Virus record (IMG/VR): IMGVR_UViG_3300028392_000038
Coordinates: 51,973 to 115,972 of that record
Reading direction: 5' to 3' (one strand)
DNA length: 64,000 nucleotides
Source: a virus
A model generated the notes under the pieces. That model saw only the letters and a program-made list of their open reading frames with translations. It was not told where the DNA came from and searched no databases. This document shows positions 1-64,000 of this stretch, piece by piece; the stretch's first letter is position 1; every line of letters begins with the position of its first letter. Position numbers and translations under genes: made by a program.

Positions 1-2
1 AT

Positions 3-227
3 ATAGATAAGGTTAAACCGTATCAAAGGTTACAAGCGGTTTTATCAGATGGTAAATTTTCAAAAGATTTAAAACTAACTGATAGAGGATTATCTATAAT
101 AGATGATATATTAGATGGAGGTATAGAAAAAGAAACCTTTTGGATTAAAATTAAAAGCTTTTTTTTGAAAATAGACTCTAAGATATTTGTCAAACAAAAA
201 ATAGTTAATAATTTTCAAAAAAGATGA
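3..227 (+). CDS. C-terminal end of an unidentified protein (partial)
   Basis: An open frame enters from the left edge and stops with TGA at 225-227, giving 74 residues that start IDKVKPYQRL and end NNFQKR. The visible part is basic, with a segment LTDRGLSIIDDILDGG. The start lies outside the window and I do not recognise the family. Confidence 0.5.
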   Translation: MDKVKPYQRLQAVLSDGKFSKDLKLTDRGLSIIDDILDGGIEKETFWIKIKSFFLKIDSKIFVKQKIVNNFQKR

Positions 228-247
228 GTAAATTCAAAAAAACAAAC

Positions 248-835
248 TCAAATGTCATAAACACCATTAAATTGGTGAAAATCTTCAAATCCATTAAGAG
301 AATCTCTGTGTCTTTGCCAATTTTCCCACATATTTAGTATAGGAGGTTTGGGTGGTAAATACTCACTCATTTGTCTTATTCTTTGATAATACATCATATC
401 TACATCTTTGAAAATATTATTCATTCTTTCCAAGGCAAATTTATTAGCGTCTTTTTCTAACTCAATATAAGATTTGAAAAATTCTTCTTTATCTTTTCTA
501 AATATTTCAGCATGAACATCATGACCTTCTCTTCTATATTGCATAACATGACCCATTTCATGAAATATTAAAAATATAACCATTGGGAATGTTTGTTCTG
601 TTAAGAACTGACTATTCACTACAACCGATTCATCTTTAAAATAATATCCAAAGAAATTTCTATTTAATTGTCTAAATTCAATTTTTACATCAGGATATTT
701 AGAAAGTTCCTCCAAGAAAGAAGGAATAAGTGTAGGGTATTTATTGGATATCCTATTTAAATAGACTTCTAACTCTTGTGGTATTTGATTATTATTCTCA
801 TTTTCAAAGATTTTATATCTTTTTAAGTATTTCAT
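248..835 (-). CDS. Tagged HExxH metalloprotease-like protein
   Basis: The 195-residue protein begins MKYLKRYKIFE, one of the recurrent T4-CTS-like N-terminal tags, with IFE as a possible prohead-protease site. Near residue 93 it carries HEMGH, the zinc-binding HExxH signature, preceded by a hydrophobic helix (VIFLIF), as in zincin-type peptidases. An acidic third ligand could lie in ELEKDANKFA. It is the last gene of a minus-strand group after 877-1584 and 1574-1870. Catalytic activity is inferred from the motif only. The tag suggests it may be packaged in the capsid and injected. Confidence 0.6.
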   Translation of the reverse strand: MKYLKRYKIFENENNNQIPQELEVYLNRISNKYPTLIPSFLEELSKYPDVKIEFRQLNRNFFGYYFKDESVVVNSQFLTEQTFPMVIFLIFHEMGHVMQYRREGHDVHAEIFRKDKEEFFKSYIELEKDANKFALERMNNIFKDVDMMYYQRIRQMSEYLPPKPPILNMWENWQRHRDSLNGFEDFHQFNGVYDI

Positions 836-876
836 ATTAGTATTAATATTTAGAATATATCATGATGTTACATGTT

Positions 877-1584
877 TTAAGAAATCCAGATAAAATGATC
901 ATTTGATTCTTTTTCAAATTTATAATCACCTAAACAATCAGTTATTGTTTTAATTAGTTTTTCTTCAGTAAAAATATCAGACAATTTAGATTCAAATATA
1001 TCTTTATCTATTAATCTGGACAATTCAATAGAAATATCAGTAACTATTTCAAATTTACTTTTAGATATTTCATCATAAAGATGATCAAACATATTGTATT
1101 TAATTACATTTATTTCTTCTAAAGAATAAATTATAACATTACAATCTTGTTTTTCCCAATCAGAAATTTTGAATATGTGTTTATCAGAATCAACTGAATC
1201 AATATGACCTAAATTAGTATCAAAATAATCAGCCAAAACTTTTTCCATTTTTTGAGTTGATTTTTCAATTCCCTTATATAAACATTCTTTCATAGAATGA
1301 ATTTTGAATTCACTTGATTCAAATACTTTAAAAGATTCAAAAGTAATAACTCCATCTTTTTCCATAGCCTCTCTATCATCTAAAATATCTTTTAGAATTA
1401 CATCAGCTCTTTTAATATCTTTCATCTTGTTCTTTTCTAAAAATCTACTAAATCTTTCAGAACCAGGTTGTAAATATCTTTTAAGATTTGATGGTCTTAT
1501 TTTATGTTGTTCAGTATACTCATCAAGTAATCCATTTATTATTTGATAATACTTATTAACATCTTCTCTATTATTAATCGACAT
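877..1584 (-). CDS. Hypothetical protein, 235 aa
   Basis: A mostly helical, charged protein with no family I recognise. Its ATG overlaps the end of the upstream zinc-ribbon gene by about 11 nt, so the two are probably translationally coupled. It has no signal peptide, membrane segment or N-terminal tag. Confidence 0.6.
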   Translation of the reverse strand: MSINNREDVNKYYQIINGLLDEYTEQHKIRPSNLKRYLQPGSERFSRFLEKNKMKDIKRADVILKDILDDREAMEKDGVITFESFKVFESSEFKIHSMKECLYKGIEKSTQKMEKVLADYFDTNLGHIDSVDSDKHIFKISDWEKQDCNVIIYSLEEINVIKYNMFDHLYDEISKSKFEIVTDISIELSRLIDKDIFESKLSDIFTEEKLIKTITDCLGDYKFEKESNDHFIWIS

Positions 1585-1870
1585 CTTGATTGTTATCTTT
1601 TTTCAAATCAAATAAGCTAACAGCTTCTTGATCCTCTTTTCTATCTTCTATATTAATACCTCTAACTTCAGCAATTTCATACCATTCATCTTCAGGTAAT
1701 TCTTCAATTTCAGTTGAACCACATTTACAAGATTTAGATTCTTTGTTAAATTCTTTCCAAATATTATCACACTCATCACATGAATAGTAACTAGTTAAAA
1801 AGTTTTTAGTAGTAACTGGAACCGTCTGTGAAAAGTCAAATGTTTCAAATTTTTTCAAATGTTTCATCAT
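1574..1870 (-). CDS. Tagged small zinc-ribbon protein
   Basis: The protein has 98 residues and starts MMKHLKKFETFDF. Two ATG codons are adjacent, and the second matches the tag family better. The middle carries CDEC and, about 18 residues on, CKCGS, a four-cysteine zinc-ribbon pattern. The C-terminus is acidic. It heads a three-gene minus-strand operon with a short AT-rich leader. The function is unknown, and the zinc ribbon could bind nucleic acid or protein. Confidence 0.6.
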   Translation of the reverse strand: MMKHLKKFETFDFSQTVPVTTKNFLTSYYSCDECDNIWKEFNKESKSCKCGSTEIEELPEDEWYEIAEVRGINIEDRKEDQEAVSLFDLKKDNNQDVD

Positions 1871-2006
1871 TGTGAATATTATGTTTCATCTATATATTAA
1901 ATAATTTTTACTCTTTTTATTAAAAAACATTGGAAATTTTAAAACAAAGACATATATTTTTTATATATAATACTCAAATACAAAAAAAACAAAAAATAAA
2001 ATACCT

Positions 2007-2195
2007 ATGAAAAAAATCGCAATCGTATTATTCGCAGTAATCTCTTTAACATCTTGTGGTGGTGGAGAAGCTAAATGTGAAGGTAGTAACTGTGACTCAA
2101 CAGCAGTTGTAGCACCAGTAGCTGACTCTTTAGCTCCAGTAGCAGATACATTAGCAGTGGATACTACAGCAGTAGTTACTCCAACTGTTAAGTAA
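2007..2195 (+). CDS. Small secreted lipoprotein
   Basis: The 62-residue protein has a basic N-terminus, a hydrophobic core (IAIVLFAVISL) and a lipobox LTSC at about residues 14-17, followed by GGGE. The mature part is low-complexity, rich in Ala, Val, Pro, Thr and Asp (repeats of APVADSL and VDTTAVV). It is likely exported and lipidated, possibly reaching the outer membrane. It is a single-gene unit with an AT-rich TTTTTATATATAA promoter-like stretch upstream and a terminator downstream. The role is unknown. Superinfection exclusion is one possibility. Confidence 0.7.
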   Translation: MKKIAIVLFAVISLTSCGGGEAKCEGSNCDSTAVVAPVADSLAPVADTLAVDTTAVVTPTVK

Positions 2196-2221
2196 TTATT
2201 AACTACTTCCGAATGAAACTA

Positions 2222-2250
2222 AAAGAGAGAATTAAATTCTCTCTTTTTTA
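2222..2250 (+). terminator. Intrinsic terminator after the lipoprotein gene
   Basis: AGAGAGAAT pairs with ATTCTCTCT across a short loop and is followed by a T run. Confidence 0.75.
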
Positions 2251-2287
2251 TTTTTAAACTTATTCAAGTAAATTATAAATAATTAAT

Positions 2288-3013
2288 ATGAGAATTGAAT
2301 GCCAAGATAATTTAATATTTATGAAATCAATAGAAGATAATTCTATTGATGTTATTTATTGTGATATTCTATACGGAACCGGTAGAAAATTTTCAGACTA
2401 CCAAGATTTAAAACCAATCAAATCAGATATTGAAGAACACTATATACCTCGTATAAAAGAAATGCACCGTGTTCTAAAAGAAACAGGAACTATTTATCTT
2501 CAAATGGATACTAAAATAAATCATTGGATCCGTTGTATTATGGATGATATCTTTGGATATGAAATGATGAGAAATGAAATTATTTGGTTTTATAATACCG
2601 CACCAAGAAAGAAAATGGACTTTGGAAAAAGACATGATATAATTCTAAGATATACAAAATCAGATAATTATAAATTTAATCCACCAAGAGAACCTTATTC
2701 ACTATCAGCTCCAAGAGGATATGAAAAAGAAAAATACTACCATCCAGAAGGTAAAGTTATTGGTGATGTTTGGCAAATGAATATATTAGGTCAAAATGAT
2801 AAGAAAGAAAGAGTAGGGTATGATACTCAAAAACCTAAACAACTTATAGAAAGAATTATAACTTCATCTTCTGATGAAGGAGATACAATTGCTGATTTCT
2901 ACTTAGGAAGTGGAACAACAGCTTTAGTTGCTAAAGAATTAAATAGAGATTTTATTGGATGTGATATAAATCCAAAGGCAATTGAACTCACTAATCAAAG
3001 ATTAAATAAATAG
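2288..3013 (+). CDS. DNA adenine/cytosine-N4 methyltransferase (beta-class)
   Basis: The 241-residue protein matches the N6/N4 DNA methyltransferase family. The catalytic motif IV reads DILY near residue 25 (usual form DPPY), in the context IYCDILYGTGR. The AdoMet-binding motif I, FYLGSGTT, lies near residue 205, followed by FIGCDINPKA. Motif IV before motif I fits the beta class. It probably modifies phage DNA against host restriction. The Pro-Pro to Ile-Leu change in motif IV is unusual. The target site cannot be deduced. Confidence 0.8.
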   Translation: MRIECQDNLIFMKSIEDNSIDVIYCDILYGTGRKFSDYQDLKPIKSDIEEHYIPRIKEMHRVLKETGTIYLQMDTKINHWIRCIMDDIFGYEMMRNEIIWFYNTAPRKKMDFGKRHDIILRYTKSDNYKFNPPREPYSLSAPRGYEKEKYYHPEGKVIGDVWQMNILGQNDKKERVGYDTQKPKQLIERIITSSSDEGDTIADFYLGSGTTALVAKELNRDFIGCDINPKAIELTNQRLNK

Positions 3014-3043
3014 ATTCTTCAATTTTATATATAGATTATATAC

Positions 3044-3055
3044 TTTAATATATAA
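3044..3055 (+). promoter_or_regulatory. AT-rich promoter-like box (TTTAATATATAA)
   Basis: One of several TTTAATATATA boxes that sit 5-20 nt before start codons in this window. Here it precedes the ATG at 3059. The placement is reminiscent of T4 late promoters (TATAAATA), but the role is inferred only from recurrence. Confidence 0.4.
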
Positions 3056-3058
3056 TTT

Positions 3059-3961
3059 ATGAACTTAAAGCAAACAAGAGATTACTATAATAATAAACCC
3101 GTTGAATATGTGGTGAGAGAACATTATGAGTTAATTGAAGATAATGAGTATATTCCAAGATTTTCACTTAAAAATGTTAAAGACATCGCTGATATTCCTA
3201 TCAATGAGCCTATTAAATATACTGAAGAAGTTATAAAGAAGTGTATTAAGTATGGTATGGTTATATTAATAAACTATAAAGGTGAAAAAGATTCTCATTT
3301 TGCAGGACATGAAAGGGTTGTTTACCCTATGGTTCTTGGTAAATCAACACAAGGTAAAGTTCTTTTAAGAGGGTGGCACTTAAATGGTTGGTCTGTTTCA
3401 AATAAAAGACATATTAATAAAATCTGGCGTTTATTCAGAGCTGATAGAATTCTATCTGTTACTTTCACTGGTTCTTTTTACCGTTTACCTCCAGCTGGTT
3501 ATAATATGAATGACAAAGGAATGAGAGGTGGTATTATAGTAAAAGCTGACTTTGCTCAAATTAGAAAGAATCAACAAGATTTAGTTAATAAGAATAAAAT
3601 TCAAAATAGAGAAGAGGTTACTCTTGGAGATGAACAAAGAAAATTCATAACTATTAGAGTAAAAGAAACTGATACTAAATTAGATTTAATAAAACCATTT
3701 GAAAATGCTTATATCAATAATTCTAAAGATATGGCAAATGTTAGATTATCATTTCTTAAAAGTGTTTATGGAAATAAATATGTCGCTATATTAGGAGCAC
3801 TTGGTCAACCAGGTAATACTGTTAAAATATTAACAGATAAAGGTTCTCAATTAGGAGTTTATAAAGTATTAGATTCTATTACAGGTGAGGTACTAAAAAG
3901 CATTAAAAATGTAAAAGGAAACACTATTTATGATCTTTATCTGTTTGATAAAAAAGTTTAA
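3059..3961 (+). CDS. Hypothetical protein with WYL-like region
   Basis: The protein has 300 residues. The region around residues 75-145 (GHERVVYPMVLG, VLLRGWHLNGWSV, IWRLFRADRILSV) is reminiscent of WYL ligand-binding domains, with a conserved Arg, a short beta-barrel and the rlfr-drI ending. I cannot confirm the assignment. There is no clear DNA-binding domain, and the C-terminal 120 residues are unassigned. It sits between the methyltransferase and PPK2 on the same strand. Confidence 0.55.
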   Translation: MNLKQTRDYYNNKPVEYVVREHYELIEDNEYIPRFSLKNVKDIADIPINEPIKYTEEVIKKCIKYGMVILINYKGEKDSHFAGHERVVYPMVLGKSTQGKVLLRGWHLNGWSVSNKRHINKIWRLFRADRILSVTFTGSFYRLPPAGYNMNDKGMRGGIIVKADFAQIRKNQQDLVNKNKIQNREEVTLGDEQRKFITIRVKETDTKLDLIKPFENAYINNSKDMANVRLSFLKSVYGNKYVAILGALGQPGNTVKILTDKGSQLGVYKVLDSITGEVLKSIKNVKGNTIYDLYLFDKKV

Positions 3962-3983
3962 AAATAGAATTAATATATAGTTT

Positions 3984-5138
3984 ATGATACAGAATTTTAA
4001 TAATTTCATTAATGAGGAATTAAGAATAGATAAGTTAGATGATAAATCGCTTAATCAATTAAAGTTAAATTTAATGGATAGGTTATCAGAATATAGAACT
4101 TACATTCTTAATAACATAATTTATAATATGGCTACTAATAAAGTAGAGTATAAAGAATTTGAAAACATAGATATTGCAACTATATTAAGAGAACTTAATA
4201 ATGAATTCACAAATGAAGTTGTTCAAGATATGAACATAGAAACTTTTTTAAGAAAGTTAAATCAAATATTAGACCTTCAAAAAAGAAACACTAAAAGAAG
4301 AATAAGAGAAGAGTTTGATGAATATTATAATTCAATTGAACAAAGAGTTTCTAAAATATCTAGAGGTGAAGATGAAGAACATTTTGATGCGGTTGAAGGT
4401 GAAGACTCTTTAATAACTAGAAAACAATATGAAACTGAGAAGTTTGGACTACAAGTTGAATTGTTAAAATTACAAGAATGGGTAGTTAAAAATAAGAAAA
4501 AAGTGGCTATTGTATTTGAAGGAAGAGATGCTGCTGGTAAAGGATCTACTATTAAAAGATTTACAGAATACCTAAATCCAAGAGGATTTAAGATTGTAGC
4601 ACTTGGATTACCAACTGATGAAGAAAAGAAAAATTGGTTTGCGAGATATGAAAAATATATGCCTCAACCAGGTGAAATAGTTTTCTTTGACCGTTCTTGG
4701 CACAATCGATCAATTGTTGAGCCAGCGATGGGTTATTGTTCAGAAGAACAATATATTGACTTCATGAATAATGTAAATAAATGGGAGGATCACTTAGTGA
4801 AAGATGAAGATATTATCTTAATTAAGTTTTGGTTCTCTATCACTAAAGAAAAACAAGAGTTAAGATTTGATTTAAGAAAATCAAACCCATTAAAATATTG
4901 GAAGTTTTCTCCAAATGATGCTAAAGTAATTGATAAATGGGATATTATTGGTAAATATAAAAACCAAATGTTTAGTAAAAATTCAACACCTTTGTGTCCG
5001 TGGGTAATTATAAATAGTAACGATAAAAAGATAGGTAGATTAAATGCCATCAGATATGTACTGAGTGTTATTCCATATGATGGAAGAGATGAAAAATCTT
5101 GTGAATATTACCCAGAAGTTGTAAATATTTTAAAATAA
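3984..5138 (+). CDS. ppk2: Polyphosphate kinase 2 (PPK2) with tagged N-terminal extension
   Basis: The C-terminal ~240 of 384 residues match PPK2, which moves phosphate between polyphosphate and nucleoside di- or triphosphates. The Walker A loop is EGRDAAGKGS (~178-187), the Walker B/lid region is FFDRSWHNRSIVEPAMG (~233), and the late motifs LKYWKFSPNDAKVIDKW and PWVIINSNDKKIGRLNAIR are present. The ~140-residue N-terminal extension is phage-specific and starts MIQNFNNFINEE, a CTS-like tag with INE as a possible cleavage site. If packaged, it could make NTPs from host polyphosphate on entry. The stop overlaps the next ATG by 1 nt. Confidence 0.88.
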   Translation: MIQNFNNFINEELRIDKLDDKSLNQLKLNLMDRLSEYRTYILNNIIYNMATNKVEYKEFENIDIATILRELNNEFTNEVVQDMNIETFLRKLNQILDLQKRNTKRRIREEFDEYYNSIEQRVSKISRGEDEEHFDAVEGEDSLITRKQYETEKFGLQVELLKLQEWVVKNKKKVAIVFEGRDAAGKGSTIKRFTEYLNPRGFKIVALGLPTDEEKKNWFARYEKYMPQPGEIVFFDRSWHNRSIVEPAMGYCSEEQYIDFMNNVNKWEDHLVKDEDIILIKFWFSITKEKQELRFDLRKSNPLKYWKFSPNDAKVIDKWDIIGKYKNQMFSKNSTPLCPWVIINSNDKKIGRLNAIRYVLSVIPYDGRDEKSCEYYPEVVNILK

Positions 5139-6046
5139 TGGATAAAAGAATATTATCATTTGATAAGTTCAAATTACATTGTAACGACATATTTAATAAT
5201 AAATATGATTATACTAAATCAGAGTATCTAGGGATGAAACACCCTATAGAAATAATATGTCCTATACATGGAGAGTTCACACAAAAGGCACATAGTCACT
5301 ATTTGGGACATCACTGTTTTAAATGCTCAGGTAATAAAAAGTTAAAAAATGAGGAAATAATAGAACAATTTGTTAAAAAACATGGAGGTAGATATGACTA
5401 CTCAAAAGTAAATTATGTAAATAATAAAACGAGAGTTGAAATAGTATGTAAAATACACGGATCTTTCTACCAATCACCATATGAACATAAAAATGGACAA
5501 GGTTGTCCAAATTGTATTAAAAATAGGAAATTAGATAATAACATGTTTATAGAATTGGCTAATGATGTACACGATTTTAAATATAAATATAGTGATGATT
5601 ATTTTAATAGTAAAACAAAGGTAAATATTATCTGTTCAAAACATGGTGAATTTAAGATGACGCCAAATCATCACATAAGGGGACAAGGTTGTCCAAATTG
5701 CAAAAGTTCATTAGGTGAACTACTGGTTAGAAAATATTTAACTGATAATAAGATTAATTATGAAAGACAGAAGCTCTTTAAAGATTTGGTTAATAGTAAT
5801 AAAAGACATTTATTTTTTGACTTCTATTTAACAGATCATAATATCTGTATAGAATATGATGGTATACAACACTTTCAACCAGTTGTCGCATTTGGTGGTC
5901 AAAATTCATTTAATAAAATTTTAAAAAATAATGAAATAAAAAATAAATATTGTCTAATTAATAATATAAAGCTAATAAGGATACCATATTTTAAAATAAA
6001 GGAGATTAAAAATATTCTAGATATAGAAATTAATATAAAAAATTAA
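5138..6046 (+). CDS. Homing endonuclease: zinc-ribbon repeats plus Vsr/EDxHD-like nuclease
   Basis: The N-terminal ~190 residues hold three repeats of about 65 aa, each with YDYSxxxY, a CxxHGxF half-site and a GxGCPNC half-site, as in DUF723-type zinc repeats of mobile endonucleases. The C-terminal ~100 residues hold FFDFYLTDHNICIEYDGIQH followed by FGG, the acidic core of Vsr-like (EDxHD) homing nucleases. It is a free-standing endonuclease gene that overlaps the ppk2 stop codon by 1 nt. Paralogues lie at 22070 and 31081. Confidence 0.8.
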   Translation: MDKRILSFDKFKLHCNDIFNNKYDYTKSEYLGMKHPIEIICPIHGEFTQKAHSHYLGHHCFKCSGNKKLKNEEIIEQFVKKHGGRYDYSKVNYVNNKTRVEIVCKIHGSFYQSPYEHKNGQGCPNCIKNRKLDNNMFIELANDVHDFKYKYSDDYFNSKTKVNIICSKHGEFKMTPNHHIRGQGCPNCKSSLGELLVRKYLTDNKINYERQKLFKDLVNSNKRHLFFDFYLTDHNICIEYDGIQHFQPVVAFGGQNSFNKILKNNEIKNKYCLINNIKLIRIPYFKIKEIKNILDIEINIKN

Positions 6047-6095
6047 TATATAATAAAATAAAGGTTATTAACCTAGAAAAAATAAATATAATAAA

Positions 6096-6680
6096 ATGAG
6101 TATTAAATCATTCGATTCATTTAATGAAAAAAAATGGATACAAGACGCGATTAAAAATCCAGGAGCATTGAAAAAGTCAATGGGTAAAGGTGAAGATGAG
6201 AAACTTACTAAAGCTGAAATAGAATCTGAGTTAAAAGAACTTAAAGCTAAAGATAAAGATCCTAAAAAACCAGGAGCTCAATTAGGTAAAAAAGATGCTA
6301 CTAAAAAAAGAAGATTAGAGTTAGCTAAAACCTTAAGATCATTCAAAGAACACCAAGAAACAGATAATTATATGTTCTTTGGTAATTTAGAAACTATGAA
6401 AAGATTAGTTGATGAGTTATTAGAAATGGATCATTCACAAATTGACTCTATCTTAAATGAACATGATTGGGCATCTGACCATATTTCAGTAGCTACTGAA
6501 AACCTAGAACAAGTATTTGATTTCTTAGCAGGACATAATTTACCAGATGGTGAAATGGAACATGAAATGGAAGAACATGAAGAAGAACACCACGAAGAAG
6601 AACACCACGAAGAAGAGGAAGAACACGAAGAGGAAGAAGAAAATGGTGGTTTAATGAAATTCGGAGAATTCGGATCTTAA
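6096..6680 (+). CDS. Tagged acidic protein, possible prohead core component
   Basis: The 194-residue protein starts MSIKSFDSFNEKKW, a tag-like N-terminus. The first half is Lys-rich. The C-terminal 50 residues are a run of Glu and His (repeated EEHHEE) ending GLMKFGEFGS. The composition recalls acidic prohead core proteins of T4-like phages (gp67 type), but this is inference from composition and tag only. The Glu/His tail could bind metal. Confidence 0.6.
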   Translation: MSIKSFDSFNEKKWIQDAIKNPGALKKSMGKGEDEKLTKAEIESELKELKAKDKDPKKPGAQLGKKDATKKRRLELAKTLRSFKEHQETDNYMFFGNLETMKRLVDELLEMDHSQIDSILNEHDWASDHISVATENLEQVFDFLAGHNLPDGEMEHEMEEHEEEHHEEEHHEEEEEHEEEEENGGLMKFGEFGS

Positions 6681-6699
6681 AAAAAAATAAATAAAACAA

Positions 6700-7287
6700 A
6701 TGTCATACACAAGAGAACAAATACAATCTGCTATTTTAGCAAAAGGATATCTTTGGTTTGAAGATGATTCAAAGGGTCCAAACATTGTTGGGGTCAGAAA
6801 CTCAGCAACTGGTCAAGTGGTAACAAACGCATTTGATGATACTTTAACAATATCTTATAAAGAAAATGGTGAATGGAAATTTAATTCTTGGCCAGCAACT
6901 ACTGACCCTGGTAAAAAAGGTGTTTTAGAATACCACAATGCTGCTGGTGTTGCTAGATTAGTTGAAGGTCAATATATCGGATCACATGGAATTGGATTAC
7001 ACCAAGGAAAATATGAAGCTCTTAGACAAGCAAAAAATGTTAAAGTTTATAGAGATGCTAATAAGGACTTAACTTATAATGAGGATAAAACACAAGAAGG
7101 TGTTTTTGGTATTAATATTCATAAGGCTGGAGCTGATTCTACCTATGTAGAAAACTGGTCAGAAGGATGTCAAGTATTCAAAAAATCTGCCGACTTTGAT
7201 GCGTTTATGATTATATGTAATAAGTTCAAATCTAAAAATGGTAACTCATTTACTTATACTTTAATTGAATCATCTGATATAAAATAA
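6700..7287 (+). CDS. L,D-transpeptidase (YkuD)-like enzyme
   Basis: The 195-residue protein has a late motif block INIHKAG...ENWSEGCQVF, similar to the HxxG...S(x)GC(x)R core of YkuD-type peptidoglycan transpeptidases/hydrolases, with Cys near residue 160 as the likely nucleophile. It is clearly paralogous to the C-terminal ~220 residues of the baseplate protein at 33314-34918 (shared GVR, VKVYRDAN/QKFYRDAN, NWSEGCQV, GNKFTYTLI). It probably acts on peptidoglycan. It has no signal peptide or tag. Confidence 0.55.
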   Translation: MSYTREQIQSAILAKGYLWFEDDSKGPNIVGVRNSATGQVVTNAFDDTLTISYKENGEWKFNSWPATTDPGKKGVLEYHNAAGVARLVEGQYIGSHGIGLHQGKYEALRQAKNVKVYRDANKDLTYNEDKTQEGVFGINIHKAGADSTYVENWSEGCQVFKKSADFDAFMIICNKFKSKNGNSFTYTLIESSDIK

Positions 7288-7305
7288 TTAAAACATAATA
7301 AAAAA

Positions 7306-7330
7306 GACCTCTCATTTGGGAGGTTTTTTG
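7306..7330 (+). terminator. Intrinsic terminator
   Basis: GACCTC...GAGGTTTTTT hairpin followed by a T run, 20 nt after the transpeptidase-like gene. Confidence 0.7.
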
Positions 7331-7375
7331 TTTTTAAATAACTAAACAAAAGTTGATATTTAAGATACAAAATAA

Positions 7376-7786
7376 ATGGAAGAGCTGGATAGATTTTTAC
7401 ATTTCTTATTAGAGAATATAGATGATAGAAGAGTGCATATTTCTAAGAAAGTAAAATATGGGTTCCAACATTTCTATCTAACATTTAATATAGACCAGGT
7501 AGATAAAGATGGACAAAAGTTGTATCACAATAACATACTATCTATTACAATAGATAACAGAAATAATTGTATTGATATAGATTCAGAGATAAATGGTAAG
7601 TCTATTGTTATAGAAGATGAAGAGTTTGTTAGAAGGTGGTCTACTATCTTAGATGAATTTTTAAGTAGAGAGATTACTCAAAAGATATCTGGTATTATAG
7701 ATATAACTCTAAGCTCTTGTGAGAATAAGAATTTACACAGAGATTATAAAATGAAAAAAATATTTAAAGACGATGAATCTATATAA
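7376..7786 (+). CDS. Hypothetical protein with C-terminal RDYKMKKIF tail
   Basis: The 136-residue alpha/beta protein is not a family I recognise. Near the C-terminus, HRDYKMKKIFKDDESI resembles the R(D/N)xK(I/L)xx(I/L)(L/F) tail shared by about a dozen small proteins here. It overlaps the next gene by 14 nt. Confidence 0.6.
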   Translation: MEELDRFLHFLLENIDDRRVHISKKVKYGFQHFYLTFNIDQVDKDGQKLYHNNILSITIDNRNNCIDIDSEINGKSIVIEDEEFVRRWSTILDEFLSREITQKISGIIDITLSSCENKNLHRDYKMKKIFKDDESI

Positions 7787-8267
7787 TCAAGAAGAAGTAG
7801 ATAGAATTAATAAAGTTAAAGATACCAATGATAAATTAGAAGATTTCTTTAATGGAAAAAGAGGAGAGTGGAATAAAATTGTTGAACCACTTTTTAAAGT
7901 TCTCACTACCGATTTATCTAATCCTTCAAATTCTAAACACATATTAGAAGCTCAGTCTTTAGCTCTAACACATAGACAACAGATTAATGAACAGATTAAT
8001 TTCTTCTTAAATAAAAGAAGTAAGGAGACTACTAAGATTAAGAAATTAAGACAAGATAAGTTTGTATTTTATGCTACTGGATTTGGAATCAAAACAAACT
8101 TGGGTGAAAAAGGAATTCTTATTGACGGTCACTTAGCAGAAAATGATAGATCATTGGAACTAATAGAATCTTATATTGAATTCCTAAGAGATACTGTGAG
8201 AAATTTAGAAAGTTTATCTTATTCAATTAAGAATATGATTGAGTTATTGAATTACTTAGGTAAGTAA
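7773..8267 (+). CDS. Hypothetical helical protein, 164 aa
   Basis: The predicted protein is mostly helical, with heptad-like stretches toward the C-terminus (LIESYIEFLRDTVRNLESL). It overlaps 7376-7786 upstream and converges with 8252-9394, overlapping it by 16 nt. No family is recognised. Confidence 0.6.
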   Translation: MNLYNQEEVDRINKVKDTNDKLEDFFNGKRGEWNKIVEPLFKVLTTDLSNPSNSKHILEAQSLALTHRQQINEQINFFLNKRSKETTKIKKLRQDKFVFYATGFGIKTNLGEKGILIDGHLAENDRSLELIESYIEFLRDTVRNLESLSYSIKNMIELLNYLGK

Positions 8268-9394
8268 TGCTTAACTTCTATTCCAAGCTTTTTAAGTTCT
8301 TCATGTCCTTGGCAACAATCATCACAAAGTTCATCTTTACCATATGAACCAGGATAAACTAAATTCATGTATAATTTACCGTTGCAACGATCACAAGGAT
8401 CACATTCACCTGTTACAGAATGTAACATATAATCACCCTCACTTGGTAGGTTAGAAAGTAGTTTTTTCTTTTCATCTAAGAAACACATAGTATCAATAAA
8501 TGGATAATGTTTAAAGTCACCATCTAATTTAACAGTTACCTCACCAAAGACATCTTTGCCCTTATATACAAATAAAACATTGTTTTCAATATATGAGTTC
8601 ATTTTCTTTTTATATAGGAACCCATTATCTTCAGCGAATTTCTTAAATCTTAATTCATCAGAATCACGATTAACATAAACTCTGTCCATGAAATACTTAG
8701 CCTCACAAGGAGAACTTTTTAATTTCCAAACAATAGCTCTTCCGTGTATCATATCATCTTTATCTACATAAATAAGCAATTGAACCTTTGATTCATTTTC
8801 TGTATAAATATCAAATGTTTTCTTACTCTCATCCGACATACAAGATCCACCTAAACTACCAGATCTACTAAAGTATTTTTTCTCATTATAATATTTTGCA
8901 ATATCAGATCCTTTAACTAATTTGAATGACATAGAAGTATCTATTTTAGATGCTTTGAAAGCATTAACAAAGTTTTCTATATCTTTATCTTTAACATCAT
9001 CAAGATCACCACTATCATCATTGATTAAATCAACAAGATATTTAATTATCTTTCCAATTTTAACCTCGTTTCTACCTTTCATTGTATATGGTAGGGAAGC
9101 ATCATCATCCGGATCCCAATCTTCAGGAACCTTAGTATTCATTATAAATGATAACTTATCATTTGAATCAGTTAGATCAAAATAGTTTTGTTTAACATCA
9201 GAATCATCAAAATAATTCTGATCATCAATAATATCAATAATAGCTTGTGATATTTCACCTACTTTACCTTTTTCTTTTGAAAGGTTTTGTAACTTAAACA
9301 TGAAATCGGATGACCCATAAATTTCAGCTTCTAAAAGTAATAATAAATTACTCTTGAAACTCTCTAACAAAAAACTATTGTATTTCTTAATCAT
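8252..9394 (-). CDS. Tagged protein of the GSCM paralogue family, with C-terminal zinc cluster
   Basis: The 380-residue protein begins MIKKYNSFLLES, a CTS-like tag with LLE as a possible cleavage site. The middle (~170-270) is paralogous to 23219-25108, sharing GSLGGSCM, DIY, VQLLIYVDKDD, GRAIVWKL and YFMDRVYVNRDSDE. The C-terminus adds CDPCDRCNGK and CDDCC, a likely zinc-binding cluster absent from the longer paralogue. The family is unknown to me. The conserved Ser-Cys-Met and MDR...Y patterns suggest an enzymatic fold. Confidence 0.6.
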   Translation of the reverse strand: MIKKYNSFLLESFKSNLLLLLEAEIYGSSDFMFKLQNLSKEKGKVGEISQAIIDIIDDQNYFDDSDVKQNYFDLTDSNDKLSFIMNTKVPEDWDPDDDASLPYTMKGRNEVKIGKIIKYLVDLINDDSGDLDDVKDKDIENFVNAFKASKIDTSMSFKLVKGSDIAKYYNEKKYFSRSGSLGGSCMSDESKKTFDIYTENESKVQLLIYVDKDDMIHGRAIVWKLKSSPCEAKYFMDRVYVNRDSDELRFKKFAEDNGFLYKKKMNSYIENNVLFVYKGKDVFGEVTVKLDGDFKHYPFIDTMCFLDEKKKLLSNLPSEGDYMLHSVTGECDPCDRCNGKLYMNLVYPGSYGKDELCDDCCQGHEELKKLGIEVKHYLPK

Positions 9395-9443
9395 ATAACT
9401 AAATAATTTTGATTACATATATATAAAAAATTAAATATCATAA

Positions 9444-9818
9444 ATGAAATTACCAAAATTTATTCTTAAAAAAGATTGGAATATAGAACCTGAATTTGCC
9501 GGTATAAAAAATAAAATACTAATATTTAGTAAAGGTAAAGTATTTGAGGCGGATGATAATGGTGATTACATTATTGAATCACTTTATGGTAGAATGGTAT
9601 CAGATGTTGAAGGTATGAAATCAGCTAATGATAATGGTGATATTCTTTTTGATATAATAGAAGAAAAGAAAGATATTGAAATTAAAGTTGAAGAAGTATC
9701 TGATAATGATGAAGAAATAATTAAAAACTGGAGGATCCAATTAGATGTTAAGACTTCAAGAAAGAAGTTAAAGGAAATTGAAAAAATCATCAATGAAAAA
9801 GTAAAAGAAATATTATAA
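9444..9818 (+). CDS. Hypothetical protein, 124 aa
   Basis: The N-terminal half contains beta-rich segments (ILIFSKGKVFEADDNGDYIIESLYG), reminiscent of small phage structural or SH3-like proteins. The C-terminal half is a charged helix ending EKIINEKVKEIL. The family is unknown. The next gene has its own host-like promoter just after this stop. Confidence 0.55.
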   Translation: MKLPKFILKKDWNIEPEFAGIKNKILIFSKGKVFEADDNGDYIIESLYGRMVSDVEGMKSANDNGDILFDIIEEKKDIEIKVEEVSDNDEEIIKNWRIQLDVKTSRKKLKEIEKIINEKVKEIL

Positions 9819-9826
9819 TTTATCCG

Positions 9827-9834
9827 TATATTTG
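9827..9834 (+). promoter_or_regulatory. Bacteroidetes-type -7 box TATATTTG
   Basis: TATATTTG fits TAnnTTTG, the primary sigma factor -7 element of Bacteroidetes. The ATG follows 3 nt later at 9838, so the leader would be extremely short or absent. Confidence 0.5.
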
Positions 9835-9837
9835 TAT

Positions 9838-10188
9838 ATGAATCTATCTCTTATATTTATAAGTATATTACCAGTAGTAATAATCATCTATCTATTTTTT
9901 AAAATGTATTTAAATAGTAGAAAGAGAGAACAGCAATTAGATATAATAGACCATTGGTCAGAGTTTAATCAAACATTAATAGATTGGGGAGAAGAAATAT
10001 CAGATATTCATATGAAACATGAGTATACACACTTTTGTGCGTCCGAAATTTCTAGAGGATTTAAAAATGAGGATAACCATGAATGGGATAAGAGAATTAG
10101 AAAAGAAGTGATTGATAAGTTTATAAATCACATACCTTCACTTAAACAAGAAGTAAGAGAAGAAAAAATAAACAAAATATTAAAATAA
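9838..10188 (+). CDS. Small membrane-anchored protein with RxxKINKILK tail
   Basis: I chose the ATG at 9838 over a TTG six bases upstream because it follows the TATATTTG box directly. The 116-residue product has one N-terminal membrane segment (LIFISILPVVIIIYLFF), a soluble domain, and ends VREEKINKILK, a clear case of the shared C-terminal tail. The function is unknown. Confidence 0.6.
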   Translation: MNLSLIFISILPVVIIIYLFFKMYLNSRKREQQLDIIDHWSEFNQTLIDWGEEISDIHMKHEYTHFCASEISRGFKNEDNHEWDKRIRKEVIDKFINHIPSLKQEVREEKINKILK

Positions 10189-10198
10189 CTAAAAATAT

Positions 10199-11278
10199 AT
10201 GAAAGTAAACACCTCTCCAGTAACTTATTCATCCATCGTTGAGATTGGAGAATTAGCAGCAAAATTAGAAAAAGAAACCGGTGACAAATATCTTAAACTT
10301 CATCGTGGAGTTATGGATGTCACAACAATAGACTTGAACTCGTTTTCTCAAAAAATTGATTTCAATCAAAAGAAAATCCAACAATATGGTGGCAATGATG
10401 GTGATGCCAACCTTATTGAAACTATAAAAGATAAATTTCATCTTAAAGACCATTATGTAATGACTGTTCCTGGTGGAATGGCTACATTAGACGTAGTTAT
10501 CAACTCACTATCAGATAAAACATTCTGGGTTCCTAAATATCATTGGGGTTCTTGGAATAAGATTCTTACTATTCACGGTAAAGACATCAAAACATTTAAT
10601 GACTTTGATATTAGAAATGCTGCAGTTGGTGAAGGTGTTGTAATGTTATGTTACCCTTCAAATCCAACAGGTTATGCTCCTAAATTTGAAGACTTAAAAG
10701 CATTTGCTGATGTTTGTAAAGAAAGAAATCAAACTCTTATTCTAGACTTACCATACTATTACTTATTCAATGAAATGTCTGATAAAATCTATGAACTTTA
10801 TTCAGATAATGTTATTGTTATTTCTTCATTTTCTAAATCAGTTGGTTTATCGGGATTAAGAGTTGGTTATATCGCTACTAAGAATAAAGAATTATATGAT
10901 ACTATGAAGATTCGTTCTTTATATAAGTATAACTCTATCTCAACAATTCCTCAAGAAATTATCAATCAGTTACTTACTTCTAATCAAGGTCAAACGGCAT
11001 TTGATAATTACAGAATGAAAACAAAAGAACATGTTACAAAGAACATTCAATATTTATCAGAGAATGGTTTGTTATTTGATGAATATACGGATATTCCAAC
11101 CGGTCCATTTGCTATTATCAATAAAACTTTTGATGAATTACTTTCAGTTAAAATTTCAAGTGTTCCCCTAAATAAATTCACATTCAAAAATACTGAAGAA
11201 CATTTAAAAAACTTATCAAGAATTTCTGTATCAGTAGACCATGATTTGTTTGTGGAGTATTTTGATAGACTGAAATGA
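10199..11278 (+). CDS. PLP-dependent aminotransferase, fold type I
   Basis: The 359-residue protein has the class I/II aminotransferase pattern. It has a Gly-rich cofactor loop (VPGGMATLD, ~95), CYPSNPTGYAP (~155), the Asp and Tyr of DLPYYY (~182), and the Schiff-base lysine in SSFSKSVGLSGLRVGY (~213). Length is close to the family norm, and the C-terminal small domain keeps an Arg in the SRISVS segment. The substrate cannot be read from sequence. It lies downstream of a small membrane protein and ends at a bidirectional terminator. A complete aminotransferase is rare in phages. Confidence 0.82.
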   Translation: MKVNTSPVTYSSIVEIGELAAKLEKETGDKYLKLHRGVMDVTTIDLNSFSQKIDFNQKKIQQYGGNDGDANLIETIKDKFHLKDHYVMTVPGGMATLDVVINSLSDKTFWVPKYHWGSWNKILTIHGKDIKTFNDFDIRNAAVGEGVVMLCYPSNPTGYAPKFEDLKAFADVCKERNQTLILDLPYYYLFNEMSDKIYELYSDNVIVISSFSKSVGLSGLRVGYIATKNKELYDTMKIRSLYKYNSISTIPQEIINQLLTSNQGQTAFDNYRMKTKEHVTKNIQYLSENGLLFDEYTDIPTGPFAIINKTFDELLSVKISSVPLNKFTFKNTEEHLKNLSRISVSVDHDLFVEYFDRLK

Positions 11279-11288
11279 ATTAAAACTA

Positions 11289-11320
11289 AAAACCCTCTGA
11301 TTAATCAGAGGGTTTTTTTA
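11289..11320. terminator. Bidirectional terminator between convergent genes
   Basis: The perfect inverted repeat AACCCTCTGATT/AATCAGAGGGTT has A and T runs on its two sides. It serves both the aminotransferase gene and the minus-strand gene 11318-12088. Confidence 0.8.
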
Positions 11321-12088
11321 TTTTTTAAAATTATCTGAATAGGTAAAATTAGCATTTAAGTTTGGCTGAGTAGGTTTATCATTCACAGGAACCTCAATAT
11401 TTTTAAATTTTTCTTCAACTTCTTTTGGGTTACAGTATTTAGGATTCATTACTACAACCATATCATAATTCAAAGGTTCTGAGCTTAATATCTTTGGGTC
11501 TCCTGTTTTTATCCAAATATAATCACTTTCTTTGAATAAATGTTGATATACACTTTTTTTAACTTCTGGACTAGACCCGCTCTCACTTACTATATATCCA
11601 ACATTTGGATCATCTAATAAAGCTCTATAAACTTTATAACCAAAATGCTCAATGTCTAATGTCGGTAGATTTTCACCTTTTGAACCTTCAAATCCTGTTT
11701 CTTGATTTGGTTCGTATTTTTGACCACCTGGTTTTTTCCCATGATACCAATGTATTTGATTTTTAGGAGTCAATATAATATAGTTCATATTCTTCCAAAC
11801 TTCCCAAGCAGTTGTATCAGCAGTCCATTCATACTTAGTGTATTGATTATCGCGGTTAGTCTCTAATCCTTTGTACCAGAATGATTGCATAGAACCAGGT
11901 TCACCCATTTTATGATCTTTCATTTTTTTCATAACACTGATACCTTCCTCGTCATTAAAAAATATATCAAAAGATTTTGCACCAGGTTCACTTACACCAC
12001 GTTTATCTTTTGATAACAAAACAGATACCTCCTTATATTTAGCTTCTGTAATTAATATAAATTGTTCATATAACTTTAAGTATTTCAT
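11318..12088 (-). CDS. Tagged hypothetical protein, 256 aa
   Basis: The ATG at 12088 gives MKYLKLYEQFILITEAKYKE, a tag whose LITEA segment strongly resembles the T4 cleavage region. A GTG one codon earlier overlaps the preceding stop. The body has several Trp/Tyr-rich strands (SFWYKGLETNRDNQYTKYEW, IILTPKNQIHWYHG). It is the last of three consecutive tagged genes (13407 to 11318), all probably co-transcribed. No family is recognised. An ADP-ribosyltransferase like T4 Alt was considered but no signature is visible. Confidence 0.6.
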   Translation of the reverse strand: MKYLKLYEQFILITEAKYKEVSVLLSKDKRGVSEPGAKSFDIFFNDEEGISVMKKMKDHKMGEPGSMQSFWYKGLETNRDNQYTKYEWTADTTAWEVWKNMNYIILTPKNQIHWYHGKKPGGQKYEPNQETGFEGSKGENLPTLDIEHFGYKVYRALLDDPNVGYIVSESGSSPEVKKSVYQHLFKESDYIWIKTGDPKILSSEPLNYDMVVVMNPKYCNPKEVEEKFKNIEVPVNDKPTQPNLNANFTYSDNFKK

Positions 12089-12090
12089 CA

Positions 12091-12480
12091 CTACTTTTTC
12101 TTTTTTCTTGCCTTAGCAGCCTTCGCTTTAGTCCATAGGTTAGCATCTGCTTTTCTAGCACCACCAGCGCCAGTAATAAATGAATTTACTCTTCCAAAGG
12201 CCCATTGATGTTGAGCCACACCAGGTCTATGACCAGCGTTCCAAGCTTGCATTCCTTTAGCAAAAACTTTTCTTAAAATCCCCATAGGAATTCCAGATGC
12301 CTTTGATTTTTTACGAAGAGAAGCAGTAACTCCTGATTTTTTATTTTCATATAACTCATCGGTTTCATCTAAATCATCAACCATTTCATTTGTGAAATCA
12401 TTTGTTAATTCATAATCTTCGCTTTCAAGATAAACTGAAAAATCTTCAGTTAAATCTGTAAAATTCAATAAGTGTTTCAT
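12091..12480 (-). CDS. Tagged DUF5824-like basic protein
   Basis: The 129-residue protein starts MKHLLNFTDLTEDF (LTE as a possible cleavage site). The acidic N-terminal half is followed by a conserved block SGIPMGILRKVFAKGMQAW, GHRPG, QWAFGRVNSF, a pattern I associate with the DUF5824 family seen in T4-like and other large phages. The C-terminus is a Lys/Ala-rich tail ending KARKKKK, fitting DNA association. An internal virion protein is plausible. Confidence 0.6.
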   Translation of the reverse strand: MKHLLNFTDLTEDFSVYLESEDYELTNDFTNEMVDDLDETDELYENKKSGVTASLRKKSKASGIPMGILRKVFAKGMQAWNAGHRPGVAQHQWAFGRVNSFITGAGGARKADANLWTKAKAAKARKKKK

Positions 12481-12486
12481 AATATA

Positions 12487-13407
12487 TTAATCTTTTTTTC
12501 CAAACATTCTTTGGTAGGCTTTAGTTGCTGCGGACTTTTTAGTTTTAACTCTTTTCCCTTCACCACCTTTACCAGATGTGTAATCAGCATCCCAATCTTT
12601 TTTGTATTCTTTCTTGCCAACAAATCTATCAATTTCTTTTTTCATTTTACCTGGATTTTTAGTTAGATACTTACCAGGTATTTTACGACCCTTATATCTC
12701 TGTGACTTAACTCGTTCTTCTACAATCTCTTCATCTTCTTTCCAATTAAAATTTCTCCTTAAATAATTGAACGCCGTATCATAAGCATTTAAAACTTGCA
12801 TTGGCTCAGTTCCATATTTACTCATAATTTTATCACCAACTCTTATAACCTCTTTAATTACCCATTCTTTCCAAGACTTATCATCTTCTCCAAATAAAAT
12901 AGTATCAATTACTAAATCTATTGTTTCTTTATCAAACATGGAAAGATCTTTCTCCATATCTTCTATAATACCATCGGTATCTGCCGTGTTATCCATAACA
13001 CCAATTTTAGAAAAACTTACAATTCTTTTAATGACATCTTCAGCCTCTGATTCTTTTATAGAAGAACTATACTCACTTGATTCAGAAACACCTAATATCA
13101 TTTGAATATCTTTTTCAATCATATCTAACCCTTCATCAATTGATTCAACATCTTCTGTAAAATCTATAGTTTCACCAACTACTTTTGTTAGTATTAAATC
13201 ATCTATGTCAAACTCATATCTAATTGATAACTCACCTGTTGAAAAGTTAACTAGTAACTGATGGTCATTTTTATTTTCCCACTCATAGATAAAATTCTGA
13301 CCAGATGAAATACCTTCAACAAGGTCTTTTAATTCTTGCATTTTAACATCTATGATGCTATCATTCTCAACAAACTCTCTTATAAATTGATCCCACTTTT
13401 TTATCAT
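12487..13407 (-). CDS. Tagged protein with basic C-terminus, 306 aa
   Basis: I chose the ATG at 13407 rather than 13446 because it yields MIKKWDQFIREFVEND, which fits the tag family (IRE site), and lies just after a TTTAATATATAA box on this strand. The N-terminal two thirds are acidic. The last ~80 residues are very basic (KSQRYKGRKIPGKYLTKNPG, ending AYQRMFGKKD), a DNA-binding type tail. It heads the operon with the DUF5824-like gene. Confidence 0.6.
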   Translation of the reverse strand: MIKKWDQFIREFVENDSIIDVKMQELKDLVEGISSGQNFIYEWENKNDHQLLVNFSTGELSIRYEFDIDDLILTKVVGETIDFTEDVESIDEGLDMIEKDIQMILGVSESSEYSSSIKESEAEDVIKRIVSFSKIGVMDNTADTDGIIEDMEKDLSMFDKETIDLVIDTILFGEDDKSWKEWVIKEVIRVGDKIMSKYGTEPMQVLNAYDTAFNYLRRNFNWKEDEEIVEERVKSQRYKGRKIPGKYLTKNPGKMKKEIDRFVGKKEYKKDWDADYTSGKGGEGKRVKTKKSAATKAYQRMFGKKD

Positions 13408-13475
13408 AGGTTTATATATTAAATAAACAAAATCTATTTTTTTCAATATATCATGTAGTAAAAACTATACCAAAA

Positions 13476-14258
13476 ATGGCAAATAAAGTTAAGTTCAAAA
13501 TTAAATCTGAAAAATTCACAGACTTCATCTCTAAGCTAGATGATCTAACCAAGATAGAAGATACTATCAAATTAAAAATTGATAATGATAATATCTTAAT
13601 GTACTCTATGATGGGTGGTAATGTGATGCTAGCATTCAAAAACTATCTAATAAACACAAGAGATTACTTTGACTATACTGATGATTTAGAATACTCAATT
13701 GATATTATTATCGCTAATGCTAAAAAGTTTGTGAAAAATCTTAACTTCATTAAAGACTCTGATAAAGTTACTATGGAGATTTCTTATAAAGAATCACCAG
13801 ATGATGAAAATATTATGAATGGTAGATCCTTACAAGTTGTTGGTGGTAAGTTAAAAGTAAATTGGATGGCAGCTGAGCATTTTGAAATGAGAGATATTAA
13901 CAAAGTAGCTCTTAAACAAAGATTAGATTTAAAAGGTAGAAAGTGGAACTTCTCAATTAGTAAGTCAGATTTTTCAGATGTTAAGAAATTATCTAATATT
14001 AATGGTGAAAGAATTATCAATATCAATATTATAGATGGTAAAGTACTTCTATCAGAAAATGCTGCCTGGGAATTAGAAATAGATTCAATTGATGTAGATA
14101 GAAATGCAAATCTAATGTTAAACAAGAAATTCCTTTCTTGTATTAGTGATGAAATGGAGAATATAGAATTTAATATATTTGAAACATTTATGTTAATCAA
14201 AGATGATATATCAAATTTGATGCTTTCGTTCGAACAAGATTTCTCAGAAGATGAATAA
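13476..14258 (+). CDS. Sliding clamp (DNA polymerase processivity factor), T4 gp45-like
   Basis: The 260-residue protein has two similar alpha/beta halves of about 120 residues, typical of a PCNA/gp45 subunit that trimerises around DNA. The N-half (KFKIKSEKFTDFISKLDDL, ILMYSMMGGNVMLAFKNYL) and C-half (NFSISKSDFSDVKKLSNI, NLMLSFEQDF) repeat the pattern. Assignment rests on overall pattern and on nearby polymerase, IF-3 and primase genes. It is slightly longer than T4 gp45. Confidence 0.6.
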   Translation: MANKVKFKIKSEKFTDFISKLDDLTKIEDTIKLKIDNDNILMYSMMGGNVMLAFKNYLINTRDYFDYTDDLEYSIDIIIANAKKFVKNLNFIKDSDKVTMEISYKESPDDENIMNGRSLQVVGGKLKVNWMAAEHFEMRDINKVALKQRLDLKGRKWNFSISKSDFSDVKKLSNINGERIININIIDGKVLLSENAAWELEIDSIDVDRNANLMLNKKFLSCISDEMENIEFNIFETFMLIKDDISNLMLSFEQDFSEDE

Positions 14259-14266
14259 TTTTTCCT

Positions 14267-14274
14267 TATATTTG
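14267..14274 (+). promoter_or_regulatory. Bacteroidetes-type -7 box TATATTTG
   Basis: TATATTTG lies 4 nt before the ATG at 14279, same arrangement as at 9827 and 22982. Confidence 0.5.
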
Positions 14275-14278
14275 TATA

Positions 14279-14692
14279 ATGAATTCAGAAGACGCTTTTT
14301 ACAAAAATAAATTTTTATTAGTAGAACACAATGCTCAATTATTATATGATGATTCCAACCACAATATCAAAGAAGTAAGAAGAATAAGATTAATATATGA
14401 TCACAGATCATGTATCATGTATCTTGATGAGAGATTTAATGATTTAGAATTTCGAGGATTCAGCGGCAGGTTGAGCCCCAATAAAACAGTTGAGATATTT
14501 TTTAAAAATAGAGAAGATAAATTAATTGACTATCTAAAAGATAAATATCAAGAATTAAAAAATTCAGACTTTAGATATAAAAGAGGTGATGGATATGAAG
14601 GTGATAAAACATTATACTTAGAAGACTTTATAGAATATCTAAAAATAGAAAACAGAGATAAAAAAATTGAAAAAATATTAGAAAATGAATAG
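14279..14692 (+). CDS. Hypothetical protein with RDKKIEKIL tail
   Basis: The 137-residue charged protein ends ENRDKKIEKILENE, one of the best matches to the shared C-terminal tail. A host-like promoter box directly precedes it. It overlaps the next gene by 8 nt. Function unknown. Confidence 0.6.
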   Translation: MNSEDAFYKNKFLLVEHNAQLLYDDSNHNIKEVRRIRLIYDHRSCIMYLDERFNDLEFRGFSGRLSPNKTVEIFFKNREDKLIDYLKDKYQELKNSDFRYKRGDGYEGDKTLYLEDFIEYLKIENRDKKIEKILENE

Positions 14693-15038
14693 AAAAGAAA
14701 GAGTTGATTTAAATAGAGCTAGAAGAAGAGTAGCTTGTTTATTTTTATTTTTAATGTGCTCACTTTATTGGATTAAAGGATTATATGAGGATATAGACTC
14801 TATTAAAGTAGATAAATCATTTATACAAATCTCAATTAATAATAAAGATACTACTATATCTAGATTGACTAAAAAGATAGATTCTCTTAAGGAATTAACT
14901 AAACCTATAGAAGTTGTTCTTCCACCAAAACCAAAATGGATTAAAAAAGACACAACACATGTTTTTGATAGTTTGAAAATTAAAATAAATCCAGATACTA
15001 TTGAGTTAAAACCAGATACATTAAACACCTCTAATTAG
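14685..15038 (+). CDS. Membrane-anchored periplasmic protein, spanin-like topology
   Basis: The 117-residue protein has a basic N-terminus (RARRR), one membrane segment (VACLFLFLMCSLYWI), then a heptad-like charged region and a Pro-rich C-terminus (EVVLPPKPKWIKK). The topology would suit an inner-membrane spanin or another anchored periplasmic protein. There is no nested or adjacent outer-membrane partner gene, so the spanin idea is weak. Confidence 0.5.
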   Translation: MNRKERVDLNRARRRVACLFLFLMCSLYWIKGLYEDIDSIKVDKSFIQISINNKDTTISRLTKKIDSLKELTKPIEVVLPPKPKWIKKDTTHVFDSLKIKINPDTIELKPDTLNTSN

Positions 15039-15048
15039 AGGGGTTTTT
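15026..15048 (+). terminator. Intrinsic terminator overlapping the end of the upstream gene
   Basis: CCTCTAATTAGAGG hairpin followed by GGTTTTT. The stem includes the TAG stop codon of the preceding gene. Confidence 0.7.
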
Positions 15049-15091
15049 ATTTTAAATCATTAAACTTTTTTTAATAGATATTATACAAATC

Positions 15092-15610
15092 ATGATTTTG
15101 AAAGAAAAAAGAAAACATAAAATAAACGGAGAAGTTCGCTTTCCTCAAGTTAGAGTTATAGGTGATGATGAACCAATACTGATGAGTTCATATGATGCAT
15201 TTCAATTAGCCAAATCACAAAATAAAGATATTATTTTAATAAATGAAAATCAAACAATACCTATTGTTAAAATAGAACAGTATAATAAATTCCTTTATAA
15301 CTTAGAAAAATCCGAAAAAGAAAAGAAAAAGAATTCAGTAAAGTCTGTTACTAAAGAAATTCAATTAAGTCCTGAAATATCTGACAATGACCTGGGTACC
15401 AAATCCAGAAAAAGTAAAGAGTTTTTAGAAGATGGTAATAAGGTTAAAGTTGTTTTACAATTAAAAGGTAGACAAAAGGCTTCTCCAGAAAGAGGTCAAA
15501 TAGTTATGCTTAAATTTTTTACATTAGTTGAAGAACTTGGTGTTGCTGAAAGTCTTCCTAAATTAGAAGGAAGTAAATGGCATATGATGATTAAGCCAAA
15601 GAAGAAGTAG
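15092..15610 (+). CDS. infC: Translation initiation factor IF-3
   Basis: A full-length 172-residue IF-3. The N-domain has INGEVRFPQVRVIGDDEP and the NENQTIPIVKIEQYNKFLY block (usual form PPVCKIMDYGKF). A Lys-rich linker lies at ~75-90. The C-domain has KEIQLSPEISDNDLGTKSRK, FLEDGNKVKVVLQLKGRQ and a GSKWHMMIKPKKK ending. Cellular IF-3 binds the 30S subunit and proofreads start-codon choice. A phage copy could bias initiation toward phage mRNAs, which here lack Shine-Dalgarno sites. It lies just upstream of the polymerase fragment on the same strand. Confidence 0.92.
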   Translation: MILKEKRKHKINGEVRFPQVRVIGDDEPILMSSYDAFQLAKSQNKDIILINENQTIPIVKIEQYNKFLYNLEKSEKEKKKNSVKSVTKEIQLSPEISDNDLGTKSRKSKEFLEDGNKVKVVLQLKGRQKASPERGQIVMLKFFTLVEELGVAESLPKLEGSKWHMMIKPKKK

Positions 15611-15653
15611 ATTTTAATTTCAAAACTTTCTTTTTTTATTTTATATAAAATGT

Positions 15654-17131
15654 ATGACTAAAGAAGAAAAAATTAAAAAGATAGAGTCATTAAGGAAACA
15701 AGCGACAGAGTTAAAAAAAGAGGTAGACTATTTTAATGCCCTCCAATTAGCCTTGAAGTTGGTACTTAATGGTTCTTATTTTTTACCCCCTATTTTGAAA
15801 AGAATAGGGGGGAAGATTAAGGAGCATTTGCAACAAGCTACTTCATATTATATAATAATCACGTAGCAGGTACAATCACAGCACAAGGCCGTGACCTTAC
15901 CAAAACAATGGATAAGGTTAATGAAGACTATTGGTATAATCAATGGCAAAATGACCATGAACTTCACTATAAAATGGGTATTAAAAACATAACACCTATT
16001 TCAAAAGATGAACATGTTTCTATTTATGCTGATACAGATTCATTATTTGTTTCATTCAAACCAGCAGTAGATCATTGTGACTGGACCAATCTTATATTCA
16101 ATGATGATTATCTTAATTCAGTAGATAAAAAGTTCATCATCCTTTCTAAAGAACTTCCAAAATTCAACAATACTAATTGTGTAGGAACTGCGCATAATAT
16201 TAAAGAGTTTAGTGAACTATTAAACGCAGAACATGAGTTAGTTTTAATATGTGGTAACTTTGTTAAAGATAGAGATTTAGTAAAGATGATTAAATCTGGT
16301 TCTGTAAAGAATGAGATAAAATGGAATTGGTCTAATGAAATAGATTTCATACAAGGATTAGACCATTATAGATATGGTGGTTATTTTAAAAAGTGTTTAG
16401 AAGATTATGCTGGATCTTTTGGTGTAGAGAACAAAGAAGACTTTGAGTTAGAAAGAATATCAGAATCTATTATCAATATTGCTAAAAAGAAATACATTCA
16501 ACATATCTTATTTGAAGATGGTATTCCTTATGATAGATTAAGTTATATCTATCCTAAAGGTGTAGAACTTGTTAGGTCATCTACTCCAGCTTTTGCTAGA
16601 GATAAAATTGTTGGTATTGTTAAATATTTATTCACACATCCTGATACTTTTAATATTAAAGATTTACTAAAACTAGTTAAAGGACTAAGAAAAGAATTTG
16701 AATTGGCGGATATAGATGATATTTGTATGCAATCTTCTGTTTCTAACTATGAAATAAAAGTTCTTAATGATAAGTCATTGCCTTTAAACTTTATAAGTGG
16801 TGCTCACTTTGCGGTTAAGTCAGCAGCTCATCATAACTATCTTTTACTAAAGAGTAAAGAATATCAACAGAAATATGAGTTTATAAAATCAGGTAATAAG
16901 ATTAAATATTATTGTTGTAAAGATAAATCTATAACTGATATGTTTGCTTATACTCGTGGTTCTTTTCCGGTTGAGTTTGCTCCACCTATTGATTATGATG
17001 AACAGTTCTCTAAGTCTATCTTATCTCCTATCAATTCAATTATTGAACCATTAGGAATGCCTGAGATTACTAAAAGGTTGTCGGTGGTGATGGATATTTT
17101 CTCAGGTATGGGTGGAAAAGGAGCTTTTTAA
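15654..17131 (+). CDS. Family B DNA polymerase, C-terminal part, interrupted by a 41-nt insertion
   Basis: The first frame (15654-15866) begins MTKEEKIKK and reaches motif B as LKLVLNGSY. A 41-nt segment (15780-15820) then shifts the frame. The right frame resumes at 15821 as GAFATSYF and runs to 17131, including motif C YADTDSLFVSF (~16025). Joined, NGSYGAF restores the KxxxNSxYG motif exactly. Exonuclease, motif A and palm N-terminal parts are absent from the window, so the polymerase gene is also split between motifs A and B. Without bypass or another recoding event, only the 70-aa first part or a product starting at ATG 15908 could be made. It has its own AT-rich promoter-like region. Confidence 0.75.
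15780..15820 (+). other. 41-nt hairpin insertion inside polymerase motif B
   Basis: The segment splits the codons for NGSY and GAF. It contains a perfect 9-bp stem, CCCCCTATT (15786-15794) pairing with AATAGGGGG (15803-15811), with an 8-nt loop. It ends in TAA just before the resuming GGA codon, creating AAGGAG. The length is not a multiple of three. Size, hairpin and location in a conserved motif resemble translational bypass elements (T4 gene 60, mitochondrial byps), but matched take-off and landing codons are not obvious. Confidence 0.6.
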
Positions 17132-17934
17132 TCTTCTTTATAAACAAAGTTTTTATCCGGTATTAAATAATAATTAACTCCATTTTCATCTAATTGAGTT
17201 TTGATATCTTTTCCTTTGAAAATCCAATTACCTAGTTTTTTATTCACATCTGATATTAAAACTAAGTAGTGTGTTTTGATTTCTGTAAAATAACCGCTTA
17301 TATAAACTTTATAAAATTCACCTTCTTTATTAATAGAAGAAAGTGTTTTTGTTTGTATAGTGTATGTATTTCCTTTATAGTTAAAAGTACCATCAATACC
17401 AGCGATATCAACTTTATGAGAAGATGGTTTATCAATTGATATATCTGTTTTAAGTATTTGAGTTGCGAACTTAGAGAAAAATGTATTTGCTATTTCTTCT
17501 TGTGATTGACCTTTATCAGATGCTCCTTCTAAAGTTTTATAGATTCTCTCAAACCATTTCCCACCTGGTTCAAATAGTTTTAACTTATTAGTCTCAATCC
17601 AATCAATCATACTATCTGGTGTTGAAAATGTAGATCGCCCGTTATCAATTTCATTAGCTATCTTAATCATTTCCCAAAGTATAGCAATGTTCTTTTGAGC
17701 TTTTGTTAATAATTCAGCTCTAACTTCTCTTCCGTTACGGATTAGAATTTCATTACCACTGAAACTACCATAAATATCTCTTAATATTCTTTTAATAGCT
17801 AGTTCTTTTTTCTCTGCTTTTTCTTCAGTGAATAAGATAGGTTTACCCGCCATAAATAACTTAACTGGCTTATATGAAGCTTTGTACTTATCTTGGTAAG
17901 CCTCATTTATAAAATTTGAATACTTTTTAATCAT
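17128..17934 (-). CDS. Tagged PD-(D/E)XK-like nuclease
   Basis: The 268-residue protein begins MIKKYSNFINEAYQDK, the closest match in the window to the T4 capsid-targeting sequence, with INE/A as the expected cleavage point. Near residues 180-205, VDIAGIDGTFNYKGNTYTIQTKTL fits a restriction-endonuclease-like core (D, then QxK). A virion nuclease could attack host DNA at entry. It converges on the polymerase gene, overlapping by 4 nt. Nuclease assignment is moderate. Confidence 0.55.
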   Translation of the reverse strand: MIKKYSNFINEAYQDKYKASYKPVKLFMAGKPILFTEEKAEKKELAIKRILRDIYGSFSGNEILIRNGREVRAELLTKAQKNIAILWEMIKIANEIDNGRSTFSTPDSMIDWIETNKLKLFEPGGKWFERIYKTLEGASDKGQSQEEIANTFFSKFATQILKTDISIDKPSSHKVDIAGIDGTFNYKGNTYTIQTKTLSSINKEGEFYKVYISGYFTEIKTHYLVLISDVNKKLGNWIFKGKDIKTQLDENGVNYYLIPDKNFVYKED

Positions 17935-17965
17935 GATGTATATATAAAATAAGGATATATAAATT

Positions 17966-18196
17966 ATGAAAAATGATGAATTATATCCAGAATTTATTAC
18001 TTATTTAGATAGTCAAGTAAATGAAGGAAGAATTAGTAGAAATAAGTTTGCTCTTTTGAAAATAAGTCATTCTTATTTTCAAACATTTAAAACAAAGTTT
18101 GAAATAGATGAACTTTTTAGAGAAAGAGTTATAAAACTACATAAATCCGAGATAAGGGATAGAAAAATTGATGATATATTAGATGATATTGATTGA
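17966..18196 (+). CDS. Small protein with RDRKIDDIL tail
   Basis: The 76-residue helical protein ends SEIRDRKIDDILDDID, a shared-tail member. It overlaps the following gene by 14 nt. Function unknown. Confidence 0.6.
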   Translation: MKNDELYPEFITYLDSQVNEGRISRNKFALLKISHSYFQTFKTKFEIDELFRERVIKLHKSEIRDRKIDDILDDID

Positions 18197-18575
18197 TGAA
18201 ACAATTATAGATAATATAGAGGTTGGTTTCTATGACGGAATGGATATTGATAAACTTTTAAATCATCCAAAAGATGGATCTAATGGTTTTATTTACTGTT
18301 TCATAGAGAATTGGATAAATGAAATTAAATCATATAATAGACAAAGAAAAATATCATCAGTGATTGATGGTGTTGTATATGAGGAATTTGAATGGGATAA
18401 TATAAATAATAATTATATATGTGTTTATCAAACAGAGGGTATGTTGATTAAAGATGTTTACGAGACAATAAGAAAGAAGTTAGAAATAAACCGATTAGAT
18501 ATTCAACCTTGGATTCCAGTTAGTGGAATAGACAAAGGAGCAATTAAGATAGAAAATAAAAAAATAGATGATTAG
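18183..18575 (+). CDS. Hypothetical protein, 130 aa
   Basis: The protein is acidic and ends IKIENKKIDD, a weak, truncated version of the shared tail. It is coupled to the gene upstream. No family is recognised. Confidence 0.55.
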   Translation: MILIDETIIDNIEVGFYDGMDIDKLLNHPKDGSNGFIYCFIENWINEIKSYNRQRKISSVIDGVVYEEFEWDNINNNYICVYQTEGMLIKDVYETIRKKLEINRLDIQPWIPVSGIDKGAIKIENKKIDD

Positions 18576-18593
18576 GAATAAATATATATCATA

Positions 18594-19070
18594 ATGATTA
18601 TGAAACATCTAATGAGATATGAGGGATATACTTCCAAAGAAAGAACTGATGATATTTTAGATAAAATATCTAAGTATGGTATTGTATCACTAACTCAAGC
18701 TGAAAAGGATTTTTTAGATTCTCATTCTTCTGGTGAAGAAGAAGATTTTCATGATAAAATAGCAAAGAAAGAACAAGAAACAGTATTTGAAGATGATAGC
18801 GGTTACTTCAAGTTTGAACACAGGGAAACTGAAGTATTTGATGATGAAATACATTATATAGGAACTATTTATGTTCCGGATTTAGAACTACCAAATGGTA
18901 AAAGAATTGAAGGTAGATTAGATGGTAAAATAATAGTCTATAAAAGTGGACAAAACTCACCTGATTTTGAGAGAGATGATTATGATATATTTGAATTCTG
19001 TAATGGGTTGGAATATGAACTTGATAATTTCATTGACTATGTTGTTGGTGAATTAGAAGAAAAAAACTAA
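18594..19070 (+). CDS. Tagged hypothetical protein, 158 aa
   Basis: The start reads MIMKHLMRYEGYTSKE. The second ATG (18600) gives the tag form. The rest is strongly acidic with a beta-rich middle (YIGTIYVPDLELPNG). Function unknown. Confidence 0.55.
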   Translation: MIMKHLMRYEGYTSKERTDDILDKISKYGIVSLTQAEKDFLDSHSSGEEEDFHDKIAKKEQETVFEDDSGYFKFEHRETEVFDDEIHYIGTIYVPDLELPNGKRIEGRLDGKIIVYKSGQNSPDFERDDYDIFEFCNGLEYELDNFIDYVVGELEEKN

Positions 19071-19079
19071 TATTTAAAT

Positions 19080-19093
19080 TTTAATATATATAA
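19080..19093 (+). promoter_or_regulatory. AT-rich promoter-like box (TTTAATATATATAA)
   Basis: Same box as at 3044, placed 28 nt before the tagged gene at 19121. Role inferred from recurrence. Confidence 0.4.
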
Positions 19094-19120
19094 TCTATAA
19101 TAAAAAAATAATTTAATATC

Positions 19121-19690
19121 ATGATTAAAAAATATAACGCTTTTGTTGAAGGTAAAGTAAATGAAGAGTTTGTAATGGCTGAGCCTAGACCAGGAACTAC
19201 TGAAGTATCTCCAGGTACAATTGAAAAACCAGGTACAATGCCTGAGCCTCCAACTCCTATCAGAAAAGATAGAACTTCTCCAGTTCCAGCACCTGCTAAA
19301 GCAGAACTTGAACCTAAGGAGGTAGAAGGAGGTGATGTTTATTCTGACAATTTAAATACTTTATCAGAATTATTACCAGGATCAACAGTGTCAAATAATT
19401 CAGTTATTTACAAAGCTGAAAATGGCGAAGAAAAAACAATACTATTTCCATCTGAGACATTTAATGACGAGACAGGTGAAGGTATATTTCATGTTGATAA
19501 AAAGAAGTTTAAAACCGCTCAAGAAGTTGCTGACTATTTATTAGCAAGTGAATCTACAGAAGAAATTTCAGACGAGCGAGAAGTGTCTGACCAACAGGCA
19601 GTTGAGGACTTAGAGATGACAATGCAAAAAGAATCTAAGAGTTACAAATCAACAAGAAAATTTGAAAGTTTTAAGAATAAAAAGAAATAA
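19121..19690 (+). CDS. Tagged Pro/Glu-rich protein with FESF C-terminus
   Basis: The 189-residue protein starts MIKKYNAFVEGKVNEEF (tag, VNE site), followed by a Pro/Glu-rich linker (residues 20-70), a small folded segment, and an acidic stretch ending STRKFESFKNKKK. That C-terminus matches KTFESFLNKKK at the end of the acidic protein 26464-26835. It may be a prohead-core or internal protein, inferred from tags and composition. Confidence 0.6.
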   Translation: MIKKYNAFVEGKVNEEFVMAEPRPGTTEVSPGTIEKPGTMPEPPTPIRKDRTSPVPAPAKAELEPKEVEGGDVYSDNLNTLSELLPGSTVSNNSVIYKAENGEEKTILFPSETFNDETGEGIFHVDKKKFKTAQEVADYLLASESTEEISDEREVSDQQAVEDLEMTMQKESKSYKSTRKFESFKNKKK

Positions 19691-19722
19691 AAAAAACCCA
19701 CTCAATTGAGTGGGTTTTTTAA
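19690..19722. terminator. Bidirectional terminator between convergent genes
   Basis: AAAACCCACTCAATTGAGTGGGTTTT perfect inverted repeat flanked by A and T runs. Confidence 0.8.
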
Positions 19723-19732
19723 TTTAAGTAAA

Positions 19733-20050
19733 TTACTTATCAGTTGGTTCATCAGTAGTTGTTGTATTTCCAGCTTCTGCATTATGTTTAGCTACACTAA
19801 CTTTACTTCCTGTAAAATTCTTATAACCAATTAGGGCGGCACCAATCATTGTAAAAGCAACAGCTTGATTAATTACATCCATACTTTTATCAATAAACAT
19901 TCTGTCAATTACTCCAAGTAAAAAAGATAGGCTACCAATAGTTACAATCATAAATCCAGATGTAGATGTTACTGATGTTTTTCCATCAGGATTAGAAGTC
20001 ATTTCACCAAATGACCATTTTTTAATGTCTCCAATTTTAGGTAAATTCAT
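19733..20050 (-). CDS. Two-segment membrane protein, possible holin
   Basis: The 105-residue protein has two hydrophobic helices (GFMIVTIGSLSFLLGVI and AVAFTMIGAALIGY) separated by a short charged loop, with soluble N- and C-terminal tails. Size and topology suit a class II holin, but the lysozyme gene is 40 kb away, so this is only a possibility. It is a single-gene unit facing the bidirectional terminator. Confidence 0.55.
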   Translation of the reverse strand: MNLPKIGDIKKWSFGEMTSNPDGKTSVTSTSGFMIVTIGSLSFLLGVIDRMFIDKSMDVINQAVAFTMIGAALIGYKNFTGSKVSVAKHNAEAGNTTTTDEPTDK

Positions 20051-20130
20051 AGTAATATTATTATTTTTTATAAGATATATATAATTTTAGGAAAGTAACA
20101 TTTTTCAATATATAACTTATTGAAAAAATT

Positions 20131-20604
20131 ATGAGATTAATAAGAATACTAAAATTTCTATATACATCAGAACATCCACACTTCTTATCAGTAGATAAAG
20201 ACTTTTACTCCAGGTGGAAATTGATTATCAGAGGAACAGTAACACTAAATAAAAATTATAAATCATGTGAGATTTATAGAAAGAAATACAAAATGATGGA
20301 AGATTTTGTAGTTATTGGACTTAAATACAATGGTAAAAATGTTAAAAGAAGAACTAGCGGATACGCTAAAGAATTTATAGAACAACACAAAGACGCGAAA
20401 TGTCTTTACTGTGAAACTAAACTAAATGATAGAAATGCTACAGCAGACCATATAGTTCCAATATCTGATGGTGGTAATAACTGTCAAGTTAACTTAATAG
20501 TTTGTTGTAAGGATTGTAATAATGAAAGAGGTAATATAGAATTCAAAACTTATATTTCAATGAAAAATAAGAAATATAAAAATATAAATAAATTGTTTAT
20601 TTAA
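20131..20604 (+). CDS. HNH endonuclease
   Basis: The 157-residue protein has a C-terminal HNH core: CLYC (~92), ATADHIVPISDGGNN with the general-base His (~108), VNLIVCCKDCNNERG with Asn and the second CxxC pair. The N-terminal 80 residues are basic. It is likely a mobile homing nuclease inserted between structural and primase genes. Confidence 0.8.
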   Translation: MRLIRILKFLYTSEHPHFLSVDKDFYSRWKLIIRGTVTLNKNYKSCEIYRKKYKMMEDFVVIGLKYNGKNVKRRTSGYAKEFIEQHKDAKCLYCETKLNDRNATADHIVPISDGGNNCQVNLIVCCKDCNNERGNIEFKTYISMKNKKYKNINKLFI

Positions 20605-20799
20605 TTATCTCCAAGTAAGATGTTTATACTTATCTCTAAATGTATCTGAAGTAGTTACTGAGGTTAGGTTTTTATATTCCTTTTCAGAATAAATTCTATT
20701 AGCACCTTTTAATTTATAGTAGATTCTACCATTTGATCCTTCTCGGTATAACCAACGACCATCTATATTTGTCCAACCTGTATCTGGTAAAATTATCAT
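20605..20799 (-). CDS. Small hypothetical protein, 64 aa
   Basis: It encodes an aromatic, beta-rich peptide (GWTNIDGRWLYREG, RIYYKLKGANRIYSE). An AT-rich TTAATATATAG box lies just upstream on this strand, which supports expression. Function unknown. Confidence 0.5.
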   Translation of the reverse strand: MIILPDTGWTNIDGRWLYREGSNGRIYYKLKGANRIYSEKEYKNLTSVTTSDTFRDKYKHLTWR

Positions 20800-20819
20800 A
20801 ATCTATATATTAATATAAA

Positions 20820-22010
20820 TTAAAGATTTTTTATAGAATCAAACTTTTTATTATAATCAGCAACTTCTACATCTCTTTTCTTTCTCCTGAACTTTGGAAT
20901 CCATTTGATGTCTAATACATCTTTACTAAAAAAGTCTTCCAGATTCAATTTCTTATAGGGATCCGGTACTAATTCAGCTAGCTTATTAATATCTTTTACT
21001 TTACTTATTCTATGTAATAATCTAAAAGGATCTTCTACATTCTTTTTATCAACTATATCTTCAAATAACTTTTTCCACAAAAATACAGAGAATCCCTCCT
21101 TTACCTTTTCTTCAGACTTTTTATAACCAGCTTCATCATTATCAAAGAAGTATTGAATATCTAAATTATTATCTTCTAAGAATCTATAATCAGTATTCAC
21201 ACCAACCAATCCAATTGAATTAGGAAAGAATAAAGAATCTAAATATCCTTCAAATACAGTTATTTTTTCTCCTAAATCAACATTTAAAATGTTAAAGTAG
21301 TAAGATAATTTATTATAAATAACCAATTCAGTAATATCTTGTTCTGGTAAGTCTTTACCAAGACTTACCCATTCAAGTAGATTCTCATAGTTATAAATTT
21401 TGAAACTACGGCGCTTACCTTCTTTTAGATTACGTGTTTGCATTCCTAAAACTTTATTACCTCTTCTGTTTAATGAAACTATAATCCATTCAGATTCATC
21501 TTCATTTTTCCAATACTTAGCTTGATAAATATTTGTATGATATTCAGGTGGTATTCCTCTACCAACTAAATACTTATAAACTCCACCATTAACTTGAATA
21601 GGTTTGAAATCAGATATAGGTGTTAAATCAGCACTAAAAACCCTTTCAAGTTCTGTTAAATCAATTAAATTTTCAAACTTAGCATCAACAAAATCACCTT
21701 CATAATCAGAATAAGTCATAACACTATTTAAGTGTTCAATCATTTCTAATTTTTTATCAGGATCTAATTGTTCATTGAAATCCTTACACATTCTATCAAA
21801 TGTAGTTTTCTTATCACAGTTGAAACAAATAAAGATTAAACGGTTATAGTAAAAGTTACCTCTCTTTTTGTGTTCAGATTTCCCATCACCACAATACGGA
21901 CAGCATATATTTAAACGATCCGAGTAAGAAACTATCTTCCTTCTATGATTGGAAGTAAACTCCTTATTAAGGATTTTTTGAAATATGTCATTTATGTAAT
22001 TCTTATCCAT
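20820..22010 (-). CDS. DNA primase with zinc finger and TOPRIM domain
   Basis: I chose the ATG at 22010 (MDKNYINDIF) over 22037. The N-terminal zinc-binding domain has CCPYCGD and, ~25 residues on, CFNCDKK. The TOPRIM core reads VFEGYLDSLFFPNSIG (Glu) and YFFDNDEAGYKK (DxD-type) around residues 260-300. This is the DnaG/T4 gp61 layout for RNA primer synthesis. The product is 396 residues. It diverges from the endonuclease gene at 22070. Confidence 0.82.
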   Translation of the reverse strand: MDKNYINDIFQKILNKEFTSNHRRKIVSYSDRLNICCPYCGDGKSEHKKRGNFYYNRLIFICFNCDKKTTFDRMCKDFNEQLDPDKKLEMIEHLNSVMTYSDYEGDFVDAKFENLIDLTELERVFSADLTPISDFKPIQVNGGVYKYLVGRGIPPEYHTNIYQAKYWKNEDESEWIIVSLNRRGNKVLGMQTRNLKEGKRRSFKIYNYENLLEWVSLGKDLPEQDITELVIYNKLSYYFNILNVDLGEKITVFEGYLDSLFFPNSIGLVGVNTDYRFLEDNNLDIQYFFDNDEAGYKKSEEKVKEGFSVFLWKKLFEDIVDKKNVEDPFRLLHRISKVKDINKLAELVPDPYKKLNLEDFFSKDVLDIKWIPKFRRKKRDVEVADYNKKFDSIKNL

Positions 22011-22069
22011 TTGTGTTTTTTCTAACAATAAGGGCAATCAATTTTAATATATATTATAAAATAGATATA

Positions 22070-22981
22070 ATGTTTATGTATTTATCATTTAATGATGCTA
22101 GAATAATTGTAAGAGAACAGAGGTTAAGAAATACAATCGACTGGTATAATTGGATAAAGGGTAAGTCTGATATTTATAATATACCATCCAATCCAAATAA
22201 AACATATTCTAAAGAATGGGTTTCATTATCAGACTGGTTAGGATCTGATAATGAATCATTTAATAATAGAGTGTATTATGATTATGAATACTGTAAGATT
22301 TTTGTTAAAAAATTAAATTTTAATAATAGAAAGGAATTTTACGAATTTGCTAAGAATAACCTTGATAAAAAAATTCCAAATAGACCAGACCATGTATATA
22401 AAAAACAAAATAAATGGGAAGGTTGGCAGAAGTTCCTATCTATTGAAAAAACACCACCTATACACAAGTGTAATTTATTTTTAACATATGAAGAGGCTAA
22501 AAAATTTATAAGTGATATAAAATTCACACAACAATCCGAGTATATAAATTACATAGAGAATAATAATATAGAGTTTTTGCCAAAAAGACCAGACTATGTT
22601 TATAGAAATAATTGGATTGGATATTTAGATTTTTTAGGATGTGAGACTAATAGAAAATCCTTTGGTGAAAAAAAAATAAAAGAATTTTTAGATCAAAATT
22701 CAATCAATTATATAAGAGAAAAGAAATTTGAAACTTGTAAAAACATCAAAGAGTTACCATTTGATTTTTATTTACCTGATTATAAAATATGTATAGAATA
22801 TGATGGAGAATTACATTATAGATCATCTAAAATATTTGGTGGTGAATCAACATTAAAAAGAATCAAAAAAAATGATGATATAAAAAGCAAATGGTGTTCG
22901 GAAAATAATATTAAATTATTAAGAATACCATATAAAAAGAAAAATAAAATATTTAAAATACTAATTTCGGAAATTATTTAG
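22070..22981 (+). CDS. Homing endonuclease: INT_rpt-type repeats plus Vsr/EDxHD-like nuclease
   Basis: I chose the ATG at 22070. It has three ~60-residue repeats with a final W...W/Y...FL pattern (IPSNPNKTYSKEWVSLSDWL; IPNRPDHVY...WEGWQKFL; LPKRPDYVYRNNWIGYLDFL) that resemble the INT_rpt (phage-integrase repeat) module. The C-terminal ~95 residues hold PFDFYLPDYKICIEYDGELH, the same nuclease core as at 5138. It is inserted next to the primase gene. Confidence 0.75.
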   Translation: MFMYLSFNDARIIVREQRLRNTIDWYNWIKGKSDIYNIPSNPNKTYSKEWVSLSDWLGSDNESFNNRVYYDYEYCKIFVKKLNFNNRKEFYEFAKNNLDKKIPNRPDHVYKKQNKWEGWQKFLSIEKTPPIHKCNLFLTYEEAKKFISDIKFTQQSEYINYIENNNIEFLPKRPDYVYRNNWIGYLDFLGCETNRKSFGEKKIKEFLDQNSINYIREKKFETCKNIKELPFDFYLPDYKICIEYDGELHYRSSKIFGGESTLKRIKKNDDIKSKWCSENNIKLLRIPYKKKNKIFKILISEII

Positions 22982-22989
22982 TATATTTG
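22982..22989 (+). promoter_or_regulatory. Bacteroidetes-type -7 box TATATTTG
   Basis: TATATTTG overlaps the stop region of the endonuclease gene and lies 4 nt before the ATG at 22994. Confidence 0.5.
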
Positions 22990-22993
22990 TATT

Positions 22994-23236
22994 ATGAATT
23001 TAAAAGAAGTGCACGAAAGTAAAAGAGATGTTAGAGATTCTGATATTCCAAATGAATGGAAAGAAAGTTTTAATCAATTTATGATGGGTCAGACCTGTCA
23101 AGCAGAAACTAATGAAGATGGTTCTATAAAAGAATTCATTTACTACTTTCACGACTTCAGTAGATGGTATTATATGAATCAGAAGGTAATTGAAAGAGAT
23201 ATTAAAATCAATGATGTGTTAAAAAGTAAGAAATAA
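22994..23236 (+). CDS. Small protein with RDIKINDVL tail
   Basis: The 80-residue protein ends IERDIKINDVLKSKK, a shared-tail member, and is directly preceded by a host-like promoter. Its end overlaps the end of the convergent gene 23219-25108. Function unknown. Confidence 0.6.
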   Translation: MNLKEVHESKRDVRDSDIPNEWKESFNQFMMGQTCQAETNEDGSIKEFIYYFHDFSRWYYMNQKVIERDIKINDVLKSKK

Positions 23237-25108
23237 ATATCTCTTATAAACATCAGTACCAAATAATTCATAATCAAATGTATTACATATTTTTGATATG
23301 ATTTTAATTATTCTTGTATCTGTTCCAAACCAGATATGGTATTTTTTTTGTAATTCTTCATCTATTTTGTCACCGCTAACGCAAAATGTTTTTATATTAT
23401 CTTTGAATCCACTAAGAGCTAAACCTGATACATTATAGTTAGGATTGAATCCATTTTTCTGCGTCATCCAAGCAAAAAGAGCAGGTATGATATCTTCAGC
23501 TACCGGTATATTATCTTTACTCAATCCCCAATAAACACCTCTTAATTGTTTTCTAAACATATCATTAGATTCTATTTCTCTTATAACATCTTCTTTATTG
23601 AATTTACCTTCTCTATTAATTGTTCTTACTTGTTCTACAACAATAGGTCTTACTATAATTCTGTAGTCTAAACCTCTTTTTTCTTTATCAATTAGTTCTT
23701 CTTCTAATTTATCATAAAGTTTATCATGATTATCATCATCATATAAAAAAGTATACTCGTTTGTATATGGATCTTTTATATACTTTTTTCTACTATAATA
23801 CTTACCATCTATTTCAATGTAAAGATCTTTTCTATCTTTTACACAATAATCAACACCATCGGTAGATATCCTGACTCTAATAACTGATTCATCTTTGGGA
23901 TATAACCAATCACCTAACATCTCTGAATAAATAACATCTACAGAGAAAAACCATTCATTATGATATTGCGATTGAACAACATCATCGGTTGGAGCAGCAT
24001 ACTCATCTTTATATTCTAAGTATTTAGCATCATCTCTATATAGAAAGTCATTTACATTTTCACAATAAACAGCACTATTTTTTGATATATATTCACTATA
24101 CCATTCTGACCAAACAACATTATCTGATATATAACCACCGTCAGTTTCTTGAATTTTAATATAACCACCTTCCGGCCAAAGAGATTCATCATTACATAGG
24201 AGTAGACTTTCATTATTATAACAAATAAATGTATCCATATAAGGATAATATTCAAAATCATTATTATCTAATTTAACATACATAATCCAATCTGTTTTAG
24301 ATTGACCATAATATCTCATTCCTTTTTTATCAGCCCACTCTTGAAATAATATTTTATCAGAATCATTATTTGTATAAATTCTATCCATGTAGTAATCTTC
24401 TTTACAAAATTGTCTACCTTCTTTATGATGATATAGTTTCCAAATAAGAGCTCTTCCAGTTATCTTATCATCGTCACCTTTTAGAATTAGTATTTGACAA
24501 ACTTTAGGATTTTTAACATAGATATCTAAATAGTTTTGACAGCTTTTATATCTCATACAAGAAGCACCTAACTGGCCTTTTCTATTTTCATAATTATCTT
24601 CTAAATACCAGTGTCTAATATCTTCACCAGATAATAATTGTAAATTAGAATTATCTTCATCTTTACTATCAAATGTTGCTTTATATAAATTAACAAATTT
24701 TTCAATGTCTGAATCTGGAATAGATTTACCAGCTTCTGAGAATGTTCTTCTAGACCATCTACCAACATTCATTTCAGTTCTAGATTCATTCCAGAACTCA
24801 GATCCATCCATTTTTATATAAGCACCTTTTGTAAATAACTCTTTATCAATATCCATTTCAGGATATTTTCTCAATATTCTATTTACCTGAACAAATGAAA
24901 TAGTATCATTCTTATCAGTTATGTCTATTAATGTATATTGTGTAAGAACTTGATTGGATCTTTCAGCTTGTAGAAGTAATTTAGCAACTTCTGATCTATT
25001 TTCTATTTTTTTAAGTAAACTTCTGAATTTTTCAGAATAATATAATTGAGAGGTATTACTTTTAACAGTCTCTAAAATATAGTCTAAATAATCTGATAAA
25101 TATCTCAT
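23219..25108 (-). CDS. Tagged large protein of the GSCM paralogue family
   Basis: The ATG at 25108 gives MRYLSDYLDYILETVKSN (tag, ILE site). An upstream ATG at 25144 would add a hydrophobic 12-residue stretch. The region ~150-290 is paralogous to 8252-9394 (LLSGEDIRHWY, GQLGASCMR, DIYVKNPKVCQILIL, GRALIWKL, YYMDRIYTNNDSDK). The C-terminal ~330 residues hold a Trp/Tyr-rich repeated pattern (DNVVWSEWYSEYI, DWLYPKDESVIRV), reminiscent of YARHG/WG-type or surface repeats. 629 residues, function unknown. Confidence 0.6.
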   Translation of the reverse strand: MRYLSDYLDYILETVKSNTSQLYYSEKFRSLLKKIENRSEVAKLLLQAERSNQVLTQYTLIDITDKNDTISFVQVNRILRKYPEMDIDKELFTKGAYIKMDGSEFWNESRTEMNVGRWSRRTFSEAGKSIPDSDIEKFVNLYKATFDSKDEDNSNLQLLSGEDIRHWYLEDNYENRKGQLGASCMRYKSCQNYLDIYVKNPKVCQILILKGDDDKITGRALIWKLYHHKEGRQFCKEDYYMDRIYTNNDSDKILFQEWADKKGMRYYGQSKTDWIMYVKLDNNDFEYYPYMDTFICYNNESLLLCNDESLWPEGGYIKIQETDGGYISDNVVWSEWYSEYISKNSAVYCENVNDFLYRDDAKYLEYKDEYAAPTDDVVQSQYHNEWFFSVDVIYSEMLGDWLYPKDESVIRVRISTDGVDYCVKDRKDLYIEIDGKYYSRKKYIKDPYTNEYTFLYDDDNHDKLYDKLEEELIDKEKRGLDYRIIVRPIVVEQVRTINREGKFNKEDVIREIESNDMFRKQLRGVYWGLSKDNIPVAEDIIPALFAWMTQKNGFNPNYNVSGLALSGFKDNIKTFCVSGDKIDEELQKKYHIWFGTDTRIIKIISKICNTFDYELFGTDVYKRYLFLTF

Positions 25109-25129
25109 AAAAGTATATATAAAAAAATC

Positions 25130-25336
25130 ATGGAAGAAATGCAAGCATTTGATAAAAAAATTAAAATAGTAAAGTGTAGCTATGATACATTTTGGTATAA
25201 AGACCTAGTGGGTCAAACTTTAACATTTGAGGATTATTCACCAAGAGATTATTATGTTAGAATGAATGATGGTATACTGCGTAGTATATTAGTAAATGAT
25301 GTAGAATTTGTAGATAAAAAAAGTCCTCTTATTTAG
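25130..25336 (+). CDS. Small hypothetical protein, 68 aa
   Basis: A beta-rich small protein (IKIVKCSYDTFWYKDLVGQT). Its last codons form the left arm of the terminator. Divergent from the gene upstream. Function unknown. Confidence 0.5.
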   Translation: MEEMQAFDKKIKIVKCSYDTFWYKDLVGQTLTFEDYSPRDYYVRMNDGILRSILVNDVEFVDKKSPLI

Positions 25337-25347
25337 AGGACTTTTTA
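25318..25347. terminator. Bidirectional terminator overlapping a stop codon
   Basis: AAAAAGTCCTCT...AGAGGACTTTTT lies between convergent genes and includes the end of 25130-25336. Confidence 0.75.
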
Positions 25348-26457
25348 TTTAATCTTTTTTTTACGATTCTTAAAAATTTCTTTTGTTGTTTTTGTTAAAA
25401 ATCTTGTTTGAGCTTTTAATCTATCTCTAAAAGGATTATTCTCAGAACCTCCTTGTAGAGTGTTACTAGAAAGTTCTCCTGTTGCTAGTGTGTTAAAATT
25501 AGTAAAAGGCATAATTGAAGATGACATTGGATCACCTGCTCCTCCACCAAAATTAGATTGAGTTTCTACAACTGTATTAGTTGAATTTAATTCAGTATTT
25601 AAATCTGAAGGAAATGTTCTAACTTTTTTAGTTATATTTAAAGGATCCTTAGTACCCTTAACAACAACCTCCTTAATATTAGGAAACCTTTCATTGTGTA
25701 GGTTATCAACTAAGTCTTCAATGTGTTTAACATTTTTTAAATCATCATCTGAAAAACCTATTTTAGCATTCATTCCTAATGATCCAGCAAAATTATTAAT
25801 CTTATCATTGAACTCTAAAAGAACTTCTTCTTTAGCTTTTTCAGGATTTGAAGGAGATCCACCTCTTGAAGGAGAAGAAACACCAACAAAATCACATGTG
25901 TCTAAATACATTTTAACCAATTCGTTTTTTGATGGTTGACCTCTAAGTATTCTTTCTTGTGTTATATCTTGTTTAAATAAGTAAGCAAATTTCAAAAGAT
26001 TATTATACATAGAATATAATTGATCCTCTGTTAAAATATTATCAATTATCCAATCAATACCTAACCTCATTCCTTCTGATTCATGTCCTCTTGCCGTTAT
26101 AATAGCAAATACCGATCCATTTGAAAGACATTCAATAAAATCATTCCAAGCTGGTCCAAATCTTTTCATAGATATTGATTTTTTAACATCATCTAAAAAA
26201 GCATTTATACCTTTGGGTCCATCATCTCTAAAATCAGAGAAAGCATCTTCTTGTGTTCTCCAATTTTCTTTGTCTCCTCTGACTTCCGCAAACTCAGCCG
26301 TAGAAACATCAGTTGGTATCCACTCACCATCTACTTTTTTATCCATGTGTATGACAGTAGTCATATTAAGAATATTATCATCCCAATCAAAGGCATAATA
26401 AAGTAAATAGTCAGAATCTTTATTTTCTGAGATGTATTGATTAAATCTTTTAATCAT
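25345..26457 (-). CDS. Tagged HAD-like phosphatase
   Basis: The 370-residue protein begins MIKRFNQYISENKD (tag, ISE site). HAD motifs are visible: motif I AFDWDDNILNM (~24), motif II FAIITARGHES (~132), and motif IV IGFSDDDLKNVKHIED (~232). The C-terminal ~120 residues are a low-complexity Asn/Gly/Ser-rich tail ending NRKKKIK. The substrate is unknown. It probably shares an operon with the acidic protein upstream. Confidence 0.65.
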   Translation of the reverse strand: MIKRFNQYISENKDSDYLLYYAFDWDDNILNMTTVIHMDKKVDGEWIPTDVSTAEFAEVRGDKENWRTQEDAFSDFRDDGPKGINAFLDDVKKSISMKRFGPAWNDFIECLSNGSVFAIITARGHESEGMRLGIDWIIDNILTEDQLYSMYNNLLKFAYLFKQDITQERILRGQPSKNELVKMYLDTCDFVGVSSPSRGGSPSNPEKAKEEVLLEFNDKINNFAGSLGMNAKIGFSDDDLKNVKHIEDLVDNLHNERFPNIKEVVVKGTKDPLNITKKVRTFPSDLNTELNSTNTVVETQSNFGGGAGDPMSSSIMPFTNFNTLATGELSSNTLQGGSENNPFRDRLKAQTRFLTKTTKEIFKNRKKKIK

Positions 26458-26463
26458 ATAAAA

Positions 26464-26835
26464 TTATTTCTTTTTATTTAAAAAAGATTCGAAAGTCTTT
26501 AATGATTCCATTTTTTCTTCCTCTTCTTCGTCTTGAGATTCTTCTTCGTCTTGAGATTCTTCTTCGTCTTGAGATTCTTCTTCGTCTTGTAACTCATCTT
26601 CTAAGTCTTCAGATCCTTCTTCACCACCAAAATCTTCTTCTTCACCACCAAAATCACCGAATGATTTTACTTCTTCTCCGCCTTCTTCGGTTTCAGTTTC
26701 TTCAGCTCCTTGAGCATCAGTTTCAAGAGAAAATTCTTCAACAGTCTCACCGTCTTTCATAGCAGTAACTGATAACATACCAGCTGTCTCTTCAATAACG
26801 ATTTCGTAACCGTTCATTTCTATTGTAGTTTTCAT
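26464..26835 (-). CDS. Acidic repeat protein with FESF C-terminus
   Basis: I chose the ATG at 26835, giving MKTTIEMNGYEIVIEET. The protein has a short beta-rich head, then runs of Glu/Asp including three SQDEEE repeats, and ends KMESLKTFESFLNKKK. That ending looks like the N-terminal tag moved to the C-terminus and matches the end of 19121-19690. It is a candidate scaffold or core protein by composition only. Confidence 0.6.
   Translation of the reverse strand: MKTTIEMNGYEIVIEETAGMLSVTAMKDGETVEEFSLETDAQGAEETETEEGGEEVKSFGDFGGEEEDFGGEEGSEDLEDELQDEEESQDEEESQDEEESQDEEEEEKMESLKTFESFLNKKK
26524..26590 (-). repeat. 18-bp tandem repeats
   Basis: Three near-perfect copies of an 18-bp unit (TTCTTCGTCTTGAGATTC on the plus strand) encode the SQDEEE repeats. 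Confidence 0.8.
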
Positions 26836-26954
26836 ATAAATAGTTATTTTTTTGTATATATTAATTATCAAATATTAAAATTCGACAGTACTAATATCTT
26901 TTATATATTAAACTTTTACTCCTATTATTTATAAAAAACAAAAACAATCAAAGA

Positions 26955-27632
26955 ATGAACGATTTTAGAAAATTTGCAAATGATAAAATGGTGAGCACCA
27001 CTTACCTTAATGACTACTTTAAAAAACTAAATATAAGAAATAACACAACTCAATTAATTGAAAGTAACGGAATGTCTGTAGATATATTCTCAAAGCTTCT
27101 GGATGATAGAATAATATTTCTATGTACTGAAATAGATTCAGATATATGTAATATCATTAAAGCTCAGTTAATGTATCTTGAGACACAAAATGATGATGAT
27201 ATTAAAATCTATATTGATTCTCCTGGTGGATCTGTTTATAGTGGATTAGGTTTATTAGATGTTATGGATTATGTTAGTCCAGATATCATTACAGTCAATA
27301 CGGGACTAGCTGCGTCAATGGCAGCAGTTATATTATGTTCTGGTTCAAAAGGTAAAAGAAGAGCTCTTAGAAGAAGTAGAACAATGATTCACCAGCCGAT
27401 GACTGGATTTGGATCTTATGCTCAAGCAACTGATATAGAAATTGAATCAAGAGAGATTAACTCTCTAAAAAGAGAACTTTATGAAATTATATCAGAGAAG
27501 ACCGGACAAAACTACGATAAGGTATTTAAGGATGGTGATAGAGACTATTGGATGTCCGCCCAAGATGCTAAGAAATATGGAATGGTTGATGAGATAATAC
27601 AAAAGAGAGATAGTAAAAAGACCAAAAAATAA
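26955..27632 (+). CDS. clpP: ClpP-like serine protease
   Basis: The 225-residue protein has the ClpP/crotonase fold pattern: IKIYIDSPGGSVYSGLGLLD (~92), catalytic Ser in NTGLAASMAAV (~120), catalytic His in RTMIHQPMTGF (~145), and the third-acid region EKTGQNYDKVFKDGDRDYWM. An N-terminal extension of ~50 residues replaces the usual propeptide. No phage ClpX-like partner gene is visible here. It could regulate proteolysis, or serve as the prohead protease needed to cut the N-terminal tags, as ClpP-like proteases do in some phages. The second role is inference. Confidence 0.88.
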   Translation: MNDFRKFANDKMVSTTYLNDYFKKLNIRNNTTQLIESNGMSVDIFSKLLDDRIIFLCTEIDSDICNIIKAQLMYLETQNDDDIKIYIDSPGGSVYSGLGLLDVMDYVSPDIITVNTGLAASMAAVILCSGSKGKRRALRRSRTMIHQPMTGFGSYAQATDIEIESREINSLKRELYEIISEKTGQNYDKVFKDGDRDYWMSAQDAKKYGMVDEIIQKRDSKKTKK

Positions 27633-27674
27633 ATCACATATCCAAGGGGTTGATGTATATTTTATATATACAAT

Positions 27675-28631
27675 ATGGAAAATTATATAAACGATGATGA
27701 GAAGGAGTATAACTCTTTTATCTATCAATGGGAAGATATTAAATTGAATAAATTTTATATTGGGTCACATTATGGTAGTATTAATGATGGTTATCTATTT
27801 GGTGGTATAGACATCAAAAAGGAGTATAAAGAGAGACCAAATGATTTTAAAAGGAAAATATTATCATATCATTTGGTTTCTGAATATTTGGAGATAAGAA
27901 AAATAGAAAAAGAATATCTTATAAAAAATGACGTTGAAAATAATGATTTTTTTTATAATAGAACTAATGAATCATATGGTGGGTATCATAAAAAATCTGT
28001 TGAAAGGAGACTAAATGATATTGATGAAAATGGCTTAAATCATTTTCAGAGATCTGCCTTAAAAATGGTCAAGACTAGAAAAGAAAACGGTAGCTATAAG
28101 ACGTCAAAAATAAAGGAGTATATTACTAAGAATGATATAATGTCTGATATAAAAAATAAAATATCAAAAACTTTGATGGGTAGAAAGTGGGTCAATAAAG
28201 ATGGAGAAATAAGATATATTAGAGAAGAAGAATTCTTAACATATCTAAAAGATGGATGGAGTGATGGATTGAAATATAATATATCATATGATGAATGTAA
28301 AAAAATAGCAATTGATAATAATATAAAATCAGCATCAGAATGGTATAAATACTCAAGTGAAGTAGATTTACCGACACATCCAGAAAGAAGGTATAAAGAA
28401 TGGATAAGTTGGAATAGTTTTCTTGATAAGAAAATTATAAATTATATATCATATGATGAGTGTAAAAAAATAGCAATTGATAATAATATAAAATCAGCAT
28501 CTGAGTGGAAAAAATTAACAAAGTATATAAAGAATATACCATCTAATCCAAGTAGAAAATATAAAGAATGGATAAATTGGTATAGATTCTTAGATAAAGA
28601 ACATTTTGATATTTCTATTTCTCTTCTTTAA
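27675..28631 (+). CDS. GIY-YIG homing endonuclease with INT_rpt-type repeats
   Basis: The N-terminal ~95 residues show a GIY-YIG core: FIYQWEDI (GIY strand), KFYIGSHYG (YIG strand), and a catalytic Glu in EIRKIEKEYL. Then come a basic linker and NUMOD-like segment (GRKWVNKDGEIRYI). Two ~52-residue repeats (SYDECKKIAIDNNIKSASEW, then P..P...YKEWI.W..FLD) follow, of the same type as in 22070-22981. It is inserted right after clpP. Confidence 0.75.
   Translation: MENYINDDEKEYNSFIYQWEDIKLNKFYIGSHYGSINDGYLFGGIDIKKEYKERPNDFKRKILSYHLVSEYLEIRKIEKEYLIKNDVENNDFFYNRTNESYGGYHKKSVERRLNDIDENGLNHFQRSALKMVKTRKENGSYKTSKIKEYITKNDIMSDIKNKISKTLMGRKWVNKDGEIRYIREEEFLTYLKDGWSDGLKYNISYDECKKIAIDNNIKSASEWYKYSSEVDLPTHPERRYKEWISWNSFLDKKIINYISYDECKKIAIDNNIKSASEWKKLTKYIKNIPSNPSRKYKEWINWYRFLDKEHFDISISLL
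28276..28508 (+). repeat. Near-identical direct repeat of ~67 nt inside the GIY-YIG gene
   Basis: The segments at ~28276-28343 and ~28438-28508 are almost the same DNA and both encode SYDECKKIAIDNNIKSASEW. The low divergence points to a recent duplication of the DNA-binding module. Confidence 0.8.
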
Positions 28632-28636
28632 GACAC

Positions 28637-29149
28637 CTATTCTCCTAATAAAAAATATTGGAACTTACTAGATATCATATCTAATTCATATTCCAAATCT
28701 TTTTTATCAATTATTTTAATAATATCACTATTAGGACAAAATACATAATCTTCTGATTGGAGTTCTGCCATAAACTCTACTTTCTTTTCAATAGGTAGTC
28801 GCTTAAACTTTCCAAATACCTTATGAAATTTGGGAAATAAATCTTTGGAAAGAAAAACTTCCTCATCATATTCTTGTCCTAATCTCATAGGTCCAATTCC
28901 TCTTACTCTTATTTGATTAGCAATCTCATTATTAGATAAGTTTCTAACCGAAATTGGAATTCTTGTTAGTTTATTTAACATAGGATAAAGTGACCATGAA
29001 CTAGCACCTCTTTTAATCACATCAGATACATTAGGATAATCTATCCATCTTTCAGGACTAATTTGTGAATTAGCTGAGCTAAGATTCAATAGGTATTTAT
29101 CATTATCATCAGCAGATTCAAATATTTTGTATTTTTTTAAGTATTTCAC
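28637..29149 (-). CDS. Tagged hypothetical protein, 170 aa
   Basis: It starts MKYLKKYKIFESADD (tag, IFE/S site), almost the same as the tag of 248-835. The body is mixed alpha/beta without a recognised motif. It is divergent from 29173-29838 across a 23-nt AT-rich palindromic gap. Confidence 0.6.
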   Translation of the reverse strand: MKYLKKYKIFESADDNDKYLLNLSSANSQISPERWIDYPNVSDVIKRGASSWSLYPMLNKLTRIPISVRNLSNNEIANQIRVRGIGPMRLGQEYDEEVFLSKDLFPKFHKVFGKFKRLPIEKKVEFMAELQSEDYVFCPNSDIIKIIDKKDLEYELDMISSKFQYFLLGE

Positions 29150-29172
29150 TTCTTATATATAATATATAAGAA

Positions 29173-29838
29173 ATGAAAAAGTTTTCTAAATTAATAACAG
29201 AATCAAAACAAGAAACATGGACAAAACATCCATTAGTCAATCCTGTTGATTGGGATGAGATATTCAAACCTTTGATAGAACACATTGAAAGTAATCTTAT
29301 ATCAAAAGTTCCACCTCCGGGTGAAGGAATTTTTAGTAGTAAAACTAAAGGAGCTTTAGATAATCTAATAGATTCAATTTCTGAAGACTACTCTCAATAT
29401 TTTCAAAATGTTGTTGCTGATGGATCACAAGAATCATTCTTTAGTGCGTATGATATAAAAGTATCTTATAATGATATTATGGATTGTATTCAACCTATTT
29501 TAGACCAAACAAATGATATTGAGGATTATCCAAATTGGGATGGTGGTTATCTTTACATAGGTGCCAAAAATTTGAACTATAGAAATTTAGAAGAATTTAT
29601 AGAAGATATAGAAGATATTCATTTAAAGTTAAAAATGTTGAATGTTGATTATAAAATCCAAATACATACCGATAATACAGATGTGAATCTAATCAAAACA
29701 TCTACAGATATAACTAAGAAAATAAAAGATGTAACTGATTTACCTGGATCATCTTCCGAGAAGGCGGTTAAATCAATTAAGGAAGTTTCAATTTTCATTT
29801 TCAATAAAGAAACGGTTCAAGTCGGAGATTTAGACTAA
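29173..29838 (+). CDS. Tagged hypothetical protein, 221 aa
   Basis: It starts MKKFSKLITESKQETW (tag, ITE/S site). The body contains Trp/Pro-rich segments (HPLVNPVDWDEIF, YPNWDGGYLYIG) and an alpha/beta domain. No family is recognised. Followed by a terminator. Confidence 0.6.
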   Translation: MKKFSKLITESKQETWTKHPLVNPVDWDEIFKPLIEHIESNLISKVPPPGEGIFSSKTKGALDNLIDSISEDYSQYFQNVVADGSQESFFSAYDIKVSYNDIMDCIQPILDQTNDIEDYPNWDGGYLYIGAKNLNYRNLEEFIEDIEDIHLKLKMLNVDYKIQIHTDNTDVNLIKTSTDITKKIKDVTDLPGSSSEKAVKSIKEVSIFIFNKETVQVGDLD

Positions 29839-29842
29839 TAAA

Positions 29843-29872
29843 AAAACCCACTAAAAAGTGGGTTTAATTTTT
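29843..29872. terminator. Terminator between convergent genes
   Basis: AAACCCACT...AGTGGGTTT hairpin flanked by A and T runs. Confidence 0.7.
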
Positions 29873-29888
29873 TTACAAAAAAATCTAA

Positions 29889-30242
29889 TTATTTCTTTTC
29901 AGAAGGTTTAGCTTTTTTCACAGCTGGTTTAGCAGAAGGTTTAGCAACTGTTTTTGTAGCTGGTTTAACTTGCTTCGCAGCAGGCTTAGCAACTGGTTTT
30001 TCAGTCTTAGGTTCAGTCTTTGCTTTAGACTTAATATCTTTAGCAGTAACTTTTTTCTCTTCTTTCTTTTCAGCAGCTATTTCAGCTAATCTGTTTTCAA
30101 TTACTTTAGTTGGTTCTTCAACTTTAGCTTTCTCAACTTTAGGAGCCTCAGTTTTTTCAACTGTTACAACTGGCTTTTCGGCTATAGTAATAGCTTCTTC
30201 TTTCTTTCCAAATAGATTTTTAAAGAATGATAATATACTCAT
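29889..30242 (-). CDS. Lys/Ala/Pro-rich histone H1-like protein
   Basis: The 117-residue protein starts MSILSFFKNLFGKK, an amphipathic helix, and continues as a low-complexity tail of KPAAK, AKP and EKK motifs. The composition resembles H1-like or other bacterial disordered basic proteins that bind DNA or membranes. A specific role cannot be given. Confidence 0.6.
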   Translation of the reverse strand: MSILSFFKNLFGKKEEAITIAEKPVVTVEKTEAPKVEKAKVEEPTKVIENRLAEIAAEKKEEKKVTAKDIKSKAKTEPKTEKPVAKPAAKQVKPATKTVAKPSAKPAVKKAKPSEKK

Positions 30243-30352
30243 AATTTAGTTTATTTTTTATTATATATCTATTTCTTTATCTTCCCTCTATAAAAAACCT
30301 CAAAAATTCCACAAATTTAAACACTTAGTATTATTTTATATATAACAATGAG

Positions 30353-31084
30353 ATGAAATTTAGATATGATAAAGAAACTGAAGAAATAGTTGTTACGTCA
30401 GCAACTAGAATTGAATACCACCAAGTTGGTCTTTGGTTAACTCGTCATGTCAAAGGATATAGATATATGCCAGCATTTAAAATGGGTGTTTGGAATGGAC
30501 AACAAACCTATTTCAAAAATGGTAGAGTAAATATAGGTCTTTGGAAAGAAGCTATGAGGGGATGTAAAGAAATTGATGCTCCTTTTATTTTAGAAAATAA
30601 AGAAGACTTTCCACTAAACAAAGATGTAACATTAGAAAAGGTTAAAAACTTCTGTAATGAATTCTTTAAGGATCATAAAGTTAAAACTAAAGATGGTCAA
30701 TGGGTTCCTTTTACACCCTATGAACATCAAATAGAATCAGCATTTAAAATACTTAAAAATAGATTCTGTATGGCAGAGGTTGCTACATCTGGTGGTAAGT
30801 CACTAATCATATCTATAGTAATGTTTTATACATTAAAGAATATGAATCCAGATGCTAAGTTTCTTATCATAGTTCCATCAATTACTTTAGTTACTCAGTT
30901 CTATGATGATTTATTAAAAAATTTCCACGGAGAGAACAATATTACTAATATATATAATAATTATTATTTGGAGATAGAATTGGTTGATAATACTATTTTA
31001 AAATTAAAACCAAATGATAAAATAATAACAAAAAATAGAGGAGAAATTTTTGCAAAAGATTTAACTGAGCTAGACGAAATATGA
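30353..31084 (+). CDS. uvsW: UvsW-like helicase, N-terminal half, ending in a Hint-like segment
   Basis: The 243-residue protein starts with the UvsW N-terminal domain (TSATRIEYHQVGLWLTRHV, MGVWNGQQTYF). It continues with helicase motif I ATSGGKS (~146) and motif Ia FLIIVPSITLVTQ (~170). After LLKNFHGENN the helicase sequence stops. The last ~47 residues (YLEIELVDNTILKLKPNDKI, AKDLTELDEI) resemble block B of the intein/Hint fold. The TGA overlaps the ATG of the endonuclease gene (ATGA). Helicase motifs II-VI are in 32312-33313. Confidence 0.85.
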   Translation: MKFRYDKETEEIVVTSATRIEYHQVGLWLTRHVKGYRYMPAFKMGVWNGQQTYFKNGRVNIGLWKEAMRGCKEIDAPFILENKEDFPLNKDVTLEKVKNFCNEFFKDHKVKTKDGQWVPFTPYEHQIESAFKILKNRFCMAEVATSGGKSLIISIVMFYTLKNMNPDAKFLIIVPSITLVTQFYDDLLKNFHGENNITNIYNNYYLEIELVDNTILKLKPNDKIITKNRGEIFAKDLTELDEI

Positions 31085-32322
31085 GAAAACTGGAGAAAAA
31101 TGAGATTTTAGAAAAATTCAAAGAAAAGCACAGTAATAATTATGACTACTCAAAGTTTGAGTATGTCGGTTATCACAAAAAAACAATAATAATATGTAAA
31201 ATACATGGTGGATTTTTACAAACTCCATCTAAGCATATAATAGGACAAGGATGTAAAATATGTAATATTAAATATTCTATTGGTGAGATAAAAGATAAGT
31301 TATATAAAATACACGGAGATAAATATGATTTTATTTTTGATGATGATGTAATAGATACTAGATCGAAAATAAAAATAAAATGTAATCATGGAATAAAAGA
31401 ATTACAAATACGATCTTTATTACAAGGACAAGGATGTATTTCTTGTAAGGGTAAAAAATGGACAGAGTTTGACCTGAAGAATTATCTAATTAAAATTCAT
31501 AGTGAATTAGTATATGAAGATGGATTTATGAATGGTCAATTTCTAAAAGTTATTTGTAAAGAACATGGTGATTTTAATATTAAAAAGGATAGACATTTAA
31601 GTGGACAGGGTTGTCCAAAATGTTCTAAAAGAAAAAAATATGACCAAACATTTTTTATAGATTCTATTAGTAAAAAATTTAATAATTTAAGTTATGATAA
31701 TTGTATTTTTATTTCTTTTAATAAAAAGGTTATAATAACTTGTACAAAACATGGAGATTTTGAAACGTATCCTAGTTATCTATTAAATGGTAATGGTTGT
31801 AAAATATGTAGAAATGAAAATAATTCACATTCCAAAGAATATTTTTTACAAAAATGTTTAGAAAGACATCCAGAAATAGATCATAGTATTTTAGAATATA
31901 ATGGTGTTAATAATAATATTAAATTGATTTGTAAGAAACATGGTATATTTGAACAAAAGGCGGGGTATTATTTGAATTATAGCAAAGGTTGTAAATATTG
32001 TAATGAGACAAAGGGAGAGAAACAAATTAGAATTTATTTAGAAAATAACAACCTAAAATATAAACAACAATATAAAAATCATGGATTTATTTTTGATTTT
32101 TATATACCAGATTACAATACATATATAGAGTTTAATGGTAGACAACATTATGAACCTATAGAATTTTTTGGTGGTGTTAAGTCATATAATAAACAATTAT
32201 CAAAAGATAAATTAAAAGATCAAATTTTAAAAAATGAGAATATAAAATTGATAAAAATAGGATATTGGCAAATAAATAAAGTTGATTGTATTTTAAAAAA
32301 AGAATTAATAAATGAAAATTAA
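31081..32322 (+). CDS. Homing endonuclease inside the split uvsW gene
   Basis: The 413-residue protein has about five DUF723-like zinc repeats (YDYSKFEY, CKIHGGF, GQGCKIC; later GQGCPKC, GNGCKIC). The C-terminal nuclease core has IFDFYIPDYNTYIEFNGRQH and FFGGVKSY. The position that is Asp in the two paralogues (EYDG) is Asn here (EFNG), so cutting activity may be reduced or lost. Starts and ends overlap both uvsW halves by 4 and 11 nt, so all three are translationally linked. Confidence 0.82.
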   Translation: MRKLEKNEILEKFKEKHSNNYDYSKFEYVGYHKKTIIICKIHGGFLQTPSKHIIGQGCKICNIKYSIGEIKDKLYKIHGDKYDFIFDDDVIDTRSKIKIKCNHGIKELQIRSLLQGQGCISCKGKKWTEFDLKNYLIKIHSELVYEDGFMNGQFLKVICKEHGDFNIKKDRHLSGQGCPKCSKRKKYDQTFFIDSISKKFNNLSYDNCIFISFNKKVIITCTKHGDFETYPSYLLNGNGCKICRNENNSHSKEYFLQKCLERHPEIDHSILEYNGVNNNIKLICKKHGIFEQKAGYYLNYSKGCKYCNETKGEKQIRIYLENNNLKYKQQYKNHGFIFDFYIPDYNTYIEFNGRQHYEPIEFFGGVKSYNKQLSKDKLKDQILKNENIKLIKIGYWQINKVDCILKKELINEN

Positions 32323-33313
32323 AAGAATATCTAAAATAAAAATAGATGATGAAATAAGAGTAGAAGAAATAATGTCAGATAGACCAAGAAAATTCTCAGG
32401 TACTGAAAATCCTAACTTTTATATTGGCACTTATCAATCTTTAGAAAAGTGGCCTAAAACATTTTTTCAGCAATTTCACACGGTGGCTTGTGATGAGGCA
32501 CATGGTTCAAAAAGTAAGACAATAACATCTATTCTAGAAAATACTTTTAAACATGCTTATTCAAGATTTGGAGTCTCTGGTACTTTTCCGGAAGATGATA
32601 CTTGTGAAATACTAACCATACAATCTGTATTAGGTCCAAAGATTACAGAGGTTTCCGCAAATGAATTAAAAGAAAAGGGTATCATCACACCAATGGATAT
32701 TAAAGTTGTGATAATGAATCATAATGACTCTGAATTTGCTGAAAGAATTAATATAATAAAGAAAAGTGGAAATGGTAAAGACGCATTTGATTTAGAAAAA
32801 GATTATATTCATATCTCTGAAAGAAGATTAGACTTCATTAAAAAGATAGTAGATAAATGTGACTCAAATACATTACTACTATTTCATACAATTGAATATG
32901 GTCAAAGTATTTTTAATAAGTTACAGAAAGAATGCTCTGATAAGGAATTTTATTATATTGATGGTGAGATATCTGGTAAGAAAAGAGAAGTTATTAAAAA
33001 AGAAATGGATAAAACCGATGGTAAAACCAAAGTATTATGTGCGAGTTTTGGGACATTATCTACAGGTGTCTCGATTAATGCCATCTTCAATGTTATATTT
33101 GCTGATTCATTTAAGTCAGAACAAATTATTATACAATCAATAGGTCGTGCTCTTCGTTTACATGATGATAAAAAGAAAGCTAATATATTTGACTTAGTTG
33201 ATGTTTTCTCATCAGGTGAGATGTCTAATATTTTGTACAGACATTTTAAAGAAAGAGAGAAGTTTTATATTAAAAGACAGTATCCTTATAAAATTACTAA
33301 AATTAATCTATAA
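32312..33313 (+). CDS. uvsW: UvsW-like helicase, C-terminal half
   Basis: The 333-residue protein begins MKIKRISKIKIDDEI, a short segment that continues the Hint-like pattern of the N-half. It then returns to helicase sequence: RVEEIMSDRPRKFSG, IGTYQSLEKWP, motif II DEAH (~60), motif III GVSGTF, motif V ASFGTLSTGVSI, and motif VI QSIGRALR. T4 UvsW unwinds recombination and fork intermediates. Whether the halves are trans-spliced or just associate is unknown. No Asn-Cys/Ser/Thr splice junction is visible. Confidence 0.85.
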   Translation: MKIKRISKIKIDDEIRVEEIMSDRPRKFSGTENPNFYIGTYQSLEKWPKTFFQQFHTVACDEAHGSKSKTITSILENTFKHAYSRFGVSGTFPEDDTCEILTIQSVLGPKITEVSANELKEKGIITPMDIKVVIMNHNDSEFAERINIIKKSGNGKDAFDLEKDYIHISERRLDFIKKIVDKCDSNTLLLFHTIEYGQSIFNKLQKECSDKEFYYIDGEISGKKREVIKKEMDKTDGKTKVLCASFGTLSTGVSINAIFNVIFADSFKSEQIIIQSIGRALRLHDDKKKANIFDLVDVFSSGEMSNILYRHFKEREKFYIKRQYPYKITKINL

Positions 33314-34918
33314 TTACTTACTAGATTGAGCATCTTCTACATCCTTAGATGTTATTAAAGTGTAAGTAAATTTATTACCATACTTAGCTTTATGTTTATC
33401 TAATAGTCCAAATATTTGATCTAAGTGAGATGGATCTGGTATAACTTGACATCCTTCTGACCAATTATAAACACCATATGTATTTTTACCTTGAGCTCTA
33501 TTAAATGCTTTATGTATTAACATACCTGCTGATCCAGAACCTTCCTTACTAAAGGTTAATTTATCATCACCATTTGCAGCATCTCTATAAAACTTTTGAA
33601 CACCTGGTCTTAAACATTTTTCACCATGATACTCACCAATTTGCCAAGAGTCAACATACTGAGCCGGTTTCAATATTCCTAATCCCCCTCTTTCTTTAAT
33701 TTTAGGTATATCTTTGTGTAGAATAGAGTACTTACCACCAACCTGAGAATCTCCTTTACTTCCATATTTACCTGGTATAGTAGAGATAGGAAACCAAACA
33801 ACTTTTGATGCTCCTTCATCATTTTTATAAACAAGATAAATTCTATCTTTGAATTGGTTTGAATATCCTTGGCCAGGATATTGATATCTAACTCCAATTA
33901 TATTCATTTGCCATGCTTTATCATAAACAACATATCCTTTTTTCCTAAGAGCTTTCAAAATTGTTTCAGCATCAGCATTTACTTCTTTTGATGCAGGTGG
34001 AATATTATCAGCAGTTATAGGTGGCCCACCTGGAGTACCTGGTTCGGTGGTGGGTTGATTAACATTACCATTGGTGTCACCAGCAGCAGTAGTTAAAGTA
34101 CCTTCAATCGGAGTGGCTGACTTAGGTGTGAAAGTAATAGGTTCTTTCATAACCAACTCATTCTTCTGAATTGTTGATTTCCAAGTATCACCAACTTGAC
34201 CATCTGTTACTCTATTATCCTGTGTAGGTATAATAGATGAATCTATATAACCATTGTCATTTAAATTAACATTCTTAGAAAGAAATTTAGGATCTTTAAG
34301 AGCTTTATACTTTGCAAGAACATCTATAAATGATGAATTAGCAACAACCGGAGCTAATAGATTACCTAAGTAAGGTCCATTTAATAAGTTATCTACAAAC
34401 TCATCAAACCAATTTAAGAAGTTAGTACCAAGTATAGCTTGTTGATTTGCATTACCAGAACCAATATTAATAGTACCCATATTATCTTTTAGATTCATAT
34501 CAATACCACCATCTCTTAAATTTATTTGAGTTATCTTATAATCTAAAACAACACCCTCTTTATCATTAACAAAAAATTGAGTTTTATGATCAAAGAAAAT
34601 AGACTTCATTGAAGTATAATCTTTACCATCTAAATTTTGTAACTTCTTTTCTAAATTTATATTATAATGTTCAGAATATAAAAATTCAGGTTTGTATATA
34701 TTTCCTTGATCAAAAACAATAGTAACTATTTTACCCTTTTCAGGAACATTAAATCCATTACCATTCAAGTCTTTCCAAGGATTAGCCCAGGGTATATCCT
34801 CTGTAGGTATTTCATCAAATATATCCAATGCTCTAACTTTAACCCTTCCGAGTTTTTTAGGATCATCATTATCTTCGACTACACCAATATAAGTTTTATT
34901 AGCTTCAACTTGAATCAT
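33314..34918 (-). CDS. Baseplate spike/hub protein, gp5-like OB domain plus transpeptidase-like domain
   Basis: The 534-residue protein starts with a gp5/VgrG-type OB domain (TYIGVVEDNDDPKKLGRVKV, IPWANPW, PEKGKIVTIVFDQGN, ~1-105). A beta-rich middle and Thr/Pro linker (260-305) follow. The C-terminal ~215 residues have MLIHKAF and VYNWSEGCQVIPD, the YkuD-like His and Cys motifs shared with 6700-7287. It probably forms part of the cell-puncturing tip and works on peptidoglycan. First of the minus-strand tail block. Confidence 0.7.
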   Translation of the reverse strand: MIQVEANKTYIGVVEDNDDPKKLGRVKVRALDIFDEIPTEDIPWANPWKDLNGNGFNVPEKGKIVTIVFDQGNIYKPEFLYSEHYNINLEKKLQNLDGKDYTSMKSIFFDHKTQFFVNDKEGVVLDYKITQINLRDGGIDMNLKDNMGTINIGSGNANQQAILGTNFLNWFDEFVDNLLNGPYLGNLLAPVVANSSFIDVLAKYKALKDPKFLSKNVNLNDNGYIDSSIIPTQDNRVTDGQVGDTWKSTIQKNELVMKEPITFTPKSATPIEGTLTTAAGDTNGNVNQPTTEPGTPGGPPITADNIPPASKEVNADAETILKALRKKGYVVYDKAWQMNIIGVRYQYPGQGYSNQFKDRIYLVYKNDEGASKVVWFPISTIPGKYGSKGDSQVGGKYSILHKDIPKIKERGGLGILKPAQYVDSWQIGEYHGEKCLRPGVQKFYRDAANGDDKLTFSKEGSGSAGMLIHKAFNRAQGKNTYGVYNWSEGCQVIPDPSHLDQIFGLLDKHKAKYGNKFTYTLITSKDVEDAQSSK

Positions 34919-34957
34919 AAAATTATATATTAATAAAAAGTTCCTCTTATAATAATT

Positions 34958-36967
34958 TTATAAAGGTCTTTTGGCTTTATTAAATAAATTTGAAATTGAC
35001 TCACCAACAAAGTTTTCAAAAGCATCTCTAACCAATTTAGATGATAAATATAATTCACCATTAAATTGTGAGTCATATATATTCTTAGGTGGTAACATAG
35101 AATTATACCCGGCACTACTAGCCATAGTATTTAGAGTCTTAGTTAAAAGAGCTGTTCTTTTTGCTATAACTTGATTAACAGCAGCAATTCCAGTATTAAC
35201 AATTCTTTTTGCAAATCTAGCACCAGCACTATCAGAGTTTAACCATGATTCTTTTGGTGCTCTGGATTTTTCAGAATCTAGTTCTTTCTTACTTAATTCA
35301 TCATTCTTTTTCTTAAACTCAGTAGTAACTGAATTATCATAGATAAGTTTAAGATTGGATTCTTCTTCCTTACTCATGGACGCATTTTTTTCTTTGAATG
35401 TCTCTCCGGGTGGAACAGGTTCATATAATAGAGCTGAATTTTCTATTATATTATCACTACTGGCTGATTTTATTCTTGCTATATTAATAGACTTCTTTTC
35501 TGTAGAGTTTTTGTCTAGTTCCATTTGAGATTTTTCATAATCAAAAAAAGATTTTTTCATATCTTCAACAGATCCAACATTTTGCAATGATGAAAATCTT
35601 GGATTATTTGATAAATTGGGTTTATCTTGTCCAGAAGTTTTAACAGCATTTATATCATTTCCTTTATTTGGCGGACCAGATGGGTCTCCTTCACCAGCAC
35701 CATTAGCGGATGTTTTGTCTTTAAGAGCACCATTAGAGTCAGTTCCCATACCATCAGAGTTTTTATTACTTGATTGACTCTGATTTGAGTTATTTTGAGT
35801 GTTTGGATCATTTGATACGGTTTGAACATCATTATACCTAACAATATCAACAATTGCTTGTGGTACACTGGCAGATACCGCCTCACCAATTGTTGAATTA
35901 GTTGAACTAATAGGAACAGTATATTCTAAAAATCTATCAAAGGGGGTTACTGTAAATGGATTATATGAACCATTATTTAAACTACCATATGCTTCGGATA
36001 TTGGATCAAAAGCATCTACCCTCATAGTTGAGTGTTTATATGTAAATCCTACACTATATCCCTCATATGCAGCTGGTTGAGTCGCTAAATCAATAACATC
36101 ACCGTGTGGCATCTTATCAAAGAATAGTTGACAATCATATAAAGTATAAACATATCTATTAACATTATCTCTTAATGTTTGTAAACCAGATAATGGATCA
36201 TCTCCTAAAACATTTTGCAACTTCACAAAGTTTCTAACTTCCGAAACTATTATATCACAATCAAACCTTAATAGGTTCTCCGGAATCATAGTTTTTCCAG
36301 ACATTCTAGACCAATAAAGTGATTTGTAAAGGGCAGCCATTCTACCTACTCTTAAAGTAACATCTTCTGTGAAATCCAACTTAATCATATCTTTACCATA
36401 ATCAACAAATGAGTTTGGTGTCTCCATAGTATTTGCTTCTACTAATCCATCTAACCCAGTTACTTTAGTTAGATAATAATAGAATCTAGAATTAACTGGG
36501 TTATCAGGATCTGCTGATTGACCAAGTGGTTGTGTATCTAAATTAGATCTAAAAAATTGAAAAAATGTTTTCTTAAAACTTTCCCAAACAACCCTTCTTG
36601 ATACCATTTCATCACTTGTTACAATATTACTATCAAAAAAACTCTGAACACTTTCTTGAATAACTGATGAAAAAAGAGGAGACTCTTGAGTTCTGATTAT
36701 CAAATCAAATCCAAACATTACGGGATCTTCCTTAGCCGCTCTATTACCAGTATCTGGTCCAAATGGTGAATAATCTACAGTATTCTTAAATAAGTCTAAT
36801 GGTATTTGACTAACCTCTGATAAGCCATGTCTGAAAAGATCTTGACCACCATCATTGAAAAGAGCATATAAATTTCTAGTTGGTATGGGTTTAGGACCAC
36901 CTCTTTCAAATGGTGATGTTGTAAGATTCTTATCAAATCTTTCTTTGGTTGTTAGAAATTTTGCCAT
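34958..36967 (-). CDS. Large tail/baseplate structural protein, 669 aa
   Basis: The first ~390 residues are a folded, aromatic-rich domain with no catalytic motif (FGFDLIIRTQESPLFSSVI, YDCQLFFDKMPHGDVI). Residues ~395-470 are an Asn/Ser/Gly-rich linker and the rest is helical. Its position between the spike and hub genes and its composition suggest a baseplate or tail-tube-junction protein. No T4 equivalent is identified with confidence. Confidence 0.6.
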   Translation of the reverse strand: MAKFLTTKERFDKNLTTSPFERGGPKPIPTRNLYALFNDGGQDLFRHGLSEVSQIPLDLFKNTVDYSPFGPDTGNRAAKEDPVMFGFDLIIRTQESPLFSSVIQESVQSFFDSNIVTSDEMVSRRVVWESFKKTFFQFFRSNLDTQPLGQSADPDNPVNSRFYYYLTKVTGLDGLVEANTMETPNSFVDYGKDMIKLDFTEDVTLRVGRMAALYKSLYWSRMSGKTMIPENLLRFDCDIIVSEVRNFVKLQNVLGDDPLSGLQTLRDNVNRYVYTLYDCQLFFDKMPHGDVIDLATQPAAYEGYSVGFTYKHSTMRVDAFDPISEAYGSLNNGSYNPFTVTPFDRFLEYTVPISSTNSTIGEAVSASVPQAIVDIVRYNDVQTVSNDPNTQNNSNQSQSSNKNSDGMGTDSNGALKDKTSANGAGEGDPSGPPNKGNDINAVKTSGQDKPNLSNNPRFSSLQNVGSVEDMKKSFFDYEKSQMELDKNSTEKKSINIARIKSASSDNIIENSALLYEPVPPGETFKEKNASMSKEEESNLKLIYDNSVTTEFKKKNDELSKKELDSEKSRAPKESWLNSDSAGARFAKRIVNTGIAAVNQVIAKRTALLTKTLNTMASSAGYNSMLPPKNIYDSQFNGELYLSSKLVRDAFENFVGESISNLFNKAKRPL

Positions 36968-36986
36968 AGTGTTCTATATATTAATT

Positions 36987-39900
36987 TTATGCAGTACTAT
37001 CTAGTTTAGTATAAAGTTTACCAAGTTCTGTAGTTGTAATTAAATCCTTAGCATTAAATCCTAAATTAGATAATTCACTATTAAATGGAGACCAATAGTT
37101 AGGTATAAGACTCTTCTTAATCTCAAAGTGATGATATTCAACAACACCGTGTCCTTTGACAACACCATTCGCTGGATCACTACCACCCCATTCAGCACCC
37201 CAAGTTATATCACCTTGTGACTTAACCCATGTCCATATAGCCTTGGTTAATTGAGGATCCGCCGCTAGATTTTTGTTATCTCCTATTCCTAACCAGTTAA
37301 GTTTAACACCTTGTTTGTTATAAACATAATAATCTCTCTTATATGCTGGTCCAAATAATATATCAATAGCTAATCCTGATCCGTGTAATGATCCTGCAGC
37401 TCTTGCTCCTCCACCTTTTAATGAAGCAGCTAAATCTCTACAAATACCATTATTTCCTAACTTAGTTTTAAATCCTTGTGAAGTAAGATAAGCACCCAAA
37501 TCATCAACTATCTTTATCAATCTATGTCCAGCGACACCTTGTCCACTACTAGCGATATATTTTAAACCACTTTTAGTTTTTACTAAAAGTTTTCCAGCTT
37601 TAAGTGGCTCCGTTGGTTTTGGAGCAACTACAGTAGGTTGAGGAGTAGATGCAGTACTAGTTACTGGTTGAACTAAAGGAGGAGCATCTGTATTTGTCAA
37701 ATCAGTTGGATTTGTTGTTTTCTCAACTTGATTATTTGGTGGAATAGCACCGTCCGCAGCTTCTTCAGCTAATATTTGTTCTTCATCAAATTCTTCTTTT
37801 GACACTTCTAACTCTCTCTTAATTAAAGAAACCTCTTGATTATAGGATCCTCCACTATAAATAAATTTTATCTCAGTTATAAACCAATCACCTGATATTC
37901 TTTCATTTTTAATTTTAGCAGATGGTGAAGATCCTTTATTTGTAAGTAGCAATACAACTTTTTGAAATCTATATAAATTATAATTTGGACTTGGTAATGT
38001 TAATTTAATTCCTATCTTTTGTAAGTCATCTATATTTTGTGAGTTATGCACATATGAATAATTATAATTCGCATGTGCGTTATCAGGATCTAATTTACCA
38101 ACATAAGTAGTATTAACATTTTCCTTATAAAAATTTTCGTCCTGAGGAGATCCTTTCATAATAATTGATTTACTACCTTCTGATGTTATAGAGTCTATAT
38201 CAAATATTAAATATTCCTTTTTAAAAGAATCATAATATTTTGAGACATTCAAATAACCCTTTTCTAAAGAAACAGATGTTGAATTATTTAAAATTTTATA
38301 TTCACTCACATATGAATCAGTCTCTTGAACTGATCTATCATTACTTAATGATATTCTTTGAACTCTTTTATCATCACCTGTAACATCTTTACCAAATCCA
38401 GATGAATCAACTCCCTTATCTTCTGAAGCATCTCTTGATAATTCTTTTTCAATATCTACATAGTTAAAGTTATAGAAAAAGTCAATGTAACCATATGAAA
38501 ACCCTTCATCAGAAATATATGAGTAAGATAAAATTTCATCCATGAAATCATATACTTTCTGTCCTGTATTTATCCAAGTCATTTGATCTTTTGAATCGGT
38601 TATATTTGAATTGAATCCTAGACCAACTTCCTTACAAATATCTTGAAGAGCAAAAAAGCTAGTTTTTTTACTATATGATTTGAACTTACGTAAATGCAAA
38701 CCATTAACATTTAAAACTCCTTTGATTGTATATACATCTCCGTTTACAGAAAAATTAGATATTTTAAATTCTAATAAAATATGTCTAATATTTTTTGTTC
38801 TAGATGATAAGAATATTTTTATTTTAGTATCATCTAAAGGAAAACCCTTATCTTTCATCAAGTTCATACTATCTTTAAAAGATAAAGTTAGTGTTGGTAA
38901 AAGGCCACTATGATAAAGAGCAAAGTATTCTATATCTCTATCATCAATTTGATAGGCATTATACCAAACAAAAGGTCTTGTACCGATATCAGATGCCCAT
39001 TCTTTTAAGAATTTCTTAGACTCTCCTTTATGTTTTATTTTAATAGGTTCAACTTTAATAGTTGGAGGGAAAATGTTACTTAAACCAGGAGTTACCTCAT
39101 CAATTTTTTGAGGATTATCTTCATTTTCATCACCCTTAGAACTCTCTTGAGCTACCGGTTCATTAGATGGTGTAGTTGTAGTATCAACTGGAGAAGAAGC
39201 AGTCGCAGTTTGCACACCAGTGGTAGTTGGTGGAGTAACAGGAGTTGGTGGTATATTTGGATTTGGTGGTAAACTACCACCAGTTATCAGCTTATAAAAA
39301 AGAGGAGCTCTATTTCTAGCCTTTGTGAACCCACCTAAAGTATCCTTAGGAAATACTATATCTCCATCACCACCAGTATAAATACCTTCTTCATAATGAA
39401 GAGCCACTGGTTTACCACCTTCAGTTTTACCAGGACCAGCAGTTGATTGATATAAAATTCTTACAGCTGCTGCTATATCTTTTATACTATTCATAGTATC
39501 AATAGAACTATTACCTTTAGTAATACCATATTGACTAAATAAAGTGGCTTTCATTGAACTAAAACTATTAATATAGTATTGGACAAGAGCTTTAGCTGCT
39601 GTATCCAAATTTTCCATTAACTCTGGTTTGGCATTTAAGTCTAAGTTTAATCCTTTTCCTATATTTTGATAGTTACCTCTAAAGGTTAACTGATTAAATC
39701 CTCTACCTCTGAATGTCCATCCATCTTGTGTTGGTGGAGCACCATTACCGTAGTTATCACCATATACAATACTAAAAAATTGTTTCTGGTCTGTCTTAAT
39801 AACATCTATTTGAGCATCTGTATAAGATTTAAATCTTTTTCCAAAAATAGTTCTAATTCTAGCAGCCGAAGTTGTAGCATATGAACCTTCTCCCTTTGGA

Positions 39901-40055
39901 ACAAAATCAGATTCTTTAGAAACTATACCACATAACCCAGCTTGAAATATTGCATTAGTAATACCTTTTTGCTTGCATGCGTTAACTACAAGAGAAATAG
40001 TATTCTTCTTAGTAAGTGATATGTTATTAAAATATTGTTGAGATTTAGATGCCAT
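36987..40055 (-). CDS. Tail hub protein with GH19 and M15-like peptidase domains
   Basis: The 1022-residue protein has three parts. Residues ~20-250 are a GH19 chitinase/lysozyme-like domain (GIVSKESDFVPKGEGSY with catalytic Glu, WTFRGRGFNQLTFRGNY). Residues ~330-780 are a structural tail-hub region (phage late-control D/gp27-type pattern). Residues ~850-990 are a VanY/M15 D,D-peptidase-like domain (SLHGSGLAIDI, then EYHHFEI). Pro/Thr-rich linkers separate them. The enzyme pair would cut both glycan and peptide bonds during injection. Confidence 0.75.
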   Translation of the reverse strand: MASKSQQYFNNISLTKKNTISLVVNACKQKGITNAIFQAGLCGIVSKESDFVPKGEGSYATTSAARIRTIFGKRFKSYTDAQIDVIKTDQKQFFSIVYGDNYGNGAPPTQDGWTFRGRGFNQLTFRGNYQNIGKGLNLDLNAKPELMENLDTAAKALVQYYINSFSSMKATLFSQYGITKGNSSIDTMNSIKDIAAAVRILYQSTAGPGKTEGGKPVALHYEEGIYTGGDGDIVFPKDTLGGFTKARNRAPLFYKLITGGSLPPNPNIPPTPVTPPTTTGVQTATASSPVDTTTTPSNEPVAQESSKGDENEDNPQKIDEVTPGLSNIFPPTIKVEPIKIKHKGESKKFLKEWASDIGTRPFVWYNAYQIDDRDIEYFALYHSGLLPTLTLSFKDSMNLMKDKGFPLDDTKIKIFLSSRTKNIRHILLEFKISNFSVNGDVYTIKGVLNVNGLHLRKFKSYSKKTSFFALQDICKEVGLGFNSNITDSKDQMTWINTGQKVYDFMDEILSYSYISDEGFSYGYIDFFYNFNYVDIEKELSRDASEDKGVDSSGFGKDVTGDDKRVQRISLSNDRSVQETDSYVSEYKILNNSTSVSLEKGYLNVSKYYDSFKKEYLIFDIDSITSEGSKSIIMKGSPQDENFYKENVNTTYVGKLDPDNAHANYNYSYVHNSQNIDDLQKIGIKLTLPSPNYNLYRFQKVVLLLTNKGSSPSAKIKNERISGDWFITEIKFIYSGGSYNQEVSLIKRELEVSKEEFDEEQILAEEAADGAIPPNNQVEKTTNPTDLTNTDAPPLVQPVTSTASTPQPTVVAPKPTEPLKAGKLLVKTKSGLKYIASSGQGVAGHRLIKIVDDLGAYLTSQGFKTKLGNNGICRDLAASLKGGGARAAGSLHGSGLAIDILFGPAYKRDYYVYNKQGVKLNWLGIGDNKNLAADPQLTKAIWTWVKSQGDITWGAEWGGSDPANGVVKGHGVVEYHHFEIKKSLIPNYWSPFNSELSNLGFNAKDLITTTELGKLYTKLDSTA

Positions 40056-40079
40056 TAATTATATATAATTTTAGATAGG

Positions 40080-40574
40080 TTATGATGGAAGTAAGCCACC
40101 ACCTATAACAATATCTGGGCCAGTAATACTAACAGCATTGGTCGGTGTTGATAACACGGTTGGTGGTAATGAATAATTCTGTTCAAGATAGTTCTTTCTA
40201 TTATTATCTTTTCTAGTAGATTTATTTCTATTTAGTAGTCTTTGAACTACTTGTTTTTGTGTTTCTTCTACTCTGAATAAATTGATATCATCTTTTCCCG
40301 GATATTTAATAATATCTCCGTTTTTGATATTCAATGGGTTATCAATTCTATTAACATTTAATAAAATATCAACATATTCAGTAGTGCCATATATTCTATA
40401 ACAAAGAATATCTATTCTCATCTCTTCATCTGGTTGAACATACCAATAATTAAGATTAACATCTCTTCTACTAATAAAAGTACTTTGAGTTAGATCAAAA
40501 AAATACTCTTGACCTAATTCCTTGTCTAACTTTTGTTTGACTCTTCTTACATTATCTAAATCATAAATTTTCAT
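40080..40574 (-). CDS. LysM-like baseplate wedge protein (gp53-like)
   Basis: The 164-residue protein has an N-terminal region followed by a LysM-like fold (DEEMRIDILCYRIYGTTEYV, LLNVNRIDNPLNIKNGDIIK), the pattern of T4 gp53 and related baseplate proteins. It sits between hub and structural genes on the same strand. Confidence 0.6.
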   Translation of the reverse strand: MKIYDLDNVRRVKQKLDKELGQEYFFDLTQSTFISRRDVNLNYWYVQPDEEMRIDILCYRIYGTTEYVDILLNVNRIDNPLNIKNGDIIKYPGKDDINLFRVEETQKQVVQRLLNRNKSTRKDNNRKNYLEQNYSLPPTVLSTPTNAVSITGPDIVIGGGLLPS

Positions 40575-40591
40575 GTTATAAAATTATTTTA

Positions 40592-42619
40592 TTAAACAAG
40601 ACCTTCATCTTCTCTATTTTGTAACTCACTATTAATAGAAGCTTTTTCTTCTGTAAGAGATGTATATTTTGGATTTATTGTCGAGTATTGATATGTTGAT
40701 CCAAAAGCATTAGTTCCTTTGTTAGTAACAGTCTCAGATGTGTTTTTCAATTCATCATCTATTTTATTATTTCTATATTTTAAATCTTCATTAGAAGCTG
40801 CCCTTATTTGAGAATCTGTTAATGGTTTTGACTGACCTGTTTTACCAACATCAGGTAGACCACCAGTAGTGGGAACATTACCTTGTAGTTGAGGACCAAT
40901 AACTGGATTTGGTTTAACATCATTAACAGCTGGTGTAGCAGGAGTACTTAACTCATTTGTATTTTTAACTTTATCTGGATCAATTTTAGAATTAGTATTT
41001 GATTCTTGACCAGAACCAACTGCAAATGTTTGATTAGATTGAGTTCCACCGGTATTTTGTGTTCCATCTGCAGTACTACCAGCATCAGCAGGTCCACCAA
41101 TTGGTGTATTATCAGATGATTGTGTTGATCCTGGAGGGGCAGGTGCTGTGTTATCAAGAGCAGCTGGTGTAAAATCTCCACCAGCAGTTTCCTGCCATGA
41201 TGAAGGACCAGCTTTATAAGATCTTCCTTGACCTTGTGCAAATCTAGCCATTATTTCTTGAAGGCCTAGTGGTCTAGCATTGGTCATAGTAAACTCAGCA
41301 GTTATTCTAGATGGTAAATCATTGAATGCTAATGTTTCTCCAAATTTTATAGTTACTTCCTTCACAATCATATCACCTGAACAAAAAAGAGGTCTTTTAG
41401 GATTGCCTATAGTAACATGATATGTACCAGATGATTGACCAGTTAAAGCATTTATAATACCAAATATTCTAACCTCAAATTTCTTAACAATTCCAGTAAT
41501 CACAGATAGTAGAGAATTGATAAATTTATCAAAAATAGCACCACCATCAGGTTCCTCACTTTTTTCTGCATCATCTGTATCTTTTTTCTTACCAAGACCT
41601 AAAGCATCTAAAATAGTATTTTTTATTGCTTTTAGAGCTTTTACCGCGCCTTCTATTAAATCTGATATAGCTTGTTTCGGGTTATTTTTCATTTTTGTTA
41701 AAAACTCCTTAGCTTTTGTGCCAGCTTTTTCACCACCATTTAAAAAAAATACAGATTCTTGTGTACCAAATTTAGCAATATTACCTATAATATCATAAAA
41801 TGCTTTAGTTGGATCTAACCCACCTATAAATTTTTGCTCATACTCAGCTACAACTTTTACTGATATAGAGCATTGTAAACCAGATCCAGTTTCATCATCA
41901 GCAATTGTTTTTCTCATCATAGCTTCTTTAATTAAATTTGGACTACCAGAAGGTATTGTATCAGCTCCTTTTTCATCAATAAGTCCAATATCTTTCATAA
42001 TCTGTCTTTGCCATATTTCAGTAAATCCAGGAAGTGGAGTAATACCAAATCCACCAGCCGCGGCATCACCAGTACCACTTAGTCTAAATTGATCACCTAT
42101 ATCACTTAAAACTTTTTTAAATCCACTTTCTGCTGCTACCCATTCTTCACCAAATGATATATCAAAAAAATCTTCTCCTGGTTTTCTCCAAGTAACTATA
42201 GTAGAAACTGGAGTGGTTGCTTTAGATAAATCATTACCTACGGCAGCACCAAACTTTCTACAAACTATAAGTCTGTTGTTTGGATAAACGCCTAAAAATC
42301 TTAAATAAGCAAAATCCGCAGCTTTTAATTGTACATTAGTTAGTGAATTTTTTGACCAATCAATTATTGATTGTGTTCTAACATCATATATGTCATTAGT
42401 ATGTGGTTTTGGATCTACTTCTGATATTTGCTTTTCAAATTGACCATCTTCCGAATCTGGTTTGATTGGAAAATAAGCAACAGAATCACTACCATACATT
42501 GAATTTTCGTAATTAGTATTAGACTCAGGTTCACTTTTTTTTGAAATTCTATTATATTGAGTAGTTGCCTTATTCTTTTTAAAGTTAGGACTTGATACTA
42601 ATCCAAGAGGTGATGACAT
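40592..42619 (-). CDS. Baseplate/tail structural protein, 675 aa
   Basis: The N-terminal ~430 residues are folded (LKAADFAYLRFLGVYPNNRL, TIVTWRKPGEDFFDISFGEE). The end of this part has PLGLQEIMARF, typical of tail proteins that close a beta domain. The last ~240 residues are a Pro/Thr/Asn/Gly-rich tail. No specific T4 homologue is recognised. A gp48/gp54-type role at the tube base is possible. It is the first gene of the minus-strand tail block. Confidence 0.6.
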   Translation of the reverse strand: MSSPLGLVSSPNFKKNKATTQYNRISKKSEPESNTNYENSMYGSDSVAYFPIKPDSEDGQFEKQISEVDPKPHTNDIYDVRTQSIIDWSKNSLTNVQLKAADFAYLRFLGVYPNNRLIVCRKFGAAVGNDLSKATTPVSTIVTWRKPGEDFFDISFGEEWVAAESGFKKVLSDIGDQFRLSGTGDAAAGGFGITPLPGFTEIWQRQIMKDIGLIDEKGADTIPSGSPNLIKEAMMRKTIADDETGSGLQCSISVKVVAEYEQKFIGGLDPTKAFYDIIGNIAKFGTQESVFFLNGGEKAGTKAKEFLTKMKNNPKQAISDLIEGAVKALKAIKNTILDALGLGKKKDTDDAEKSEEPDGGAIFDKFINSLLSVITGIVKKFEVRIFGIINALTGQSSGTYHVTIGNPKRPLFCSGDMIVKEVTIKFGETLAFNDLPSRITAEFTMTNARPLGLQEIMARFAQGQGRSYKAGPSSWQETAGGDFTPAALDNTAPAPPGSTQSSDNTPIGGPADAGSTADGTQNTGGTQSNQTFAVGSGQESNTNSKIDPDKVKNTNELSTPATPAVNDVKPNPVIGPQLQGNVPTTGGLPDVGKTGQSKPLTDSQIRAASNEDLKYRNNKIDDELKNTSETVTNKGTNAFGSTYQYSTINPKYTSLTEEKASINSELQNREDEGLV

Positions 42620-42685
42620 TATATTAATTAATTTTTATTATATATTAATTAATTATTAATCTCTATTAAATCTTATGTCTGATTA

Positions 42686-43075
42686 TTAATAATCACGAAT
42701 AATTTGAGAATTACTGAACTTAGATAAGTTACCAAATACATCATCTATGTATTCTGGATTTTTTCTAAATTCATTATAAAATATCAAAACATTGAAGTTA
42801 TTTTGACCGAGGATTTTTTTAAGGTTGAGAAGTTTTTCTATTGAGAATTCATTATCAAAGTCAGGTATGTAATAAATATCTTTCTTTTTATCTATGGCTT
42901 GTTGTATCTTTTGGAATATTAAAATCTTAAGATATGTTCTATCATTGGAAAAGTCTACCTGTTCCTCGTCTATAATCTTTTTAATATCAATTATATACTT
43001 ATTCTTTACTCTATTAATTTTGATATACTTATCAAACTTCTTTCTTGTTTTGCAATAGACGCAGAAAAACTCCAT
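42686..43075 (-). CDS. Hypothetical protein, 129 aa
   Basis: I chose the ATG at 43075 (MEFFCVYCKTRKKFDKY) since the region upstream to 43186 reads as AT-rich leader. One CxxC pair is present near the N-terminus. The rest is helical and charged. Function unknown. It is divergent from 43185-44564. Confidence 0.5.
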   Translation of the reverse strand: MEFFCVYCKTRKKFDKYIKINRVKNKYIIDIKKIIDEEQVDFSNDRTYLKILIFQKIQQAIDKKKDIYYIPDFDNEFSIEKLLNLKKILGQNNFNVLIFYNEFRKNPEYIDDVFGNLSKFSNSQIIRDY

Positions 43076-43184
43076 TAATACCCATATTTTTTGTATAATT
43101 AAAAATATATATAAAAATAAAATCTTCTCCTGGACATTTTTATTATAATTTGATTTTGATAAAAGGATTTTAATATATACAAAC

Positions 43185-44564
43185 ATGAAGAAGTACTCAG
43201 ATAAGTTTTTAAACCAAACAAATAAATTAAAGAAAGCAAAGGTTGGCTTTGAGTTTGAATTTTATATGAAAGATATATCTTTCTATAAGACTTTAGAATT
43301 ATTAAACCAAGAACTAAGTCCTGTTAAAGTTTGGGGTTTCAGACAATATCACTCTGATTTCACTCCAGATGAAAAGAATTTCAAAATTGAACCAGATTTA
43401 TCAGGTGGATCTAACATGGTTGAATTAGTTACTGGTCCATTAGATTATTATGATGCTAAATATTATTTAATTAAAATAGTTAAATTTATTCAAAATTATG
43501 GATACACAAATGAAAAATCATCTGTGCATTTTAACTTATCATTCAATGGTGATAAAAATCTTAATGACTTAAACACTCTTAAATTAATATTAAACACTGA
43601 TGAAGATGAAATCTATAGAGTTTATCCATCTAGAAAAGATAATGTTTACGCAAAATCTGTTAAGAAAATGATACCATTCAAAGAATATGATTTCTTTAAT
43701 ATATCAATTGATGTTGTTAAAAATAATTTAAGATTACCAAATGATAAGTATTATGGTATAAACTTCTTACACATTAACAATGAAAAAGAATCTCAAAGAT
43801 TAGAGTTAAGATATATTGGCGGTAAAGATTATGAAAAGAATATTGGTAACTTAATTTATTTTATGGATAGATTTATTATCAATGTTTATGATTCAATCGA
43901 TGTGTCATTCAACTCAGAAGATATTATTAAATTAGAAGAACACTTAGAAAAAAATATTTCTCAGTTTAAAAATATTTCTAAGTATGATAACTTTATAGTA
44001 GATTTCCCAACTATTCAAATTCAAATAGATCAAAATAATAATTATGATATGGTATCTGCTTACTATAATAAAATATTTAATAAGATATTTAATTTAGTAG
44101 ATGGGTGTGATAATCTAACTGAATGTATAATAAACTATGTAACAGCTACACAAGTTATGGAAGTAGTTGATGCAACTATTAAAACAACTTCAATAATTAA
44201 AAATTATGACTTATTAAATTGTAGAGCAGAAGGAATATTTGAAGACTGTTTATTAGTTGGAACTGAAATAACAAACTCACAATTAACTAAATGTAAATTA
44301 CAATATGCTGAGGCAACTAAAACTAAAGTTTTAAATTGTAAAGTAGAAGGAAGTCAACTAACTGATTGTTACTTCCAAGATGGGTATTTAAATGGTGATA
44401 TGTTTGGTGGAGTTTACCGTTCTGGTAAATTAGGACCTTATGCTACTATGGATTCAGATGTTAAAGTTGTTACTGATTCAGAAAACTTCTTTGCTACTAA
44501 GTATGAGGAAGAAGATCAGAAAGGAACTGATAAAGGAGTAATGAAAAACTACGGTAAAAAGTAA
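43185..44564 (+). CDS. Putative amidoligase with pentapeptide-like C-terminus
   Basis: The 459-residue protein has a pattern like the glutamine-synthetase-fold amidoligases: VGFEFEFYM (~20), FKIEPDLSGGSNMVELVTGP (~67), SSVHFNLSF (~110), and RLELRYIG (~205). These enzymes join amines to carboxylates, often in peptide tags. The C-terminal ~110 residues form pentapeptide-like repeats (LLNCRAEGIFEDCLLVGTEI, SQLTKCKLQYAEATKTKVLN). The last codon overlaps the start of a tagged gene (ATGA type). Assignment is moderate. Confidence 0.5.
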   Translation: MKKYSDKFLNQTNKLKKAKVGFEFEFYMKDISFYKTLELLNQELSPVKVWGFRQYHSDFTPDEKNFKIEPDLSGGSNMVELVTGPLDYYDAKYYLIKIVKFIQNYGYTNEKSSVHFNLSFNGDKNLNDLNTLKLILNTDEDEIYRVYPSRKDNVYAKSVKKMIPFKEYDFFNISIDVVKNNLRLPNDKYYGINFLHINNEKESQRLELRYIGGKDYEKNIGNLIYFMDRFIINVYDSIDVSFNSEDIIKLEEHLEKNISQFKNISKYDNFIVDFPTIQIQIDQNNNYDMVSAYYNKIFNKIFNLVDGCDNLTECIINYVTATQVMEVVDATIKTTSIIKNYDLLNCRAEGIFEDCLLVGTEITNSQLTKCKLQYAEATKTKVLNCKVEGSQLTDCYFQDGYLNGDMFGGVYRSGKLGPYATMDSDVKVVTDSENFFATKYEEEDQKGTDKGVMKNYGKK

Positions 44565-44956
44565 TGAAACATCTTAAAAAATTCTTTGAGAACCAAGAAG
44601 AAGATTATATTAAATACTATGGTCTTTATCCAGAGGATATTAAAGATATGTTTATTGACTTAGTAGATGATGGTTGGATGATCAATGTAGATTTTAAGAA
44701 AAAGTTATTTAGTCATTTAGTTGATAAAGATATAACATTAAAACTTCAACCAGTTATAGAAGTTAAAATTAAAAAGAACCTTTTTGGATTCATGACAAGA
44801 AGTGAGATAGAAAGTGAATTACATAAATTAGTACAATCTGAAGAAATGAAAGAAATTATTGATGTAGCTAGTAGTAGACTAAAAGACTATGGTTTATTCA
44901 TCAGTATGTATAATATGGAATTAGACTACTTAAAAATATTGATTTATAAAATATAA
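44564..44956 (+). CDS. Tagged hypothetical protein, 130 aa
   Basis: Starts MKHLKKFFENQEEDY (tag, FFE site), overlapping the amidoligase-like gene. Mixed alpha/beta, no motif recognised. Confidence 0.55.
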   Translation: MKHLKKFFENQEEDYIKYYGLYPEDIKDMFIDLVDDGWMINVDFKKKLFSHLVDKDITLKLQPVIEVKIKKNLFGFMTRSEIESELHKLVQSEEMKEIIDVASSRLKDYGLFISMYNMELDYLKILIYKI

Positions 44957-44967
44957 TATATACCATT

Positions 44968-46596
44968 GTGATAATTAAGAAATTTAACGATTGGTCGCCT
45001 GTTAATGAAGAGGCATCTCCTAGACTCCCAGTTAGTGAAGAGTTCTGGACTAGAAAAGGCAAAAGTAAGAAAGTTGCCTTATATACTCATGATGATATGG
45101 ATGGAATATTCTGTGCTATTGAGATGAAAAAGTGGTTACTTAACAAAGGTTTCACAATTGAAAAATACGGTATTCTTAATTATTCAGAAGGTTGGAAATA
45201 TACAACTTTAGACCCTACCCTAATTAATATAGTATTAGACTTTGCAAATATGCCTGGTGATGAAAGAGATGAACAGATTGATTATTATTTAGATCATCAT
45301 GGTTTATTCTCAGCAGAAGATTTAGAAAAATATAAAAGTTCTCCAGTTCAAAAGAAAAAAACAAACTCAGCTTATGAAGCAGTTTGTCAAGCACTGGGAG
45401 TACCACAAGATGAATTAACTTTATCAGTTATTGATATGATTGACTCAGCTAGATATCAAGATTATGGTGTTAGTTGGCAAAGACTACTTGACTTTAATTT
45501 ATCAGATATTAAGAAGTCAGACAAAACAAGATTAGAATTTGGAGCGGCTTTCAATCAATTCTTAAAAAGAGGAGATACTAAGACTTTGATATCTGTTATT
45601 CACAATTGTAAAGACGCTTCTATCTATTCAATATTCAATACAATGAAACAAGTTTATGGTGAGCATAATGTTCATACTGGTTATAGAAAAGGACAACCTA
45701 AAGATTTTGAAGAAGATTCAAGATGGAGATTGGCTACAATGCAACAAAGAACTAGAGGAAAAGGAACTAAAAAGATTTATAACACTCAAGAAGAATTCTT
45801 AAAGGATTTTCAATTTGGTGGATTAATAAGATTAGATGGTTATGTTTTAATTGGTGAATTAGCTTTCATACCAACAGGAACTTGGGCAAATGCTTTAAGA
45901 GCAAGAACAATCATTGAAAAGGATTTCAATGATGGTTTAATATCTAAAGAACCTAAATTTATATTATTACAATATGGTGGAACTCTACAAGTATGTTCTT
46001 ATAAAAAGATAGCTGAAACAGAAGAACTTCCTACATTAAAAGGTGGTGGATTTGTTGATGATTTAGGTAAGTATATGACCGGTCTACTAGATAATTTCAA
46101 ATTACATTTAGGATATTATGATCCAGATACATCAATTGGGCAAGATGAAATAACTGTTTCTGGTGGACACGGTGGTATTGGTTCTATCTCTAATGTATTT
46201 GGAACTTGTGATGTTGATCCATATAAAGGATTTAGATTTATTGATATTTTCAAAAATAAGATTATCTCAGATTTATCAGGGGTTAAATTAAATATGGGGT
46301 TAAAATGGAGTGAACCATCAGAAGGAAAACAAACTGAACCAGCTGTTGATAACAAAGTTATACCAACTGAAAATGTAACTAAACTTGATAAATATGGTAA
46401 AGCTATTAAGACCGAAGAAAGCTATGAATATCAATTAGTTAATAAAGAAGGTAGACCAACTACAGTTTCTAAAGAAGATTTTATAAAAGCAGGATCTACT
46501 AAAGCAATGAAAACTGATAGAAAATCTTTAATGACTATTGATCACAATAATAAGAAAGTGATTGCTAAGTTTGAAGGTTTTAAGTATAAAGGTTAA
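44968..46596 (+). CDS. Tagged DHH-family phosphoesterase
   Basis: GTG start, giving MIIKKFNDWSPVNEEAS (tag, VNE site). The DHH superfamily motifs are clear: YTHDDMDGIFCA (~40), VLDFAN (~90), YYLDHHG (~108), and the DHHA1-type VSGGHGGIGS (~398). Family members remove nucleotides from oligonucleotides or cyclic dinucleotides, using Mn ions. The extra ~140-residue middle and the C-terminal tail are unassigned. A packaged DHH enzyme could degrade host signalling nucleotides, but this is speculation. Confidence 0.72.
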   Translation: MIIKKFNDWSPVNEEASPRLPVSEEFWTRKGKSKKVALYTHDDMDGIFCAIEMKKWLLNKGFTIEKYGILNYSEGWKYTTLDPTLINIVLDFANMPGDERDEQIDYYLDHHGLFSAEDLEKYKSSPVQKKKTNSAYEAVCQALGVPQDELTLSVIDMIDSARYQDYGVSWQRLLDFNLSDIKKSDKTRLEFGAAFNQFLKRGDTKTLISVIHNCKDASIYSIFNTMKQVYGEHNVHTGYRKGQPKDFEEDSRWRLATMQQRTRGKGTKKIYNTQEEFLKDFQFGGLIRLDGYVLIGELAFIPTGTWANALRARTIIEKDFNDGLISKEPKFILLQYGGTLQVCSYKKIAETEELPTLKGGGFVDDLGKYMTGLLDNFKLHLGYYDPDTSIGQDEITVSGGHGGIGSISNVFGTCDVDPYKGFRFIDIFKNKIISDLSGVKLNMGLKWSEPSEGKQTEPAVDNKVIPTENVTKLDKYGKAIKTEESYEYQLVNKEGRPTTVSKEDFIKAGSTKAMKTDRKSLMTIDHNNKKVIAKFEGFKYKG

Positions 46597-46985
46597 TTGA
46601 TAATTGTTATATCAACTTTAGTTTCTGGAATTATTCTCCCTTCTAATATAGAATCTATTTTTAAATCTCTAGCGATTTGTTTATTATAATAAACCGATAT
46701 TTGATCAGGAGACATATGCATGTCTAAATAGCATTCATATCCAAAGATAGTTCCAACATTCCATAAACCATCAGGTTCCGATTCTTTTATTTTTCTATTT
46801 AAAAATGCGGGGTGGTGTTCAAGTATATTATAAACAGTCATTGGAATAATCATATAATTATATTTAATCTCACAAGACTCATTTAACTTATTTATATCTT
46901 TCATTATATACCCAGCCTTCATTCTGTCTAAATCATATAAACTATCTACCTGACCTAATGGCATTCTACTTAAATCAATTTCCAT
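46593..46985 (-). CDS. Hypothetical protein with RDLKIDSIL segment
   Basis: The 130-residue protein has the shared motif ARDLKIDSILEGRI about 20 residues before its end rather than at the terminus. It overlaps 46975-47697 by 11 nt and converges on the DHH gene. Function unknown. Confidence 0.55.
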   Translation of the reverse strand: MEIDLSRMPLGQVDSLYDLDRMKAGYIMKDINKLNESCEIKYNYMIIPMTVYNILEHHPAFLNRKIKESEPDGLWNVGTIFGYECYLDMHMSPDQISVYYNKQIARDLKIDSILEGRIIPETKVDITIIN

Positions 46986-47697
46986 CTAATATCTGATTAA
47001 TTTTATCTTGTCTTATTTTAGAAACATTTTTTATAATAATTTTATATGAGTTATAATTACAATCATATAATTTATAATCTAAAGTATGCAACCATTCAAT
47101 TTCATTATATGGTTTATCACCATTAATTTCATTTTGAGGTATTATTTTATAATCCATATTTTGTACGGAATAAACAAGACTTTGAAATGATTTATCAGTT
47201 ACATATAAAACAGATTCACCATCTTCTTCTTCTATTAGCGGAGAATAAAAAATATCTAAATGTAATCCAATAAATCTCTCTATATTATAGAAGTATCCAG
47301 GAAATGCTCTGTTTATTTCTGGTTTTTTAGTAATTCCAAATAGTTTAGATCCTTTTTTAGATGCAAAAATATAAAGAGGTTTAATACCCATCTCAGTTAA
47401 CTTATCTAAAATATTCCCACCAAAAACTGTACTCTTTGTAATAGACTCTTCAGGAATTATGATTTCTTTAGACTTGGAAATCATGTTTTTAATACTCTCA
47501 TTATATATCTTAATAATAGTGGTAATAATGAAAGTGGGTGATGTGAGAGGTGTTGTTTTTATTTCTGAGTAAGATTCATCAGTTGATGAAATAGCATCAC
47601 CATCATATAGATATGTAATTCCCATTAGATTTAACTCTAATGTTTTTTTATACTCATTAAAAGATTCTCTCACATATATTGGTATAATAATAATCAT
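46975..47697 (-). CDS. Hypothetical protein with RQDKINQIL tail
   Basis: The 240-residue alpha/beta protein ends SKIRQDKINQILDGN, a shared-tail member. No other motif is recognised. Confidence 0.55.
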   Translation of the reverse strand: MIIIIPIYVRESFNEYKKTLELNLMGITYLYDGDAISSTDESYSEIKTTPLTSPTFIITTIIKIYNESIKNMISKSKEIIIPEESITKSTVFGGNILDKLTEMGIKPLYIFASKKGSKLFGITKKPEINRAFPGYFYNIERFIGLHLDIFYSPLIEEEDGESVLYVTDKSFQSLVYSVQNMDYKIIPQNEINGDKPYNEIEWLHTLDYKLYDCNYNSYKIIIKNVSKIRQDKINQILDGN

Positions 47698-47703
47698 AAA
47701 AAG

Positions 47704-47714
47704 TTTAATATATA
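47704..47714 (+). promoter_or_regulatory. AT-rich promoter-like box (TTTAATATATA)
   Basis: Box 4 nt before the ATG of the tagged Nudix-like gene. Same box as at 3044 and 62615. Confidence 0.4.
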
Positions 47715-47718
47715 GAAT

Positions 47719-48312
47719 ATGAAATACATTAAAATCTTTGAAGACTTCAATCCTAATCTAATTAACACAGTTGAAGAATTAACAAATAAACTCAAAGAAT
47801 ATTCTATCCCGGTTGAAGAGTGGGGAACCGGAGAAGCAAAAAATGTTGAGCATCTTTTAGATGAAATAAGAGGTGAAGAATGTAATTTAGAAGATAGAGG
47901 TGGATATTTGATTAGAAGTATCGAATTTGTTGGAGTTAGAATATATCATAAAGATAAAGATAATGTAACCTGGGTCTTAAAAGAAGATAAACAAGAGTTT
48001 AAAGATGGTAGGGTTAGAAGAAGAAATATGCCATCATCTGTTTCTGAAAAGATGAAATTTGGAGAAGATTCACTAATATCAGCAATAAGAGGAATAAAAG
48101 AAGAGTTGGGTATTAATGTAGAAGGACATCAATTAATAAAAATGAGAGACTTATTTTATAATGGCGGGTCTCAATCATATCCTGGTTTAAGAACAAGATA
48201 TAAAGGACATCAATTTACTTGCTTACTAGATACTGATCAATTTAATATGAATGGTTATATAGAAGTTCAAAAAGATAAAAGCACATTCTTTAAATGGTTT
48301 AAGAAAGATTAA
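47719..48312 (+). CDS. Tagged Nudix-like hydrolase
   Basis: The 197-residue protein starts MKYIKIFEDFNPN (tag, IFE site). The region ~112-135, SEKMKFGEDSLISAIRGIKE followed by ELGI, resembles the Nudix box GX5EX7REUXEEXGU, with RGIKEELG in place of REUXEEXG. The missing Glu in RE may affect metal binding. It probably cleaves nucleoside diphosphate derivatives if active. Confidence 0.55.
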   Translation: MKYIKIFEDFNPNLINTVEELTNKLKEYSIPVEEWGTGEAKNVEHLLDEIRGEECNLEDRGGYLIRSIEFVGVRIYHKDKDNVTWVLKEDKQEFKDGRVRRRNMPSSVSEKMKFGEDSLISAIRGIKEELGINVEGHQLIKMRDLFYNGGSQSYPGLRTRYKGHQFTCLLDTDQFNMNGYIEVQKDKSTFFKWFKKD

Positions 48313-48356
48313 ACTTTTTAATTTATAGTTATATAAATTAAAAATATAGATTAATC

Positions 48357-48779
48357 ATGATTATAAAAGGAAGTACCGTGGGTGTTCACTACACTGGTAA
48401 ACTAACAACAGGAGAGGTTTTTGATTCCTCAGAAGGCAGAGAACCTTTGAAATTTCAAGTAGGTTCAGGTCAAATAATTCCTGGATTTGAAGAAGCGGTA
48501 CTTGGTAAACAACCAGGTGATAAAGTAACTATAAACATTCAACCGGAAAATGCATATGGTGAAGTTAGAGAAGATCTTTTTGTTAAAGTACCTTTGGATA
48601 AAATGCCAGGTGAAGTTCAAGTAGGTCAATCATTACAAGCTGTTGGTGCTGATAACAGACCAGTACAGGTTGTTGTGAAAGAAGTTAATGAAGACCATAT
48701 TGTAATAGATGGTAATCATCCATTAGCTGGTAAAGAATTAGTATTTGATATTGAAGTTGTTGATGTTCAATTCGCATAA
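48357..48779 (+). CDS. FKBP-type peptidyl-prolyl isomerase, SlyD-like
   Basis: The 140-residue protein is a complete SlyD-type FKBP: VGVHYTGKLTTGEVFDSSEG, FQVGSGQIIPGFEEAVLGKQ, PGDKVTINIQPENAYGE, then the IF (chaperone) insert ~70-125 and a GKELVFDIEVVDV ending. It lacks the His-rich tail of cellular SlyD. It may help fold phage proteins. It is a single gene followed by a terminator. Confidence 0.9.
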   Translation: MIIKGSTVGVHYTGKLTTGEVFDSSEGREPLKFQVGSGQIIPGFEEAVLGKQPGDKVTINIQPENAYGEVREDLFVKVPLDKMPGEVQVGQSLQAVGADNRPVQVVVKEVNEDHIVIDGNHPLAGKELVFDIEVVDVQFA

Positions 48780-48800
48780 TTTTTATACAATTAAAAAATT

Positions 48801-48835
48801 AAAACCCATTAGATTAGTCTGATGGGTTTTTTATT
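48801..48835 (+). terminator. Intrinsic terminator after the FKBP gene
   Basis: AAAACCCAT...ATGGGTTTTTTA hairpin and T run. Confidence 0.75.
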
Positions 48836-48846
48836 ATATATAACTT

Positions 48847-49383
48847 ATGTCAAGAAAATCATCAATCAAAAAGATTAAGAGAAATAACTCTCAATCTAAA
48901 AATATAGAAGCCGCTCTTTCTATGCATCTATATGAGAAACAACATTCACCAATCACAACAAGATTTACAGGATATGGTTTATCAGAATGTGATGTTATAT
49001 CAATTAGTAAATCGGATTATATCTATGAATATGAAGTTAAGATTTCAAGATCTGATTTTAAAGCAGATTTCAATAAAGAAAAGCATAAACTAATGTTAGA
49101 AAGAAAATGCACAAAAGAAAGAATGATTAAAGAGAATAATCAAATGATTAAAGATACTTTATATCTAACATCAAATTACTTTCATTTTGTTACTCCAACT
49201 GGATTAGTTAGTATAGATGAGATACCGGAATATGCTGGTTTAATTTATATGGATGAAAATTTGAATTTTGAAATAATAAAAAAGGCTCCTCTTTTACACA
49301 AAGAAAAAGCCAGTTATAATTTCATCAGACAATTATCACATAACTTAACTTGTAAGTTAGTGTTCAATAAAGTTACTACTTAG
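48847..49383 (+). CDS. MmcB-like PD-(D/E)XK nuclease-fold protein
   Basis: The 178-residue protein shows CDVISISKSDYIYEYEVKIS (Asp, then ExK) and RSDFKADFNKEKH, then NYFHFVTPTGLVSIDEIPEYAGLIYMD, a pattern I associate with MmcB-like or other small restriction-fold DNA-repair proteins. It could cut or process DNA. It converges on a minus-strand gene, overlapping by 4 nt. Confidence 0.6.
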   Translation: MSRKSSIKKIKRNNSQSKNIEAALSMHLYEKQHSPITTRFTGYGLSECDVISISKSDYIYEYEVKISRSDFKADFNKEKHKLMLERKCTKERMIKENNQMIKDTLYLTSNYFHFVTPTGLVSIDEIPEYAGLIYMDENLNFEIIKKAPLLHKEKASYNFIRQLSHNLTCKLVFNKVTT

Positions 49384-49670
49384 GATTCTAAATTGTTATT
49401 AAATATAATATCAGAGCATTGAAATTCTGTTTTTAACATCTCAACAACTGATGTGTTATTTTTCAAAGTATTATATTCTTTATTCATAGAAGGTAGATTT
49501 ATATTATCATCACATCTACATCCATTTATATATCTATCAGCTATATACATAAACATATTAATATTTGGTCTATTGTGATAAAACTCTTCTTTATTCTTAA
49601 GTAAAGTCCATAGATGTACGGGTGAGTTAATCACCATTGTTCTAGATATTTGTGCTTTATTGATAGACAT
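49380..49670 (-). CDS. Hypothetical protein, 96 aa
   Basis: No family is recognised. Contains CRCDDN in the middle. It overlaps the membrane-protein gene 49657-49998 by 14 nt, suggesting an operon. Confidence 0.5.
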   Translation of the reverse strand: MSINKAQISRTMVINSPVHLWTLLKNKEEFYHNRPNINMFMYIADRYINGCRCDDNINLPSMNKEYNTLKNNTSVVEMLKTEFQCSDIIFNNNLES

Positions 49671-49998
49671 ATTTATTTAATATTTTATATGATATGTATG
49701 ATAAAAGATAAATTGTGGCTAAATTGATTAAACTACTAAACAATAGTATATCAATTAGAACAACCCAAAAACAAAAACATGGTTTACAAGTAAATAGTTC
49801 TACTATAAAACTTGTATGTTTTATTCTTAGAAAATTTAAATAATCCGCCTTGGGGTTATTTATCTTATAATCATCAAAATCATTTAATTTGAATAATTTA
49901 TTTAATCTAAATAGTTTACAGTAGCTTATAAAAGCGTCTGTGTTAAACCATAAAAATAAAATTAGGTTTATCCAAAAAATTTGACTTACAAAACTCAT
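49657..49998 (-). CDS. Membrane protein with TCKPCFCFW motif
   Basis: The 113-residue protein has an N-terminal membrane segment (IFWINLILFLWF), a cytoplasmic-type charged middle, the motif TCKPCFCFW, and a second hydrophobic region (LIDILLFSSLINLATIYLL). Cys-rich membrane junctions like this are seen in small phage membrane proteins of unknown role. Confidence 0.5.
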   Translation of the reverse strand: MSFVSQIFWINLILFLWFNTDAFISYCKLFRLNKLFKLNDFDDYKINNPKADYLNFLRIKHTSFIVELFTCKPCFCFWVVLIDILLFSSLINLATIYLLSYISYKILNKYVYQ

Positions 49999-50028
49999 AC
50001 CAATTATATGATAAGATTAGATAATAGT

Positions 50029-50175
50029 TTATCTACCTTGTCCTCTATAAACCTTCTTATAGTTCTTAGCTTTTCTATTTTTAGAAGTTTTAGTTTTAGC
50101 GTGTACTCCAGATCTTCTTATTTTTGGTTTACTTAAAAATGATCTTTCATTGGATGTTTGTTTTGCCTTAGCCAT
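50029..50175 (-). CDS. Small basic protein, 48 aa
   Basis: I chose the ATG at 50175, which gives MAKAKQTSNERSFLSKPKIR, ending YKKVYRGQGR, and not the 87-aa frame from 50292, whose extra part is AT-rich leader sequence. The protein is strongly basic and resembles small ribosome-associated or nucleic-acid-binding peptides, but I cannot name it. Confidence 0.55.
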   Translation of the reverse strand: MAKAKQTSNERSFLSKPKIRRSGVHAKTKTSKNRKAKNYKKVYRGQGR

Positions 50176-50243
50176 AGTGGTTAAATTATTTTTCTTATAT
50201 ATAAAAAATAATATATAATTTTTACAAAAATTAATCACTACAT

Positions 50244-50948
50244 ATGAATAAATTAATAATTTTATTATCATCTCTACTCTTATCAATATCAATTAATGCT
50301 CAAAAAGAAATCTCTTTAGATAATAGTTTATCAGGTAGTTTAAACCAAGGTAAATCCGGAAATATAATTGGTCTAAACTTTACAGGCAACAATTATTTTG
50401 ACTTTGGGAAACATATAGCATTAGATTTAGGCACAAACTACAACATACAATACATACCGGAACTTTCACAAAATGAACTAATTCAAAAAGCCAACTTTGG
50501 TTATAATAAAGAACACTGGGATTTATTCACAACTTATCAATATAACTACTCATTAATAAGAGAAATTCAAGCAGATAACTGGCTAGGTATTGGCGGTGGA
50601 TTTAAAGAAAAGTTTAGTTGGGGTAAAGCTTCTTTATCATACGCTTTTCTTTATCAGAACACAGATTATATGGTTGATCCTAATACAAATAAATTAAGAC
50701 ACTCTATCAGAGTTAAAATAAAAATAGAAAAGAAATTATTTGGATTTTCAACTGAATATTATTATCAACCAAATATTAAAGACTTCAATGATTGTATAAT
50801 TTATGGTACTACTAAATTGACTTTATTTCCTGGTAAACCTCTTAACTTTATTATGCAAGATCAGATGAACTTCAGAAGCACCAGTGATGTTAAAATGATG
50901 AACAATTTAACTTTTGGTGTTGCTTATAAATTTAATAAAAAAATGTAA
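50244..50948 (+). CDS. Secreted outer-membrane beta-barrel protein (DUF481-like)
   Basis: The 234-residue protein has a signal peptide (LIILLSSLLLSISINA, cut after NAQ). The mature part is alternating beta strands with aromatic ends (IALDLGTNYNIQYI, WDLFTTYQYNYSLI, ending FGVAYKFNKKM), as in DUF481 or other small Bacteroidetes outer-membrane barrels. An outer-membrane protein made by a phage could block adsorption by rival phages. That role is inference. Confidence 0.65.
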   Translation: MNKLIILLSSLLLSISINAQKEISLDNSLSGSLNQGKSGNIIGLNFTGNNYFDFGKHIALDLGTNYNIQYIPELSQNELIQKANFGYNKEHWDLFTTYQYNYSLIREIQADNWLGIGGGFKEKFSWGKASLSYAFLYQNTDYMVDPNTNKLRHSIRVKIKIEKKLFGFSTEYYYQPNIKDFNDCIIYGTTKLTLFPGKPLNFIMQDQMNFRSTSDVKMMNNLTFGVAYKFNKKM

Positions 50949-51040
50949 TTTTTTACTAAACAAAGCAATATAAATTCGATATATAGAAAGATAATAATTT
51001 TTGAGTAGGATTAATTTCTTACTCAAAAAAAAAATTCTAT

Positions 51041-51871
51041 ATGAAAAACACATTAGCTTACAATTCTCTCGTACAAAAAATGAGAGACTTTTTTTTGCAA
51101 AAAAACTTCGTTGAAGTACCAACACAATCAAGACTGTCTATTTTAGCAGCTTGTGAAAATCCACATTCAGTAACAACATTTGAATACAGTGGAGAAACAT
51201 GGCCTTTACCACAAACTGGTCAAATGCACTTAGAATTTGAACTTTTAAAAAATCCAGAATGGGAAGGATGTTTTTGTATCTCAACATCTTATCGTCAAGA
51301 GAAAGATCCAATTCCTGGTAGACACGAATTAATATTTCCTATGTTTGAGTTTGAATCAAAAGGTGGTATGAATGAATTGAAAAAATTAGAATCTGAATTA
51401 TTAGAATTCTTAGGTTTTGATTCTCCAATTGAAAGAAACTATGAAGACCTATGTAGGGAATATGGAGGTGTTCAAATACTTGAAGATGAACATGAATCTA
51501 GAATGTGGAAGGAATTAGGACATTGTATTTCATTACAAAATTTCCCAATAAGAACTTCACCATTTTACAATATGCGTAGAAGTGATAAAGGAACTTTCAA
51601 TAAGATTGATGTTATCCTTTTTGGTCAAGAAACAATTGGATCAGCTGAGAGAAGTTCAGATGTTAAAACTATGAGAGAGTTATTCTACACTATTTCAGAT
51701 GGTGGATATGCTGGTAAGTTATTTGAACTATTTGGTAAGGAAAGAGTAGAGAAAGAACTTGACGAATTTCTAAGTTTAGATTTCTTTCCAAGATTCGGTG
51801 GAGGAATTGGTTTAACAAGAATGGCGAGAGCTATGGAACTGCTACAACAAGAGAAAATGGAATTAGTATAA
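51041..51871 (+). CDS. Class II aaRS-like protein (AsnRS/AspRS catalytic core only)
   Basis: The 276-residue protein has the class II synthetase core: LILAA-type motif 1 region, motif 2 CFCISTSYRQEKDPIPGRHE (~80-99) with the Arg and His expected for ATP binding, FPMFEFESKGG, and motif 3 FGGGIGLTRMARAME (~252). No anticodon-binding domain is present. It resembles the single-domain AsxRS paralogues, some of which make asparagine (archaeal AsnA-like) or modify proteins. The nearby aminotransferase fits amino-acid metabolism, but the substrate is unknown. Confidence 0.75.
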   Translation: MKNTLAYNSLVQKMRDFFLQKNFVEVPTQSRLSILAACENPHSVTTFEYSGETWPLPQTGQMHLEFELLKNPEWEGCFCISTSYRQEKDPIPGRHELIFPMFEFESKGGMNELKKLESELLEFLGFDSPIERNYEDLCREYGGVQILEDEHESRMWKELGHCISLQNFPIRTSPFYNMRRSDKGTFNKIDVILFGQETIGSAERSSDVKTMRELFYTISDGGYAGKLFELFGKERVEKELDEFLSLDFFPRFGGGIGLTRMARAMELLQQEKMELV

Positions 51872-51873
51872 TT

Positions 51874-51899
51874 AAAAGAGGAGAAATCCTCTTTTTTAT
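51874..51899 (+). terminator. Intrinsic terminator
   Basis: AAAAGAGGAGAAATCCTCTTTT hairpin followed by T run. Confidence 0.75.
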
Positions 51900-51970
51900 T
51901 TTTCCTTTCCCCATGATATAAAAATTCAATTTTAATATATAATATATACATTATAAAAATTAAAATAATT

Positions 51971-52399
51971 ATGAAATACGTTAAAACATTCGAACAGTAC
52001 TCAGTTGTAAATGAGGAAGAAATACTTGGACTTGGTAAGCTTTTCAATAAATCCACTGCTACTGAGGTAGACTTATCAAAAACTGATGATGTTAAATTAG
52101 CAGAAGCTGTTAAAAAATATTTAGACTCTACTTATGAGGGTGGTAAAATTACCAAATCTAGTAGATGGGAAATTGTTAAAAGCAATAGAAAATTAATCAC
52201 CGAATCTGGTGTACCTGCTGAGTTAGTTGATAAAGTACTTGCTGTAATAGCAATGATTCAAAAAGGATTACCTTTATTTTCATTCATTCCCGAAGTTGCT
52301 GAAAAAAATCAAAAAGGACATTTATTAACATATAATAAAGAAACTAATATGTTAAAATTTACCGCAGCTTCAGAAAAAACTGTTAATCCAAACGGATAA
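51971..52399 (+). CDS. Tagged hypothetical protein, 142 aa
   Basis: Starts MKYVKTFEQYSVVNEEE (tag, VNE site). Preceded by TTTAATATATAA. The body is helical with a hydrophobic stretch (LVDKVLAVIAMIQKGLPLFS). Function unknown. Confidence 0.6.
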   Translation: MKYVKTFEQYSVVNEEEILGLGKLFNKSTATEVDLSKTDDVKLAEAVKKYLDSTYEGGKITKSSRWEIVKSNRKLITESGVPAELVDKVLAVIAMIQKGLPLFSFIPEVAEKNQKGHLLTYNKETNMLKFTAASEKTVNPNG

Positions 52400-52403
52400 T
52401 AAT

Positions 52404-52436
52404 TAAACCCCCACTTATTTAGTGGGGGTTTTTATT
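52404..52436. terminator. Terminator between convergent genes
   Basis: AAACCCCCACT...AGTGGGGGTTTTT, a strong hairpin with T run, shared by 51971-52399 and 52437-52874. Confidence 0.8.
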
Positions 52437-52874
52437 TTAAACATTTTCTAAAATTAACTTATCAAAATCATTGATAGAGGTAACACCCTTAACTAAAATT
52501 TTATCTAAGATATCATCAACCTCAACATTATTCTTATAAAAGTTAGTAACTAATTCATTAATCATATCAGTCATATCAATATCATCATCACCTAAGAAAT
52601 CAGTTTTAATATCATTACACAAAAAAACATCTTTTGTTAAATCTTCAAAAGAGAAATCAATAGATAAATTAATGTAGTTTTCAACTAAGTCTTTGATTGT
52701 GTAGTCATCAACAACACAGAACATAGAAACCATTTTATTCTCATCTACAAATTCAACATACTCGAATTTTGAGTAAATCTTTTCTAGGATTTGAAGTTGA
52801 GCAGGATTAGCAACTGATGCAATATTTTCAATTTCATCTTGTGTATGTTTTGTTGTTACTTTAACTAATTTCAT
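52437..52874 (-). CDS. Hypothetical acidic protein, 145 aa
   Basis: Acidic alpha/beta protein with no recognised motif. It begins MKLVKVTTKHTQDEIE, which does not fit the tag. A host-like promoter box lies 30 nt upstream on this strand. Confidence 0.55.
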   Translation of the reverse strand: MKLVKVTTKHTQDEIENIASVANPAQLQILEKIYSKFEYVEFVDENKMVSMFCVVDDYTIKDLVENYINLSIDFSFEDLTKDVFLCNDIKTDFLGDDDIDMTDMINELVTNFYKNNVEVDDILDKILVKGVTSINDFDKLILENV

Positions 52875-52903
52875 AATTCGTAGTGTTAATTATTTATTCT
52901 ATA

Positions 52904-52911
52904 CAAATATA
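52904..52911 (-). promoter_or_regulatory. Bacteroidetes-type -7 box TATATTTG (TTTATATTTG)
   Basis: Reads TATATTTG on the minus strand, about 30 nt before the start at 52874. Confidence 0.5.
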
Positions 52912-52947
52912 AAGCAAGATTTTTCATTTACCAAATTTATTTTGATA

Positions 52948-53142
52948 TTAACTAACATATGATTTTAATATTTCTACTGAACCATTTTGATATCCTCCAA
53001 ATAAATCTTTCCTATCTAGTGATGCTCTACTAACACCTAACTCACTATTATTATATTTAGTGAATACTTTACCTAAATTAACAAAGACTTCAATTCTACC
53101 AGATAACTTCCAACGAATACATATTACGGTTTGACTTCTCAT
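52948..53142 (-). CDS. Small basic protein, 64 aa
   Basis: Starts 3 nt after the phosphoesterase stop, so it is probably co-transcribed. The peptide is beta-rich (TVICIRWKLSGRIEVFVNLG). Function unknown. Confidence 0.45.
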   Translation of the reverse strand: MRSQTVICIRWKLSGRIEVFVNLGKVFTKYNNSELGVSRASLDRKDLFGGYQNGSVEILKSYVS

Positions 53143-53145
53143 AGT

Positions 53146-53895
53146 TTAATCTCTTTCATTCCAAAGTTCACCAACATTTAACAATCTGTGTTTAGTACCA
53201 TACATATTAAGAACATCGCTTTTGTGAAAGTGTCCATAATAGTGATGTTCAATATCATTATTTAGTTTAACAATTTGAAAAGCATGTGTCATTTGATTTC
53301 TCTCATACATCAAATCTGTTTTTAAATTAACATCACCAGTATCTTTTATAATTCCATTTACGAAAGGACCTAATCCCATTTTATTATCAGGAAAACAATA
53401 ATCAGGAGCTGTGTGAGTTACCATAATATTAATATCCTTTAAATCTTTTAATTTATCAATATCAAGTTCAAATACCTCATCAGGCCACCAGCTTTCTTGA
53501 CCCATAGTTGGAGTTGTATAAGTTCCAAGTTTTTGAGCCTTAGTATATCTCCACATACGATCTACGCTGACTGCTCCACCAATACAAAGAATATTTTTTC
53601 CTTCTAAATTAAGAACAGTATAGTCTTTTACTAATTTAATATTAGTGAATTCAAATGGATCATTATCAAAGTAAGGTTTGTAATCATGGTTACCACGAAT
53701 AGCCCAAACAATGATATTATTCTTAACGAGAACATCATGTGTCATTTGTAGTAATCTTTTTTCTTTTTCAAAGGTATTAAACCCAACTCCGAAATCACCT
53801 ACTTGAATTATATGAGCATCTTTTAAGCCATACATTTTAATGTATTGATTGATAAGATTGAAATTACCGTGTATATCACCGAGATAGAATATCAT
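53146..53895 (-). CDS. Calcineurin-like metallophosphoesterase
   Basis: The 249-residue protein carries all the family motifs: YLGDIHGNF (DxH), IIQVGDFG (GD), WAIRGNHDYK (GNHD), VTHTAPD and HHYYGHFHKS (GHxH). It probably hydrolyses phosphoester bonds with two metal ions. Phage members include lambda-type protein phosphatases and nucleases. Preceded by a host-like promoter box. Confidence 0.85.
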   Translation of the reverse strand: MIFYLGDIHGNFNLINQYIKMYGLKDAHIIQVGDFGVGFNTFEKEKRLLQMTHDVLVKNNIIVWAIRGNHDYKPYFDNDPFEFTNIKLVKDYTVLNLEGKNILCIGGAVSVDRMWRYTKAQKLGTYTTPTMGQESWWPDEVFELDIDKLKDLKDINIMVTHTAPDYCFPDNKMGLGPFVNGIIKDTGDVNLKTDLMYERNQMTHAFQIVKLNNDIEHHYYGHFHKSDVLNMYGTKHRLLNVGELWNERD

Positions 53896-53925
53896 AATTT
53901 TATATAGTTTCTAACTAATTATATA

Positions 53926-53933
53926 CAAATATA
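53926..53933 (-). promoter_or_regulatory. Bacteroidetes-type -7 box TATATTTG
   Basis: TATATTTG on the minus strand ~30 nt before the start of the phosphoesterase gene. A 189-nt gap here separates divergent genes, with no other clear signal. Confidence 0.5.
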
Positions 53934-54084
53934 CTAAATATTTTCATAAGTAACAAATTTGTTTTTAATATTATGTAAATAACAGAGAAGGTAAATAAAA
54001 TTCATACTTTGTTTTTAATATATACAAAAAAATGCAGAATTAATATAATAAGCATTAAAATGCTAGAACAAAAAAAGAAACAAA

Positions 54085-54513
54085 ATGATAGATTCAATTT
54101 TATTAGTAGATGATGAAGACTTATTTCACTTAGTATTTGAAGACGCATGTAGTCTTCTAGATATTACATTATCACTACAAAGTTTAAAAAGTTCAGATGA
54201 AGCTGAAATTCTTTTCAAAAAGTGGCTTAAAGAAGGAACAGGAAAACCAGAATGTGTATTTGTTGACTTGAATATTATTGGATCTTTTGATGGTATAGAA
54301 TTAATTAGAAAGATTAATTTTGAATATGGTAATAGTGTTGTTATTGGTATTATATCTTCATCAAATCAATCCGATGATCAAGCCAAGGCAATTAAAGCCG
54401 GTGCTCAATTCTGGATTATAAAATCAGATGAGATAGAACCAAGATTAGAAGAATTTAAAAAAGATTATGAAGGGTATAAAAAAAGAACTGCTCCTTTTAA
54501 AGTTTATAAATAA
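54085..54513 (+). CDS. CheY-like response regulator receiver
   Basis: The 142-residue single-domain receiver has the acidic pocket LLVDDED (~9-11), the phospho-acceptor Asp in VFVDLNI (~61), the Ser/Thr position GIISSSN (~93) and the conserved Lys in WIIKSDE (~112). No DNA-binding or output domain is attached. It starts an apparent two-gene operon with a membrane coiled-coil protein 4 nt downstream. It may intercept host phospho-signals. Confidence 0.82.
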   Translation: MIDSILLVDDEDLFHLVFEDACSLLDITLSLQSLKSSDEAEILFKKWLKEGTGKPECVFVDLNIIGSFDGIELIRKINFEYGNSVVIGIISSSNQSDDQAKAIKAGAQFWIIKSDEIEPRLEEFKKDYEGYKKRTAPFKVYK

Positions 54514-54517
54514 TTAA

Positions 54518-55258
54518 ATGATTAAAATAGATAAAAAAACCAAGGACCAATTACTTGATATGCACAAGACTAAAAAAATTAGTCTTGAAGGAAATATTTT
54601 AAAGGTAATTGATACTGATGGTGATGTAGAATTTGAATCCTACATCAAAGAATCTATTGAAAAAGATAAAGATAATCGTAGAAAAAGATTAGATATAACA
54701 AAACAAATTCAAAGTAGAAATACTGATTTACTTAAATCAGAAAAAGAAAATGAAAGAGTAAATAGACAATTACAAAAAGCAGTAGATGAAGCGGAAGCAC
54801 AAAAAAATAAAGCCGAAGAACTTTTACTTGTTAGTAAACAACATTTCCGAAATGCTGAGAAAAAAGAAAAAGAACAAAATGTTGCTTTACAAAAAGCATT
54901 AGATGATGCCACATTAGCACATCAAGAGGCATATAGTTTAAGATTAACTGCAGAAAAAGCAAAAGAAGAAGCTGAGAACGCAAAGAAAGTAGCGATTGAT
55001 GATTTAGAATTAATGCAAAAGAAAACTCAATTTGAGTTAATTGGTAGTATAGTTAAAGTAGCTCTTTGGGTTATTTTAGGGGTTGGAATAACCACAACAA
55101 TTGTTTATGTTATAACCTTATTTGCTGGATTCAAAACAGATGTAATTGGATCTTCATGGGTAAATATAATGAGTATCTTATTAACAAACGCATTCAGTAT
55201 CATTGGTACCTTAATGGGTATGAAAACAATGAGTGATAATAAAGACAAATCTAATTAA
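54518..55258 (+). CDS. Coiled-coil protein with two C-terminal membrane segments
   Basis: The 246-residue protein has a small N-terminal domain (1-50), a long charged coiled coil (~55-165, with repeated EKE and QKA patterns), and two membrane helices (VALWVILGVGITTTIVYVI and IMSILLTNAFSIIGTLMG). It lies 4 nt after the receiver gene, so the two probably work together. It lacks histidine-kinase motifs. Confidence 0.65.
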   Translation: MIKIDKKTKDQLLDMHKTKKISLEGNILKVIDTDGDVEFESYIKESIEKDKDNRRKRLDITKQIQSRNTDLLKSEKENERVNRQLQKAVDEAEAQKNKAEELLLVSKQHFRNAEKKEKEQNVALQKALDDATLAHQEAYSLRLTAEKAKEEAENAKKVAIDDLELMQKKTQFELIGSIVKVALWVILGVGITTTIVYVITLFAGFKTDVIGSSWVNIMSILLTNAFSIIGTLMGMKTMSDNKDKSN

Positions 55259-55473
55259 TCATTCCACAATTCAAATCTCTTCTGACCATCTTCAGTTAAT
55301 CCATTCCAAGATTCTAATGGTCTAGCATAGTAAGATCCAAATAAAACAGACTTATAAATAACTAAAATCTCTTTACTTTCTGTATGAGGAGCCATAAATA
55401 GGAATTCATAAATACCACCTTTATAATGTTTATATAAGGCACTAGGTATAGGATATTCTAATTTTTCATTCAT
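55255..55473 (-). CDS. Small hypothetical protein, 72 aa (DUF1653-like)
   Basis: The region ALYKHYKGGIYEFLFMAPHT, then SVLFGSYYARPLESWNG, resembles the small DUF1653 family (YxHYKG...YARP). Last gene of the 59-55 kb minus-strand operon. Confidence 0.55.
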   Translation of the reverse strand: MNEKLEYPIPSALYKHYKGGIYEFLFMAPHTESKEILVIYKSVLFGSYYARPLESWNGLTEDGQKRFELWND

Positions 55474-55474
55474 A

Positions 55475-55927
55475 TTATTTATTCATTAAATATTCAACAA
55501 CAGTTTCCCAATTGGGGAACTTTTCTGTTTTAAAGTGAATCCATTCTCCTTCAAATTCTTCTTGACCAGCATTACCCATATCATCAATAAGATAATCACC
55601 TTTTAAGAAAGATTTATTAGGAGCCATAATTGTTTTCTCTACAATATCAAAACCTAAGTGATCCCAAATCCATTGAGCTTTCTCAGTATAACAATTTACA
55701 TTTTTGAAAGAAGGTCTTGTAAGAATCCACAAATCATATTTTTCTTCAAGTTTTCTGAATCCTTCAATAGCACCTGGGATTTCTTCTAGTTTCAAAAAGA
55801 ATCCCCATTGTGATTGTGGATATTTTTGATTTGGATTTTCTATAAGAGCTTGTTTAGCGGCTTTGTAGAAGTTACAAAGAACACCATCCATATCCACGAA
55901 CACTCTTTTTTTATCTGACGTTTTCAT
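55475..55927 (-). CDS. 5'(3')-deoxyribonucleotidase (HAD family)
   Basis: The 150-residue protein matches the NT5C family: motif I VFVDMDGVLCNFY (~11), motif II LWILTRPSF (~68), and motif IV LIDDMGNAG (~115). These enzymes remove phosphate from deoxynucleoside monophosphates. Typical phage nucleotide-metabolism role. A host-like promoter box lies just upstream. Confidence 0.85.
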   Translation of the reverse strand: MKTSDKKRVFVDMDGVLCNFYKAAKQALIENPNQKYPQSQWGFFLKLEEIPGAIEGFRKLEEKYDLWILTRPSFKNVNCYTEKAQWIWDHLGFDIVEKTIMAPNKSFLKGDYLIDDMGNAGQEEFEGEWIHFKTEKFPNWETVVEYLMNK

Positions 55928-55931
55928 ACTA

Positions 55932-55939
55932 CAAATATA
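55932..55939 (-). promoter_or_regulatory. Bacteroidetes-type -7 box TATATTTG
   Basis: TATATTTG on the minus strand, 4 nt before the ATG of the deoxyribonucleotidase gene. Confidence 0.5.
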
Positions 55940-55944
55940 CGGAT

Positions 55945-56166
55945 TTAATTTAGAATTTTATCTATTTTTTCATCTCTTCTTGATTGTAACCAGTCTTCAT
56001 ATCTTCCTTTACTAACAAACTCACCACCTCCGTTATTAAATGTAAGGTGGATATCAATACCTTCAGATCCGGAAAAATTGTTTAAGGTGTAATAAAGAAC
56101 ATTTATATCCTCTTTATATCTTAGAGATTCGTGTGAAAATTTATTTAACAATTCCAAAGTTATCAT
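55945..56166 (-). CDS. Small protein with RRDEKIDKIL tail
   Basis: The 73-residue protein ends QSRRDEKIDKILN. Its ATG overlaps the upstream stop by 1 nt. Function unknown. Confidence 0.6.
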   Translation of the reverse strand: MITLELLNKFSHESLRYKEDINVLYYTLNNFSGSEGIDIHLTFNNGGGEFVSKGRYEDWLQSRRDEKIDKILN

Positions 56167-56504
56167 TATCTCACTATTTTATTTAATTTGACATCTCTAT
56201 CTCTTCTTAGTATCTCACTATTAAAAGGTATCCAATTCTCATCAAATCTATACTTATAAATTTTATCATCATCTTGCCAAATTACATAAGAAGAAAAATT
56301 AACTTGATTACCAAGATAATCTATACCTGTAAAGGCTCCTTTATGTATATTTTTACCAAAACCGTCTCTTTTAAGTTCGATTTCTGATATTATATCTAAT
56401 AGTTGATTAAAGTCTATATCAATTTCTATAATCTCTTCCCCGGTGGTTGATATATAATCACCTGATTTAAGAAACTTGGCTTTAATTATTTTTTCGATTT
56501 TCAT
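56166..56504 (-). CDS. Small protein with RDVKLNKIV tail
   Basis: The 112-residue beta-rich protein ends RRDRDVKLNKIVR. It overlaps the next gene by 1 nt. Function unknown. Confidence 0.6.
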   Translation of the reverse strand: MKIEKIIKAKFLKSGDYISTTGEEIIEIDIDFNQLLDIISEIELKRDGFGKNIHKGAFTGIDYLGNQVNFSSYVIWQDDDKIYKYRFDENWIPFNSEILRRDRDVKLNKIVR

Positions 56505-56505
56505 A

Positions 56506-56968
56506 CTATCTCATTATTGTTTGTAATCTATCCGGTCCAACAGATACTCTTGTTATTGGGCAATTTGTTTCTAATTGAATAAAAGCAATATAATCTTTAG
56601 CTTCTTTTGGAAGTTCTTCAAATACTTTACAATCAGAAATATCTTTATTCCAACCTTTCAACTCAACATAAATTGGTTCAATTGGAACTGAAACATCAAA
56701 TGGAATAGTATCTTTATAAAAATCACCATCAACATTATAACCAACACAAACTTTGACAGTCTCAAACTCACTTAGAATGTCTAATTTCATTATATTAAGT
56801 TCAGTGACACCATTTATCATACAAGAGTATTTAAGAGCAGGTAAGTCAAGCCAACCACATCTGCGAGGTCTTCCTGTTGTAGCACCAAACTCAGAACCAA
56901 TCTTTCTCATTTTCTCGCCAATTTCATTATCCAATTCAGTTGGAAAAGGATAATACGTCTACTTTCAT
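56506..56968 (-). pseudogene. C-terminal fragment of adenylosuccinate synthetase (PurA), frameshifted at its start
   Basis: From ~56955 the frame encodes YPFPTEL, then IGSEFGATTGRPRRCGWLDL, INGVTELNIMKLDIL, VKVCVGY, and ends ISVGP-type RVSVGPDRLQTIMR. This is about the last 145 residues of PurA (~430 aa). The GTP-binding N-terminal part is missing. An ATG at 56968, right after the upstream TAA, reads MKVDV and needs a +1 shift to join the PurA frame. The first in-frame start is a TTG at 56934. It could be a remnant or make a small product. Confidence 0.65.
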
Positions 56969-57364
56969 TTATTTTATTATTTTTTCTAATTTATAATTTC
57001 TATCCCATTGAGTCATTAGACTCAGAAGGTGTTCATTTACAAATGAGTCCTCTAAAGCTCTATCTTTATTTAATTCAAACTCTTCAATAACAATTTCTCT
57101 AAAGTTCAATATATCATTATATTTAGCATGTCGGTGTGAGTATTCTTCTGACTCTTCCCATTCATCACCATATTCTAAATCTGTTTCACTTGGAACCCAG
57201 TCTTTTGGTTTGTTGAAAACACTATACATCTTTTCTTCATAGAAGTCTTTCCATTTTTTAGCAACATCTTCTGCTAATTTTTTATCAGTAAATAGACCAA
57301 TAATTTTCCAGCTTGTTGAATCGTAGTTCTCGAAGTGAGAACGAACTATATAAATACTATCCAT
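56969..57364 (-). CDS. Hypothetical protein with NYKLEKIIK tail
   Basis: The 131-residue protein (VRSHFENYDSTSWKIIGLF, then a long charged helical part) ends WDRNYKLEKIIK, a shared-tail member. Overlaps the upstream gene by 8 nt. Confidence 0.6.
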   Translation of the reverse strand: MDSIYIVRSHFENYDSTSWKIIGLFTDKKLAEDVAKKWKDFYEEKMYSVFNKPKDWVPSETDLEYGDEWEESEEYSHRHAKYNDILNFREIVIEEFELNKDRALEDSFVNEHLLSLMTQWDRNYKLEKIIK

Positions 57365-57854
57365 TTAGTAAATCATCTAAGTTAGAATCTCTGATAACAC
57401 CTGATTCTTTCATAACATCATCCCATATTTCTATGAAATTCTCAGAGTTAATTTTCTTAGTAATATCTTTAATATCATCAATTAAGTCATTATACATATT
57501 ATCATCTTTATAAAATGATCTTTTGTTGTATCCGTGATTTACACTAAACCCATCTTTAAATACCTCAATTCTTAAATAGTTTTCTTCATTAAATAGTTGA
57601 TTCGGTTTTAACTTACTACTCTTGATTAAAGTAAGGTCTTCAGTGGATATAGATATTCTAGAATCACTTACATCAAATCTTAAATTGTTTTTATAATTTG
57701 ATAATGATAAAATCATTTTTTTGAATTTAGAACTAACCTCCGAATCATATTCACACCAAGTATACTCATCTATTTTTTCAGCCATTGGTGAATTATAATT
57801 CCTAATTTCATCAGTAATTATTTTAGCTATTTTTTTTAAATCTTTCTTTTTCAT
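57357..57854 (-). CDS. Hypothetical protein with RDSNLDDLL tail
   Basis: The 165-residue protein ends GVIRDSNLDDLLNG, a variant of the shared tail. Overlaps both neighbours. Function unknown. Confidence 0.55.
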   Translation of the reverse strand: MKKKDLKKIAKIITDEIRNYNSPMAEKIDEYTWCEYDSEVSSKFKKMILSLSNYKNNLRFDVSDSRISISTEDLTLIKSSKLKPNQLFNEENYLRIEVFKDGFSVNHGYNKRSFYKDDNMYNDLIDDIKDITKKINSENFIEIWDDVMKESGVIRDSNLDDLLNG

Positions 57855-58303
57855 TTCTTTTCAATTGGGTTATAGTTATAGGTAACTATAATTTTATATC
57901 TTACTTTATACTTAAGTCTAAAAATATTAAACCTAATCCAATATCTTTTTATATCAATGGTAATTAAAACATCTTTGAACACTATATTTTTCTTTTTCAA
58001 GAATTTTATATAACTAGTCATAAAATGATTTACATCTTCATCATATATATAATCATTTAATAAAAGAGTGTCTATATAACTTGACCTAATAAACTTATTA
58101 TCAGTTTTATCTAAAGTGATAAAGATATCACTAAAAGATTGTAATTCACAATCACAGTTTGATTTTGATTCCATTTTTTTAGAACCTAAGCCTTCAAAAT
58201 AATGATATAAACCATCTTCAATACTCATAGCAAAATAACTATCACTGTTTTGTGAAATAAGATTTGTAGTTATAAGGGAGAGGATAATAATTAGTTTTTT
58301 CAT
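57851..58303 (-). CDS. Secreted hypothetical protein, 150 aa
   Basis: A signal peptide MKKLIIILSLITTNLISQ is followed by a mature domain with NCDCELQSF. No lipobox. Probably periplasmic. Overlaps both neighbours by 4 nt. Confidence 0.55.
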   Translation of the reverse strand: MKKLIIILSLITTNLISQNSDSYFAMSIEDGLYHYFEGLGSKKMESKSNCDCELQSFSDIFITLDKTDNKFIRSSYIDTLLLNDYIYDEDVNHFMTSYIKFLKKKNIVFKDVLITIDIKRYWIRFNIFRLKYKVRYKIIVTYNYNPIEKK

Positions 58304-58611
58304 AATAATTTTTCTAAGTTATAATTTCTTAATTCAATTTTTGACCATTGTATAAATTTCGGATCAAATCCATATATCTTATTCAATTCTTGATACAAAG
58401 TTGTAAAATCTAAATCTTTTAATTTATGACAAGCAAACAAATTAACACCACCGAATGTAAATTCAACCCATTGTTCTTGTTCGCCGTGTTTATATCTAAC
58501 TATATCAACTTCAACCTTACCCATACTAAATCCTTTATATGAAGTTCCTAATGCTTGAACTTTGAAAAGCCCAGATGTTATTAAATAATCTTGTAATTCT
58601 TTCTGACTCAT
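58300..58611 (-). CDS. Small protein with RNYNLEKLL tail
   Basis: The 103-residue protein ends ELRNYNLEKLL, matching the shared tail with Asn for Lys. Overlaps the upstream gene by 4 nt. Function unknown. Confidence 0.6.
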   Translation of the reverse strand: MSQKELQDYLITSGLFKVQALGTSYKGFSMGKVEVDIVRYKHGEQEQWVEFTFGGVNLFACHKLKDLDFTTLYQELNKIYGFDPKFIQWSKIELRNYNLEKLL

Positions 58612-59096
58612 TTATTAAGTATTTGAATAGCTTTGTCGGTGCAAATATTAGTTAACCCATAACCTATATCAACACAATCAGGATGGTCCTTATTATCACT
58701 TGTTTTTACAAAGTTATCTTGTTGAGTTGAAAGCATATCATTATCATCATCTAAGATTACATAATTAGTAACTTCTGGGTGTTCATCCAACCATTGTTGT
58801 ATCTCATTACCTCTTTCACATCTTTCATAGAAATCTAATCCTTCCTCATCTGGTTCCCAAGTTAAAGTAGTTATATCAATAACTTCACCAGGTATACTTC
58901 TTTTAGACCACATTTCTTTCATTATATCTAAACCAGAAGCTCTCCAAGTGCTACTAATAACTATTTTAGCACCTGTTTCATCTATAATCCTTTTCAGATT
59001 ATCTTCAAAGTTCTTATGGAATAGTGAACCATACTCATCATGTCCTTGAGGATAAACATTAAGCACTCCGTCTATATCTAAAAATATTACTTTCAT
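58608..59096 (-). CDS. HAD-family phosphatase
   Basis: The 162-residue protein has motif I IFLDIDGVLNVYP, motif II IVISSTWRAS (~48) and motif IV YVILDDDNDM (~113), typical of short HAD phosphatases, including those in nucleic-acid end repair. It heads the ten-gene minus-strand operon (59096 to 55255). A host-like promoter lies 6 nt upstream. Confidence 0.78.
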   Translation of the reverse strand: MKVIFLDIDGVLNVYPQGHDEYGSLFHKNFEDNLKRIIDETGAKIVISSTWRASGLDIMKEMWSKRSIPGEVIDITTLTWEPDEEGLDFYERCERGNEIQQWLDEHPEVTNYVILDDDNDMLSTQQDNFVKTSDNKDHPDCVDIGYGLTNICTDKAIQILNK

Positions 59097-59101
59097 AGGT
59101 A

Positions 59102-59109
59102 CAAATATA
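59102..59109 (-). promoter_or_regulatory. Bacteroidetes-type -7 box TATATTTG
   Basis: TATATTTG on the minus strand 6 nt before the HAD gene start. It probably drives the operon. Confidence 0.55.
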
Positions 59110-59149
59110 TAAAATATAATTAATATATAGTTTATAAATAAAACATTTT

Positions 59150-59983
59150 ATGAGGTTAGTAAAAACATATAATTCTTTTAATGAAGAAAAAATAGTTAAT
59201 GATATAATTAACTATATTGATTATTCAATTAATGAAGGAGTAGACATAGAATCTATCTGGAACAAGGCTATTGATAAGATTAAGAATCTTTCAAAAGAAG
59301 CTAAAAGTAAAGTAATTAAATATGTTTTAGTTTCTCTATTGGCATTTAACACAGTTGTTAATGTTTCTAATTTAGTTAAAGGATCAAATGCTGATCCAGA
59401 AACAAAAGAAATCGCAGCTTCTATTTTATCTCAAAAGGATATTGAAAAAGCAGACTCTATAAAAGTTGAAGAAAGTAAATGGAAAAAAGGATATGAGTTT
59501 ACACTTTCTCAAAAAGGATGGGATCATATTAAAACAGAAGAAGGTGATCCAAGACATCCAGGAGAACCTGTTTTAAAAGCCTATAAATTAGGAGACGGTA
59601 AGATAACCGTTGGTTGGGGACATGCTGAGTCAGTTAGAAAATCTAAATTCAAAGTTGGGCAAAAGATAACAAAAAGTGATGCGGATGATCTACTTAAAAT
59701 GGATTTAGCCAATGCTTCTGATGGTGTTAGAAGAATATTTAAAGATTGGGAAGAAAAAGGATTAGATGTTAAAATTAATCAAGATATGTTTGATGCCTTA
59801 GTTTCTATATCTTTCAATACTGGTATTAATGGATTAAGAAAATCAATGATGATACAGGATATTAAAAAGGGTAAATTTGAAGAGGCTGGTGAGAAGATTA
59901 AAACACTCAATGTTAGTAAGAAATTTCCAGGACTTCAAGATAGAAGAGAAAAAGAAAGTGAAATGTTTTTAGCATCATTATGA
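59150..59983 (+). CDS. Tagged GH24 (T4-type) lysozyme with membrane segment
   Basis: The 277-residue protein begins MRLVKTYNSFNEEK (tag, FNE site). A hydrophobic segment KYVLVSLLAFNTVVNVSNLV lies at ~63-82. The GH24 catalytic domain spans ~120-277: WDHIKTEEG with the catalytic Glu (~128), GKITVGWGHAESV, and a SFNTGINGL segment. Tag plus lysozyme suggests a virion-associated muralytic enzyme more than a lysis endolysin, but either is possible. The stop overlaps the next ATG by 4 nt. Confidence 0.78.
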   Translation: MRLVKTYNSFNEEKIVNDIINYIDYSINEGVDIESIWNKAIDKIKNLSKEAKSKVIKYVLVSLLAFNTVVNVSNLVKGSNADPETKEIAASILSQKDIEKADSIKVEESKWKKGYEFTLSQKGWDHIKTEEGDPRHPGEPVLKAYKLGDGKITVGWGHAESVRKSKFKVGQKITKSDADDLLKMDLANASDGVRRIFKDWEEKGLDVKINQDMFDALVSISFNTGINGLRKSMMIQDIKKGKFEEAGEKIKTLNVSKKFPGLQDRREKESEMFLASL

Positions 59984-60972
59984 AATACTTAAAGACATAT
60001 AAACTATTTGAATCAATTGATAAGATAGCTGGAGTTTGGGACACCAATGAGAAATTTGAAGATGGTGGTGATTTCAAAATCAAATTTAGGGTAAGTGATA
60101 TCATCGAACTAGCTAAAGATAAACCGGTTGAAGAAGTAGATCCAAAATCTATAAACTATGATTTTAGTGGAAGAGAAGAGGACAAATTAGAAACAAAAGA
60201 AAGAGTTTTTCTTGCAGACTTATCTTACCCAATAATAGTTGTACAGAATGAACAAGGTAGAATATTTGCAATGTTAGATGGTACACATAGGTTAGAAAAG
60301 GCTTTAATTTTAGGACTGGATAAAATACAAGTTAAAGTAATGAGTAAAGAAGAATTGGTGCAATTTAAAGTTGATGATTTTGATAAATTAATTGAGATGA
60401 TTAAAGTTCCTATTAAAGTTGGTGATACTTTATTAGGTGGTCGTTTTAAAAATAAGAAAACTGTTGTTAAAAAGATTGGTAAGAATGATAAAGGAGATAT
60501 TACTATAAATGATAAACCACTTCTTAAATACAGAATTGTAAAGGAGTCTAATTCTTATGATAGATTAAAAGAAGATGTTGATTCTTATTTAGCACATCTT
60601 ACAGATGATTTCAAAATAGAAATTGCAGGAAGTCAACTTATTGGTAAACCTATTAGAAATAACTACTACATTAGAATTTGGAAACAAAAAGACACAAGTA
60701 AACCATATGCGTTTAGTAACTGTGTTGAATTTAAATGGTCTGATATAGAAGAAGAAGTTTTAAGATTTATTTCTATAATAGAAGAAAGTTGGGGAATTGA
60801 CTACTTATATAAAATTTATCAACTTAATTCTTCTGATTGGTTTAAGGGCAACCAAGCTCATGAACATAGAACTATGTTTACTAAGAACGAATTATCAAAT
60901 ATAAATGGTAATTCAGAGTTAAAATCCTTTGTAATTGGTTTATTCAAAGAAGTGGAAAAAATAACCGATTAA
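59980..60972 (+). CDS. Tagged ParB-like protein
   Basis: The 330-residue protein starts MKYLKTYKLFESIDK (tag, LFE site). The region ~75-115 (PIIVVQNEQGRIFAMLDGTH, RLEKALILGLDKIQV) fits the ParB/Srx-like nuclease-ATPase fold (DGxHR). The rest is unassigned. Translationally coupled to the lysozyme gene. Confidence 0.6.
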   Translation: MKYLKTYKLFESIDKIAGVWDTNEKFEDGGDFKIKFRVSDIIELAKDKPVEEVDPKSINYDFSGREEDKLETKERVFLADLSYPIIVVQNEQGRIFAMLDGTHRLEKALILGLDKIQVKVMSKEELVQFKVDDFDKLIEMIKVPIKVGDTLLGGRFKNKKTVVKKIGKNDKGDITINDKPLLKYRIVKESNSYDRLKEDVDSYLAHLTDDFKIEIAGSQLIGKPIRNNYYIRIWKQKDTSKPYAFSNCVEFKWSDIEEEVLRFISIIEESWGIDYLYKIYQLNSSDWFKGNQAHEHRTMFTKNELSNINGNSELKSFVIGLFKEVEKITD

Positions 60973-60987
60973 AATAATATATACTAA

Positions 60988-61338
60988 ATGAAACACTTAC
61001 AATCAATAAATGAATATCAAAGAACTGTTGGATTTAGATATTCTGACCCAACGGAAAAATTTAATATCAAAGTTTATATAAATGGTGAATTAACTGAAGA
61101 AGAAATTAAAAACACTTTAAATGATATTGATGTTATTGTGTTCGGTGATATTCAATTTGAAGAAACTCCAAATGATTATATACCTGAAGAAGAGGATGAT
61201 GTAAATGTTATATCATTTGATATTAGTGTTTATAATGAAAAAGAAATAGAAAGAATAATGGAAGATTTTACTAAAATTATTTATCTAGACTATAAAATTA
61301 AAACACTGGATGTTTCAATAAATCCTAAAAGAAATTAA
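60988..61338 (+). CDS. Tagged small protein, 116 aa
   Basis: Starts MKHLQSINEYQRTVG (tag, INE site). Ferredoxin-like alpha/beta alternation is visible, but no family is recognised. Confidence 0.55.
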   Translation: MKHLQSINEYQRTVGFRYSDPTEKFNIKVYINGELTEEEIKNTLNDIDVIVFGDIQFEETPNDYIPEEEDDVNVISFDISVYNEKEIERIMEDFTKIIYLDYKIKTLDVSINPKRN

Positions 61339-61388
61339 AAACTTTAATACATTTCAATAATATAAACTACCAATTAAAAACATTAAAA

Positions 61389-61916
61389 ATGAAAATATCA
61401 ATTGGTTGTGACCACGCTGCTTGGGAACTTAAAGAAAAAGTAAAGCAGTATCTTTCCACAAAATCTGGAATTGAAGTAAATGACAAGGGATGTTACTCAT
61501 CTGAAAGATGTGATTACCCTGACTTCGGACATGCTGTTGCAAAAGATGTAACAGAAAATAAATGCGATTTTGGTATTCTAATGTGTGGTTCCGGAAACGG
61601 AATTAATATGACTGCTAATAAATGGTCTGGTGTCCGTTCAGCTCTTTGTTGGAATTCAGAAATTGCTAATATGGCTCGCCTACATAATGATGCTAATATA
61701 TTAACCTTACCAGGTAGATATATTTCAGAAGAAGAAGCATTCAAATGTGTTGATGAATTTATTAATACAGGATTTGAAGGTGGTAGACATACAGACAGAA
61801 TAAATAAAATTCCAAAATATTTTAAAAATATTTTTAGAAGTACCAAAACTCACCTAAATGAGGTTTGGAGAGGATTGCAAGATATCCAAGATAAAGGATT
61901 AGGCCCAAAGTCATAA
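61389..61916 (+). CDS. rpiB: Ribose 5-phosphate isomerase B
   Basis: The 175-residue protein matches RpiB: GCDHAAWELKEKV (~7), DYPDFGHAVAKDV, the catalytic Cys in GILMCGSGNGINMTANK (~65), NDANILTLPGRYIS, and FEGGRHTDRINKI. It converts ribulose 5-phosphate to ribose 5-phosphate, which could supply nucleotide synthesis during infection. The last ~30 residues extend beyond the usual end. A cellular metabolic gene of this kind is rare in phages. Confidence 0.9.
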   Translation: MKISIGCDHAAWELKEKVKQYLSTKSGIEVNDKGCYSSERCDYPDFGHAVAKDVTENKCDFGILMCGSGNGINMTANKWSGVRSALCWNSEIANMARLHNDANILTLPGRYISEEEAFKCVDEFINTGFEGGRHTDRINKIPKYFKNIFRSTKTHLNEVWRGLQDIQDKGLGPKS

Positions 61917-61959
61917 CCTAAACTTAATAAATACTTTACAAAAAAATAGCCTTAATTTT

Positions 61960-62184
61960 ATGATACCAGTAAATTTTAGAGAACTCACGAACAAAGTGCT
62001 TTGTGGAGAAAAGATTCATGTTGATAATGAAAACATTATAAATGATTTCGCTGATTATATAAAAGCGTATTGTGCTGACTTAAAATGTACAGAACATGAT
62101 GTTATTTTTGATGATAAATTATATGAAAGAGTTTATGGCTTATTTGATAATATTATTTTGAAAAGAAAGTATCAAATAGCTTAA
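61960..62184 (+). CDS. Small hypothetical protein, 74 aa
   Basis: Helical small protein, with no recognised motif. It starts MIPVNFRELTNKVLCG. Confidence 0.5.
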   Translation: MIPVNFRELTNKVLCGEKIHVDNENIINDFADYIKAYCADLKCTEHDVIFDDKLYERVYGLFDNIILKRKYQIA

Positions 62185-62228
62185 ATCTAAAAATTAATTT
62201 TAATATATACTTAAAATTAAATCTATTA

Positions 62229-62573
62229 ATGGAAAAGTTTAGTGCTATAAATGAAAGAAAGATTTTCATAACAGATCCAAGTATAATTAAAAAATATGCT
62301 TCTTTTATTATCCCTTTTTATATAACAGGTGAAATAACTTGTGATACAAAATTAATAGATGAATATCTTGAGATGAATAAAACTTCACAAAGAGTTAAAA
62401 GTGCAAATTTAATTTGTGACTTAGAAGTTCTTGCTGTTAAACAAATCTTAGATAATCCACTTACACCAAGAGGATACGAACAATTAAGACAAGATATAGA
62501 AAAAGGTTGTATCAAATTAGAAAGATTCTTAAAGAAGAAACTACAACAAAAAATGGGTAACCAAATTATATAA
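62229..62573 (+). CDS. Tagged small protein, 114 aa
   Basis: Starts MEKFSAINERKIF, a shorter tag with INE as the site. Preceded by TTTAATATATA. The C-terminus is basic. Function unknown. Confidence 0.55.
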   Translation: MEKFSAINERKIFITDPSIIKKYASFIIPFYITGEITCDTKLIDEYLEMNKTSQRVKSANLICDLEVLAVKQILDNPLTPRGYEQLRQDIEKGCIKLERFLKKKLQQKMGNQII

Positions 62574-62578
62574 TTATT

Positions 62579-62604
62579 AACACCACTTTTAAGTGGTGTT
62601 TTTG
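62579..62604 (+). terminator. Intrinsic terminator
   Basis: AACACCACTTTTAAGTGGTGTT hairpin with T run. Confidence 0.75.
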
Positions 62605-62614
62605 TTTTAAATAG

Positions 62615-62625
62615 TTTAATATATA
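62615..62625 (+). promoter_or_regulatory. AT-rich promoter-like box (TTTAATATATA)
   Basis: 4 nt before the ATG of the tagged metalloprotease gene. Same arrangement as at 47704. Confidence 0.4.
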
Positions 62626-62629
62626 CTAA

Positions 62630-63298
62630 ATGAATCACATCAAACCATATAGGCTATTTGAATCTGTTGAGAAAGAATCAATTGGACTAATAGATAAATT
62701 TAAAAGAGATTATGGTACTGATTTAGATATGAAGTTGAAACCATATCAAATTGAAATAATAAATAAAGCTTTCTCACACTTTGATAAAAAATTCATTAAG
62801 AATAGAATACAAAAGATAAAATTAAAGGATTTAGGTGGTGTTCATGGTAAGTGGACTGATACAGAGAAGAAACATCAAATGACACTTAATCCAACTATCT
62901 TTGATTTTAAAAGACAGTTTGATAGTTATGTTCCTTATAAAATATTTGTAATAGTTCATGAAATTGGTCATTGTATAGACCATATTGAAAAAATATCATA
63001 TTCTAAAAAGTGGCAAGCAATATCAGGCTGGAAAAAGTGTGATATCAATGATAGAATACCAGAGGGTTATGATAGGTACATCGAGAAAAGAAAAGGTAGA
63101 GAAGAAGCGGGTCCTAAAAAGTCAGATTGGGTTTATAAAGAAGGATCTAATTTTTGTAGAAAATATTCTTCAAGAAATCCAAGAGAAGATTTTGCGGATT
63201 CATTTGCATTTGCGGTATTCAAAGACTATGATAAGTTTGAAGGAGAAGGTGGAAAAGAAAAGTTACAAATTATAAAAGAATTACTTTCAAAAATTTAA
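62630..63298 (+). CDS. Tagged HExxH metalloprotease-like protein
   Basis: The 222-residue protein starts MNHIKPYRLFESVEKES (tag, LFE/S site). A zinc signature IVHEIGHCIDHI lies near residue 108, and a later REDFADSFAFAVF segment (~192) could supply the third ligand, as in gluzincin-type peptidases. It is the second tagged metalloprotease in the window. The substrate is unknown. Confidence 0.65.
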   Translation: MNHIKPYRLFESVEKESIGLIDKFKRDYGTDLDMKLKPYQIEIINKAFSHFDKKFIKNRIQKIKLKDLGGVHGKWTDTEKKHQMTLNPTIFDFKRQFDSYVPYKIFVIVHEIGHCIDHIEKISYSKKWQAISGWKKCDINDRIPEGYDRYIEKRKGREEAGPKKSDWVYKEGSNFCRKYSSRNPREDFADSFAFAVFKDYDKFEGEGGKEKLQIIKELLSKI

Positions 63299-63301
63299 AA
63301 T

Positions 63302-63345
63302 AAAAAAACCGAAAAATGAATTTTGCGACTAATTCATTATTTCGG
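63302..63345 (-). terminator. Intrinsic terminator of the minus-strand RNA
   Basis: On the minus strand CCGAAA-ATGAATT pairs with AATTCAT-TTTCGG (one small bulge), followed by TTTTTTT. Confidence 0.7.
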
Positions 63346-63562
63346 ATTTCTTAACAAGATTTCAGAATTCGCGGTTCATTCATCTTTATCATACACCTTT
63401 TAATTCAATTGTGTCGGTATGACAGACACTAATCTACTGCGGGACCAACAGATTTTTCATCCCATAACCTCGGTAAAGGTTATCTCATTTTTCACCACGA
63501 GTTACCGCAAGTGACTTATATGAGAATATTTATTAGTTTGGTTTCGGTAAAACTTAATTACC
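63302..63562 (-). ncRNA. Candidate structured small RNA on the minus strand
   Basis: This 345-nt gene-free gap shows a complete minus-strand transcription unit: a Bacteroidetes-type promoter (63569-63600), ~260 nt with several stem-loops, and an intrinsic terminator. Visible stems include ATAACC/GGTTAT (~63463-63482), GTGTC/GACAC (~63411-63430) and the terminator stem. No ORF of note lies inside. It does not match tmRNA, RNase P or tRNA by eye. A regulatory RNA is the best reading. Confidence 0.45.
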
Positions 63563-63568
63563 TTATAA

Positions 63569-63600
63569 CAAATGTAAGAATAATTTTTTAAATAACAAGG
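63569..63600 (-). promoter_or_regulatory. Bacteroidetes-type promoter TTG-N19-TACATTTG
   Basis: On the minus strand a TTG element is followed by a 19-nt spacer and TACATTTG (63569-63576), matching the TTTG-N19-TAnnTTTG consensus. It points into the candidate RNA. Confidence 0.55.
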
Positions 63601-63644
63601 TATTTTTTTATATATAACTCACAAAAAAAATAAATATAAAAGAA

Positions 63645-64000
63645 ATGGAAGAATCATTTGGACCACACATCACTATTGACCTTAAAGGTTGCCCTAAAGA
63701 AATTTTATCAAACTACAATTTACACTTTGATTACCTTAAAATGTTACCAGGATTAATCCAAATGACACCAATTACACAACCTTATGTTTTCCCATATGCT
63801 GGTTTAATTCCAAGTGATAGAGGAATAACAGGAATCGTAATTATTGCTGAAAGTCATTTATCAGTTCACTCTTTTGAAGAAAAAGGATATTCATTTATTG
63901 ATATATTTTCTTGTAAAGATTTTGATGTTGAAAAGGCAATTGAGATAACTTTAGAGATATTTAAACCAGAAAGCCATGAGGTTAATGTAGTTAAAAGAGG
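63645..64000 (+). CDS. speD: S-adenosylmethionine decarboxylase (SpeD), partial
   Basis: The frame runs off the right edge after 118 codons, starting MEESFGPHITIDLKGC. The bacterial SpeD core is clear: GLIPSDRGITGIVIIAESHL, SVHSFEEKGYSFIDIFSCKD, and IFKPESHEVNVVKRG. Autocleavage at Glu-Ser in ESHLSVH would form the pyruvoyl cofactor. The enzyme makes the aminopropyl donor for spermidine. A phage copy would raise polyamines, perhaps to neutralise packaged DNA. Preceded by an AT-rich box. Confidence 0.85.
   Translation, partial: MEESFGPHITIDLKGCPKEILSNYNLHFDYLKMLPGLIQMTPITQPYVFPYAGLIPSDRGITGIVIIAESHLSVHSFEEKGYSFIDIFSCKDFDVEKAIEITLEIFKPESHEVNVVKR

Follow-up and report, generated by a model that had tools for sequence, protein, structure and literature searches.

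A 41-nt hairpin insert interrupts the gene for the C-terminal half of a family-B DNA polymerase in a fragment (~116 kb) of a huge-phage genome, and short inserts of the same anatomy recur in the polymerase genes of its relatives, giving 31 distinct interrupted genes. From comparison of these sequences we consider it likely, at a probability of roughly 0.8, that the inserts are programmed translational bypass elements, which would form a mobile family in the split polymerase gene of huge phages. The best reading is that the elements sit in homing cassettes, like that of T4 gene 60 and mobA but of different geometry, with the ribosomal jump, the endonuclease cleavage and the homing all putative. 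An earlier note on this DNA had raised bypass as a possibility, and the comparative evidence from relatives supports it as the best explanation, adding to the note the 5' stem-loop, the constant spacing and the tie to homing endonucleases.

A split polymerase gene interrupted in motif B

The window, by which we mean the whole 64,000-nt stretch of DNA that was analysed, comprises bases 51973-115972 of a 115,972-base virus record. The features of the interrupted gene are as follows:

15654-15779, + strand: first coding piece, 42 codons (MTKEEK...LKLVLNGSY), where the C-terminal half of the split family-B DNA polymerase begins, reaching as far as motif B
15683-15694, + strand: 5' strand (AGAGUCAUUAAG) of a predicted 5' stem-loop, within coding sequence, pairing with 15765-15776
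15765-15776, + strand: 3' strand (CUUAAUGGUUCU) of that predicted 5' stem-loop, immediately followed by the take-off codon
15777-15779, + strand: putative take-off codon TAT (Tyr), the sole boundary restoring the protein in the window gene
15780-15820, + strand: insert (coding gap), 41 nt, absent from uninterrupted relatives
15780-15785, + strand: spacer TTTTTA, 6 nt, from take-off codon to hairpin; no stop codon in the window, where relatives usually have one
15786-15811, + strand: GC hairpin CCCCCUAUUUU-GAAA-AGAAUAGGGGG, 11 bp, the stem of which covaries across relatives
15818-15820, + strand: putative landing triplet TAA, followed at once by the resume codon GGA; 2/3 positions match the take-off TAT
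15821-17131, + strand: second coding piece, 436 codons (GAFATSYF...), the rest of the palm with motif C YADTDS, and the thumb
15618-15816, + strand: tract replaced relative to the near-identical relative L014, with 95-96% identity on both sides and none found inside

The second piece reopens at 15821 in the -1 frame relative to the first and matches Pfam DNA_pol_B (E = 4.9e-13) and phrog_262 (E = 4e-40 over profile positions 525-839), while the first piece is homologous to the first 42 codons of the intact genes in L007 and L008. The nearest uninterrupted homologues in annotated phage records belong to the huge-phage genomes LR756502 (642 kb; 76% identity) and LR745206 (635 kb; 75% identity), each of which encodes one continuous 474-aa protein with the same start that runs through NGSYGAF, and intact relatives encode LALKLVLNGSYGAF without interruption. 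These comparisons confirm what the earlier note had claimed, namely that the 41 nt are out of frame and that their removal restores NGSYGAF; the rest of the gene, motif C included, is intact, as it had also stated. Of the perfect 9-bp GC-rich stem that it described, the hairpin stands and the length does not. On the landing side, TAA followed by GGA is present as described, and the AAGGAG to which it drew attention is not shared among relatives. The predicted fold of 15765-15840 has a free energy of -30 kcal/mol, compared with -14.5 +/- 2.96 in shuffles (z = -5.2; 0/200 shuffles as low). No copy of the exact insert or hairpin sequence was found outside this record.

Since the homologues in LR756502 and LR745206 are continuous 474-aa proteins with the same start, the interrupted gene represents the C-terminal half of a polymerase that is split in the fingers region, and it is because the polymerase is split into two genes that the window gene starts just 42 codons before the insert. 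The N-terminal half is a separate gene of ~515 codons, with the exonuclease domain and DFASLYPT, that lies ~40-130 kb away in relatives; it was not found in the 116-kb window record. A second intact polymerase, which the earlier note held would speak against bypass, was not seen, as neither a second family-B nor a family-A polymerase is visible in the longest relatives.

In L118, L052, L056, L060, L070, L196, L198, L011 and L012 the polymerase half is split again at motif C (YADTD/S) by an apparent split intein, the N-part of which starts CHKDSLIRTDSG... after YADTDS and the short C-part of which, ending ...ANDILVHNS, opens a separate gene (in L118, the intein-like parts are at 1218-1800 and about 2900-3050). 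Some of these motif-C-split genes also carry a bypass-type hairpin. It is conceivable that the interruption in motif B is a third split of an already split polymerase, analogous to that made by the split inteins, with two pieces made separately and assembling without a covalent link. This is highly implausible, however, as the first product would be a 34-42-residue peptide, the break would fall in the motif B helix at six alternative places, and no start is conserved at GAF in the second piece.

Anatomy of the inserts and the codon rule

Comparison with related phage genomes, a check that the earlier note had proposed, revealed similar inserts in about 30 relatives and an uninterrupted gene in others. 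Scanning viral contigs with the downstream protein, an alignment and three divergent members returned the same set, and the census looks near saturation. With near-identical contigs counted once it comprises the 31 distinct interrupted genes, window included (~34 contigs show the anatomy), and the short hairpin insert is found in more than half of the distinct polymerase genes, the others being uninterrupted. No relatives were found in bacterial and archaeal genomes. The inserts fall at six codon boundaries within a 27-bp stretch, after codon 9, 10, 13, 16, 17 or 18 of the block [DE]YYNALQLALKLVLNGSY and after codon 33-42 of the gene across the family. They are 36-48 nt long, with lengths modulo 3 of 0, 1 and 2 in 9, 14 and 8 elements, respectively (n = 31). 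Excising each insert restores the conserved peptide exactly, in a form compatible with the uninterrupted relatives, in 31/31 genes; a single conserved protein is encoded across two ORFs that are out of frame or separated by a stop, as in bypass of the T4 gene 60 type.

Because the frame class differs among elements, no fixed frameshift or readthrough explains the inserts. For the window itself, ordinary -1 frameshifting at T TTT TTA (15779-15785) might seem attractive, as a canonical-looking slippery heptamer lies in the right frame directly before a hairpin that could drive it. We rejected this candidate, the probability of which is negligible, because the shifted frame hits TAA at 15818-15820, directly before GGA, and does not continue into the downstream ORF. 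Moreover, the heptamer is not common to relatives, and each of the three frame classes is represented among the inserts, some of which are in frame and contain stops. An intrinsic terminator was rejected by inspection (the U run lies ahead of the hairpin, behind which there is no T run), as was a multi-copy genomic repeat upon a search of 28 records, in which CCCC...GGGG pairs are scarce; among the few such pairs in interrupted records, one is nearly always the polymerase element.

An assembly or sequencing error, which the earlier note had allowed for, is highly improbable. The exact window insert is in one record only and the inserts of the near-identical L044 and L045 (near 3930-3976) are one base apart in a G run, but the same anatomy, with differing and covarying sequences, recurs in ~34 contigs from many samples. 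The extra G in L044 (42 nt vs 41 nt in L045) changes the frame class between these strains, which is either real or a homopolymer error.

The earlier note also left room for gene inactivation, in which a recent parasitic hairpin would have reduced the downstream part to a decaying remnant, and the window element does break the family rules in having no spacer stop, no codon match and a weaker 5' stem-loop. Nevertheless, both pieces are open in all interrupted genes examined, so that ~30 relatives keep both halves intact, and downstream dN/dS values of 0.03-0.17 in the closest interrupted pairs point to strong purifying selection. With the long relatives yielding no further polymerase of family B or family A, inactivation is very unlikely for the family. 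The only evidence bearing on the window itself is the comparison of its downstream part with that of L013 (dN 0.003, dS 0.081), from which we infer that the window element is functional as well.

The elements share one order of parts, consisting of a 5' stem-loop in coding sequence, an abutting take-off codon, 5-6 nt usually with a stop, the GC hairpin, and a tail that ends in the landing triplet. The GC hairpin is present in 31/31 elements and starts 5-6 nt past take-off. Its 5' strand is C-rich, usually with five Cs, and its sequence varies freely with the pairs kept, which amounts to strong covariation. A take-off stem-loop is also a hallmark of T4 gene 60-type bypass, though the geometry here is unlike that of T4. 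When every nucleotide offset is considered, a single boundary fits 31/31 elements, namely the codon end 5-6 nt ahead of the hairpin, and the window and L043 admit no other. U is the last base of the take-off codon in 29/31 elements; a stop is the first codon of the spacer in 4/31 and the second in 23/31, and is absent in 4/31, including the window. A lysine-rich start, considered as a candidate nascent-peptide signal, lies ~30 codons upstream of take-off, but in uninterrupted genes as well.

Coding sequence alone forms the 5' stem-loop, which abuts the take-off codon and shifts along with the site, as exemplified by L033 (site 10, GAGCGAGUUGAAG/CUUCAACUCGCUC) and L037 (site 18, GAAUCAUUGAGGAU/AUCCUCAAUGGUUC). 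Compared with synonymous reshuffles, its z values are -2.8 to -8.3 in 28/31 interrupted genes, the exceptions being the window (-2.0), L022 (-1.7) and L025 (+1.2; absent). The window duplex (-10.9 kcal/mol) has 10 Watson-Crick and 2 G-U pairs by inspection, 7 bp of which are in the computed fold, and is weaker than that of most relatives. Among 19 uninterrupted genes, the stem-loop is present in one (L036, site 10, a Leu site, just upstream of 4001; z = -4.3), where it perhaps marks an element since lost or a site that could receive one. For the Leu-site class, 86% of cells in the 5' helix are paired, four pairs have two-sided changes, and the covariation score was reached by 0/500 shuffles; sliding the helix partner by one to three columns lowers pairing to 27-41%. 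The duplex measure gave no signal for the T4 gene 60 5' stem-loop (z = +0.9), which was used as a positive control, and the measure therefore fits the present geometry only and is no general test of bypass. The L025 element (3953-4000), a 48-nt Tyr-site element lacking the 5' stem-loop, has a hairpin that takes in the spacer and reaches the take-off codon; L024 has the same hairpin core, though their first exons differ by 26%.

At the Leu, Ala, Val, Ser and Gly sites, take-off codon and landing triplet encode the same amino acid in 23/23 elements (and are identical in 6), the pairs being CTT or CTG to CTA, GCT to GCT or GCA, GTT to GTT, TCT to TCA, and GGT to GGT, versus a background of 7.3% for a synonymous triplet elsewhere in the same inserts. 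As the elements are related, the product of the match rates is not a real probability; still, five amino acids obey the rule. Leu-site landing codons are always CTA, and it is perhaps relevant that a U-ending take-off codon would pair weakly by wobble and CTA would pair by Watson-Crick rules with a U34 tRNA. Synonymous landing is a prediction of one P-site tRNA re-pairing, whereas excision of the insert from the mRNA gives no reason for it.

Such an excision, in which a very short structured RNA is removed and the exons are joined by a ribozyme or by a phage or host nuclease and ligase, is unlikely, although it explains exact removal in every frame class equally well. The exon sequence folds together with the insert, a structure-specific cut would be consistent with the constant spacing of hairpin and boundary, and the Tyr class would then require no matching landing codon. 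The excision reading nevertheless leaves the synonymous codons at both ends (23/23, five amino acids) unexplained, gives no account of why the sole common boundary is a codon end, and finds no support in the window as a conserved ribozyme core of a self-splicing intron, given the absence of any Rfam family match there and the 41-nt length of the insert. To our knowledge, inserts of 36-48 nt are far below any known self-splicing intron in length, which also argues against excision.

The poor match between TAT and TAA, which the earlier note had recognized, is a property of the Tyr-site class. None of the eight landing triplets in this class, window included, matches the take-off codon (TAA, AAC, AGC, AAC, AAC, CAA, TAA and GAC), and the bypass model does not account for this mismatch. 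We count it against bypass, together with the sense codon that follows take-off in most elements, the missing spacer stop, weaker 5' stem-loop and lack of an adjoining endonuclease gene in the window, and the missing stem-loop in L025.

In the bypass mechanism that we propose, the GC hairpin 5-6 nt past take-off would reach the mRNA entry of the ribosome and stall decoding. Stem-loops reaching the ribosome can hinder A-site tRNA binding (PMC7282821), which fits a hairpin 5-6 nt beyond the P-site codon. The peptidyl-tRNA would then detach from the take-off codon, and the strong 5' stem-loop would form behind the ribosome, drawing the mRNA through as the ribosome slides over 36-48 nt. The same tRNA may re-pair on the synonymous landing triplet (the Tyr class excepted), after which translation would continue in the second exon.

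Mobility and the upstream endonuclease genes

On a tree of 43 proteins, the presence or absence of the insert shows hardly any clustering and demands 14 changes or more, of which well-supported branches force at least 9. Downstream, the window and L013 are nearly identical, yet they carry different hairpins at sites 18 and 9, respectively, their divergence being 28.8% in the first exons and 3.5% downstream of them. L070 and L073 have the opposite pattern, with 0.8% divergence in the first exons and 8.7% downstream. Given this discordance, first exon and insert travel together as a cassette, and the different histories of the first exon and the remainder amount to the co-conversion of flanking sequence expected of collaborative homing. 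Identity between the window and L014 is 95-96% up to 15617 and again from 15817 onwards, and the tract between, which comprises the gene start, the first exon and nearly the whole insert, has been replaced. In L014 the replaced tract also contains a 375-aa antisense gene that matches PHROG homing-endonuclease families.

An endonuclease-like gene, mostly antisense, lies directly upstream at 18/31 interrupted loci versus 0/22 intact loci (Fisher p = 4e-6, a naive value that overstates independence, as many elements are related). L057 has a GIY-YIG/NUMOD3 gene at the upstream position instead. In the window no endonuclease gene lies beside the element, and the upstream neighbour is translation initiation factor IF-3 (15092-15610; Pfam IF3_N and IF3_C). 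IF-3-like ORFs are also found just upstream in several relatives, e.g., L016, L018, L021-L025 and L053. In L048 and L049, where the gene is uninterrupted, remote relatives of the upstream endonuclease family lie on its other side, ~1.4 kb downstream from GAF.

The element probably lies inside the recognition site of the free-standing endonuclease encoded upstream, and the positions of the inserts within a 27-bp stretch suggest that the endonuclease would cut the intact allele and spare the interrupted one. The insert may in this way protect the polymerase gene from cutting by the endonuclease encoded just upstream in most carriers, and the element and first exon would spread via homing-type gene conversion.

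Comparison with known systems

T4 gene 60, a small gene of a split topoisomerase, is interrupted after codon 46 by a 50-nt gap and has a stop, a 5' stem-loop, a take-off stem-loop and a homing-endonuclease gene nearby, and ribosomes slide over such a gap with high processivity if it is < 56 nt (PMC5009743, PMC11194080). The polymerase elements resemble gene 60/mobA (NC_000866) in occupying the short C-terminal gene of a split replication protein, in lying early in that gene (after codon 33-42 vs 46), and in having a gap of < 56 nt, usually a stop near take-off, 5' and take-off stem-loops, and a homing-endonuclease gene nearby. In T4, however, the take-off GGA and the stop lie inside the take-off hairpin, whereas in the polymerase elements the take-off codon is unpaired between two stems, with the hairpin 5-6 nt further on. 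Also unlike T4, the landing triplet is synonymous with take-off but often a different codon (with a mismatch throughout the Tyr class), and take-off is mostly followed by a sense codon. There are 31 polymerase elements at six sites versus one element in T4, the host gene and endonuclease family differ, and the endonuclease gene is mostly antisense.

The mitochondrial byps of Magnusiomyces capitatus, 81 inserts over 12 genes that are reportedly largely independent of mRNA context (PMC5009743), are likewise numerous short frame-disrupting inserts in essential genes with a take-off/landing match that is sometimes imperfect, but the polymerase elements are confined to one gene and have a strict structural context. 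In collaborative homing, an insert shields a gene from a neighbouring free-standing endonuclease, as described for F-CphI and the psbA intron of cyanophage S-PM2 (PMC6083498). That arrangement also has a free-standing homing endonuclease adjoining an insert that would protect its target; the psbA insert, however, is a self-splicing group I intron, whereas the polymerase insert is a 36-48 nt hairpin without ribozyme features. A 29-nt hop reported for a Prevotella loescheii adhesin gene (PMC5009743) is, like the polymerase elements, a candidate bacterial bypass, but it is a single case with no follow-up and, unlike them, has no family or endonuclease. We found no description of such elements in huge phages in our searches of open-access full text.

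As T4 gene 60 is the one well-studied phage case of ribosomes skipping a coding gap, its rules have been inseparable from its accidents. In one essential gene, the ~31 elements spread over six sites, for which intact relatives serve as controls, constitute a natural series from which testable rules can be drawn: a hairpin 5-6 nt past take-off, an abutting 5' stem-loop, a synonymous landing codon, and a stop that is useful but not required. Gene callers will break such interrupted genes. If our reading is correct, bypass elements would behave like introns or inteins in endonuclease-linked homing cassettes.
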